A DNA stretch of 38,872 bases from Pseudomonadota bacterium (GTDB lineage: Bacteria; Verrucomicrobiota; Verrucomicrobiia; Limisphaerales; SXTU01): the NCBI GenBank assembly GCA_009924135.1, contig RFSE01000037.1, positions 1 to 38,872 on the forward strand, in the 5' to 3' direction. Numbering within the stretch: the first letter of the stretch is position 1; every line of letters starts with the position of its first letter. The notes beneath the pieces are model-generated. The model made no database searches and was not told the origin of the DNA. It saw only the letters and a program-made list of their open reading frames with translations. A program made the translations under genes and the position numbers. Positions 1 to 38,872 of this stretch are shown piece by piece.

Positions 1-1860
1 GAACCTGAGCCCGCTCCTGCCCCGGAACCCATCCCCGTCCCGGTGGTGGTCGCGCCCGAACCCTTGCCGATCAACGTGCCGCCGCCGGCCCCCGGACCGT
101 CCATCTCCCTCTTTGCCATGCCCGCTCCGGAACCTGCCCCGGCTCCCGTGCCCATCCCGGCACCTGCCCCATTGACCGTTCCGGCACCCGCGCCGCTTTA
201 CGTGCCGCCGGCCCCGAGCAGCCCAAGCACGAGCTTTTTCACCCCGCCGCAGTTCACCCCGCCGCCGCAGTCGATGCCCGCGCCGGTCTTTACCGAGGCC
301 ACCTTCGTCCCGCCGCAGCCGGTTACCGTGCCCGAACAAGTCGTGGCACCCGCCTTCGAAGAGACCGAATCCCTGATGGGCGTGGCGCAGACGGCCAATC
401 CCTACGAGCAATACGCGCTCGGCCAGAAATACCTGATCGGCGATGGCGTGCCGCAGGATTTTGTCGCGGCCGGCATGTTGATCCAGCTCGCCGCCGAGAA
501 TGGCAATCCCGAAGCCCAATTCTCGCTGGCCGAACTTTGCACGCGTGGCCAGGGCGTGCCGCAGAACTACGCCGAATCCATCGTGTGGTTCCACAAGGCC
601 GCCGAGCAGGACCACGTCGGCGCGCAGTTCACACTCGCGACGAAGTATGAGCTGGGCGAAGGCGTGCCGCAGGATTACGGCGCGGCCGCGCGCTGGTACC
701 AACGCGCCTCGGACCGCAACAACGCTTCCGCCCAATACGCGCTGGCCTGCCTCTATCAAAAGGGCCAGGGCGTCGTGCAGGACCAGGTGACTGCCGCCAG
801 GTGGTTCCTCCAGTCCGCAAACCAGGGCAACGTCAGCGCCCAGCACAAGCTCGGCGTCTGCTACCAGCACGGCCACGGCATCGCGCAGGACTATGCGAAG
901 GCCGCCCAGTGCTTCCGCGCCGCCGCCGATCAGGGCCATCTCGAATCCAAGTTCCTCCTCGCGCAGTTGCTGCGCCAGGGCCTTGGCGTCGAACGCGATG
1001 TCAATCAAGCGTACACGCTCTACCGCACCGTCGCCGACAACGGCCACGCCAGCGCGCAGTTCTTTACCGGCTTCTGCTACGAATTCGGCGAAGGCGTCGC
1101 CCAGAACTTTGCCGAGGCCACTGGCTGGTACCGGCTCGCCGCCGACCAGAACGAGCCGAACGCGCAGTTCCGCCTCGGCTTCTGCACGGAATTCGGCCGC
1201 GGGGTGCTGCAATCCTACCAGGCCGCCGTCGCTTGGTACCACAAGGCCGCCGACTCCGGTCATGCGGAGGCGCAGGGCCGCCTGGGCCGGTGCATCGATC
1301 GCGGGCTCGGCACGTTGCAGGACTTCGCGGAAGCCGCGAAGTACTTCCGCATGGCCGGCCAGCAGGGCATCCACGAGGCGCAGGCGCGGCTCGCGCAGTA
1401 TTGCGACCTCGGCCTCGGCGTGGCGCAGGACCAGCAGGAAGCCGTGAAGTGGTACCGCCTCAGCGCCGAAGCCGGCATCGCCGACTCCCAGGCGCGCCTC
1501 GGCCAGTTCTATGAGGCCGGCCAGGTCGTCCCGCAGGATTACGTGGAAGCGGTGAAGTGGTATTCCCGCGCCGCCGAACAGGCCCATCTGGACTCGCAAT
1601 TCCGCCTGGGCAACTGCCACGAACTCGGGCGCGGTGTCGCGCAGGACTACGTGGAAGCCTACAAGTGGTACAACCTCGTCGGTGCCTTTGGCTACCAGCG
1701 CGCGGTCGAAGCCCGCGACAAGGTCATGCGCCTGATGAGCCCCTGGCAGATCACCGAGGGCCAGAAGCGCGCCTCCGAAGCCTACAAACTCGTCCGCCAA
1801 AAGCTCGCCGCCGGCAAGGAAGCCTCCGATAAGCTCAAGGAAGTGCTCGGGAAGAAATAG
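1..1860 (+). CDS. Sel1-repeat protein with Pro/Ala-rich N-terminal region, 5' end outside the window
   Basis: The reading frame is open from base 1, so the true start lies upstream; a GTG at 43 is the first possible start inside the window. Up to about nt 395 the protein is a low-complexity Pro/Ala/Val region resembling a flexible linker. From about nt 400 to 1690 there are 12 Sel1-like repeats (TPR-like, about 36 residues), each with the pattern AxxxLGxxYxxGxGVxQDYxxAxxWYxxAAxQG. The tail holds a Met-Ser-Pro-x-Gln motif and a Lys/Glu-rich helix, usual for Sel1 proteins. Sel1 repeats bind other proteins; the partner cannot be told from sequence. A domain N-terminal of the Pro-rich stretch (for example a membrane anchor or kinase) may be missing. 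Family call sure, role unknown. Confidence 0.93.
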   Translation, partial: EPEPAPAPEPIPVPVVVAPEPLPINVPPPAPGPSISLFAMPAPEPAPAPVPIPAPAPLTVPAPAPLYVPPAPSSPSTSFFTPPQFTPPPQSMPAPVFTEATFVPPQPVTVPEQVVAPAFEETESLMGVAQTANPYEQYALGQKYLIGDGVPQDFVAAGMLIQLAAENGNPEAQFSLAELCTRGQGVPQNYAESIVWFHKAAEQDHVGAQFTLATKYELGEGVPQDYGAAARWYQRASDRNNASAQYALACLYQKGQGVVQDQVTAARWFLQSANQGNVSAQHKLGVCYQHGHGIAQDYAKAAQCFRAAADQGHLESKFLLAQLLRQGLGVERDVNQAYTLYRTVADNGHASAQFFTGFCYEFGEGVAQNFAEATGWYRLAADQNEPNAQFRLGFCTEFGRGVLQSYQAAVAWYHKAADSGHAEAQGRLGRCIDRGLGTLQDFAEAAKYFRMAGQQGIHEAQARLAQYCDLGLGVAQDQQEAVKWYRLSAEAGIADSQARLGQFYEAGQVVPQDYVEAVKWYSRAAEQAHLDSQFRLGNCHELGRGVAQDYVEAYKWYNLVGAFGYQRAVEARDKVMRLMSPWQITEGQKRASEAYKLVRQKLAAGKEASDKLKEVLGKK

Positions 1861-1894
1861 GGCGCAGGTACTGTGCAGCGAACGCGTTGACGGT

Positions 1895-1926
1895 GGGTTG
1901 AACTTTCAACCTTCAACTTTCAACTA
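1895..1926. repeat. TCAACTT-type short tandem repeat with hairpin
   Basis: Tandem copies of a CTTTCAAC/CCTTCAAC unit follow the Sel1 gene; its first part, GGTTGAACTTTCAACC, folds on itself with 7-bp arms. The same unit recurs at 34547-34573 inside a coding region. The rest of 1861-2094 shows no gene. Confidence 0.6.
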
Positions 1927-2094
1927 GTGAGGCGTTTGAACGCCGGGTTGGGCCGGAACCGGCGGCCCGGCGCGGGGCGGTGGACTACCCTTCCGGTACA
2001 TTGCTGGCTGCGTCAGCCACGCTGGAAACGGACCACCGGCTCCTTTAAAACCGCAATCAATAATAAAACCGCACTGGCTACGGTTGACTAAACT

Positions 2095-2101
2095 GTTAGG
2101 C
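2095..2101 (+). other. attC-like R' core site (GTTAGGC) at the left border of cassette 1
   Basis: GTTAGGC matches the integron-integrase core consensus GTTRRRY exactly and lies 17 bp before the ATG of the next gene. It is the exact reverse complement of the box GCCTAAC at 2676-2682 that ends that gene, as expected when the two meet in a circular cassette. I could not find a matching R'' box upstream, so the partner half-site is degraded or this is an attI-like or decayed border. Confidence 0.5.
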
Positions 2102-2117
2102 GGTCGTCGCGAATTCC

Positions 2118-2681
2118 ATGTCACTAGAAATAGCAGCCGCAGCAGCAACAGCAAGCGTAATTGGAACGGCAATTAGTGCAGCGCTGTCACTTCTCGCAAA
2201 GCGCCGGGGCGTCATCCTCGCAGCCAATGAGCGGCAAGCGAAGAGAGACCTCAAGAGTGAAACCCGCCTCTCTGAGATTGAGTCCCTATTGTCAGAAGAG
2301 GAGACGAGAAAGAGCCTATACCGCTATGCAGCCGCATTCCTCATCTTCGCTCAGTTCGTGGTTGGCGGCCTTCTAGCATCCTCGTTTATCGCCAAGAATC
2401 TAAACGAGACCATCGTAGGTATTCTCGGCCTCGTCGTCCTTGCATCATCGCTGGTGAGCCAGCATTTTCGGCCTGATTTGTTGCACAAACTTACTACACA
2501 GAAGGTTCACCGACTCAGAACGCTTAAACGATGGCCAGAGGACCAGCTTTACGAGCTGAGTCGCGGAGAGTTGAACGAGGATAAATTATTAGAGATTCGC
2601 AAGCAGATCACGCACACGTTATGTCAAATTGTGGAGGCTGAGTTGGAGTTTGTGGAGGCAAACCATGAAAAGACGGCCTAA
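2118..2681 (+). CDS. Small 2-TM membrane protein, probable integron cassette gene (cassette 1)
   Basis: The protein has 187 residues. It starts with an Ala-rich hydrophobic segment (about residues 5-27), then a charged helix, two membrane helices (about 70-90 and 98-114), and a long charged C-terminal helical region. This layout resembles 2-TM SLATT-type effectors, but I see no diagnostic motif, so that is only a suggestion. Codon use is clearly AT-richer than in flanking genes (several TTA, ATA and AGA codons), a sign of foreign origin. The TAA stop lies inside an attC-like box, and a GTTAGGC core stands just before the start, so the gene fits a mobile cassette with almost no spare DNA. Function unknown. 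Confidence 0.75.
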   Translation: MSLEIAAAAATASVIGTAISAALSLLAKRRGVILAANERQAKRDLKSETRLSEIESLLSEEETRKSLYRYAAAFLIFAQFVVGGLLASSFIAKNLNETIVGILGLVVLASSLVSQHFRPDLLHKLTTQKVHRLRTLKRWPEDQLYELSRGELNEDKLLEIRKQITHTLCQIVEAELEFVEANHEKTA

Positions 2682-2804
2682 CCATATGCTGCAGCGGACG
2701 GCCTCTTCGGCGTCCGTTCGAGCGTCGCGGGAGTGCGTGAGCGCGCCTTGCGCTCCACCCGCGCCGCCGAGGCCGTCGCAGAGCTTGCGGCCACACCGTT
2801 ATGC
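2676..2804 (+). other. attC-like recombination site between two cassette genes
   Basis: The element begins with GCCTAAC (2676-2682, consensus RYYYAAC) and ends with GTTATGC (2798-2804; consensus GTTRRRY with one mismatch). In between is an imperfect palindrome: ACGGCCTC at 2698-2705 pairs exactly with GAGGCCGT at 2769-2776, and GC-rich inner arms continue toward the centre. Length (129 bp) is within the attC range. The stop codon of the upstream gene and the start codon of the downstream gene both lie in the end boxes, typical of cassette arrays. Confidence 0.65.
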
Positions 2805-3109
2805 CTACTAAACTCACATCACCAAAAGACCTCGCACCGGGCGACTACTACGAGGATTGCTCCTACCATCCTTGCTTATGCATGGAGGTTGATATTTGTG
2901 ATGGAGGGCGTGACGCCATGATTTCAGGGGTATCGCTAGTAGATGGCACATTTCCACGAGGTTGCTCGTTCGTTGGTTGCTGGCCTCAAAAGTTGTCCTT
3001 CGAGGAGGCGATGCGTTGGAAGTTCCTTGGCCCGCCGGATGTAGAGTTGCCGCCAGACAAGCAATGGTGGGCGCTATACCCGTGCGTGCCATCGTTCTTG
3101 GAGGCTTAA
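2801..3109 (+). CDS. Small Cys-rich protein, probable integron cassette gene (cassette 2)
   Basis: The protein has 102 residues with no signal peptide or membrane helix and seven Cys residues (about 20, 25, 27, 33, 55, 60, 95), four of them clustered in an N-terminal segment with acidic and Gly residues. I do not recognise a family with known function; clustered Cys could bind metal. The ATG lies within the GTTATGC core of the attC-like site, so start and cassette border coincide. The TAA stop is inside the box GCTTAAC (3104-3110). Base composition is lower in GC than in the neighbours. Placement and compact borders argue it is a real cassette gene and not a chance frame. Confidence 0.65.
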   Translation: MPTKLTSPKDLAPGDYYEDCSYHPCLCMEVDICDGGRDAMISGVSLVDGTFPRGCSFVGCWPQKLSFEEAMRWKFLGPPDVELPPDKQWWALYPCVPSFLEA

Positions 3110-3158
3110 CCGGAGGACAAAGTTTGAGCTATGCACACCAGGCTGCCTCCTGAGTAAC
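3104..3158 (+). other. Degenerate attC-like site after cassette 2
   Basis: GCTTAAC at 3104-3110 matches the R'' consensus. GGAGG at 3112-3116 can pair with CCTCC at 3146-3150, giving a short hairpin, but the expected GTTRRRY box is not clean (GTAAC follows). It may be a decayed last site of the array. Confidence 0.35.
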
Positions 3159-3673
3159 ACATTGGCAAATTACGCAATGGGAACGAGTTGGAAGCTCAGG
3201 GCGTGGGCAGGTTTTTGGAGGGTTTGCAGCCGTCGGGCCGGGCAGCCTGGAGGTGAGTTGCGCCCCACCCGGAGCGCCGGTCTCCGACCCGGCGCGAACC
3301 ATCGTGGTCAGGAACGCGCCGGATTGGAGATCGTCGCTCCGCCCTCGTGGATACTGAACTCCGCAGTGGGAACGGCCGGCACCCGTAGCACTACCATGCA
3401 GTCTGCCGTTTCTGCGCATGCAGCCGCCAAGGCAGAAAAGCAGAAGGACGTCACAATCAAAAACTCACCCTCAATCCCTCTTCAGGCACCGAGAAGTCCT
3501 GCGCGCACCAGCATTCTGAGGTTCCTGTCTCGGTTCCAAATCCTTTACAGGATTTCACAGGTCCGCTTTCATAACCACATGGTAACAGCCGTACTTCCAC
3601 AAGGCCGCCGTGCCCGCCGCCCTATGCGCCGCGCGGCTTGATGCCAGATCAGGCAACCCAGAGACCACCCACC
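3159..3673. other. Gene-poor stretch with one palindromic repeat unit
   Basis: No convincing gene is seen. A 480-nt open frame (3162-3641) crosses a dispersed repeat, has no family match that I recognise and has composition typical of GC-rich non-coding DNA. The repeat unit GGAGCGCCGGTCTCCGACCC and the following bases (3271-3299) are identical over 29 nt to 8328-8356. Confidence 0.5.
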
Positions 3674-4225
3674 ATGCCCAACAGCGTCGATGCCAACTAC
3701 CGATTCATCGCGGCCTACCAGGAGGTCAATGCGCGCATCGTGCAACGCCAGCAGGCGCTTGCGCTCTACGTCACGCTGACGGTAAGTCTGCTGGCCGCAC
3801 TGGTCGCCCTGGGCACCTCAACCAAAGCGGCCACCGCACCCGTGGAATGGCTGGTGCTCGGGTTCCCCGTGTCGTCCCTCACGCTCGCCCTGCTCAACTA
3901 CACCTCGGAGCGTGCCATCAGCAATCTGCGCACCTTCCTGTCCACGCTCGAACGACTCAACAACGCCCACGAAACCCTGCCCAGCTACAACACGGACCCC
4001 CGGTGGGCAACGGGTGCCAACAAGGCCCGCCGCTTTCGCGACCTGGCAACTCTGCTGCTCGCCATCGCCGGAAATGTAATTGGCTTTGGTGCCGCCTGGC
4101 AGATCTATCCCCAGCGTCTGGCGGAATTCAAAGTGTTCTTGGTGATCGGGGTTGCGTTGGCGCTGACTTCGGTCTTCATCCTGCTGGCCACCCGCCGCTG
4201 GAGCTACGAACCAAGCCCCGCCTGA
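3674..4225 (+). CDS. Small multi-pass membrane protein of unknown function
   Basis: Starting at the ATG at 3674 the product has 183 residues; an earlier in-frame ATG at 3638 would add 12 polar residues. After a soluble N-terminal helix (about 30 residues) come two membrane helices (about residues 32-50 and 57-78), a charged cytosolic-type segment of about 55 residues rich in Asn, Arg and Thr, and two more helices (about 123-142 and 151-172). The 2+2 helix layout around a helical domain is seen in several bacterial membrane families, but no motif fixes one. It is followed on the same strand, after 122 bp, by a cyclase-like gene; the pair could be functionally linked, but that is inference. Confidence 0.7.
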   Translation: MPNSVDANYRFIAAYQEVNARIVQRQQALALYVTLTVSLLAALVALGTSTKAATAPVEWLVLGFPVSSLTLALLNYTSERAISNLRTFLSTLERLNNAHETLPSYNTDPRWATGANKARRFRDLATLLLAIAGNVIGFGAAWQIYPQRLAEFKVFLVIGVALALTSVFILLATRRWSYEPSPA

Positions 4226-4347
4226 CCCCACGCCCAAGCGGCGCGCAAACAGTGGCCGCTCAACGCGCTTGATAATGATCGCTGGTAGGGCGCAGGGGCC
4301 TCACCTCGCCATCGTAGTCTTACAATTTAAGTGACATAAACCACCTT

Positions 4348-4791
4348 GTGAATGCACAGCTCAAACGATTCATCGTCGTCAGTTTAAGTACCGCCGACTC
4401 CTCGGGCTACGATCGGCACACGATGCAGCAGCTTTTAAGGGTGGTAGAGCCTTCATCACCCGATACTCGATACGTGAACTATCTGGGCATGGCGGCATAC
4501 TTCCTTACTTCAGCGCAAACGTTTTCAGTAGTTGAGAGGCTCATTTCTGATCTTGAGAACCTGCGTGATACCGATTCGCAATTCGCGACGCTCAGAATCG
4601 GCTTGGCAGAGGGCGAGTTGATTGCTGACTTCGACGAAGCAGGCGTACTGAGAACCGAATCCATGTTGCCTCTCGGAGGAGCGGTCAATGAAGCAGCGTG
4701 GTGCGGCCGTGAGCCAAATAAATACAAAACCATTTTGCTGACCCTGCGAGAAAAGATTCTTCGTGAAGCCACTAAAACCTCGTCACGCTGA
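4348..4791 (+). CDS. Degenerate class III nucleotide-cyclase-like protein
   Basis: The protein has 147 residues with a GTG start. Landmarks of the cyclase homology domain can be aligned by eye: an N-terminal beta strand followed by ADSSGYD (compare FADISGFT), then YLGMAAYF (compare GDGxxxxF), RIGLAEGELI (compare RIGIHTGEV) and LGGAVNEAAW (compare GDAVNxAAR). The second metal-binding Asp is Met and the transition-state Arg is Trp, so catalysis by the usual mechanism is doubtful; it may bind a nucleotide or only keep the fold. Composition is AT-richer than neighbours, suggesting recent transfer. Its last 20 nt overlap the 3' end of the convergent yaeQ-like gene. The family assignment comes from motif resemblance only. 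Confidence 0.6.
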   Translation: MNAQLKRFIVVSLSTADSSGYDRHTMQQLLRVVEPSSPDTRYVNYLGMAAYFLTSAQTFSVVERLISDLENLRDTDSQFATLRIGLAEGELIADFDEAGVLRTESMLPLGGAVNEAAWCGREPNKYKTILLTLREKILREATKTSSR

Positions 4792-5323
4792 ACTCCGCGT
4801 CGAACCACAGGCCGTTGAAGTCGAACTGGAGCTTGGGCGTATCGAACTCGCAGGCGAAGAGCGTCACGTCGTTGCGCGGCTGCACGAGGCCGCAAACTTC
4901 GTTGAACATCTCCAGGTCCAGGGCCAGCAGGTTGTAGCGGTCTTCGCGCAGCTCCGCCTTTTTCATGGCGAACCGGAGCTGCTCGGTCTCGTCCGGCGAG
5001 CGTTTCACCACCCAGATTTCGGCGTCGTGGCATTTGACGGCGAGCTTGTGGAGCTTGGCCACGCTGCATTCGCCGCATTCCACCCACAGGGCCGGGCGCA
5101 GTTGGTAATCGAGCTGCGCGAGGTCGGGCACGAACGGGATGTCGTCCTGGTGCAGGTTGGTTTCGAGCTGCAGGCGGGGCCGCCAGAAGATGAGGAAGGC
5201 CAGCAGCTTGAGCGTGATGTGCGCGATCGTCTCGGTCTCGTGCTGCGCAATGAGGATTTTGCGTGGCAGGTCAGCGCGACGACGATCCTCGGACGTGAGG
5301 TTGAAGGAGTATTTTGCGCTCAC
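4772..5323 (-). CDS. yaeQ: YaeQ family protein
   Basis: The product has 183 residues, near the usual YaeQ length (about 180). The sequence follows the family: an N-terminal beta strand, the segment HETETIAHITLKLLAFLIFW (compare HPSETQERMMLRLLAWL in E. coli YaeQ), then the region LWVECGECSVAKLHKLAVKC and a C-terminal beta part. YaeQ has a restriction-endonuclease-like (PD-(D/E)xK) fold; its cellular role is unsettled. Translation begins at GTG (5323). The gene overlaps the cyclase-like gene tail to tail by 20 nt. The upstream gap to the L,D-transpeptidase gene is filled by an inverted repeat. Confidence 0.88.
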   Translation of the reverse strand: MSAKYSFNLTSEDRRRADLPRKILIAQHETETIAHITLKLLAFLIFWRPRLQLETNLHQDDIPFVPDLAQLDYQLRPALWVECGECSVAKLHKLAVKCHDAEIWVVKRSPDETEQLRFAMKKAELREDRYNLLALDLEMFNEVCGLVQPRNDVTLFACEFDTPKLQFDFNGLWFDAEFSVTRF

Positions 5324-5331
5324 GAGAGGAG

Positions 5332-5426
5332 AGGTGACAGGTGGCAGGTGACGGGTGACAGGGAGTAACGGTTCACCGGACGCGCTCGTAGTTCTGTGGC
5401 ATCACTTGTCACTTGTCACTTGCCAC
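5332..5426. repeat. Inverted repeat with TGACAGG/TGACAAG tandem units
   Basis: The left arm (5332-5360) carries copies of GGTGACAGGTGGCAG and the right arm (5402-5426) carries TCACTTGTCACTTGTC, so the two can pair imperfectly into a long hairpin. It lies between two minus-strand genes. Confidence 0.6.
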
Positions 5427-5441
5427 ACTCGCCGGCCGTTA

Positions 5442-6674
5442 TCACTCCACCACCCTCACCGGCGTGCCCACGGTGACAAGCTTCACCAGATACTCCGCGT
5501 TCCAGTTGGCGAGCCGGAAGCAGCCATGCGATTCTGTGCGGCCCACCTGTTCGGGTGCCGGCGTGCCGTGGATGCCGTAGCCGGGCCGGTCCAGACCGAT
5601 CCACGCCACCCCCACCGGATTGTTCGGTCCCGGCGGCAGGATGAGCTTGCGCCCCAGCTTCTGCGCCTCGGGCGACTCGGGGAATACCTCCGGGTCAAAG
5701 GTGTAGTTCGGATTGGGCGCAACCACGGCCACGTGCAGTTCCCCCACCGGCCGCTTCTCGACACGCGCCGCGATGCTGCACGGGAAATGCGCCAGCAGGT
5801 TCGTGTTCGCATCGAAGGCCTCCAGCGTCTTGCCCGAAAGGTGGATCAAAATGAAACCGGCCTTCGCACGCGGCGGGGGATAGGCGACGTTCGGAATGCG
5901 CAACTCCGCTCCCGCCGTCACGTTGGTCCAATCCACGCCCGGGTTCAGCCGCTTGATGTAGGCCGGGTGGGCGTGGCCTTTTTCGGCAACCAGTTCGAGG
6001 ATCGACTCGTAATCCAACGCGCTCTGCTGCGACTTGCCCAGCCACGTGGTGCTCAGTGGTTGCAACCGCACGAGGTCGTTTGAACTCACGACGTAATTCG
6101 TCAGCGGCGGTCCGGCGAGCTGGAGCCGCGACTTGGTTTCCAAGTCGGCCGAGCCGGTTTCAACGATCCCTTCGCGCAGTTGAAAGGCCCGGATGGCCGC
6201 ACGGGTTTGTGAACCGATCACGCCATCGAATGAACCGGAAGAAAGCCCCGCGCGAGAGAGCGCCACCTGTACCTCGAACGTATCACGAGGCGCCCGCGGA
6301 TAAACGCTGGGATCGATGACCGGCTCCATGATCGGAACGCGGTTGGTCGTCACCAGTCCCGCCATGCGGTTCGTCGTTGTGCCGGTGGTGACGCGGTTGG
6401 TGGGGATCACATTCCCGCCGACGACCGGTCGGGGACGATTGGTGACCACGGTGACGGGCAGCGGCGGATTCGTCGCCGCCGGAGTGAAGGCCGGCAGCCG
6501 CGCCTCTCCACTGGAAGTGGGCGGAAGGTTTTTAGCCGGGACCGGCTCCTGGCGCACCCAACGCCACCACGCCCCGAAGAGCAACGCCACGATCAACAAC
6601 CCCCAGCCCCAATGCCAGTTTCCCCCCGAACGCTTCTTCGGCTTGGGCTGTTTGAACTTCGTGTAAATCTGCAC
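5442..6674 (-). CDS. L,D-transpeptidase (YkuD domain) with peptidoglycan-binding domain and N-terminal anchor
   Basis: A 410-residue envelope enzyme that would form 3-3 cross-links or attach proteins to peptidoglycan. Residues 1-19 are basic, 20-37 a membrane anchor, then a Pro/Thr-rich linker rich in TTNR motifs to about 125. A PG_binding_1 domain (about 131-190) is followed by a LysM-like segment (about 215-265, ending near LNPG) and the YkuD domain (about 275-410). The catalytic signature is complete: IHG with His369, then SHGCFRL with His383 and nucleophile Cys385. Start codon is GTG; the N-terminal anchor supports it. It stands upstream of the yaeQ-like gene on the same strand, 118 bp apart. 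Confidence 0.93.
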   Translation of the reverse strand: MQIYTKFKQPKPKKRSGGNWHWGWGLLIVALLFGAWWRWVRQEPVPAKNLPPTSSGEARLPAFTPAATNPPLPVTVVTNRPRPVVGGNVIPTNRVTTGTTTNRMAGLVTTNRVPIMEPVIDPSVYPRAPRDTFEVQVALSRAGLSSGSFDGVIGSQTRAAIRAFQLREGIVETGSADLETKSRLQLAGPPLTNYVVSSNDLVRLQPLSTTWLGKSQQSALDYESILELVAEKGHAHPAYIKRLNPGVDWTNVTAGAELRIPNVAYPPPRAKAGFILIHLSGKTLEAFDANTNLLAHFPCSIAARVEKRPVGELHVAVVAPNPNYTFDPEVFPESPEAQKLGRKLILPPGPNNPVGVAWIGLDRPGYGIHGTPAPEQVGRTESHGCFRLANWNAEYLVKLVTVGTPVRVVE

Positions 6675-6926
6675 GGATGCGCATTAAGCCTAAAACGCCC
6701 CGCTGAGGCAGCACTTTTCTCAGCGGTGTGGCTTGGACGGCCAGCAGGACATTGGACCGGCGGATGGACTGCCGGACGCGCAACTCGGCGGTCACAGACC
6801 GCCGCTACAGCGGGACGCGTAACAGCACGATGAGAAAAGCCATAATGCGCGCCTGCAGCCGGCTTTTCACTTGGCACTTTTCATTTTGCACTTTGAACTT
6901 CCCGCCTCCTCCGTAGCCTTTGCGCC
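6675..6926. other. Divergent intergenic region with palindromes
   Basis: This region separates the divergent L,D-transpeptidase and nuclease genes and must hold both promoters, but I see no confident -35/-10 pair. It holds two palindromes: CCGCTGAG...CTCAGCGG (about 6700-6726) and GGCGGTCACAGACCGCC (about 6787-6803). Near 6870-6900 there are CACTTTT-type tandem units. Confidence 0.5.
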
Positions 6927-8321
6927 ATGCGAATCCACTTCCACGGCGCCACGCGCACCACCACCGGCTCGATGTACCTGCTGGAAGTCAATGGCCAGCG
7001 GCTGTTGCTGGAGTGCGGCCTCTACCAGGGCCGGCGCGATGAATCCATCACGCGCAACTGCTGCTTTCCCTTCGACCCGAAGACCATCGATGCCGCCGTC
7101 CTCAGCCACGCGCACATTGATCACTGCGGCAACTTCCCCAACCTCTGCAAACAGGGCTACGCCGGGAACATTTACTCGACCTTCGCCACGCGGGACCTCG
7201 CCAGCATCATGCTCGAGGATTCCGCGTCGATCCAGCAATCGGACGCGCAATTCGTCTCCCGGAAGCGCGCCAAACAGGGCAAGCCGCCCGTGCAGGCACT
7301 CTACACGGCCAGCGACGCCGAGCGCGCCGTCCGCCAGTTCGTGGCGATCAATTACGACCGGCCCATGCCCATTGCGGACGGCGTCACGCTGACTTTCCGC
7401 GACGCGGGGCACATCCTCGGCTCCGCGCAGGTCGTGCTGGACGTGCGGGAGGCCGGCCGCAAGTACCGATATCTCTTCAGCGGCGACATCGGTCGGCCCG
7501 GGCAGGACATTCTCCGCAGCGCCCAATCGGTCGAGAACGTGGACTTCCTGCAAATCGAGAGCACTTATGGCAACCGCATCCACTCCAGCCCCGTGGACGC
7601 CCGGGACGAGTTGTGCCAGCTCGTGGCTGACACGGTGAATCGCGGCGGCAAGGTCATCATCCCCGCCTTCTCCGTGGGCCGCACGCAGCAGATCGTTTAC
7701 GCCCTGCACCTGGCCACCGATGCCGGGAAACTGCCCAAGGTGCCGATCTACGTGGACAGCCCCTTGAGCGTGAACGCCACGGAGGTATTCCGTCTGCACC
7801 CTGAGTGCTTCGATGAAGCGACTTACACCTACCTGCGCGAGAAAGGCAACCCGTTCGGCATGGAGAATCTTACCTACATCCGCGAGCTGGCGCACTCGAT
7901 GAAGCTCAACGACCTGAAGGACGCCGCCGTCATCATCAGCGCGTCGGGCATGGCGGAAGCCGGCCGCGTGCTGCATCACCTGAAGAACCACGGGGGCGAC
8001 CCGACGAATCTGATTCTCTTTGTCGGCTACTGCGCGGAGCACACGCTGGGCGCGCAGATCCTGGCCGGCCGCAGCCCGGTGAACATTCTCGGTGAACCGC
8101 ACGCCATCCGTGCCCGCGTGGCAAAGATCGACGCCTTCTCCGGTCACGCGGACCGCAACGAACTTTCCGGCTACGTGAAATCGCTCACCGGCAACATCAA
8201 GAAGACCTTCGTCATCCACGGCGAAGAGGAGCAGTCGCTGGCGTTTGCCGAGACGCTGAAACACCTCCTGCCCCACTCCGAAGTCACCGTGCCGGTGCCA
8301 CACCAGGCGATCGAGGTGTGA
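6927..8321 (+). CDS. Metallo-beta-lactamase/beta-CASP RNA-processing nuclease
   Basis: The 464-residue protein is a full-length member of the CPSF73/Ysh1-like bacterial group, cytosolic exo/endonucleases acting on RNA. The metal motif HAHIDH occupies residues 61-66, the third motif His is in GHILGSA (161-167), and SGDIGR (185-190) supplies the bridging Asp187. The beta-CASP part follows, with DSPLS (278-282), ISASGMAEAGR (337-347) and the final SGHAD (405-409), whose His407 completes the two-zinc site. No signal peptide is present. The start codon ATG has no visible Shine-Dalgarno sequence. Exact substrate is not predictable. Confidence 0.95.
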   Translation: MRIHFHGATRTTTGSMYLLEVNGQRLLLECGLYQGRRDESITRNCCFPFDPKTIDAAVLSHAHIDHCGNFPNLCKQGYAGNIYSTFATRDLASIMLEDSASIQQSDAQFVSRKRAKQGKPPVQALYTASDAERAVRQFVAINYDRPMPIADGVTLTFRDAGHILGSAQVVLDVREAGRKYRYLFSGDIGRPGQDILRSAQSVENVDFLQIESTYGNRIHSSPVDARDELCQLVADTVNRGGKVIIPAFSVGRTQQIVYALHLATDAGKLPKVPIYVDSPLSVNATEVFRLHPECFDEATYTYLREKGNPFGMENLTYIRELAHSMKLNDLKDAAVIISASGMAEAGRVLHHLKNHGGDPTNLILFVGYCAEHTLGAQILAGRSPVNILGEPHAIRARVAKIDAFSGHADRNELSGYVKSLTGNIKKTFVIHGEEEQSLAFAETLKHLLPHSEVTVPVPHQAIEV

Positions 8322-8327
8322 GCAGTC

Positions 8328-8540
8328 GGAGCGCCGGTCTCCGACCCGGCGCGAACGGGCGTGATAGCTTTGAACTCCGCCAGTTCTCCATGAACTCCCA
8401 AAGATTAGGGACGGACAAAGATGGGGTTTTCCTCTTTGTCCGTCCCTAATCTTTGGGTTTCCGCCTCCGGATTCACGGTTCCAAGGCGCGGTTCTCGTAC
8501 GTGCGAGCTACCCGCGCGCCGGGTCGGAGACCGGCGCTCC
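8328..8540. repeat. Nested palindromic element between convergent genes
   Basis: A unit at 8328-8356 (starting GGAGCGCCGGTCTCC, identical over 29 nt to 3271-3299) is matched in reverse complement over 25 nt at 8516-8540. Between them sits a separate perfect hairpin (8397-8457). Almost the whole gap between the nuclease and DUF309 genes is therefore inverted-repeat DNA. Confidence 0.75.
8397..8457. terminator. Perfect 25-bp hairpin, possible bidirectional terminator
   Basis: The arm 8397-8421 (CCCAAAGATTAGGGACGG and following bases) is exactly complementary to 8433-8457, with an 11-nt loop. It is followed by TTT on the plus strand and lies between convergent stop codons, so it could end transcription from both sides. 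The long perfect arms with a short T tract also fit a mobile palindromic repeat, which may be its origin. Confidence 0.5.
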
Positions 8541-8541
8541 G

Positions 8542-8976
8542 TCAGCGAGCGAGCTCCAGCTTCGGCGCGGTATCCGCAGTGAGCGGATTCCGGGCAAACT
8601 CACCGGCTTCCAAACGCATCAGCCAGTCGGCGATGCGGGCCTGCACTCCGTTCAAATCGAGGCGTTCGTGTTGCGCGGGATACTGGCCAAGATTGGTGCG
8701 GGCGAGTTTGAAGAGCGCTGCCGCCGGTCGCAACCGGGGATACTTGGGGCAGTCCTTTTGCAAGTGCACAAATGCGCCGGCGAACTGGATGAGGCCCTTG
8801 TAGAAGTTGCCGTTCGGCCCGTGCCGGTCGGCGAGCCAGAGTTCCTCGAGCACGTCATGCGCCTCGTAGAAGAGGCCGCGATTGAAGCACGCGAAGTAGC
8901 CGAGGTAGTGCGCGTCCAGCTCCCGGCCTTGCAGGTCCGCGATGAGGGCGGCGATTTTGGGGGACTTGTGGCTCAC
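8542..8976 (-). CDS. DUF309 family protein
   Basis: A 144-residue soluble protein. The family signature is clear: a hydrophobic helix ending in FNRGLFYEAHDVLEELW (about residues 31-47) followed by GNFYKGLIQFAGAFVHLQ (about 56-73), the two-helix core of DUF309. The role of this small helical family is unknown. GTG start. A palindromic repeat begins 5 bp upstream of the start, so the promoter must lie within or beyond it, or the gene is read through from the NIL-domain gene on the same strand. Confidence 0.85.
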   Translation of the reverse strand: MSHKSPKIAALIADLQGRELDAHYLGYFACFNRGLFYEAHDVLEELWLADRHGPNGNFYKGLIQFAGAFVHLQKDCPKYPRLRPAAALFKLARTNLGQYPAQHERLDLNGVQARIADWLMRLEAGEFARNPLTADTAPKLELAR

Positions 8977-8981
8977 AACGG

Positions 8982-9063
8982 GTAGCAGCCGACGTAAGGA
9001 GGCTCACTTCAATCGGAGGAAAAGCGCATAGCCAAATCAGCGCCTGCTCACGTCGGCAGCTAC
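8982..9063. repeat. GTAGCAGCC-type palindromic repeat, copy A
   Basis: The left arm GTAGCAGCCGACGTAAGGAG (from 8982) pairs imperfectly with the right arm ending CACGTCGGCAGCTAC (9063). The motif CCAAATCAG stands just before the right arm. The same layout occurs at 22574-22663. The stop codon of the NIL-domain gene (9060-9062) lies in the right arm. Confidence 0.8.
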
Positions 9064-9365
9064 GATTCCAGCACGCTGATCTCCACCGGCTCCACCTCGA
9101 TGCCGAGACCTTCGAGCCAGTTGATGGCGTTCTTGATCTCGGTGCGTGCGCCGTCGAGTTCCAGGCAGACGATGCCCATGTCCTTGCCCACGCTGACCTG
9201 CCGCAGGTTGAAGACGACCTTGAATTTCTGCCCCAGCTCCCAGATCACCGGCCGCGTGATCAGCGGCCCCGGGAACGTGAGCCAGAGCCGCGACTTGGAC
9301 TGGCGCGCGTCCGGTGGGAGCTTGGGTGCAGGTGGGCCGGCGGGTTTCTTTTTCGGTGAAGGCAT
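9060..9365 (-). CDS. NIL-domain protein, predicted homocysteine/methionine sulfur metabolism accessory
   Basis: The protein has 101 residues. After a Lys/Pro-rich N-terminal tail (1-23), residues about 25-98 form one NIL domain: RLWLTFPGPLITRPVIWELG, then the strand VVFNLRQV at the usual NIL position, followed by the GIVCLELDG strand and the NWLEGLGIEVE helix-strand. NIL domains occur at the C terminus of methionine ABC transporter ATPases (MetN) and in NIL-ferredoxins; in methanogens a NIL-ferredoxin has been linked to homocysteine synthesis. It is the most distal member of the group led by the SAM riboswitch, 50 bp after the DUF3592 gene. A sensor or sulfur-handling role in that pathway is inferred. 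Confidence 0.85.
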   Translation of the reverse strand: MPSPKKKPAGPPAPKLPPDARQSKSRLWLTFPGPLITRPVIWELGQKFKVVFNLRQVSVGKDMGIVCLELDGARTEIKNAINWLEGLGIEVEPVEISVLES

Positions 9366-9415
9366 GAGGGAGAATGGGGTCGAAATCGGCCAGTTGTCAA
9401 AACCAGCAATGCGCG

Positions 9416-9979
9416 CTAAGTCCAGGTTGCCCTAAGAGCCGAACAGATACGTGGCCAGAACGGTAAGACCTGACCAACAATCACAGCCAAACCTCCGAGG
9501 ATACCCGTGACAAAAGGCAATCCCCACACGTCTGGAAATCTGTCAATCTTAGCTTCCTTCGGATCATCAGGACGATAGAGCACCGGCACTTGGTCACCCA
9601 CGCGATTGGGGGCAGGTGAAGTGGCAACCGAAGCTGTAATGACGTGCTCATTTCCGAGCGTATCTCGGAACGTGAACCGAGGTGAAAAACGGGCAGCTCC
9701 CTCTCCGTCACGGCCCTTTTCGACTAATTCAACGATGGTCCCCGTGGTGCGAACCGACGTCATGACGAAATGCAATGCGTGAAGTGCAGTTCCGGCTGCC
9801 ACCAAGAGGCAGATGCCACCACCAAGGTTGAAATACAACGCAATGTCGGTCCAGTCCCGACGACAATTGTCAGAACGGGAGTCGCGCACCCCCTTCGAGT
9901 AACCTCTTGAGTAGCCAGCAATGAACCCGAACCAAGCACCAATCACCAGCATGAACACGATGAGAAACAGGATACCCAT
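9416..9979 (-). CDS. DUF3592 membrane protein
   Basis: A 187-residue protein with an N-terminal membrane helix (about 4-23), a second helix (about 48-70), a soluble beta domain (about 75-145) and a last hydrophobic helix (about 152-172). The middle segment with FTFRDTLGNEH and then VGDQVPVLYRPDDPKEAKID is typical of DUF3592, whose function is unknown. Codons are AT-richer than those of the surrounding threonine synthase, sulfur carrier and NIL genes, so it looks like a later insertion into the operon. Gaps to neighbours are 50 and 46 bp with no visible terminator, so it is probably co-transcribed. Confidence 0.8.
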   Translation of the reverse strand: MGILFLIVFMLVIGAWFGFIAGYSRGYSKGVRDSRSDNCRRDWTDIALYFNLGGGICLLVAAGTALHALHFVMTSVRTTGTIVELVEKGRDGEGAARFSPRFTFRDTLGNEHVITASVATSPAPNRVGDQVPVLYRPDDPKEAKIDRFPDVWGLPFVTGILGGLAVIVGQVLPFWPRICSALRATWT

Positions 9980-10025
9980 CGACGTGATTCTGAGAGACGC
10001 TACGGATCCCGCTCCCGATCAGCTT

Positions 10026-10301
10026 TTAGCCCCCCGCAATCGCCGGAATGATGCTGATCTCGTCGCCGTCCTTGAGGGGCGTGGCCTGGTTCTGGAGGAA
10101 GCGGATGTCCTCCTCGTTCACGTACACGTTCACGAAGCGGCGCACCTCGCCCTTGTCGTCGAGCAAGCGGTCCTTGATGCCGGGGTACTTGGCCTGCATT
10201 TCAGCGATGGCTGCGCCGACATTTGCGGCGGTGACGATGACGAGTTCCTCGCCGCCGGTGAGCTGGCGGAGCGGAGTGGGGATACGGACGTTGATGGGCA
10301 T
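10026..10301 (-). CDS. ThiS/MoaD-type sulfur carrier protein
   Basis: From the ATG at 10301 the protein has 91 residues; an upstream in-frame ATG at 10358 would add 19 residues encoded by a repeat and is rejected. It begins with the strand INVRIPTPLRQLTGG, continues through a helix (AAIAEMQAKYPGIKDRL) and ends with the strand ISIIPAIAGG. The C-terminal Gly-Gly is the site where an E1-like enzyme adenylates the carrier and a thiocarboxylate is then formed. No E1 (ThiF/MoeB) gene is in the window. Placement 87 bp behind a SAM-riboswitch-controlled PLP enzyme suggests sulfur donation to amino-acid synthesis and not to thiamine or molybdopterin. Confidence 0.9.
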   Translation of the reverse strand: MPINVRIPTPLRQLTGGEELVIVTAANVGAAIAEMQAKYPGIKDRLLDDKGEVRRFVNVYVNEEDIRFLQNQATPLKDGDEISIIPAIAGG

Positions 10302-10313
10302 AGATGGGGTGTT

Positions 10314-10380
10314 GGAGTAATGGAGTGGTGGAATGTTGGAGGCGGAACATGACTCCACCGCTCCATAACTCCAGCACTCC
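10314..10380. repeat. Inverted repeat with GGAGTNNTGG tandem units
   Basis: Units such as GGAGTAATGGAGTGGTGG (from 10314) pair with CTCCACCGCTCCATAACTCC (10353-10380) across a short loop. It fills the gap between the threonine-synthase-like gene and the sulfur carrier gene and may form an RNA hairpin inside the operon transcript. Confidence 0.6.
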
Positions 10381-10388
10381 GTTGGTTA

Positions 10389-11651
10389 TCAGGCAGGCAC
10401 AAGTTGCTTCTCTTCGTCCTTCAGCATGGCTTCGAACTCCCGCAGGCTCGGGCGGATCTCGCGGGTCTGGCCCACATGCCCGACGACGGCGTCGAGGGTC
10501 TTGAGGCCGTTGCCGGTGATGCAGAGGACGGCGGAATCGCCCGCCGGAATCTTGCCGGAGGCGATGAGCTTCTTCGCCACGCCCACGGTCACGCCGCCGG
10601 CGGTCTCGGCGAAGATGCCTTCGCACTCGGCCAGCAGACGGATGCCTTCGCGCACCTCGTCATCGGTCACATCGTCGGCATGGCCGGCGGTTTCCTTCAT
10701 CACCTTGAGCGCGTAGAAGCCGTCGGCAGGCGTGCCGATGGCGAGGCTCTTGGCGATGGTGTTGGGTTTCACGGGCTTGAAGAAGTCCATGCCGGCCTTC
10801 TCGGCGGAGCTGATGGGATTGCAGCCGGTCGCCTGCGCGCCGTGGATGTGCCACGAGCCGTCGGCCACGAGCCCGAGCTTGGCAAACTCCTGGTAGCTCT
10901 TGTGAATCTTCGTGAGCAACGACCCGCTGGCCATCGGCACCACGGTGTGCTGCGGCGTGCGCCAGCCGAGCTGCTCGCAAATCTCAAAGCCCATGCTCTT
11001 GCTGCCCTCGGCGTAGTAGGGGCGCATGTTTACATTCACGAAGGCCCAGCCGAACTTGCCGGCGATCTCCGCGCAGAGGCGGTTCACCTCATCGTAGTGG
11101 CCCTTGATGCTGATGACGTTCGCGCCGTACACGAGCGAGTTGACCACCTTGCCCTGCTCGAGATCGGAGGGGATGAAGACGTACGACTTGAGGCCGGCAG
11201 CGGCCGCGTTGGCCGCGACGGAGTTGGCCAGATTGCCGGTGGAGGCGCAGGCGACGGTCTTGAAGCCGAGTTCCCGCGAGCGGCTGAGCGCCACGCTGAC
11301 GACGCGGTCCTTGAAGGAGAGCGTGGGGTAGTTGACGGTATCGTTCTTCACCCACAGCTCGCGGATGCCGAGGCGCTTGGCGAGGCGGTCTGCCTTCACC
11401 AGCGGCGTGTAGCCGACCTGGAAGCCCACGGTCGGTTCGCCCGCGATGGGCAGCAGCTCGCGGTAGCGCCACATGGTGCGCGGGCGGGACTCGATGGCGG
11501 CGCGGGTGAGCGACTGCTTGATCCGGTCGTAGTCGTAGGCGACTTCGAGGGGGCCGAAATCGAACTCGCAAACGTGTGTGGCGCTGAGCGGATACTCCTT
11601 GCCGCACTCGCGGCACTTGAGCGCCTTCATGAAACCTTCGTGCTTGTCCAT
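10389..11651 (-). CDS. thrC: Threonine-synthase-like PLP enzyme under SAM riboswitch control
   Basis: From the ATG at 11651 the protein has 420 residues; an ATG at 11630 (MKALKCREC) is preceded by GAAGG at a good distance and may be the true start. Any start further upstream would lie inside the attenuator. An N-terminal zinc-ribbon-like part holds CRECG and a later HVCEFD, where a second Cys pair seems incomplete. The PLP lysine is in LSFKDR (Lys114 counting from 11651), followed by a Ser/Thr phosphate-binding region (CASTGNLANS) and a C-terminal GNGLKT motif. The fold-type II family turns O-phosphohomoserine into threonine. Because a SAM-I riboswitch, a sulfur carrier and a NIL protein surround it, an alternative product (homocysteine) deserves thought. 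Confidence 0.88.
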   Translation of the reverse strand: MDKHEGFMKALKCRECGKEYPLSATHVCEFDFGPLEVAYDYDRIKQSLTRAAIESRPRTMWRYRELLPIAGEPTVGFQVGYTPLVKADRLAKRLGIRELWVKNDTVNYPTLSFKDRVVSVALSRSRELGFKTVACASTGNLANSVAANAAAAGLKSYVFIPSDLEQGKVVNSLVYGANVISIKGHYDEVNRLCAEIAGKFGWAFVNVNMRPYYAEGSKSMGFEICEQLGWRTPQHTVVPMASGSLLTKIHKSYQEFAKLGLVADGSWHIHGAQATGCNPISSAEKAGMDFFKPVKPNTIAKSLAIGTPADGFYALKVMKETAGHADDVTDDEVREGIRLLAECEGIFAETAGGVTVGVAKKLIASGKIPAGDSAVLCITGNGLKTLDAVVGHVGQTREIRPSLREFEAMLKDEEKQLVPA

Positions 11652-11677
11652 ATATGTTTGTCTGCGTCCTTTCAGGG

Positions 11678-11714
11678 CAAACAAAAGCCCCGTCTCATCT
11701 GGATGAGAAGGGGC
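11678..11714 (-). terminator. Riboswitch attenuator terminator
   Basis: On the minus strand a hairpin with outer arms GCCCC/GGGGC and inner arms CTCATC/GATGAG (11714-11687) is followed by TTTTGTTTG (11686-11678). The 5' side of this hairpin, TTCTCATC (11709-11702), is perfectly complementary to GATGAGAA at 11739-11732, the 3' strand of riboswitch helix P1. That pairing is the antiterminator. When SAM holds P1 closed, the terminator forms. Confidence 0.9.
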
Positions 11715-11733
11715 CGGACAGGCGTGCGCTCTT

Positions 11734-11849
11734 CTCATCTTTCCCCCGGCCTTGCGGTCGGAGCTGGACTTGGCACCTGGTCGTTGCGGGACGCCCGCAA
11801 CCGGTTGCCGTGACGTCATCGGGCCAGTCCCTCAGTCACTCTGGATGAG
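11734..11849 (-). promoter_or_regulatory. SAM-I (S-box) riboswitch aptamer
   Basis: Read on the minus strand, the conserved S-box core is present in order: P1 5' strand CTCATC (11849-11844), then TGAGGGACTGGCCCGATGA with the kink-turn, GTGAC/GTCAC closing P2, CGGCAACC, a strong P3 (GTTGCGGG/CCCGCAAC), GGTGCCAAGTCC, a P4 hairpin, and the P1 3' strand GATGAG (11739-11734). All four helices form. With the downstream terminator and antiterminator this is a transcriptional OFF switch for the threonine-synthase-like/ThiS/NIL operon when S-adenosylmethionine is plentiful. Confidence 0.95.
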
Positions 11850-11922
11850 TGTCCGCCTCGCGGCGAACGGGAGGGAACTTGGCAGGTGCAGGGCAGAAGT
11901 GCAACCGAATTTTCCGGCGATC

Positions 11923-12000
11923 GTAGCGCGGGCAGCCTTGCCCGCGCGTTGTAACCGCCATACCGCAATAAGATCGCGCGGGCACGGCTGCCCGCGCTAC
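11923..12000. repeat. GCGGGCAGCC-type inverted repeat
   Basis: Two 26-bp arms, 11923-11948 and 11975-12000, are reverse complements with a single mismatch, and each arm is itself a palindrome (GCGCGGGCAGCCTTGCCCGC). It lies between the riboswitch and the stop of the secreted propeller gene, where the 5' end of the riboswitch transcript must start nearby. Confidence 0.8.
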
Positions 12001-12027
12001 GCAACAACTCCGCTGCCACCGTTACGC

Positions 12028-12918
12028 CTACCTCAGCGTTCCAACCGGCGCGTCCAACAACTGAATCTGGTTGATCGTGCGGAAGTGCGCATGGTCATCA
12101 AACTGCCAGACCACCTTTTTATCCGGAGTCAGCTCGAAGAACATCGGCTGCTTGCCCACATGCCCGTGCCCGAGGTAGTTGCAGAAGATGGTGTTGCCGT
12201 TGGGCAGCCGTTGGGCCCCGGCCATGAGGCGGAGGGGATTGCCGGGCACGTCGTTTTCGTTGAGTTCCCAGACGGTCTTGCCCGCTGGATCGACCTCCAC
12301 GACCTTGTGCCCGTCGCCGCAGGTGATGAGCCAGTTGCCGTTGGGCAGGTGCAGCACTTCATGCGGATCGCCCTTCACGCTGACTTCACGCAATACTTTA
12401 CCGGTCTCGTCCAGTTCCTTGACCTTGCTCTCGCCCTTCGCGCAGGTGAGGTAATGGCCGTTGGGCAGCTTGCGCGTCCCGCGGAACTGGTTGTGGGTGT
12501 TGGTCGTGGTGGTGACGAGCTTCACTTCCTTGGCGATCTTGCCCTCGCGATCCACCTCGATGATGCGCGAGGTGCCGCCCTCGACGACCATCACGCGCCC
12601 ATCCGGCAGGGGCTGGCACGCATGGCACTCGACTTTGGGCGGAGCCTTGTATTCCCAGGCCACCTTGTTATCGCGCGTCATCTCGATCGCGCCGCTGACG
12701 TGGCAGAACAGGATGTTCCCGTTCGCCAACTGCCAGCAATCCTGCGGGGCCTTCGCCGTCGCGCGCCATTCGATCTCGCCCTTCGCCGACACAATGCAGA
12801 CCTGGCCGCCATTGTAATCGCAGCAGAGAAAGCGTTTTGCGCCCGGCGCGTTTTCGGCCGTGGCCGGCAGCGCGGCGAGCAGGGTGGCAAGAACCAGGGC
12901 AAAGAGTTGCTTGTGCAT
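12028..12918 (-). CDS. Secreted beta-propeller protein
   Basis: A 296-residue protein with an N-terminal signal peptide (about residues 1-21, ending near ATA). The rest has repeated blades with the pattern LPNGNxLxxxxxGxxxxEVDxxGKxVWE, at least six copies. Such PQQ-like or arylsulfotransferase-like propellers are common as secreted proteins in Verrucomicrobia and Planctomycetes; no catalytic residues can be assigned. It follows the MFS transporter gene by 68 bp on the same strand, so the two are probably co-transcribed, and it may act in uptake or handling of the transported compound. Its role is unknown. Confidence 0.8.
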   Translation of the reverse strand: MHKQLFALVLATLLAALPATAENAPGAKRFLCCDYNGGQVCIVSAKGEIEWRATAKAPQDCWQLANGNILFCHVSGAIEMTRDNKVAWEYKAPPKVECHACQPLPDGRVMVVEGGTSRIIEVDREGKIAKEVKLVTTTTNTHNQFRGTRKLPNGHYLTCAKGESKVKELDETGKVLREVSVKGDPHEVLHLPNGNWLITCGDGHKVVEVDPAGKTVWELNENDVPGNPLRLMAGAQRLPNGNTIFCNYLGHGHVGKQPMFFELTPDKKVVWQFDDHAHFRTINQIQLLDAPVGTLR

Positions 12919-12986
12919 GGCGGGGATTGGAAGGGACCAGACAGAATGAGTCCAGCAGTTCTTGAGAAGTTTGGCTCAGGCCTCGG

Positions 12987-14201
12987 TCAAGCCGCCTTCT
13001 CCTTCACCGGCGGCGCGCTGTCCTTGAACAACACCGCGAACACAAAGATCAGCACCGCCGACATCACCGCCGGCACGAGCCAGATGCTCGACCAGTTGTG
13101 CGTCGCGCCACCCGCGTTCGTGTATTGCTGACCGACAACGCCGGAGAGCCACGACCCGACGAACATCCCCGCCCCCAGCGTCACGAACGCATGAAACCCC
13201 TGCGTCGCCGCGCGGATGTCCTCGCTGGCGCGGTTGTCCACGTACATGCGGCCCATCACGAAAATGTAGTCGTAGCACATGCCGTGAACGGCGATGGCCA
13301 CGAAGAGCATCCACGCCGCGTTCGTCGCCTGGGGAAATTGCGTCAGCAGGCCAAAGCGCACCGTCCACGCCACCATGCCGAGGATGAGAATACCCTTCAC
13401 CCCGAGCCGTTTGAGCAGGAACGGCAGCATCAACAGGAACACGACATCCGACACCTGGCCGATGGTCATCTTCGCCGCCGCGTTTTCGATCTTCAGCTCG
13501 TTCATGAAGGCGTTCATCCAACTGAAGTAGAAGCTCAGGGGCACGCAGATGAGGAACGAACAGATGATGAACGTGCAGAACGAGCGGTCCCGCATGAGCT
13601 TCAACGCATCCAGCCCCAGCATCGTGCGCGCGGTCACCGGTGCCCCGGCTCCCTTGGGCGGCGTGTGTGGCAGCGTGAACGAGTAGAGCCCCATCACCAG
13701 CGCCGCGCCCGCCGCGAGCTGGAACATCCCGGCGTTGTCCTCGAACTTCATCGCGCTGACCGTGATGCCCGCCGCGATCCACCCCACACTGCCCATGAGC
13801 ATCACCAGCGGAAACTCCTTCGCCGGATTCTTCGAATGCGTGAGGGTGAGCGCATTCGTCAACCCATGCCCCGCCATGTAGCTGATCGTGTACGCAATGA
13901 GCACCGGGTAGAACTGTCCGAAGGTTTTCAGCGTGGAAACATACCAGAGCAGCCCCGCACCGACGAGATGCAACGCACCGAGCAGCCGCTGCGTGGCAAA
14001 GAACCGGTCGGCAATGATGCCCGCAAAGAACGGCGACACCATCGCCCCCACTGCCGTGCTCCCGTACGCCAGGCCGATCTGCCCGCCCTCGAACTTCAGC
14101 GTCGAGTTCAGGTATGTACCCATCGTGACGTACCACGTTCCCCACACGAAGTAGTGGAGGAACACCATGAGCTGCAGGCGGAGGTAGAGGGTTGGTGACA
14201 T
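12987..14201 (-). CDS. MFS transporter, nucleoside:H+ symporter (NupG/XapB) type
   Basis: The protein has 404 residues with about 12 membrane helices. The N-terminal segment LQLMVFLHYFVWGTWYVTMGTYL and the following AYGSTAVGAMVSPFFAGIIADRFF are typical of the nucleoside:H+ symporter family (NupG, XapB). A cytosolic loop (about 185-205) separates the two six-helix halves. Many Verrucomicrobia and Bacteroidetes carry paralogues in sugar or nucleoside gene sets, so substrate is uncertain. ATG start at 14201; a dispersed inverted repeat lies upstream. It heads a probable two-gene unit with the secreted propeller. Confidence 0.88.
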   Translation of the reverse strand: MSPTLYLRLQLMVFLHYFVWGTWYVTMGTYLNSTLKFEGGQIGLAYGSTAVGAMVSPFFAGIIADRFFATQRLLGALHLVGAGLLWYVSTLKTFGQFYPVLIAYTISYMAGHGLTNALTLTHSKNPAKEFPLVMLMGSVGWIAAGITVSAMKFEDNAGMFQLAAGAALVMGLYSFTLPHTPPKGAGAPVTARTMLGLDALKLMRDRSFCTFIICSFLICVPLSFYFSWMNAFMNELKIENAAAKMTIGQVSDVVFLLMLPFLLKRLGVKGILILGMVAWTVRFGLLTQFPQATNAAWMLFVAIAVHGMCYDYIFVMGRMYVDNRASEDIRAATQGFHAFVTLGAGMFVGSWLSGVVGQQYTNAGGATHNWSSIWLVPAVMSAVLIFVFAVLFKDSAPPVKEKAA

Positions 14202-14286
14202 GCGCGTTTGGGAACGAGTTCATCAACCGACTCCCCCTGCCCCGCTGACATTCACGCCCGCGTGCCGAGCCAGTCATCCGCGCTTC

Positions 14287-14359
14287 AACCACAGAGACAC
14301 AGAGCACACCGAGGAAAGCCCGGTCTGAAAACCTCTGTGTCCTCTGGGCCTCGGTGGTT
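14287..14359. repeat. Inverted repeat with CACAGAG units
   Basis: The left arm AACCACAGAGACACAGAG (from 14287) pairs imperfectly with the right arm CTCTGTGTCCTCTGGGCCTC...GGTGGTT (14333-14359). It belongs to the same style of hairpin as 31800-31946 and 36184-36293. Confidence 0.7.
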
Positions 14360-14394
14360 AACACGCCCCGTCCAAACAATCCGGGCGCACCGGC

Positions 14395-14607
14395 CTAGTC
14401 GCCATCCGACTCGACAAGGTAGTATGCTTTCCCGTCCTCGCCGTCGTAGAGCAGGTTTACCGGCTTCACGGTGAAATCCTGCACGATCAGACCGGTTACC
14501 ATGCGCCGGGTCACATTCGTGCGTCCGGCGGCGGGAACTTTCTTCTGGGCTTCGTAATCCTTCGCAGCCTGTTCGTCAGTGAAGATTGCAATTTCGTGGT
14601 ATGCCAT
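14395..14607 (-). CDS. Small conserved-looking hypothetical protein
   Basis: A 70-residue soluble protein with mixed helix and strand, many charged residues and no signal peptide. I do not recognise the family. It starts with ATG 30 bp after the stop of the upstream frameshifted lipoprotein gene on the same strand, so it is probably the third gene of one operon. Codon use is normal for the window, which supports its being real. Confidence 0.6.
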   Translation of the reverse strand: MAYHEIAIFTDEQAAKDYEAQKKVPAAGRTNVTRRMVTGLIVQDFTVKPVNLLYDGEDGKAYYLVESDGD

Positions 14608-14637
14608 GAGGTTGATTGGGGTTGGCTGCTGGAGCGG

Positions 14638-15712
14638 TCACTTGTTGAGGTTCTGATACATGGCACCCACGTTGGCGCTGTATTTTCCCTTCAAATCCTT
14701 GTTCAAATCAGCTGCCTTCTTGCCGGTGTACTTCGCCGCAAACTTGGATGGGTCACCAACGCCGGCATTATTTGCGATCTGGGTGAGTTTGGAGACATCC
14801 ACGTTATCCGTGCCGGTCTCCGTCGCGGCGGCCGAAATCTGGTCCGCCTGGCTCTGTTGTTGCTGCACCTTCGCCGCCGCTTCAGGGTTGGCATTCTCGT
14901 GCGTGGCGCTGTCCAAGCGTTTGATCATGGCTTGGCGGACTTCCTTGTGCATGGCCAGAAAAGTCGCGGCATCGCCGGTGGCAAAGAACTGAATCGTGCC
15001 GGTCTTGGCTCCGGTGCCCTCGATCTGAACATTGTTGTCAACCGTGGCCACAAAGGAGGGCACTTTTAAGTTGTACGCGGGATTGTTCGATCCCGATGCA
15101 TTCGTCGGGGTGGCAAAGATCGGGGCGAGCGCTCCTTCCTTGCGCCGGAACCCGATGTGCACGGCATCGGGAATTTGGCCGCTGGTTCCGGTCCAGTTCA
15201 CCTTCACACCCAGACCAGTTTCCGTGGCAAAGACGAACGGCGTGACTTGGCCGGCCTGGTAAGGGGCGACCCCGCCGGGCGTTAGTGAGCATTTGGCTTC
15301 CGGAAGTTGACTCACGGTGATCTTCGAGTCGTAGTTCGTCGGGACGCCATACATCGCGGGAATATTGGTCACCGTCGGATCTTCAAGCAGCTTGGCCATC
15401 ACGATGGCCGCGTCGCCGCCCGAGAAGGTTTGATTGACCCCAAAAGCGAACCGCCCGATCACGTTTGGACTCCGGATTCGACCCGAAACTCGCCAGCAGC
15501 GGAGGCGTTTGGCCGCCCTCGTAGGTTGGCTCAATGGCCATTTCCTTCCGGCTGATGTTCACCTGCATCGTCGGCACCGGTTGCGTATCGAAATCGAGAC
15601 CGACGTTTGACTTGGTGGCGAAGGCGACGCGGTTATAACCCACGCATCCTTGCAGGAGCGTGGCAGCAGCGGCGGCCGCGAGGCACTGACTCAGATTGAT
15701 TTTAACATTCAT
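14638..15712 (-). pseudogene. Lipoprotein of unknown function, frameshifted near 15465
   Basis: The first part (15712 to about 15466) starts with an ATG and a lipoprotein signal ending LLQGC, then reads to LLASFGSNPES. The second part continues in another frame from NVIGRFAFGVNQ to the stop at 14638. Removing one base from the AAA run (TTT at 15464-15466 on the plus strand) gives one continuous protein of about 357 residues reading NPESNVIGRFAFG. So there is either a recent one-base insertion or a sequencing error. The mature protein is rich in Ala, Asn and Gln toward the C terminus; no known domain is recognised. The ATG overlaps the stop of the gene before it (ATGA). Confidence 0.75.
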
Positions 15713-16205
15713 GGTTGCACGGGTTGATTGACGGCTTGGTTGGTTGGGGTTGCGGGAAAATTGACGCTGGCCGGGTTGCGGTTGGTGAACACGGCGGGCG
15801 CAAACGGCGGAGCGGTCCCCAAACGGAGGTTAAACCCATCCGCGCTGGGCCATTCGAACCGCAGCGTGACATCGTTGCTTTGGATGATGATGCGATAACC
15901 AGAATCGTAACCCGCGCCGACGGAGTAGTTGTCCAGGCCCGCGCCAAGTTTGAGGCCCACCACCGTGGTCCCCTTGACCACGGCCTGGGCGTTCTCCGCC
16001 TTGTCGATCACGCGCATCCGCAGATGCCCGAATCCGAAGACATGGTCCGTCCCCGAAGTGGAATCGTAATAGTGAAAGGCACAAAACCGGTCGCCCCGAA
16101 GAACAACAGCCCCGCCATGAGCGTGACGCCGTAACGCAACCCGCCCAGGCGGAAGCAAGCCCGGCTGGGGCGGCTCAGGCATTGGACTAGTTGCAGCAGG
16201 TTCAC
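15709..16205 (-). pseudogene. Membrane-anchored or lipoprotein, frameshifted near 16085
   Basis: The first frame starts at GTG (16205) and encodes a short basic segment and a hydrophobic stretch MAGLLFFGATG (16118 downward). The second frame carries a convincing mature part, from CAFHYYDSTSGTDHVFGFGHLRMR through to the stop at 15709. The frames meet at a run of four T (AAAA at 16083-16086 on the plus strand); adding one T or removing two restores one reading frame. Removal of two would place a Cys right after GATG, a lipobox-like site. No known family is recognised. Translation is coupled to the next gene by an ATGA overlap, so both broken genes once made an operon. Confidence 0.65.
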
Positions 16206-16291
16206 GGTAGGCCTGATTAGGTTGGAAACCCCGTGGTCCCGGCAACTGAAATCGACATCACCGCGTATATCCCGATGCAGTTAATACCGCC

Positions 16292-16402
16292 CCGGAGCGC
16301 GGGTCTGCGACCCGCAGCGGCCGCCTTCGTTCGGGGCTGGTCGTGCAGGCACAGCGGGATTGATGATCGGACGTTGCTGCGGGTCGCAGACCCGCGCTCC
16401 GG
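16292..16402. repeat. Perfect 27-bp inverted repeat
   Basis: Arm 16292-16318 (CCGGAGCGCGGGTCTGCG and following bases) is exactly complementary to 16376-16402, with a 57-nt spacer. It lies between the lipase stop and the start of the frameshifted gene and is related in pattern to the GGAGCGCC repeats at 3271 and 8328. Confidence 0.85.
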
Positions 16403-16461
16403 CCGAATTCGGCGCAGTGCTAAGATACTCCGCCTTACACCATCGACGTACAATACAGAGG

Positions 16462-17271
16462 TCAAGCCCACCGCTGGCCGGACTCCGTGCTCGCCTTGGC
16501 GTGGTAATATTTCATCGAATGATTTTCCAGCGGAGCCACCACTCCGGCGAGCACACTGGCGAAGTCCACCTGCGATGCCTTGAGCAGCGTCTCATACCCG
16601 CTGACATCCCGGCTTAATTTGCCGGCGGCATCGAACCACAACAGCCGGCCCACGTGATGATAACCCAGCTCCTCCGGAGCCAGCCGGGGCACGATGTCAT
16701 CCTCGTTCACATACCGAAATGCACGGGCACTGAAATCCGTGTCAAACGCCTCGCGGAAGTCCAGATCGCCCACGCGGGGGCAGCCAAAGGTATAAAGCCC
16801 CTGCACCTCCTGCGGAGGCTGGGACAACCGGAGTTTCGCCACCGCCAACGTGGCCAGCGCGCCACCCAGACTGTGCCCGGTGAACCACAACGTCTGCTTA
16901 CCTGTCTGGTGCCGCCGGATCTCCGCCTGTGTCTGATCCCAGATGGAGGTAAAGGCCCGGAGGAACCCCCGGTGCACGCTGCCCGGCGCGAATGACAACC
17001 GGGCGGCCCGGGCATCCGTCATCCAGTCCCTAATCACCGGCTCCGTGCCACGAAAAGCCACAACCACCATCTGGTCATTACTGGCCACAAACCCCTGCGT
17101 ATCTGTGCCCGATGCCTCCACAATCTGACACCGGGTCAGGCCGTGATCGGTCTTAAGATTGGCAGCGACTTGCGCCGGTTCATCCAAATAAGCAAGCGAG
17201 GCCAGGCGCGCACAGGTCCGCGCATTGTCAGCGGACCATTTGGTTGTGTCAGGGGTGAAGGAGTAGGTCAT
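16462..17271 (-). CDS. Class 3 lipase family protein
   Basis: From the ATG at 17271 the protein has 269 residues; upstream in-frame codons to 17379 add a non-homologous stretch and are rejected. The alpha/beta-hydrolase core is clear: FRGTEP with the oxyanion region (73-78), DW and the strand before the nucleophile elbow GHSLGGA (Ser134), the family motif FGCPRVGD (162-169), Asp in NEDDIVPRL (191/192) and a C-terminal His (251 or 257) near HSMKYYH. No signal peptide is seen, so it acts in the cytosol or uses another export route. Substrate (triacylglycerol or another ester) cannot be told. Confidence 0.92.
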   Translation of the reverse strand: MTYSFTPDTTKWSADNARTCARLASLAYLDEPAQVAANLKTDHGLTRCQIVEASGTDTQGFVASNDQMVVVAFRGTEPVIRDWMTDARAARLSFAPGSVHRGFLRAFTSIWDQTQAEIRRHQTGKQTLWFTGHSLGGALATLAVAKLRLSQPPQEVQGLYTFGCPRVGDLDFREAFDTDFSARAFRYVNEDDIVPRLAPEELGYHHVGRLLWFDAAGKLSRDVSGYETLLKASQVDFASVLAGVVAPLENHSMKYYHAKASTESGQRWA

Positions 17272-17442
17272 TATGGTTACCAAAATTTTAGGAAAGCGGC
17301 CCGAATCTGTAAACGACATTCCCCGGTACAATTCAAAACCCCATATAACATCGTCACCGCCTCGTGGTCTGCTCCCCATAGATTGAGCCAGGTGTTATGA
17401 GAGTCGCGGACGGCGCGAAGCGCCGCCCGGAACTCTGATAAC

Positions 17443-18185
17443 ATGAAACGAACACGCCACAGTCCTGAACAAATCGCAACCAAGCTCCGCCAAGCGGCCA
17501 CGCACTTGGCCTGCAAGGCGAAACACACCGTGGATCTGGCCACAGAAGCCGTTGTGTCGGCCACGGTGACGACGGACCGGAGCGACAGCCAGACCGGCCC
17601 GGGGACGCTGGTGCTGGCGCAAGCAGCCCTGATCCAGAGCAGCAACCACGTAGCCATCACGGAAGTCGTCGCGGACAAAGGATATCACGACAACAGTTGC
17701 TGGCCCACTGCACGGAGTTGCTGGTGCGCACCTATATTCCTGAGCGGAAGCAAAAGCACCGGCGGTGGACAGACAAGCCTGTGGAGTATGAGGTTGCGTT
17801 CCGGGCCAACCGGCGACGCGTACAGAGCGAGAAAGGCCGGCGGCTTTCCCGGTGGCGCAGTGAGCGATGCGAACGGACCTTTGCCCCCGTGTGCGAGGCC
17901 GGGGGCAGGCACCGCACTTGGTTACATGGCCTGAGGACTGTGACCAAGGCGCATGTACTGCGGTGCGCGGCGTACGATCTAGGCCTGCTGCTGCGCAAAG
18001 TGTTCGTGTTGGATAAACTGCGGAGCACCGGCGGGCTGGCGCCGGTTGTTTTTTGGTGTTACGCGGTCCCAGATCGTCGTTTGACCGCTCCAGAGCTGTT
18101 CCGGTCGCTTCAGGAAAGGTTGCGGACGACCCACTGGCGCGGCGGCGGAAACAAGAGTCAAATTTTGAGACTAGGCGTTCTTTGA
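17443..18185 (+). pseudogene. Broken chimeric transposase remnant (IS3 OrfA start, IS1182/IS4-like C-terminal half)
   Basis: Residues 1-23 of the first frame, starting MKRTRHSPEQIATKLRQA, match the start of IS3-family OrfA proteins. They run directly into AKHTVDLATEAVV and ADKGYHDN, which belong to an IS1182/IS4-type DDE transposase. After about 17690 the match moves to another frame with LLVRTYIPERKQKHRRW, then the Glu-containing ERCERTFAPVCEAGG and RTWLHGLRTVTKAH, the C-terminal DDE part. The N-terminal half of the IS1182 gene is absent, so this is a fusion of two insertion-sequence remnants with a frameshift. No intact terminal inverted repeats are visible. It cannot be active. Confidence 0.85.
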
Positions 18186-18347
18186 CGGTCTGTTAGTGCC
18201 GGTCAGTGGTTTCTCACTGTCCAGGTCCTCTGCAACTGCGGTTTCTGGGGTGAACCTAAAGAAGCCGTAGCGGGCAACATTCTCGGACCGAGCCATATTC
18301 TTTACGATTGATTCCGGCTCCCAATTCCAGCTTCGTAGTCCAGTCGC

Positions 18348-19778
18348 ATGATTACCCACGCGCTCTACCTCAACAGCGAGTTCGTCACCACGGGCAAGTC
18401 CTTCCCCGTCCGCAACCCGGCCACCGGCGAGACGATCGCCCTCATGTCCACCGGCGGCGGTCGGGAGCGCGTGGCACAGGCGCTGGCGGATGCGCACGCG
18501 GCGTTTTACTCGTGGCGGAACCTCACCGGACGAACGCGGGGAGACTTCTTGCTGAAGGTCGCTGCCGAAATGGAACGGCGGAAGGACGAGTTCGCCCGCA
18601 CCATCACGCTCGAAAATGGCAAACCGCTCGCCCAGAGTGCGGGCGAAGTGGCGATGACGATGGATCACCTGCGCTGGTTCGCCGAGGAGGCGCGGCGCGG
18701 GTATGGACGCATCATACCGCCGCAAGCCGAGGGCAAACGGCACCTCGTCATCAAATCGCCGCTGGGCGTCGTCGCCGCGATCAGTCCGTGGAACTTCCCG
18801 CTCGTGCTGGCGGTGCGGAAGGTGTCCGCCGCGCTCGCCGCCGGCTGCACGGTCGTGCTCAAGCCCGCCAGCGCCACGCCGCTCTGTGCGGTGCTCTTCG
18901 CCGAGTGCGCCCACGCGGCGGGCCTGCCCCGGAGCGTGTTCCAGCTCGTGGCGGGTCCGGCGGGCGAGATTGCGGCGGAGTTTCTGGAAAACCCGCTCTG
19001 TCGCAAAATCACCTTCACCGGTTCGACCGAGGTGGGAAAAAAGCTCATTGCCGGAGCGGCCGCGTACGTGAAGCCGCTGTCGCTCGAACTCGGCGGCCAT
19101 TCGGCGGTGCTGGTCTTCGACGACGCGGACCTGGACCGCGCGCTGGAGCAGACGATGATCGCCAAGTACCGCAACACCGGCCAGTCGTGCATCGCGGCGA
19201 ACCGCATCTACGTCCAGCGCGGTCTTGCGGAACGCTTCATTCCGGCATTCGTCGAGCGGGTGAACGCGCTCAAGGTGGGCAACGGTCTCGAACCGGGTGT
19301 CGAGATCGGCCCGCTCATCAACCCCGCCGCCGTGGACCTGGCGCTGAGCCACATCGCCGATGCGCAAGCGAAGGGCGCGCAACTCCTCTGCGGCGGCCAA
19401 CGCCATGGCGACGCCGGCAGCGCCTTCCTCGCCCCGACCGTGCTCACGGGCGTCCCCGGGGCATCGCTCGGCATGTGTGACGAGACCTTCGCGCCCGTCG
19501 CCTACGTGAACGTCTTCGACACGGAGGCCGAGGCCGTCGCGCGGGCGAATGACACAAGTTACGGCCTGGCCGCCTACGTGTTCACAAGCGACCTGAACCG
19601 CGCCTTCCGCTTGATGGAATCCCTGGAAGCCGGCATGATCGGGATCAATGACGGCGTGCCCACCACGAGCAACGCGCCCTTCGGCGGCGTGAAGCAAAGC
19701 GGCTGGGGCCGCGAGCTGGGCACTGAGGGATTGGATGCGTTCCTCGAAACCAAACACGTCAGTCTGAGTCTGGGGTGA
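18348..19778 (+). CDS. gabD: NAD(P)-dependent succinate-semialdehyde dehydrogenase-type aldehyde dehydrogenase
   Basis: A 476-residue cytosolic enzyme of normal family length. All active-site features are present: SPWNFP with Asn149, Lys172 in VLKPAS, GSTEVGKK (225-232), general base Glu247 in LELGG and the nucleophile Cys281 in GQSCIAANRIYV; this last motif favours the succinate-semialdehyde group. It would oxidise succinate semialdehyde or a similar semialdehyde to the acid, feeding the TCA cycle. No aminotransferase or GABA gene is nearby. The next gene starts 4 bp after the stop, so the two form one unit. Confidence 0.92.
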   Translation: MITHALYLNSEFVTTGKSFPVRNPATGETIALMSTGGGRERVAQALADAHAAFYSWRNLTGRTRGDFLLKVAAEMERRKDEFARTITLENGKPLAQSAGEVAMTMDHLRWFAEEARRGYGRIIPPQAEGKRHLVIKSPLGVVAAISPWNFPLVLAVRKVSAALAAGCTVVLKPASATPLCAVLFAECAHAAGLPRSVFQLVAGPAGEIAAEFLENPLCRKITFTGSTEVGKKLIAGAAAYVKPLSLELGGHSAVLVFDDADLDRALEQTMIAKYRNTGQSCIAANRIYVQRGLAERFIPAFVERVNALKVGNGLEPGVEIGPLINPAAVDLALSHIADAQAKGAQLLCGGQRHGDAGSAFLAPTVLTGVPGASLGMCDETFAPVAYVNVFDTEAEAVARANDTSYGLAAYVFTSDLNRAFRLMESLEAGMIGINDGVPTTSNAPFGGVKQSGWGRELGTEGLDAFLETKHVSLSLG

Positions 19779-19782
19779 CCTT

Positions 19783-20724
19783 ATGAAACATTTTCGCCAG
19801 GGGACGGCGATCGCCCTGCTAGGCGTCTGGCTGGCCGGCGCGATGGTGAGTCGCGCGGCGGCCCCGGCGTCGTTCGCGTACGTGTTGCAGGCGGAGGGTT
19901 TGGCAAAGATCCGCTCCCTGGCGGTGGAACGGCTGGCAGCGTGTCAACGTGACTGGATAGTCTTGGATGCCGTCTTCTCGCAACAAATGCCCTGGACGGT
20001 AGAGGATTTGAAAACCATCCGCGCCGGACGCGACGGACGCAAGGTGCTCGCGTACCTGTCCATCGGCGAGGCGGAGGAATACCGGCCCTATTGGCACAAG
20101 GAGTGGGGTACGAAGGGTCAGCTCACGGCCGCCGCCCCCCATTGGCTGGGTGCCGAGAACCCCGCGTGGAAGGGCAACTACCAGGTGCATTACTGGCATC
20201 CCGAATGGCAGCGGCTCATGCTCGCCGCCGTGGACGCGGCCATGGCGCAGGGCTTCGATGGAATTTACCTCGACCTCGTGGACGCTTTCGAACACTTCGA
20301 AGCGGAAGGCGCACGCACCGTGGATGACCGGGTGAACCCGGCGACGCAGCAGACCTACCGGCGGGACATGGTGGACTGGGTGAAGCGCATCGCCACCCAG
20401 GCCCGGAAGACCCGCCCCGGAGCGCTGGTCATCCCGCAGAACGGGGCGCAGCTCCTTGTCCACCCGGACTTCGTCACCGTCGTGAGCGGCCTGGGATTGG
20501 AGGACACGTTTACCGAGGGCGACAAGCTGCAGCCACACGCCCATTCGGATTACGTGCTGGGCTTTCTAAAGCCATTGAGAATGGCCGGGAAACCGGTGCT
20601 GGCCATCGAGTATCCGCACAGCACCCCAAAGCAGGAACTGGTGCGGCGGCGCGCACGGGAAGAGGACTTCACCTGGCTGCTCACCGACCGGCAGTTGAAA
20701 ACCCTCGGCGAGTCAGGCCGTTGA
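19783..20724 (+). CDS. Secreted TM1410/GH114-like TIM-barrel protein
   Basis: A 313-residue protein with a signal peptide (about 1-26, ending in SRA-AA). The mature part has the features of the TM1410/glycoside hydrolase 114 group: VLAYLSIGEAEEYR (about 86-99), HYWHPEWQRLM, GFDGIYLDLVDAFE (about 161-174) with candidate catalytic acids, and VIPQNG. This group includes endo-alpha-1,4-polygalactosaminidase, an enzyme acting on bacterial exopolysaccharide; many members are untested. It begins 4 bp after the aldehyde dehydrogenase stop, an odd partner by function, so coupling may be positional only. Confidence 0.83.
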   Translation: MKHFRQGTAIALLGVWLAGAMVSRAAAPASFAYVLQAEGLAKIRSLAVERLAACQRDWIVLDAVFSQQMPWTVEDLKTIRAGRDGRKVLAYLSIGEAEEYRPYWHKEWGTKGQLTAAAPHWLGAENPAWKGNYQVHYWHPEWQRLMLAAVDAAMAQGFDGIYLDLVDAFEHFEAEGARTVDDRVNPATQQTYRRDMVDWVKRIATQARKTRPGALVIPQNGAQLLVHPDFVTVVSGLGLEDTFTEGDKLQPHAHSDYVLGFLKPLRMAGKPVLAIEYPHSTPKQELVRRRAREEDFTWLLTDRQLKTLGESGR

Positions 20725-20749
20725 CCGGGCGTCGGAGGACAAGGAAGCT

Positions 20750-20813
20750 GCCCGCGAATGACGCGAACGGCCGCGAATCCAAAGCGGCCTTCCCATTCGC
20801 GCGATTCACGGGC
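20750..20813. repeat. Inverted repeat with CGCGAATGA units
   Basis: Arm 20750-20767 (GCCCGCGAATGACGCGAA) pairs with 20796-20813 at 15 of 18 positions. It lies between the convergent stop codons of the TM1410-like and Tm-1-like genes and could act as a weak bidirectional terminator. Confidence 0.6.
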
Positions 20814-20855
20814 AACGGGTCTTCTCTCTGCGGCGAACGCCGTTCCGGCTCCGGC

Positions 20856-22082
20856 CTACGTCGCTTGGCTGCGGGCGTGCCGCGCGATGTTCGCGAGCAG
20901 CTTTTCCGCGCACGCACGGGCGAACTCCGGGGCGTTGATCACACAGTCCATTTCCACGACCTCGATGTCCGAACGCACGCCGGACTTCAGCGCCGTGAAC
21001 AACGCCGCGTCCGCCGCCGGGTCGTGAAATTTCTGCCCCGGCGCGCTGATGACACTGATGGCGCGCTGCGGGAGCAGGACCGTGACGGGCGCGGTGGAGA
21101 GGTTCACCTTCGCGGCGAGGATGCGGCCGAGCTCGGTGCATTCGGCGGGCGTGGTGCGCATGAGTGTCACCTGCGGGTTGTGCGCGTAGAAGTTCCGGCC
21201 GGCGAACTTCGCGGGCACGGTCTCCGGCGCGCCGAAGTTCACCATGTCCAGGCAACCGGGCGCGACGATCGCCGGCACGCCGCGCCGCGCCGCCGCTTCG
21301 CAACGCGTGGGGCCGGCTCCGAGGATGCCGCCGACCAGCTCGTCCGCCCATTCGGTGGTCGTGATGTCGAGCACGCCGGAGACCAGGCCGGATTCGATCA
21401 GCGATTCCATCGCGCGACCGCCCGTGCCGGTAGCGTGGAAGACGAGGACTTCGTATCCGGCGGCTTCGAGCAGCTTCTTCGCGGTCTGCACGCACTCGGT
21501 GGTGTTGCCAAACATGCTGGCGACAATGATGGGCTTGTCCTCACCGGGAACCGGGACGAACTCGACCATGCCGCAGATGGCTCCGGCGGCGCGCGTGAGA
21601 ATCTGACGCGAGATGCGGTTGAGGCCGGCGACATCCACGACGGCAGGGATCATGACGATGTCCTTCACGCCGACGTATTGCGCGGTGTTGCCGGACGCGA
21701 GCGTGGAGACCATGACCTTGGGAAAGCCGACGGGCAGCGCCCGCATGGCCGCCGTGCCGATGGCCGTGCCGCCGCCGCCACCGAGCGAAATCACGCCATC
21801 AATGCGCCGTTCCGCAACGAGCCGGGCCAGCACGACGGGCGCGCCCTGCGACATCGCGGCGACCGCCTCGCCCCGGTCCTGGCGTGCGATCAACGCGGCG
21901 AAATCCACGCCCGCCGCCGCTGCGACCTCGAGCCGCGTCACGTCGGGCTGGAGCTTTGGCGCCTGGAGCGTGCCGGTGTCGATTACCAGCACGCGGTGTC
22001 CTCGCGCGCGGATGAGGTCCGCCACGAAGGCGTGTTCCTCGCCCTTTGTATCCATTGTCCCGAGCACTGCGATGGTCGCCAT
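20856..22082 (-). CDS. Tm-1-like (UPF0261) ATP-binding protein
   Basis: From the ATG at 22082 (MATIAVLGTMDTKGEE) the protein has 408 residues, the usual length; longer in-frame extensions upstream would run into the divergent gene and are rejected. The N-terminal half has the family pattern GTMDTKGEE, then SLGGGGGTAIGTAAMRALPVG and PKVMVSTLASGNT. The C-terminal half has SMFGNTTECV, VFHATGTGGRAME and LDITTTEWADELVGG. The plant homologue Tm-1 binds a viral replicase; bacterial members have no proven role, though they are often near catabolic genes. It faces the PVC dehydrogenase gene across 88 bp. Confidence 0.93.
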   Translation of the reverse strand: MATIAVLGTMDTKGEEHAFVADLIRARGHRVLVIDTGTLQAPKLQPDVTRLEVAAAAGVDFAALIARQDRGEAVAAMSQGAPVVLARLVAERRIDGVISLGGGGGTAIGTAAMRALPVGFPKVMVSTLASGNTAQYVGVKDIVMIPAVVDVAGLNRISRQILTRAAGAICGMVEFVPVPGEDKPIIVASMFGNTTECVQTAKKLLEAAGYEVLVFHATGTGGRAMESLIESGLVSGVLDITTTEWADELVGGILGAGPTRCEAAARRGVPAIVAPGCLDMVNFGAPETVPAKFAGRNFYAHNPQVTLMRTTPAECTELGRILAAKVNLSTAPVTVLLPQRAISVISAPGQKFHDPAADAALFTALKSGVRSDIEVVEMDCVINAPEFARACAEKLLANIARHARSQAT

Positions 22083-22170
22083 AGGTATGGGGGCAGCGTA
22101 ACGGCTTCGTTTCCGCGTGCGAACTTTTCCTTCCGACGCGCCCCGGCTTCCGGCATAACGCGGGCATCGC

Positions 22171-25100
22171 ATGAAGTATTTGCTTGTCTCCCTTTGTCTG
22201 CTCGCCGCTTTCGCCGCCACTCCCCTGCGCGCCGCGCCGGCCAAGGACATCTTCGCCGAGAACGTCCGCACCACCGAACCGCTCTCACCGGAAGAGGAGC
22301 GCGAGAAGTTCCACCTGCCGCCGGGCTTCAAGATCCAGCTCGTCGCCGCCGAGCCGGACCTGCGCAAGCCGATGAACATGGCGTTTGATTCCGTAGGCCG
22401 CCTGTGGATCACCGAATCGCGCGAGTATCCCTTCGCCGCGACGAACGACGCCACCGCCCGCGACACGATCCGTATCTTCTCGGAATTCGATGAAAACGGC
22501 CGGGCCGGAAAGGTCACAACGTTCGCGACCAACCTGAACATCCCCATCGGCCTCTACCCGTTCCGCTCTCCCCGTAGCAGCCAACGTGAGGAGGCTCCAA
22601 CCGACCCCAAACTCCAAGCTCCAAACTCCAAACCAAATCAGAGCCTCCTCCCGTCGGCTGCTACCGGTTTGACTTGGAAATGCGTCGTCTGGTCCATCCC
22701 CAACATCTACCTGCTGGAGGACACCGACGGCGACGGCATCGCGGACAAGAAGACGCTGCTCTACGGCCCGTTTGATACCACGCGCGACACCCATGGCAAC
22801 CAGGCCAGCTTCCGGCGCGGGGCCGACGGCTGGATTTACGCCACGCACGGTTTCAACAACCAGTCGCGCGTCCGCGGGCGCGACGGCCACGAAATCTTCC
22901 TCCCGTCCGGGAACATCTACCGCTTCAAGCTCGACGGCTCGCGCATCGAGCATTGGACCCACGGACAGGTGAACCCCTTCGGCCTGTGCTTCGACCCGCT
23001 GGGGAATCTTTACTCCGCCGACTGCCACAGTTCGCCCATTTACCAGCTCCTGCGCGGTGCGTGCTACCCGAGCTTTGGCCGCCCACACGACGGCCTGGGC
23101 TTCGGTCCCACGACCATCCAGCACTCGCACGGCAGCACGGCCATCGCCGGCATCGTTTACATCAGCGACCCCGCGTGGCCCGCCGAGTATCAGAACAACA
23201 TCTTCATCGGCAACGTGATGACCAGCCGCATCAACCGCGACCAGATCACCTTCACCGGCAGCACCAGCAAGGGCAAGGAGATGCCCGACTTCCTGAGCAC
23301 GGACGACCCGTGGTTCCGACCCGTGGACATCCAATACGGCCCCGACGGCGCGCTGTGGGTGGCGGACTTTTACAATCGCATCATCGGCCACTATGAGGTG
23401 CCACTGCTGCACCCGGGACGGGATCGGGAACGCGGGCGCCTTTGGCGCATTGTGCCCCCAGCAGGAGCCGAGGTGAAGAAGATCAAATTGTTTTCGGGCG
23501 AACCGGCCTCAGCTCCCGAACAAGCAATTACGCATCGCGACGCCATGCTAAATGAATTCCTCATGTCGAACCCGACCCGCCGCGCCCTCGCCCGCGAGGA
23601 ACTTGCCCTGCTCCCCGAAGTCACCAAGGACGGCCTCATCAAGCAAGCCGCGCAAGGTGGCTGGCACTTCCGCCAGCAGGATAGCCGCGAAGGGTTGATA
23701 ACCTCCTGCCTCTGGCTCCTGCAACGCGCCGGCCAGCTCACTGACCAAACCCTGCTCGGTGCGCTGACCGATCGCGACGAAGAAGTACGTGTCCACGCCG
23801 CCCGCATCCTCACAGAGCGCGGCGTAAATGCCGCCGCATTGTCAGTGCGCCCCGGAACATCCGCCCCTGGCAACGGCGTAACCGTTGAGCTCCTCACCAC
23901 CGCACGCCACGCCCTCGCAGACTCCTCCGCCTTCGTCCAACGCGCCGCAGCGGACGCCCTGGGCGCGAATCCGCACTCGGACAACCTCACCCCACTCCTG
24001 GCCTTGCAGCAGCGCGTTCCCGCCGAAGACCCCCACCTCGCTCACGTCATCCGGCTCGCCCTCCGCGAACAGCTCCGCCAGCCCGGCGCGTTTGCCAAAC
24101 TGACCGCCCAGCCACATTCCGCTGCCAACTCCCGCGCCTTTGCCACCGTCGCCGGAAGCGTGACGAACGCCGAGGCCGCCACCTTCCTCCTCAAGCACGT
24201 CCAGACCCATACGGAGCCGGCCGATGTCCTCGCGCGTTACATCACCCACGCCGCCCGCTATGCCCCAGACGCCGAGCTGGGCACCGTCGCGACCCTCAGC
24301 AAAAAGCAGTTCACCGCCGACCTTGACACGCAGGCCGCGCTGTTCAAGTCCCTGCAAGAGGGCCTCGCCTCGCGCGGTGGGACTCTGTCGCCCGAACTTC
24401 ACGCCTGGGGTGCCGAACTCGCCGGCCAACTCCTCGCCGCCGCCCCGCCGCAGGCGACCTGGACTTACGCGCCGTTGAACCCCGAGAAGCCGGGCCGCAA
24501 CCCCTTCGCCTTTGAGGAACGCTCCTGTGCCGACGGCCAGAAAGCCCGCCTGATGTCCAGCCTGCCGCTCGGTGAGACGTTGACTGGCATCTTGCGCTCC
24601 CCCGCCTTCGTCCTGCCCAAGCAACTGTCCTTCTACCTCTGCGGGCACGATGGCATGCCGCAGCAACCCGCCGGGAAAAAGAACTTCGTGCGCCTGCGCG
24701 CCGTCGGTGGCGACACCACCCTGCGCGAAGCCACCGTCCCCCGAAACGACACGGCCCAGAAGATTACGTGGGATCTGGCCGACCTCGCCGGCCAGCGGGC
24801 CTTCATCGAAGTCACCGATGGCGACGACGGGAAAGCCTACGCCTGGCTGGCCTTCGGACGGTTCGCCCCGGCCTTGCCCGAGCTGGAGTTGCAGGACACG
24901 CAGGGGGTCGGCAAACGGCAACTGGCGGGTGCGGACTTGACGCGGTCACTCAAGCTGGCGGCGTTGGAACCGGCCGTGGCGAAGCTGTTCACCGAAGCGA
25001 AGGATGCGCCCGTGCGCGCCGCTGCCGGGCGGGCTTGGCTCGCGCTCGATGGAGCCGCCGCGCTGCCGTCGGCCGCTGCGGTGATTCGGGACGCCACGCA

Positions 25101-25863
25101 GCCGGAGAGCCTGCGCGCGGAACTGGCGGCGCAGCTCGGCGAGTCGGCGGAGGCGGGCCAACTGGCGGTGGTCGTCGCGGCTTTAACCAATGCGCCGACG
25201 CGGTTGCAGACGAAGCTGGGCGTCGCGCTCGTGAGCACGCCGGCCGGGGCCGAGCAGTTGCTCGCAGCGGTGGAGGCGGGCCGTGTCCCGGCCCGGGTGC
25301 TGCAAGACCGGACGCTGGCGGACCGGCTCGGGGCGAGTCCCGCACGGGCTGCGAAAGTGCGGCTGGCGGCGTTGGTGAAGAACCTGCCTCCGGCCGACGC
25401 GCAGTTGCAGAAGCAGATCGAGGCGCGGCGGGCCGGATTTGGGACGGCCCAGTCCAGTGCCGCACGCGGAGCCGAAGTGTTCACGAAGGCGTGCGCGGTG
25501 TGCCATCAGTTGGAAGGCAAGGGCGCGCTCGTCGGTCCGCAGCTCGATGGCATCGGAGGTCGCGGCCTGGAGCGGCTGCTCGAAGACATCCTTGATCCCA
25601 ACCGGAACGTGGACAAGGCGTTCCGCACGACGGTCTTTGTGCTCAAGGACGGCGAAAGCGTCAGCGGCCTCTTCCGTCGTGAAGAAGGCGCGACCCTCGT
25701 GTACGCGCTGGCCAACGGACAGGAGGCACGCGTGCCGAAGGCGGACGTGAAGGAGCGGCGCGAGACGGAAACGTCCCTGATGCCGGCGAATTTCATCGAA
25801 GCGCTGACAGCAGCGGAGCTGAACGACCTGCTGGCCTTCCTGCTCGGGCAGAAGGGGAAATGA
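22171..25863 (+). CDS. PVC-type membrane-bound dehydrogenase with HEAT-like repeats and C-terminal cytochrome c
   Basis: A 1230-residue periplasmic protein of a family characteristic of Planctomycetes and Verrucomicrobia. A signal peptide (1-21) precedes a dehydrogenase/NHL-like propeller (about 45-440; motifs LWITESREYP, DTDGDGIADK, YATHGFNN, NPFGLCFDP). The middle (about 450-800) is helical and HEAT-like, followed by a beta region and more helical repeats. The C-terminal heme c domain has CAVCH at 1108-1112, then a conserved LEDILDPN and a distal Met in SLMPANF, which may be the sixth ligand. Such proteins probably oxidise sugars or similar compounds and pass electrons to heme. Odd: residues 131-168 include an insertion encoded by a palindromic repeat. 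No partner oxidoreductase is adjacent. Confidence 0.93.
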   Translation: MKYLLVSLCLLAAFAATPLRAAPAKDIFAENVRTTEPLSPEEEREKFHLPPGFKIQLVAAEPDLRKPMNMAFDSVGRLWITESREYPFAATNDATARDTIRIFSEFDENGRAGKVTTFATNLNIPIGLYPFRSPRSSQREEAPTDPKLQAPNSKPNQSLLPSAATGLTWKCVVWSIPNIYLLEDTDGDGIADKKTLLYGPFDTTRDTHGNQASFRRGADGWIYATHGFNNQSRVRGRDGHEIFLPSGNIYRFKLDGSRIEHWTHGQVNPFGLCFDPLGNLYSADCHSSPIYQLLRGACYPSFGRPHDGLGFGPTTIQHSHGSTAIAGIVYISDPAWPAEYQNNIFIGNVMTSRINRDQITFTGSTSKGKEMPDFLSTDDPWFRPVDIQYGPDGALWVADFYNRIIGHYEVPLLHPGRDRERGRLWRIVPPAGAEVKKIKLFSGEPASAPEQAITHRDAMLNEFLMSNPTRRALAREELALLPEVTKDGLIKQAAQGGWHFRQQDSREGLITSCLWLLQRAGQLTDQTLLGALTDRDEEVRVHAARILTERGVNAAALSVRPGTSAPGNGVTVELLTTARHALADSSAFVQRAAADALGANPHSDNLTPLLALQQRVPAEDPHLAHVIRLALREQLRQPGAFAKLTAQPHSAANSRAFATVAGSVTNAEAATFLLKHVQTHTEPADVLARYITHAARYAPDAELGTVATLSKKQFTADLDTQAALFKSLQEGLASRGGTLSPELHAWGAELAGQLLAAAPPQATWTYAPLNPEKPGRNPFAFEERSCADGQKARLMSSLPLGETLTGILRSPAFVLPKQLSFYLCGHDGMPQQPAGKKNFVRLRAVGGDTTLREATVPRNDTAQKITWDLADLAGQRAFIEVTDGDDGKAYAWLAFGRFAPALPELELQDTQGVGKRQLAGADLTRSLKLAALEPAVAKLFTEAKDAPVRAAAGRAWLALDGAAALPSAAAVIRDATQPESLRAELAAQLGESAEAGQLAVVVAALTNAPTRLQTKLGVALVSTPAGAEQLLAAVEAGRVPARVLQDRTLADRLGASPARAAKVRLAALVKNLPPADAQLQKQIEARRAGFGTAQSSAARGAEVFTKACAVCHQLEGKGALVGPQLDGIGGRGLERLLEDILDPNRNVDKAFRTTVFVLKDGESVSGLFRREEGATLVYALANGQEARVPKADVKERRETETSLMPANFIEALTAAELNDLLAFLLGQKGK
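22574..22663. repeat. GTAGCAGCC-type palindromic repeat, copy B, inside a coding region
   Basis: The left arm (22574-22597, GTAGCAGCCAACGTGAGGAG...) matches the reverse complement of the right arm (22640-22663) at 22 of 24 positions. CCAAATCAG precedes the right arm as in copy A (8982-9063). Its length is exactly 90 bp, so it adds 30 codons to the dehydrogenase gene without breaking the frame. Confidence 0.85.
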
Positions 25864-25916
25864 CGCTGGACACGTTTCCCGTTGACGCTGCCGCGCGGGT
25901 GTCTTGAACTTGGGCC

Positions 25917-27494
25917 ATGCAAACTACTCGTTCTGTCCGTCGTGCCTTTATTTCGGTCCGGCTCGCCGCCGTGGCCGCCTCCCTGTTTTCCCTCGTCGCC
26001 GGGCTGCGCGCCGAGGTGAGGTTGCCGGTGATCTTCTCCGACCACATGGTGCTCCAGCAGGGGCAGTCAGTCCCCGTGTGGGGCTGGGCCGACGAAGGCG
26101 AGCTGGTGATCGTGCAGTATCGCGATCAAGTGGTGCAGACCCACGCGAAGAACGGCAAATGGCAGGTGAAGCTCGCCGCGATGCCCGCGAGCGCGCGGCC
26201 GTTCAGCCTGCGCGTGCTGGGCAGCAACCAGATCGAGTTGAAGAATGTCGTCGTAGGCGAGGTGTGGGTGGCCAGCGGCCAGTCCAACATGCAATGGGCG
26301 CTCCGGCAGGCCACCAACGGCGAGGCCGCCGCTGCCGCCTCGGCGAACCCGAACTACCGCCTCTTCTACGTGCCGCGTGTGAAATCCACAACGCCCCTCG
26401 ACGACATCAAGGGCGAGTACAACAAGGCCAAGCCCGCGTGGGCGGTGGCCAGCCCGGAGAACACCCCGGATTTCTCGGCGGTCGCCTACTACTTCGGGCG
26501 CGATTTGCAGAAGGCCAAGGGCGTACCCGTGGGCATCATCCACACGAGCTGGGGCGGTTCACCGGCGGAAGTGTGGATGAGCGAACGCGTGCTGGCGGGT
26601 AATGCGGATTACAAGCAGTCCATCCTGGATGCATATCCGGCGGCGGTGAAGAACTTCGAGACCGCGAAGGCGCGTTACCTCGAGCAAGCGGCCAAGGCCA
26701 AGGCGGCGGGCACGCCGGCCCCGCGCCAGCCCTTTGAGCCGTGGCGCCCCACGGAGCTTTACAATTCCATGATCCATCCGCTCATCCCCTTCGCGATCAA
26801 GGGCGCCATCTGGTATCAAGGCGAATCCAACGCGGGCCGCGCGTGGCAGTATCGCACGCTCTTCGCGGACATGATCCGCAACTGGCGGCAGGACTGGGGC
26901 CAGGGCGACTTCACCTTCCTGACCGTGCAGCTCGCCCCGTTCACGAAAATTCTCCCCGAGCCGGCGGACAGCAACTGGGCGGAATTGCGCGAGGCCCAGA
27001 TCATCGCGAGCAAGCACGTCGGCCACGCCGGCACGGTGGTCATCACCGATGTGGGCGAGGAGAACGACATTCATCCGAAACAGAAGGAGCCGGTCGGTGG
27101 ACGCCTCGCGTTGCTGGCCCGCAAGCTGGCCTATGGCGAGAACATCGTGGCCAGCGGCCCGACGTTCAAGAGTGTGAGCTTCAGCAGCGGCAAGGCCACG
27201 GTGACCTTCAGCGATGCCGGCAAGGGCCTCGAGGCGCGGGGGGGCGAACTCAAGGGCTTCGCCCTCTGCGGCGCGGACGGCAAGTTCGTCTGGGCCACGG
27301 CCAAGATCGTCGGCACTGACAAGGTGGAGTTGACCAGCGCGGACGTGAAGCAGCCCACGGCGGTGCGGTTCGGCTGGGCGAACTTCCCGGTCGTCAACCT
27401 GTGGAACAAGGACGGCCTCCCGGCGCATCCGTTCCGCACGGACAACTTCCCGCTGACGACGATGCCGAAGCCGGCCGCCGCAGTGAAGAAGTGA
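25917..27494 (+). CDS. Sialate O-acetylesterase family protein
   Basis: A 525-residue protein with a signal peptide (about 1-32, ending LRA-E), so exported. The SGNH-type esterase signatures are present: the beta-domain start LPVIFSDHMVLQQGQSVPVWGW, the nucleophile motif GQSNM (Ser123), the block II motif GAIWYQGESNAGR (about 297-309) and the catalytic DIHPK pair near residue 383-387. It would remove O-acetyl groups from sialic acid or, more probably here, from plant or algal polysaccharides such as acetylated xylan. It follows the dehydrogenase gene by 53 bp on the same strand. Confidence 0.93.
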   Translation: MQTTRSVRRAFISVRLAAVAASLFSLVAGLRAEVRLPVIFSDHMVLQQGQSVPVWGWADEGELVIVQYRDQVVQTHAKNGKWQVKLAAMPASARPFSLRVLGSNQIELKNVVVGEVWVASGQSNMQWALRQATNGEAAAAASANPNYRLFYVPRVKSTTPLDDIKGEYNKAKPAWAVASPENTPDFSAVAYYFGRDLQKAKGVPVGIIHTSWGGSPAEVWMSERVLAGNADYKQSILDAYPAAVKNFETAKARYLEQAAKAKAAGTPAPRQPFEPWRPTELYNSMIHPLIPFAIKGAIWYQGESNAGRAWQYRTLFADMIRNWRQDWGQGDFTFLTVQLAPFTKILPEPADSNWAELREAQIIASKHVGHAGTVVITDVGEENDIHPKQKEPVGGRLALLARKLAYGENIVASGPTFKSVSFSSGKATVTFSDAGKGLEARGGELKGFALCGADGKFVWATAKIVGTDKVELTSADVKQPTAVRFGWANFPVVNLWNKDGLPAHPFRTDNFPLTTMPKPAAAVKK

Positions 27495-27557
27495 AGCCAG
27501 CCGGGCTGCGGGTTTTTCCCGAGCGACTTGGCTGATAGGGCCGCATAGAACTTCAGT

Positions 27558-28940
27558 GTGATTGCCAGCCGTCACCTTGATGTTTATCCGCGTCTCGGCG
27601 TATGGGCGGCCATCGGCCTTGCGCTGCTGTCCTTGCGCCTGCCGGCGGCCGAGATCCATGACGCCGTGCTGGCGCATGACATCCAGCGGGTACGGCAGCT
27701 GATCCTGAACAATGCGGAGGCCGTTAATGCCCGGAACGAGAAGGGCGACACTCCGCTTTACATCGCTGCCTTCCGGGGCTTCTCCCGGCAGATGGTTCCC
27801 ATGCTGCTCCAGATGGGTGCGGACCCCAACCCGGCCCCCAACTCCCGCAACGAGACCCCGCTCTCCATCGCCCGGGAGCTGGGCAAGAAGCAGACGGCCA
27901 TCCAGCTCCTGCAGGCCGGGGCCAAGGAAGACGACCTTTCGCTCGGAGCTGAGATCCGTTATCTCGCCCGGAAACACGAGGCGGCGGAACTGAACCTCAA
28001 GCTCACAGCCCATCCCCATCTCGTGGACGCCCGTAATTCCTACGGCCAGACCGCCTTGACGTTTCTCGTGGGGGATGAGAAGCCGGACACCATTACCCTG
28101 GACGTCCTGCTCAAGGCCCACGCCAACCCCAATGCGACCAACATCTATGGCGGGTCCCCCTTCTCGGTCGCGGTGGAAAACCAGGACCCGAACACCATCG
28201 CGCTATTGCTCAAGCATGGAGCCAGGGAAAATGCCATCTCCCGCTCCGCGCCCCTGCGTATCGCCGTGAGAAAAAACCTGCTACGCGAGGCCGAAGAAAT
28301 CGTGAAACAACATCCCGAAATGGTGCGGGCGCACGATGATTTGCTCCGCACCCCGTTGCACTTGGCGGCGGTGACCGCCGGCCGGCCGATGGTGGAACTG
28401 CTGCTCAAGCACGGAGCCGACGTGAACGCCGGTGACTTTGCGGAAAACCGCCCGCTCCACGCCACCACCACGTTCCCGGACAAGGCCGAAATCGTCCAGC
28501 TCCTGCTGGCCGCCAAGGCAAACCCCAACGTCCTCAACCGGCAGCTCAACACCCCGCTGCACAATGCCGCCCTGGCGGGCGCCCTGGACACCGTCAAGGC
28601 CCTGCTCCAGGCCGGCGCAAACTTGGGACTGGTGGACAACGTCGGTGAAACCGCCTTGCACCGTGCCGCCACGGGCGGTCACGTGGAAGTCATGAAACTG
28701 CTCCTCGGCGTGGGCATGGACCCCAATTGCCGCGACCGCCAAGGGCAAACAGCCCTGCACCAGGCCGCCGAACGCGGCCAGGTTGAAGCGGTGAAACTGC
28801 TGCTTGATCGCAAGGTCAACTTCACCTTCGTGGACGTTTCAGGCTCCACCGCGCTGGCCCTGGCGGAACGCCGCCAAGAGGGTAGCGGTAGCCGCCATGC
28901 GGCGGTCGTGAAGCTGTTGAAAGAAGCGGCGGGGAAGTAG
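27558..28940 (+). CDS. Secreted or periplasmic ankyrin-repeat protein
   Basis: A 460-residue protein with a GTG start and a probable signal peptide (hydrophobic 14-28, then PAAEIHD). The rest is about 10 ankyrin repeats (pattern TPLHxAAxxGxxxxVxLLLxxGAxxN); the last four are best preserved, and those at about 130-250 are degenerate. Ankyrin repeats bind proteins; no enzymatic domain is present. Its stop codon directly abuts the stop codon of the convergent SDR gene, with no spacer. Role unknown. Confidence 0.92.
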   Translation: MIASRHLDVYPRLGVWAAIGLALLSLRLPAAEIHDAVLAHDIQRVRQLILNNAEAVNARNEKGDTPLYIAAFRGFSRQMVPMLLQMGADPNPAPNSRNETPLSIARELGKKQTAIQLLQAGAKEDDLSLGAEIRYLARKHEAAELNLKLTAHPHLVDARNSYGQTALTFLVGDEKPDTITLDVLLKAHANPNATNIYGGSPFSVAVENQDPNTIALLLKHGARENAISRSAPLRIAVRKNLLREAEEIVKQHPEMVRAHDDLLRTPLHLAAVTAGRPMVELLLKHGADVNAGDFAENRPLHATTTFPDKAEIVQLLLAAKANPNVLNRQLNTPLHNAALAGALDTVKALLQAGANLGLVDNVGETALHRAATGGHVEVMKLLLGVGMDPNCRDRQGQTALHQAAERGQVEAVKLLLDRKVNFTFVDVSGSTALALAERRQEGSGSRHAAVVKLLKEAAGK

Positions 28941-29726
28941 TTACTTCGACACCGGGCGGCGGAAAACCTTGTGCACGGCCGCCTGGTCGGTGCATTTCAC
29001 CAGCAGTTCATCGATGCACACATGCGAGGGACGGCTGGCGCACCACACGAGGATTTCGGCGATGTCGTTGGCTGTCAGCGGCACGACGCCTTCATAGACC
29101 TTGTTCGAGCGCTGCTCGTCGCCCTTGAAACGGACCATCGAGAACTCCGTTTCCGCCATGCCGGGGTCGATGGTGCCCACGCGCACGCCGGTGCCGTTGA
29201 GTTCAAGGCGCAGCGAGCGGGTGATCATGATCTCCGCCGCCTTCACGCCGCAGTACACCGAGCCGCCCTCGTAGGCCTGCCGGCCGGCGACCGAGCCGAT
29301 GTTCAGGATGTAGCTGCCGGGGTTCTTCACCATGTAGGGCAGCACCGCGCGGGTGACACGCATCACGCCCAGCAGGTTCACCTGCACCATGGCTTCCCAG
29401 TCCTCGTCCTTGCCGTTGGCCACGGTGTCGATGCCGTGCGCGCCCCCGGCATTGTTGACGAGCACGTCAATATGCGGCGTCAGGGCCGGGATGCCTTCGG
29501 CAAACGCGTTCACGCTCTTCGTGTCGCTCACGTCGAGCTTGTGGTACACGGCGTTCGGCGCGCCCAGCTTCCGCGCCTCGGCGGCGACGGCTTCGAGCTT
29601 GTCGGTGCGCCGGGCGCCCAGGATGAGGTTGCAGCCTTCGGCGGCAAAAGCCCGCGCGGCGGCGGCCCCGAACCCGCTGGAAGCTCCGGTGATGAGAACC
29701 CACTTGTTGGCAAGACGTGATGGCAT
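28941..29726 (-). CDS. SDR family NADP-dependent oxidoreductase (YdfG-like)
   Basis: A 261-residue classical short-chain dehydrogenase. The cofactor motif TGASSGFG is at 13-20, with Arg39/Arg40 in GARR favouring NADP(H). NNAG (91-94), Ser145, Tyr158 and Lys162 (YCGVK) complete the active site, and PGMAETEF follows. The overall match is to 3-hydroxy acid dehydrogenase YdfG (serine/malonic semialdehyde reductase) proteins. Start is ATG at 29726; the TauE-like gene starts divergently. Confidence 0.92.
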   Translation of the reverse strand: MPSRLANKWVLITGASSGFGAAAARAFAAEGCNLILGARRTDKLEAVAAEARKLGAPNAVYHKLDVSDTKSVNAFAEGIPALTPHIDVLVNNAGGAHGIDTVANGKDEDWEAMVQVNLLGVMRVTRAVLPYMVKNPGSYILNIGSVAGRQAYEGGSVYCGVKAAEIMITRSLRLELNGTGVRVGTIDPGMAETEFSMVRFKGDEQRSNKVYEGVVPLTANDIAEILVWCASRPSHVCIDELLVKCTDQAAVHKVFRRPVSK

Positions 29727-29831
29727 AATAGGAATGTCGTTTAAGTGGGGGATGTTCTAACGGCCCGCCGCCCCGTCGCAAAGCAAAAAGCCCGGCTGGA
29801 CTTTCCGCCGCGCGGCTTCTACACGTCCCGC

Positions 29832-30665
29832 GTGCAAGATTGGTCCTCCATCCTGCTGGCGTCCGTGGCGGTGCTGTTTATCGGCATCGCCAAGGCGGGT
29901 TTTGGCGGTGGCCTGGGCATGCTCACCACGCCGTTGTGCGTGCTGGCGTTCAACCAGCTCGGCAAAAACTCCACCTACGCCATCGGCGTGCTGCTGCCCC
30001 TGCTCTGCGCGGGCGATGCCTTCTCGCTCTGGCACTACTGGGGCAAGTGGCGGAAGGAAAACCTGAAATTCCTGCTGCCGGGCGTCGTTGTCGGGATCGT
30101 TCTGGGCGTGAACCTCATCAGCTGGCTGGCGGCGCATCGCGAGGATTCCACGCGCATCATCAACCAGGTCATCGGCATCATCGCCGTGCTGTTTGTCATC
30201 TTTCAACTTACCCGCGAACACCTCTTCCGCGCGGAAGGGGCTTTCCAGCCCAACCACAAGCTCGGCATCCCCTGCGGCGTGAGCATGGGCGTCGTGTCCA
30301 CCTTTGCGCACGGCGCAGGCCCCTTGGGGGCGCTGTTTCTAGTGCCTCAACGGCTGCCCAAGGAAATCTTTGTCGGCTCCACCGTGCTGGTCTTCACCTG
30401 GGTGAACTGGCTGAAGATGCCGTTCTTCGTGATCGACCGCACGATGATCGACCTCCCGCTTTTCGTGGCGCACTCGATGGTGAACGCGGACACGCTGTCG
30501 ATGAGCCTGAAATTGTTCCCCCTCGTACCCGTGGGGGTTTCCATCGGGGTGTGGATGAACCGCCGCTTCTCGGAGAAGCGATTTATCCAGGTCGTGCTGG
30601 GCTTCCTGTTCCTCACGGGCCTGCAGCTCATCTTCAACTTCGACCTCGCCCGGCCCTTCCGCTGA
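29832..30665 (+). CDS. TauE/SafE family membrane permease
   Basis: From the GTG at 29832 the protein has 277 residues; an earlier in-frame GTG (29745) would add a basic, non-homologous 29 residues and is less likely. It has about eight membrane helices in two halves. The first half begins with AKAGFGGGLGMLTTP, the second with STFAHGAGPLGALFLVPQRLPKEIFVGSTVLVF, both typical of the TauE/SafE/DUF81 repeats. The family exports or imports sulfite, sulfonates or similar organic anions. No sulfur gene is adjacent, so the substrate is open. Confidence 0.88.
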   Translation: MQDWSSILLASVAVLFIGIAKAGFGGGLGMLTTPLCVLAFNQLGKNSTYAIGVLLPLLCAGDAFSLWHYWGKWRKENLKFLLPGVVVGIVLGVNLISWLAAHREDSTRIINQVIGIIAVLFVIFQLTREHLFRAEGAFQPNHKLGIPCGVSMGVVSTFAHGAGPLGALFLVPQRLPKEIFVGSTVLVFTWVNWLKMPFFVIDRTMIDLPLFVAHSMVNADTLSMSLKLFPLVPVGVSIGVWMNRRFSEKRFIQVVLGFLFLTGLQLIFNFDLARPFR

Positions 30666-30683
30666 GACCGTCGCCCCGGTGGC

Positions 30684-30702
30684 GGCAGGCATCCTGCCTG
30701 CC
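30684..30702. repeat. REP-like palindrome GGCAGGC...GCCTGCC
   Basis: GGCAGGCATCCTGCCTGCC forms a 7-bp stem with a 5-nt loop. It lies between the TauE-like stop and the GspE-like start, similar in pattern to the repeat arms at 11923. Confidence 0.55.
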
Positions 30703-30710
30703 GTAGAGCC

Positions 30711-31811
30711 GTGGCTTCCAGCCCGGCGGAACTGGCCGCCCGGTCATCCGGGGACTCGCAAGTTTTCCCACTCGTTGCGATGTCGATCTTGCCGCACCTC
30801 CAGACCGCCACCGACCGCAGCGCGCAGGTAAGTTTCCGGCTGGATGGCCTGCTCGCGCCGGTGCTCACGCTGCCCGCCGGTCTGGCCGAACGCGTTTTTG
30901 GCCGCATCAAATACCTCGCCCGTCTCCAGACCTGGCAGGACTCGCTGCCGCAGGATGGCCGGATCGAACACATGGAACTCGGGTCAAAGAACGATGTGCG
31001 CGTGGCGACTTACCCGACCGTCACCGGCGAAAAAATCGTTCTCCGGCTCTTCACCCAAACGACGCCGCCGGCGCTCGCCGAACTGGGCTTGCCTGCCGAG
31101 GTGCTCACCGAACTGGAACACTTCCTCCGCCAGCCCGCCGGCCTGCTGCTGCTCACCGGCCCGGCTGGCAGCGGCAAGACCACGACCATCTACGCCTGTC
31201 TGCGGGCGTTGCTCGCGCAGGGCGGACGCCACATCATCACGGTCGAGGACCCCGTCGAACAAATCCTCCCCGGCATCATGCAGACGGAGGTCAACGAAGC
31301 GCGCGGGCTCGGCTACGCGACCGCCGCGCGGCACTTGTTGCGCCAGGACCCGCAAGTCCTCGTGCTCGGCGAAATCCGCGACGAGGAGACCGCCGCCCTT
31401 GCTGTCCGCACCGCACTTACGGGCCATCAAGTCATCGCCACGCTGCACGCCGGCTCGTGTCGCGGCGTCTTCGAGCGATTGTTCGTGATGGTGCCAGATC
31501 GCTCGGCGGTCATCGCCGGGGTGTCGCTGGTGCTGAACCAACGCCTGCTCCGTCGCGTGTGCGCCGCCTGCGCCGGGGCGGGTTGCGAGCCGTGTCTGCG
31601 CACCGGTTATCGCGGCCGCCTGCCGGTGGCCGAATTCTTCCACCTCACTGATCCGCTTCGCACCGCGTTGCGCGAACCGGGACCAGGAGCCGTGGTCCCC
31701 TCCGGCAAAGACCTGAGCACCAGCGCCCTTGCGCTCGTGGCAGAAAAGCGTACAACCGAAGCAGAATTCCACCGCGCCATCGGGACATCACTCGTATCTA
31801 GCCACAGATGA
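30711..31811 (+). CDS. GspE/PilB-like secretion ATPase, short form
   Basis: The open frame begins at 30711; ATG at 30780 is an equally plausible start (343 residues). It is a type II secretion/type IV pilus assembly ATPase: Walker A GPAGSGKTT (150-158 from 30711), the Asp box TVEDPVEQ, Walker B QVLVLGEIRDEETA with the catalytic Glu, and the His box TGHQVIATLHAGS. The N1 domain is absent and N2 begins in its third strand (RLDGLL), so it is much shorter than usual GspE (500-570). The Cys metal motif is condensed: CAACAGAGCEPC, with 4 residues between the pairs instead of about 25. It heads an operon with two GspF-like genes, so it should power pseudopilus assembly. Confidence 0.88.
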   Translation: MASSPAELAARSSGDSQVFPLVAMSILPHLQTATDRSAQVSFRLDGLLAPVLTLPAGLAERVFGRIKYLARLQTWQDSLPQDGRIEHMELGSKNDVRVATYPTVTGEKIVLRLFTQTTPPALAELGLPAEVLTELEHFLRQPAGLLLLTGPAGSGKTTTIYACLRALLAQGGRHIITVEDPVEQILPGIMQTEVNEARGLGYATAARHLLRQDPQVLVLGEIRDEETAALAVRTALTGHQVIATLHAGSCRGVFERLFVMVPDRSAVIAGVSLVLNQRLLRRVCAACAGAGCEPCLRTGYRGRLPVAEFFHLTDPLRTALREPGPGAVVPSGKDLSTSALALVAEKRTTEAEFHRAIGTSLVSSHR

Positions 31812-31946
31812 ACACAGATGAAACACAGATTTGAAATTCATCAGGAAAGCAGGAAAGCCGGAAGGGAAATACCAGCGGACTTTGCCTGCCAGCCAGCCTT
31901 CTTGGTTATCTCGCCATCTGTGTTCCATCTGTGTGTATCTGTGGCT
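31800..31946. repeat. Inverted repeat with CACAGATGAA units
   Basis: Arm 31800-31830 (AGCCACAGATGAACACAG...) is complementary, with few mismatches, to 31916-31946 (ending ATCTGTGGCT). The first arm starts inside the last codons of the GspE-like gene and the second ends 14 bp before the next start, so it fills the gap between two operon genes. Confidence 0.8.
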
Positions 31947-31960
31947 CAACGCACCCCCCC

Positions 31961-32941
31961 ATGAGACTTGACGAATTCGCCTTCGTAAACCAGCAACTCG
32001 CGGGGATGCTCAAGAGCGGCCTGCCGCTGGAGGGCGCGCTGCGCCAGCTCTGCACGAGCCTGGACCACGGCGACCTCAAGACCGAACTGACCGCCCTCGA
32101 AGCCGATCTCGCCAAAGGCAGGCCGCTGCGCGATGCCCTGCCGCCGCGCCAGCTCCCGGAGTTTTACAAGCGCATGCTGCTCATCGGGGCGCAGGCCAAT
32201 GATATGCCGGGCGTGATCCTCATGCTCGCCGATCATTACGCCCGGCTCGACGCGCTCTGGGCCCGGCTCAAGGGCCTGATGGTGTATCCGTTCCTCCTGC
32301 TGCTTACGGCGGCGGCGGTTTCCGGGATTCTGGCGTTCGTACTGGACCAGGTAGTTGCCGGCGTGGGCAACAGTTCCTTTTGGAAGAATACCGCGAACCC
32401 GGCCGCCAACTGGCTTTTCCTCCGCTGGTTCCCCTTGTTTGTTCTCAGCCTTGCCGCGCTGGTATTGTTCGTCGTCATGACGGTGCCACGCCTTTGGCAG
32501 TCGGTCCGTTGGCGCGTGCCCGCTTTCCGTGAGGCGGCGTTGGCGCAACTGGCCGGTTCACTTGCGCTGCTCTTGAAACATGGCTGTTCGGTGCGTGAGG
32601 CACTGGAGTTTCTCCAGCAGAGCGAGGGGATTACTCCGCTGGCTCGCGAGTTATCGCGCTGGCTGGCAAAGCTTTCCCAGGGCGAAAGCCGGTTGAGCGA
32701 GGTGGTCGCCGGCAGCCCGTTCGTACCGCCGATGTTTGTGTGGCTGGCCGAACAGGATGACGAGAGTCTCGCACGCGGTTTCGGGCGCGTCTCGGAGTTG
32801 TTCCTCCTGCGTTCGCACCGGGCCCATGACCAGATGGTTTATGCCGCGTTGCCAACCGCCATTCTGGCATTGGGGTTCATCATCATCTGCCAGGTGCTCC
32901 CCGTCTGGCAGACGCTCAACTGGTGGATGTCGGCCGAGTAG
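31961..32941 (+). CDS. GspF/PilC-like inner-membrane platform protein, first copy
   Basis: From ATG at 31961 the protein has 326 residues. It has the T2SSF layout: a cytosolic helical domain starting FVNQQLAGMLKSGLPLEGALRQL, a membrane helix near residues 105-128, a second near 150-173, a second cytosolic helical domain (ALAQLAGSLALLLKHGCSVREAL) and a C-terminal membrane helix. Such proteins link the ATPase to pseudopilin insertion. An alternative start at 31931 would translate the arm of a repeat and is rejected. Stop and next start are 17 bp apart. Confidence 0.86.
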   Translation: MRLDEFAFVNQQLAGMLKSGLPLEGALRQLCTSLDHGDLKTELTALEADLAKGRPLRDALPPRQLPEFYKRMLLIGAQANDMPGVILMLADHYARLDALWARLKGLMVYPFLLLLTAAAVSGILAFVLDQVVAGVGNSSFWKNTANPAANWLFLRWFPLFVLSLAALVLFVVMTVPRLWQSVRWRVPAFREAALAQLAGSLALLLKHGCSVREALEFLQQSEGITPLARELSRWLAKLSQGESRLSEVVAGSPFVPPMFVWLAEQDDESLARGFGRVSELFLLRSHRAHDQMVYAALPTAILALGFIIICQVLPVWQTLNWWMSAE

Positions 32942-32958
32942 CCACCTCAGGATCACGC

Positions 32959-34107
32959 ATGAACATGTTCCCGGACAACTCAATCGGCTGGCTCATCGCC
33001 GCCGGTTTTCTCGTGTTCTTGATATTCCTCGTTCGCGAGGCGCAGCGCATCGCTGCCAAACCCTATCGCTGGCTTGAACGCGCCCGCGTGCTGCTCACCG
33101 TGATGGACGCCGGGCTGCAAAAGGGCGGCAGCGCGGAACGGGCCATCATCGAACTCAGCCGCCGGCATGAACAAACACTCGGCAAGGAACTGCATCAACT
33201 CGCTGCCCGCTTGCAAAAGGGCGTTCCGCTGGGCGAAGCCCTCGACCAGGTGCCCGGCCTGCTGCCGGCAAACGTGCTGGGCGTCGTCAAGATCGGCCTG
33301 CAAATCCGCGACCTCCCGCGCGTGCTGCCCGCCGCCCGGCATCTGCTCGACGAATTGTGCCGGGCGCAGCGCGACGCGAGCGGCGACATGAGCGCCGTGG
33401 CCTGCGTCACCACGATTGTCCTGTTGGGAATTTCCTTTGTTCTGACCGTGACCGTGTTTCCCAAGTTCGCCGAACTGTCCGAAGCTTACGAAGTCCCCCT
33501 GCCCTGGCTGGCCACCACGTTCATGAGTCATCGCGAGGGATGGTTTATCGGCCTGGGGGTCTGGCTGATTTTCATCGCCGTGGCCAGTTGTCTTTTCCTC
33601 GGCGGCCCGCAGCACACCGCGTGGTTGACCAACACCTTTCCCCGGCTGACAAACTGGATTACGAACCGTTTCCCCTGGCAGCGCTGCCGGATGCAGCGCG
33701 ATTATTCACTGCTGCTGGCACTGCTGCTGGATGCGAAGGTGCCCGAGGAACTGGCGGTGGACACCGCCGCCCGCTTGGGCGGAAACGCCTTCTGGCGAAC
33801 GCGAGCCGAACTGGTCATCGCGGATTTGCGCGCGGGCATCTGGCTGCCTGAAGCCGTGCGGCATCTTGATGACACCGGCGAAATGGAATGGCGCACGCAA
33901 TTTTCCCGGGCCCTGCTCAAGCCGCTGCTACCCGCTTTGGCCGGCTGGCACGAATCGCTGGAAACGCAGGCCTTCCGGTTGGAACGGGTCGCGTGCGACG
34001 CCACCAACGTACTGTTCATACTCGGCTGCGGAGCGGGCGTGGGCCTGGTATGCGTGACCATGTTCAATTTGCTCATCAACCTCATGGAGGGAGTGATGTT
34101 ATGGTAA
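32959..34107 (+). CDS. GspF/PilC-like inner-membrane platform protein, second copy (divergent)
   Basis: A 382-residue protein with an N-terminal membrane helix (about 9-25), absent in the first copy. A T2SSF-like domain follows (LLTVMDAGLQKGGSAERAI, then ARLQKGVPLGEALDQVPGLLP), then membrane helices near 145-165 and 190-215, and a second helical domain (YSLLLALLLDAKVPEELAVDTAARL) with a C-terminal helix. It is diverged from the first copy and may be a partner with it in a heteromeric platform. Its last 7 nt overlap the next gene. Confidence 0.8.
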   Translation: MNMFPDNSIGWLIAAGFLVFLIFLVREAQRIAAKPYRWLERARVLLTVMDAGLQKGGSAERAIIELSRRHEQTLGKELHQLAARLQKGVPLGEALDQVPGLLPANVLGVVKIGLQIRDLPRVLPAARHLLDELCRAQRDASGDMSAVACVTTIVLLGISFVLTVTVFPKFAELSEAYEVPLPWLATTFMSHREGWFIGLGVWLIFIAVASCLFLGGPQHTAWLTNTFPRLTNWITNRFPWQRCRMQRDYSLLLALLLDAKVPEELAVDTAARLGGNAFWRTRAELVIADLRAGIWLPEAVRHLDDTGEMEWRTQFSRALLKPLLPALAGWHESLETQAFRLERVACDATNVLFILGCGAGVGLVCVTMFNLLINLMEGVMLW

Positions 34108-34481
34108 CATTCCGGCGCTCTTCCTCTCAGGCTCGCCGCGGTGCCGCCATGGCCGACATGCTTTGTGCACTCGGTCTGGTTACGGCAATAATGCTGCCGC
34201 TCAGCTTCAGCTTCTACGGGGAACAAAAGCTGCTCCGCAGTCATTACCACCACGCCGTCGCGATGGAGATCGTGGACGGCGAGATGGAAATCCTCGTGGC
34301 GGGCGAATGGCAGGCGATGCCGGAGGGCACCCAGGCGTATGCTGTCAAAGCGGGTGCGACAAAGAGCCTGCCTCCCGGCAAGTTCACCCTCACCCGCACG
34401 GGCAAAGCGTTGCGGCTCGAATGGGTGCCCGACAAGGGTGGCAGCGGCGGCAAGGTCGTACGGGAGGCGGTGGCCAGATGA
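34101..34481 (+). CDS. Prepilin-like protein, minor pseudopilin candidate
   Basis: A 126-residue protein whose start (ATG 34101) overlaps the preceding gene by 7 nt; GGAGGG lies upstream at a suitable distance. The N-terminus is a basic leader SSSQARRG followed by AAMADMLCALGLVTAIMLPLSF, a type IV prepilin-like segment: cleavage after Gly and an acidic residue (Asp) at +5 where Glu is usual. The rest is a small soluble beta domain. The class (GspH/I-like) cannot be fixed. ATGA overlap with the next gene shows translational coupling. Confidence 0.7.
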   Translation: MVTFRRSSSQARRGAAMADMLCALGLVTAIMLPLSFSFYGEQKLLRSHYHHAVAMEIVDGEMEILVAGEWQAMPEGTQAYAVKAGATKSLPPGKFTLTRTGKALRLEWVPDKGGSGGKVVREAVAR

Positions 34482-35053
34482 AGTTTCGCGTTTCAAGTTT
34501 TGCGTTTCGAGTTGGCCATGCGGACATGCGCCGGCAAACGCCCGCCCTTCAACCTTCAACCTTCAACCTTCATCCTTGTTTGGCTTTCACACTCATTGAA
34601 TGCCTCGTCTGGGTGGCCATGCTCGCAATGATATTCGGGTTCATCCTCCAGCTTTTCTTCTCCGGCCGCGCGGGAGCGGACGGACTCCGCCGGAATGCCG
34701 ACGACATCACCCGCGCGCTCCACGCCGGCGAACGCTGGCGCGAGGACGTGCGTACCGCCACCGCCCCGCCGCGTCTGATCGAGCAGGATGGACACCGTCA
34801 GTTGGTCGTCCAGACTGGCACGAACGTAATCGCCTACGCCTTTTTTGAGGACACCGTCTGGCGTCGCCCGCAAACGAATCAGGCGTGGCAACCGGCGCTC
34901 GTCCGGGTGAAAGCTTCGCGCATGGAAGCTGATCCCCGCGAGCGCATCACTGCCTGGCGATGGGAACTTGAGCTGCAAGCGAAAGACCCGAAGAAGCGCG
35001 TCACCCCGCTCTTCACCTTCCTTGCCGCCACACCAAAGGAACCCCGGCCATGA
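34478..35053 (+). CDS. Prepilin-like protein, GspJ/I-type pseudopilin candidate
   Basis: A 191-residue protein whose ATG overlaps the previous stop (ATGA). The prepilin motif AFTLIECLVWVAMLAMIFGFI has Glu at +5 and a long hydrophobic helix, with Ala instead of the usual Gly at -1. The leader is unusually long (about 36 residues), because its first 90 nt consist of dispersed short repeats (GTTTCAAG-type units at 34482-34513 and CTTCAACC units at 34547-34573). The C-terminal part is a soluble domain with RWREDVRTA, resembling the minor pseudopilin GspJ. The next gene overlaps by ATGA. Confidence 0.8.
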   Translation: MKFRVSSFAFRVGHADMRRQTPALQPSTFNLHPCLAFTLIECLVWVAMLAMIFGFILQLFFSGRAGADGLRRNADDITRALHAGERWREDVRTATAPPRLIEQDGHRQLVVQTGTNVIAYAFFEDTVWRRPQTNQAWQPALVRVKASRMEADPRERITAWRWELELQAKDPKKRVTPLFTFLAATPKEPRP

Positions 35054-35274
35054 AACTCCTGCCCACCGCAAAACGCAAAGCCTGGAACGTAAAATGGGAG
35101 GCCGGCTCCGCCACCGTGCTGGTATTCGCGCTCGTGGTTATCCTCGTGGCGATTCTTGCCAGCAACCAGTTTGTCCTCCACAACCTCAAACGGGAGTTGA
35201 AACTCATCGAGCAGCAGCAACTCAAGAAATACCATCCGCCCGTCCGCTCCAGACCGGCCACTCCACCGCCGTGA
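35050..35274 (+). CDS. Small single-helix membrane protein of the secretion operon
   Basis: A 74-residue protein. A basic N-terminus (KRKAWNVKWEAGSA) precedes one membrane helix (about 21-41, TVLVFALVVILVAILASNQF), then a charged helix and a Pro-rich tail. Its start overlaps the preceding stop (ATGA) and its stop overlaps the GTG of the next gene (GTGA). Type II systems often carry GspK or small anchors here; the GSATVLVFALVVILV segment recalls the start of GspK, but the rest is missing. Not assigned to a known family. Confidence 0.65.
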   Translation: MKLLPTAKRKAWNVKWEAGSATVLVFALVVILVAILASNQFVLHNLKRELKLIEQQQLKKYHPPVRSRPATPPP

Positions 35275-36164
35275 CCCGAGTCTTGCCAGCCCCCGTTTCC
35301 CGCCGCACCTTCCTCGGCACCACGCTCCTGGCAGGCGCGGCGGCGCACGCCGCGGAATCCGGCCGCGTCACGGCTCTGCCCTCCCCGACCCATGCCCGCC
35401 GGCCGCAGCCCCCTTATCGCGTCTGGTTCCAGCCGCGCCTCTGGCATCGGGACACTGATCTTTATGCGCACATGACCATCGACGCCAGCGGCTGGCTGGA
35501 TTCACAACTCGCCGAGACCGCCGGGATCACCGCGCTGGATTGGGCCTACGGCCTTAACCACCCCGACACGAAAGGCCCGGAGTATTGGAGCCACGCCTGC
35601 TCTGTTGCCGGTCGCTCGCACCCGCGCAAAGCTACCGCACCCAAGTTTATCGCCGCCGGCATCGCCCTGGACGAGTGGGTGCCGCCCGCCCAGCCCGACA
35701 ACGAAAAGTGGCTGGGCGAGGGCCTTCGCGCCGGACGCAAGGCGAACCCCGAGGTCTTCACCGCCATCTGGAGCACCGAGCCGACGCCCGCCTTGTTTGA
35801 ACTGGCCCGCGACGGCACCGTGGACCTCATCATTGTCGAAGGCTATACGCACAGCGTGAAGCCCGGTCATAGCACAAGCTGGGAGGGCGCGCTTCGTCGG
35901 CTCGAGAAGTTTTCGGAGGCGAAGGTGCTGGAGAAAACGATTTTCAGCTTCGGTCACATCACGGCCGAGAAGAACCATCGCGGCGAGCCGTTGAAACAGA
36001 AGTGGCTGCGTGAACGGGCCGAGGAACTCAAGCACCGCTTCCCCGCCATGCCCGGCATCGCCTTCTTCCAGCCCGACTGCCCGGACACCCCCGAGCAACG
36101 CACCCTCCTGCGCTTCTGTGACCGCCTCAGCGCCGAACTCTGGCCGGGACCGCAAAGGGACTGA
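35271..36164 (+). CDS. Tat-signal secreted protein of unknown function, coupled to the secretion operon
   Basis: From the GTG at 35271 (GTGA overlap with the previous stop) the product has 297 residues. Residues 10-27, SRRTFLGTTLLAGAAAHA, are a twin-arginine signal ending in an Ala cleavage site. The mature part has repeating strand/helix units with motifs such as IVEGYTHSV and FFQPDCPD, compatible with a TIM-barrel glycosidase-like fold, though I do not recognise the family. Translational coupling to a pseudopilus operon makes it a candidate cargo: fold in the cytosol, export by Tat, then leave through the secretion machine. This is inference. Confidence 0.7.
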   Translation: MTRVLPAPVSRRTFLGTTLLAGAAAHAAESGRVTALPSPTHARRPQPPYRVWFQPRLWHRDTDLYAHMTIDASGWLDSQLAETAGITALDWAYGLNHPDTKGPEYWSHACSVAGRSHPRKATAPKFIAAGIALDEWVPPAQPDNEKWLGEGLRAGRKANPEVFTAIWSTEPTPALFELARDGTVDLIIVEGYTHSVKPGHSTSWEGALRRLEKFSEAKVLEKTIFSFGHITAEKNHRGEPLKQKWLRERAEELKHRFPAMPGIAFFQPDCPDTPEQRTLLRFCDRLSAELWPGPQRD

Positions 36165-36183
36165 GCTGGAAGGTTCTTTTTCG

Positions 36184-36293
36184 GCCACAAAGAAGCACAA
36201 AAAGCACAAAAACAAGCCGTGGGAGCGGCTCAGGTTAGCGCGCGGGAACTCTGTGAGGCTGCATTCTTTGTGTCCTTTGCGCTCTCTTGCGGC
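36184..36293. repeat. Inverted repeat with CACAAAAAG units
   Basis: Arm 36184-36210 (GCCACAAAGAAGCACAAA...) pairs imperfectly with 36264-36293 (TTCTTTGTGTCCTTTGCG... ending GGC). It lies between the operon end and the tRNA gene. Confidence 0.65.
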
Positions 36294-36329
36294 AATTCGA
36301 TTGGGGTTTCCACATGCCAGTGGGAAGAC

Positions 36330-36417
<88 letters not shown>

Positions 36418-36892
36418 AACCGTTCAACTACAACGACTGGCGTCGTTGAAAATGGATGCGTCTTGACGCGTCAAAACCGCAGTGGAAACGGCGTGCTGCA
36501 AACCAGCCCGCTGCTGCCATCCGCGACGTATTTTGCGAGGATTCGGGTCCGGGGCAAGCTGATTCGCCAGTCACTCAAGCCAGTGCGGGTGTCTTTGGCG
36601 CCGGCGCTTGCGCGCTTGATGCCCTGAAGTGTCCGTCAAACCGCATCACGCGATTGGCTGGAACCGGAGAAATGACAAACCTCCTTTCTGGTCCCTATTG
36701 AACAATCGCTCCCGCCAACAGTCCGACCCTCCCAATGAAGCCGAACACTCGGACGCCGGCACCAACCCTGGCCAGGAGCCTGACCTGCCAGATGGCAGAG
36801 GAGGGCATGTGCCGGATCGGGAAAACGGGGAGATCGAACAAGGCCGCATGGATGCCGAAATTGAAAACCGTCACAATGGAGAAGCCCAGGCG
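36418..36892. other. Gene-poor stretch after the tRNA
   Basis: No gene is supported. In-frame codons continuous with the next gene exist from 36629, but they encode a polar low-complexity segment before any signal peptide, so the start at 36893 is preferred. No strong hairpin or promoter stands out. Confidence 0.5.
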
Positions 36893-37684
36893 ATGAATGC
36901 GATCCGCTCAATCGTTGCCACTCCAAGCAGGCGTTTGATCGGCAAACGGAGGGCAGGCTTTGGTTTGCCGTTGGCGTTCGCTCTTTTGTCAATGGGCTGG
37001 GTTTCCGCCGAAGTCATCTGGCGAGGCGATTTCGAAACCGGCACCACGGAGCAATGGCGCGGCGCACCGAAAGGCGAGCATATCAAGATTGTCCAAACGC
37101 CCGTGCGCGCGGGGAAATTCGCCTTGCGCATCGACGGCAGCAACGCCGCCCGCAGGGGAGATCTCGACCGCATCGAGTTCCAGCACCAACCCACCGGCCG
37201 TGGCACATCCGAGGGCACGGAACGCTATTTCGGCTGGAGCGTCTTCCTGCCGGAAAAGTTCACTGACGGCCAGCATTCGATCGGTTACTTCGAAACCCGC
37301 AACAGCTGGACCCGCCTCATGGCATTCGACGTTCGCGGCGAGGACATTTTGTTCACCACCCGGGTGCCCTACGCCCGGCGTTGGGACGGGAAAGGAAAGC
37401 TTACCCCGGGGCGCTGGCACGACTTTGCGGTTCACGTCTTGTGGTCCCGCGATGCAGCCAAGGGTTTCGTCGAAGTATGGTTCGACGGCGAAAAAGTGGT
37501 GCCGCTCGTGAACACGGCCACGCTGCGCGACGAAAACCCGGCCTTTTTCCAGATCGGATTCTTTCGCGCCACCAGCGATGCGCCCGAGACGCTCATCATC
37601 GACCACATCATCGAGGCGACGACGCTGGCAGAAGTCACCCCGCCTCCGCTCCCAGTTGGAGGCCAACCGGCCAACGCGAAATAG
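36893..37684 (+). CDS. Secreted polysaccharide lyase/lectin-fold protein (heparin lyase I-like)
   Basis: From ATG at 36893 the protein has 263 residues. A basic N-terminus with a hydrophobic core (LPLAFALLSMGWVSA) is a signal peptide. The mature protein has the jelly-roll pattern of polysaccharide lyases of the PL13/PL20 type: GDFETGTTEQW, then ERYFGWSVFLPEKF, followed by WHDFAVHVLWS and VEVWFDGEKV and a final IDHIIEAT strand. Such proteins bind or cleave acidic polysaccharides (for example glucuronan or heparin-like chains). Catalytic residues cannot be fixed by eye. Confidence 0.78.
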   Translation: MNAIRSIVATPSRRLIGKRRAGFGLPLAFALLSMGWVSAEVIWRGDFETGTTEQWRGAPKGEHIKIVQTPVRAGKFALRIDGSNAARRGDLDRIEFQHQPTGRGTSEGTERYFGWSVFLPEKFTDGQHSIGYFETRNSWTRLMAFDVRGEDILFTTRVPYARRWDGKGKLTPGRWHDFAVHVLWSRDAAKGFVEVWFDGEKVVPLVNTATLRDENPAFFQIGFFRATSDAPETLIIDHIIEATTLAEVTPPPLPVGGQPANAK

Positions 37685-37772
37685 GGGCCGTGCCCGCTGG
37701 CGCACGCGATAAATTCCTCCGGCCACCGGAGCGTGAGTTGCAATTCACCGGAGAACTGTTAGTTGAGGACCC

Positions 37773-38774
37773 ATGAAACTGGTTTTACATACGGTACGGT
37801 GGCTGCTCGTGGCGTCGGTGGTGGGCGGGGCCGGCGGATCGATCCACCACGTGGCTGGTGCCGAGCCCGCTGCCGTTGCCGGTACACAGGTCCTCAAATG
37901 GAAGGACGGCAAGCAGGCGGTCTTTCTGCTCGCCTTCGACGACAGCGCCCCTAGCCAGTTGCGGAATGTCATACCTGAACTGGAGAAGCGGAAGCTGGCC
38001 GGGACATTCTACCTGGTCACGGGCAACGGCCTCTACCTCAACCTCCGGCCGAAATGGGAAGCTGCGGCCAAGAGCACCAGCGTGGTAATCGCCAACCATA
38101 CCTTCACCCACAAAGGCGCGACCAACGTGGCGGACTTGGACCGGGAGCTGGGAAAAGGCAACGAGGTCATTTACGCGCTGCACCCGGAGCGCAAGCAGCC
38201 GCGTCTGGTGGGCTTCGGCAAGCCGGGCGGTGTCCCCTGGACCGTGAGCAAGGAAGAGGTGCAGGCCGCGCTGGAAAAACATCACCTGGTTGACCGCCCG
38301 CCTTTCTATGGCCCGCCGATGCATTACAAGTCCGCCGCGGAGATGGTGGCCGCCGTGGATGCTGCCATCCAGAAGGGCGACATGGGGCACATGGATTTTC
38401 ACGGCGTGGGCGGCGACTGGCTGGTGACGCCGACGGAATGGTTCACGGCCCTGCTCGACAAACTGGAGGCCAGCCAGGACCGGGTATGGATCACCGATGT
38501 CGTCTCCTGGCATCAATACGTGACCGAACGGCGCACCGCCGAACTCAAGCAGCTCCCGTCCGACGCTGGCATTTTCCGGCTGGAACTGTCGTGCCAGGCT
38601 GATCCTGCGTTCTACGACCTGCCGCTGACCCTTTCGACCCAAGTCCCCGCCGACTGGAAGAAGGTTTCCGTGACCCAGGGCAAGAACTCCGCCGTGGCAC
38701 TTGTACGGAATGGGCAGGCGCAATACGCCGCCACGCCCGGCGGCGGCCCGATTACTTTGCAACGGTCCGAGTAA
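37773..38774 (+). CDS. Secreted polysaccharide deacetylase-like protein (NodB homology)
   Basis: A 333-residue protein with a signal peptide (about 1-30, ending HHVAGA). The NodB motifs are visible: LAFDDSAP (first Asp pair, 56-57) and the metal-binding His pair in NHTFTHKG (His109 and His113). The later motifs are less clear (RLVGFGKPGGVPW could carry motif 3; MDFHGVGGD carries a further His). It would remove N- or O-acetyl groups from a cell wall or external polysaccharide, fitting with the sialate esterase and lyase-like genes in this window. GAGG before the ATG is a possible ribosome binding site. Confidence 0.85.
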   Translation: MKLVLHTVRWLLVASVVGGAGGSIHHVAGAEPAAVAGTQVLKWKDGKQAVFLLAFDDSAPSQLRNVIPELEKRKLAGTFYLVTGNGLYLNLRPKWEAAAKSTSVVIANHTFTHKGATNVADLDRELGKGNEVIYALHPERKQPRLVGFGKPGGVPWTVSKEEVQAALEKHHLVDRPPFYGPPMHYKSAAEMVAAVDAAIQKGDMGHMDFHGVGGDWLVTPTEWFTALLDKLEASQDRVWITDVVSWHQYVTERRTAELKQLPSDAGIFRLELSCQADPAFYDLPLTLSTQVPADWKKVSVTQGKNSAVALVRNGQAQYAATPGGGPITLQRSE

Positions 38775-38872
38775 TACCAACTACTGGAATACTCTGGTCG
38801 AATCCCCGATTTGAACCAACGAACAGTTTCTCCCAATTATCCTGACAGAAGCTCGGTTCATGGAGCGGGGCG

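Follow-up and report, generated by a model that had tools for sequence, protein, structure and literature searches.

A probable MetM/MetO-type homocysteine operon with a NIL-domain gene in the Limisphaerales (Verrucomicrobiota)

Architecture of the locus and its leader

The window analyzed here is a stretch of 38,872 nucleotides from a genome of the order Limisphaerales (Verrucomicrobiota). Profile matches confirm the predicted gene order on one strand, namely, an enzyme, a carrier ending in Gly-Gly, a DUF3592 gene, and a NIL gene. The features, in the direction of transcription, are as follows.

11732..11851, minus strand: SAM-I (S-box) riboswitch aptamer (RF00162, 74.6 bits, E = 7.4e-16)
11686..11715, minus strand: predicted intrinsic terminator of the riboswitch, a hairpin of -18.4 kcal/mol with a U-tract tail, TTTGTTTG
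10389..11651, minus strand: putative MetM-type homocysteine synthase, ThrC family, PLP enzyme, 420 aa (PALP, E = 8.5e-68; TIGR00260)
10026..10301, minus strand: putative MetO-type sulfur carrier, 91 aa, C-terminal Gly-Gly (ThiS PF02597, E = 3.2e-19)
9416..9979, minus strand: DUF3592 gene between carrier and NIL genes (PF12158, E = 5.1e-9)
9060..9365, minus strand: free-standing NIL protein, 101 aa (PF09383, E = 4.7e-11)
8542..8976, minus strand: DUF309 gene, possible operon tail (PF03745)

The longest open reading frame for the enzyme begins at 11819 and encodes 476 aa, with its 5' part overlapping the riboswitch; the start is taken to lie at 11651, in agreement with relatives. At the other end, the operon may continue into the DUF309 gene, which is present in 7 of 20 loci from the order, all seven of the same genus, and in none of the remaining 13. 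The DUF3592 gene had originally been listed among the genes that follow the enzyme. It finds no match in any of 112 related loci (81 actinobacterial, 20 from the order, and 11 from elsewhere in the phylum), is ruled out as a pathway member by this lack of conservation, and is probably a later insertion.

The aptamer, which exceeds the RF00162 gathering score of 44.4, is the sole match genome-wide in a covariance-model search and lies ahead of the ThrC-like enzyme. Folding of the leader beats 200/200 shuffles (z = -3.40), and the 5' arm of the terminator pairs with the 3' strand of P1, GAUGAGAA, through 8-nt complementarity, giving a putative antiterminator. The covariance-model match and the terminator architecture agree with the SAM-I riboswitch and attenuator claimed at the outset, and SAM binding is predicted. 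Plentiful SAM would fold the riboswitch and free the terminator, stopping transcription of the operon.

A SAM-I riboswitch is found at 20/20 MetM loci of the order, at 8/11 elsewhere in the phylum, and at all 17 actinobacterial loci checked (16 of 80 named loci, all 16 positive, plus L071). Leader folding, under a permissive rule for hairpin and antiterminator applied without a shuffle control, gives a terminator-like hairpin in 21/21 leaders from the order (this locus and L051 to L070); hairpins are weak in leaders L162 to L165 (-7.8 to -9.8 kcal/mol), and folding yields no terminator hairpin in leaders L156 to L158. No promoter emerged from a simple promoter/terminator scan, which also missed the riboswitch terminator. 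The scan's single terminator-like site, at 11997-11976 on the minus strand, is upstream of the riboswitch, and shuffles gave more such sites (mean, 3.4).

The putative MetM and MetO and their relatives

A MetM/MetO route to homocysteine in Streptomyces was reportedly described by Hasebe et al. in 2024. PMC12172450 cites Hasebe et al. 2024 for this route and places a SAM riboswitch upstream of S. albulus metM. Whereas the original prediction knew of no established pathway with this exact set of genes, the enzyme, carrier, and SAM riboswitch correspond to a published system, as described in PMC12172450. The locus shares with the Streptomyces system a ThrC-like PLP enzyme, a carrier, a SAM riboswitch, and a single group in the tree, but differs in its third gene, NIL, which is not found at the 81 actinobacterial loci, and in a carrier ending in GG, where some actinobacterial carriers end in GGC.

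MetM is 52 to 57% identical to the 80 named actinobacterial relatives, and its Lys 114, presumably the PLP lysine, sits in an SFKDR motif. It scores 274.9 bits against TIGR00260 (threonine synthase; cut-off, 167.1) and its matches to threonine synthases (E = 4.5e-54) are far stronger than those to cysteine synthase B (E = 1.4e-7). A second thrC, which had been suggested as a check, is indeed present elsewhere in the genome and scores 592 bits against PRK08197, versus 303 for MetM; the only RF00162 match precedes MetM. In a phylogenetic tree, MetM joins actinobacterial MetM apart from ThrC, on one branch with 100/100 support. The tree holds 32 MetM rows (this locus, 8/20 from the order, 11/11 from elsewhere in the phylum, and 12/81 actinobacterial) and 15 ThrC rows, the latter labeled by us from low identity and including several long branches, while the Streptomyces rows are taken as MetM by genus, riboswitch, and carrier rather than by the S. 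albulus sequence. At 27 positions, MetM is invariant for a residue that ThrC seldom carries.

The carrier matches SAMP1 (NF041918) at 62.2 bits, with a cut-off of 60, and a carrier lies near MetM in 112/112 related loci (81/81 actinobacterial, 20/20 from the order, and 11/11 elsewhere in the phylum). In the 80 named actinobacterial loci the carrier gene starts 15 to 170 bases downstream of MetM, and other genes intervene in loci L061 and L062 of the order. GGC termini occur in 12 of 114 carrier matches, all actinobacterial. The genome encodes further carriers beside thiG and moaE, which give thiamine and molybdopterin their own. Of the carrier partners that the original prediction proposed to look for, a MoeB-rhodanese E1 is present in the genome, and the JAMM protease did not materialize: the sole PF14464 match over the cut-off is RadC, ruled out as Mec, a second (L074) falls below it, and no dedicated Mec/CysO-type protease was seen in this genome search. 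Carrier release is thereby left unexplained if a MetO-homocysteine amide forms. A third ThiF match (L049) is cut by a contig end.

The free-standing NIL protein

The NIL gene as a third gene of a MetM/MetO operon is what is new here. It is present at 19/20 loci of order relatives and 7/11 elsewhere in the phylum (26/31 in all); the one locus L061 ends soon after the carrier, which makes a missing NIL there uninformative. NIL was found at 0/81 actinobacterial loci, although a NIL gene farther away might have escaped notice in those of them where the contig stops within 3.5 kb. The protein had originally been tied to the NIL-ferredoxin of methanogens. That identity is ruled out: the profile search matched a NIL domain and no ferredoxin domain, and there are no invariant cysteines among 20 NIL proteins.

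The sequence matches the C2 domain of MetN weakly (E = 0.011), and the predicted fold is nearest MetN (Foldseek E = 4.7e-5). An Asn corresponding to MetN N295, residue 53 of the NIL protein here, is kept in 26/27 NIL proteins; in MetNI, according to PMC12357092, N295A raises the Ki for L-Met 28-fold. The likeness to the C2/NIL domain of this methionine importer thus extends from predicted fold to an Asn needed for methionine binding, although here NIL is a separate protein beside a biosynthetic enzyme, unfused to an ABC ATPase. On this resemblance to the methionine-binding domain we propose methionine feedback at the protein level: tentatively, and with somewhat less than an even chance of being right, the MetM/MetO system of this phylum gained a dedicated NIL methionine sensor with MetN C2-like binding that shuts MetM or MetO directly. 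NIL would bind methionine and act on either protein as a second brake. If so, the operon would be under double control, by SAM at transcription through the riboswitch and by methionine at the protein through NIL.

NIL could instead take a direct part in sulfur transfer or reduction, like the NIL-ferredoxin protein of the DUF39 route; this would leave the MetM/MetO reading unaffected. A precedent for linking a NIL domain to homocysteine synthesis exists in Desulfovibrio, where NIL/ferredoxin is needed for it, according to PMC5764234, and NIL accompanies MetO in 26/31 phylum relatives. The locus differs from that route in that no DUF39 enzyme was found in this genome. However, NIL stands alone without a ferredoxin domain or invariant cysteine, the N295-type Asn is kept in 26/27, and the enzyme and carrier occur without a nearby NIL at 81/81 actinobacterial and 4/11 other phylum loci; we therefore consider a role in sulfur transfer unlikely. 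The sensor reading offers a testable idea, a protein methionine sensor inside a biosynthetic operon. No link among NIL, threonine synthase, and carrier was described among the literature matches listed.

Genome content, proposed route, and alternatives

In its own genome (90.45% complete), a PF01053 search found no full-length MetB/MetC/MetY-family enzyme. The three matches that pass the cut-off belong to the DegT or class I/II aminotransferases and are ruled out; four further matches are weaker. The expectation that classical homocysteine genes would be missing is thus borne out for this family. A search for the DUF39/HcyBio enzyme, positive in 3/14 control genomes, was negative here, so that neither search of the 90%-complete genome found another homocysteine route. 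TIGR00191 and TIGR02535 revealed no homoserine kinase: the former match is IspE, and the latter is ApgM, over the cut-off for phosphoglycerate mutase PRK04135. As both kinase families gave only these proteins, the supply of O-phosphohomoserine remains proposed.

Within the order, genomes with MetM hold a strong MetB/C/Y-family enzyme less often than genomes without it, a pattern of mutual avoidance. MetM (defined by a match at 75% identity or more, and including genome G111, where the gene is represented solely by a 330-base piece lying at a contig end) occurs in 135 of 196 sampled genomes. Strong PF01053 matches (best E ≤ 1e-36) are present in 36 and absent from 99 genomes with MetM, compared with 47 and 14 without it (p = 4e-11; p = 9e-12 without five weaker ones). 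The pattern recurs among 111 high-quality genomes (18/65 with MetM and 24/4 without; p = 2e-9) and with one genome per family (60 families; 6/32 and 16/6; p = 2e-5), with the proviso that Fisher tests take genomes as independent and that one genome per family only lessens the effect of kinship. Both enzymes are thus found in 36/135 MetM genomes, and both are missing from four high-quality genomes. A looser level of E = 0.001 is uninformative, since PF01053 then matches 196/196 genomes and 14/14 controls.

Taken with orthology and synteny, this genome content lends good support to the proposal that the ThrC-like enzyme would use carrier sulfur to make homocysteine, and the locus is very probably a MetM/MetO homocysteine operon that would stand in for the customary MetX/MetY or MetB/MetC route. 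We infer the chemistry from the Streptomyces work. The MoeB-type E1, the proposed partner of the carrier, would adenylate MetO at its C-terminal Gly-Gly, with thiocarboxylation following, perhaps through the rhodanese domain of the E1. MetM, with PLP, would then combine O-phospho-L-homoserine from the threonine pathway with MetO sulfur to give homocysteine and, in turn, methionine.

Alternatively, the enzyme could be a threonine synthase of the ordinary kind, or a bifunctional one that also deaminates threonine, with SAM adjusting its expression where threonine and methionine synthesis part and with the carrier serving another pathway; this would suit the TIGR00260 score. A reading of this kind also accords with a homologue from Microcystis, encoded beside a metO-like gene and sharing 51.6% identity with MetM. 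According to PMC12172450, that protein was reported to make and deaminate threonine in vitro and, when given sulfide, yielded just an unidentified peak close to methionine. The activity of this homologue counts against the MetM reading here, as do the two kinase searches that gave no homoserine kinase, the 36 genomes with both enzymes and the four with neither, the incompleteness of this genome, and the question of carrier release. Such an enzyme is nevertheless improbable, given the better-scoring ThrC elsewhere in the genome, a carrier at 112/112 loci despite those beside thiG and moaE, the 27 MetM positions rare in ThrC, and an avoidance of MetB/C/Y-family enzymes that it would not lead one to expect.

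In the CysM/CysO/Mec system of Mycobacterium, a fold-type II PLP enzyme whose substrate is a phosphorylated amino acid receives carrier-bound sulfur. Among solved structures, the carrier here is most similar to 3dwg_C (E = 8.5e-24; listed as antigen cfp10A), which we take to be M. tuberculosis CysO. Synthesis of cysteine from O-phosphoserine and carrier sulfur is nevertheless most improbable here, as the enzyme resembles threonine synthase much more closely than cysteine synthase B and is under a SAM sensor, and as no CysO-type JAMM protease was found by PF14464. The HcyS/HcyD system of Wolinella, built on a MetY-type enzyme of fold-type I together with a protease, resembles the MetM/MetO operon proposed here in drawing homocysteine sulfur from a carrier thiocarboxylate but differs in its enzyme, which is of ThrC type here, with no MetY found in the PF01053 search.

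Among the literature matches listed, there was no further description of MetM beyond PMC12172450, nor of a SAM riboswitch with threonine synthase or in this phylum; PMC12452182 concerns T-box control of thrC. The 2024 Streptomyces route appears common in a second, distant phylum, judging from the frequency of MetM in the order. Since MetM exceeds the TIGR00260 cut-off, automatic annotation would probably name it threonine synthase, and bacteria that carry it could be misread as methionine auxotrophs.

A probable MetM/MetO operon under a SAM-I riboswitch

The operon has the anatomy that the original prediction gave it, with a SAM-I riboswitch, a ThrC-like enzyme, a Gly-Gly carrier, a DUF3592 gene and a NIL gene on the minus strand:

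11851-11732, minus strand: SAM-I riboswitch (74.6 bits, E 7.4e-16)
11715-11686, minus strand: terminator hairpin 3' of the aptamer (-18.4 kcal/mol)
11651-10389, minus strand: ThrC-like PLP enzyme (MetM)
10301-10026, minus strand: ThiS-family carrier ending in Gly-Gly (MetO)
9979-9416, minus strand: DUF3592 gene
9365-9060, minus strand: NIL protein gene

The leader fold beats 200 of 200 shuffles (z -3.40), and the 5' arm of the hairpin has 8 nt of complementarity to the P1 3' strand, a terminator and P1-pairing arrangement in line with the standard OFF architecture of these riboswitches. A simple terminator scan did not pick up this hairpin. Leader folding, under a permissive rule and without a shuffle control, gave terminator-like hairpins in 21/21 order leaders and 26/29 leaders overall. 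The riboswitch is found at all 20 loci from the window's order, Limisphaerales, at 8 of 11 from elsewhere in the phylum, at 16/16 checked of the 80 named actinobacterial loci and also in Nonomuraea gerenzanensis; a carrier lies near MetM at every order (20/20), other phylum (11/11) and actinobacterial (81/81) locus.

Streptomyces MetM/MetO, attributed to Hasebe et al. 2024, reportedly makes homocysteine from the carrier thiocarboxylate and O-phosphohomoserine. The same chemistry, proposed for this operon from carrier-bound sulfide, is likely, but it is not new: the reaction is already published for Streptomyces. Both systems combine a ThrC-like enzyme, a carrier and a SAM riboswitch. Scanning the collection with an alignment headed by a Nonomuraea relative gave at least 585 confirmed matches. 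Among the best 80 of them, all named actinobacterial loci and many from Streptomyces, the carrier lies 15-170 bases behind the enzyme in 80/80, and identity to the window proteins is 52-57% for the enzyme and 46-54% for the carrier. One paper (PMC12172450) terms MetM a novel homocysteine synthase, mentions a SAM riboswitch and metO with S. albulus metM, and reports a Microcystis homologue. The novelty now lies in NIL and in the apparent prevalence of this methionine route in an order of a second phylum.

MetM, threonine synthase and the classical route

Window MetM, like its Streptomyces relative L112, matches the threonine synthase model TIGR00260, and scores 287.8 bits with PRK08197, below the cut-off of 303. 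The second thrC that the original prediction proposed to search for is present as the genome's one other ThrC-type match, 32% identical to MetM and scoring 592 bits with PRK08197; the only SAM-I riboswitch found genome-wide is that of the MetM operon. In a maximum-likelihood tree, one branch (100/100) splits 32 MetM rows from both phyla from 15 ThrC rows, which carry our own labels and of which several sit on long branches. In the same rows, 27 alignment positions are fixed in MetM (≥31/32) and rare in ThrC (≤1 row).

The window genome (6.68 Mb, 490 contigs) is 90.45% complete. At that completeness no full-length MetB/MetC/MetY-family enzyme was found in it: the best match to their family, PF01053, is partial (34 bits), the three that pass the cut-off belong to the DegT or class I/II aminotransferases, and four others score below it. 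No DUF39/HcyBio enzyme, of a further homocysteine route, was found in it either. There are five ThiS-family carriers including the window's, one adjoining thiG and one moaE. Candidate E1 partners are present as three ThiF-family matches, one a MoeB-rhodanese fusion; for the JAMM protease, the sole match above cut-off is RadC. Searches with two homoserine kinase families identified no such kinase, their matches being IspE (TIGR00191) and ApgM (TIGR02535). Because ThrC needs the same substrate as MetM, a kinase outside these families is likely present; another paper (PMC5764234) indicates that other bacteria seem to have unknown homoserine kinases.

If MetM replaces the classical route, the two should avoid each other. 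MetM (≥75% identity match) occurs in 135 of 196 order genomes, and strong PF01053 matches (best E ≤1e-36) in 36/135 genomes with MetM versus 47/61 without (Fisher p = 4e-11), in 18/83 versus 24/28 of 111 high-quality genomes (p = 2e-9), and, when each of 60 families is represented by a single genome, in 6/38 versus 16/22 (p = 2e-5), all p values treating genomes as independent. Four high-quality order genomes (G002, G004, G030 and G094) have neither. A survey of 288 genomes of the phylum finds MetM in 12: the genome of the window and, at 62-74% identity, 11 others that all lie outside its order.

The NIL protein

NIL is encoded at 19/20 order loci, the stretch at the remaining one being too short to judge, and at 7/11 elsewhere in the phylum, whereas the actinobacterial loci have none nearby (0/81, within the stretches covered). 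NIL thus appears to be a lineage-specific third gene across the order, phylum and actinobacterial samples.

Among solved structures, sequence comparison places NIL nearest, though weakly (best E 0.011), to C-terminal domains of MetN, the ATPase of the methionine importer. Its structure, as predicted with a mean pLDDT of 83.7 (71/101 residues ≥90), is likewise closest to MetN (Foldseek E 4.7e-5, probability 1.00), with E 1e-3 for the isolated C2 domain 3dhx. In an alignment with MetN relatives, Asn53 falls on MetN Asn295; according to PMC12357092, an Ala at that MetN position gives a 28-fold higher inhibition constant for L-methionine. This Asn of NIL is kept in 26/27 NIL proteins (Ser in L156). 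The window protein has no ferredoxin domain match, and the NIL proteins compared share no invariant cysteine. From the MetN-like fold, the conserved Asn and these two absences, we favor a methionine sensor that would act on MetM or MetO.

Two single-contig 0.92-Mb genomes, probably reduced (L160 in G252, L161 in G231), keep MetM and MetO, with neither riboswitch nor NIL found. Joint absence is expected if both are regulatory, but the pattern is weak evidence, since just one of the two is seen in L157 and L159 (the riboswitch) and in L166 (NIL). These genomes suggest that host-dependent lineages may retain the MetM/MetO route.

Variation around the carrier gene

DUF3592 is found at 0/20 order loci, and DUF309 at seven, all of the window's genus. 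Within that genus the carrier-NIL spacer varies, with DUF3592 in the window and, in L052, an unrelated 134-residue ORF (1783-2187) without a Pfam match. Between metM and metO, nucleotidyltransferase and HEPN/HepT-like genes intervene in L061 (G149:C10:29000-37000) and other small ORFs in L062 (G130:C30:160000-169000); repeated pieces in both regions match metO residues 1 to 26-35, as if insertions had duplicated the metO start. Two carrier genes in tandem follow metM in L060 (2342-4523) and L069 (3209-5347).

Carrier C-termini other than plain GG are GGC in 12/114 matches, all actinobacterial (e.g. L108, L127 and L153), GGA in one and GGAR in one; the carrier of L159 (4188-4481) has a longer tail. 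Such carriers would seem to need protease trimming. We also note a beta-CASP/RMMBL metallo-beta-lactamase RNase-like gene (6927-8321, plus strand) that adjoins the window operon and is convergent to it.
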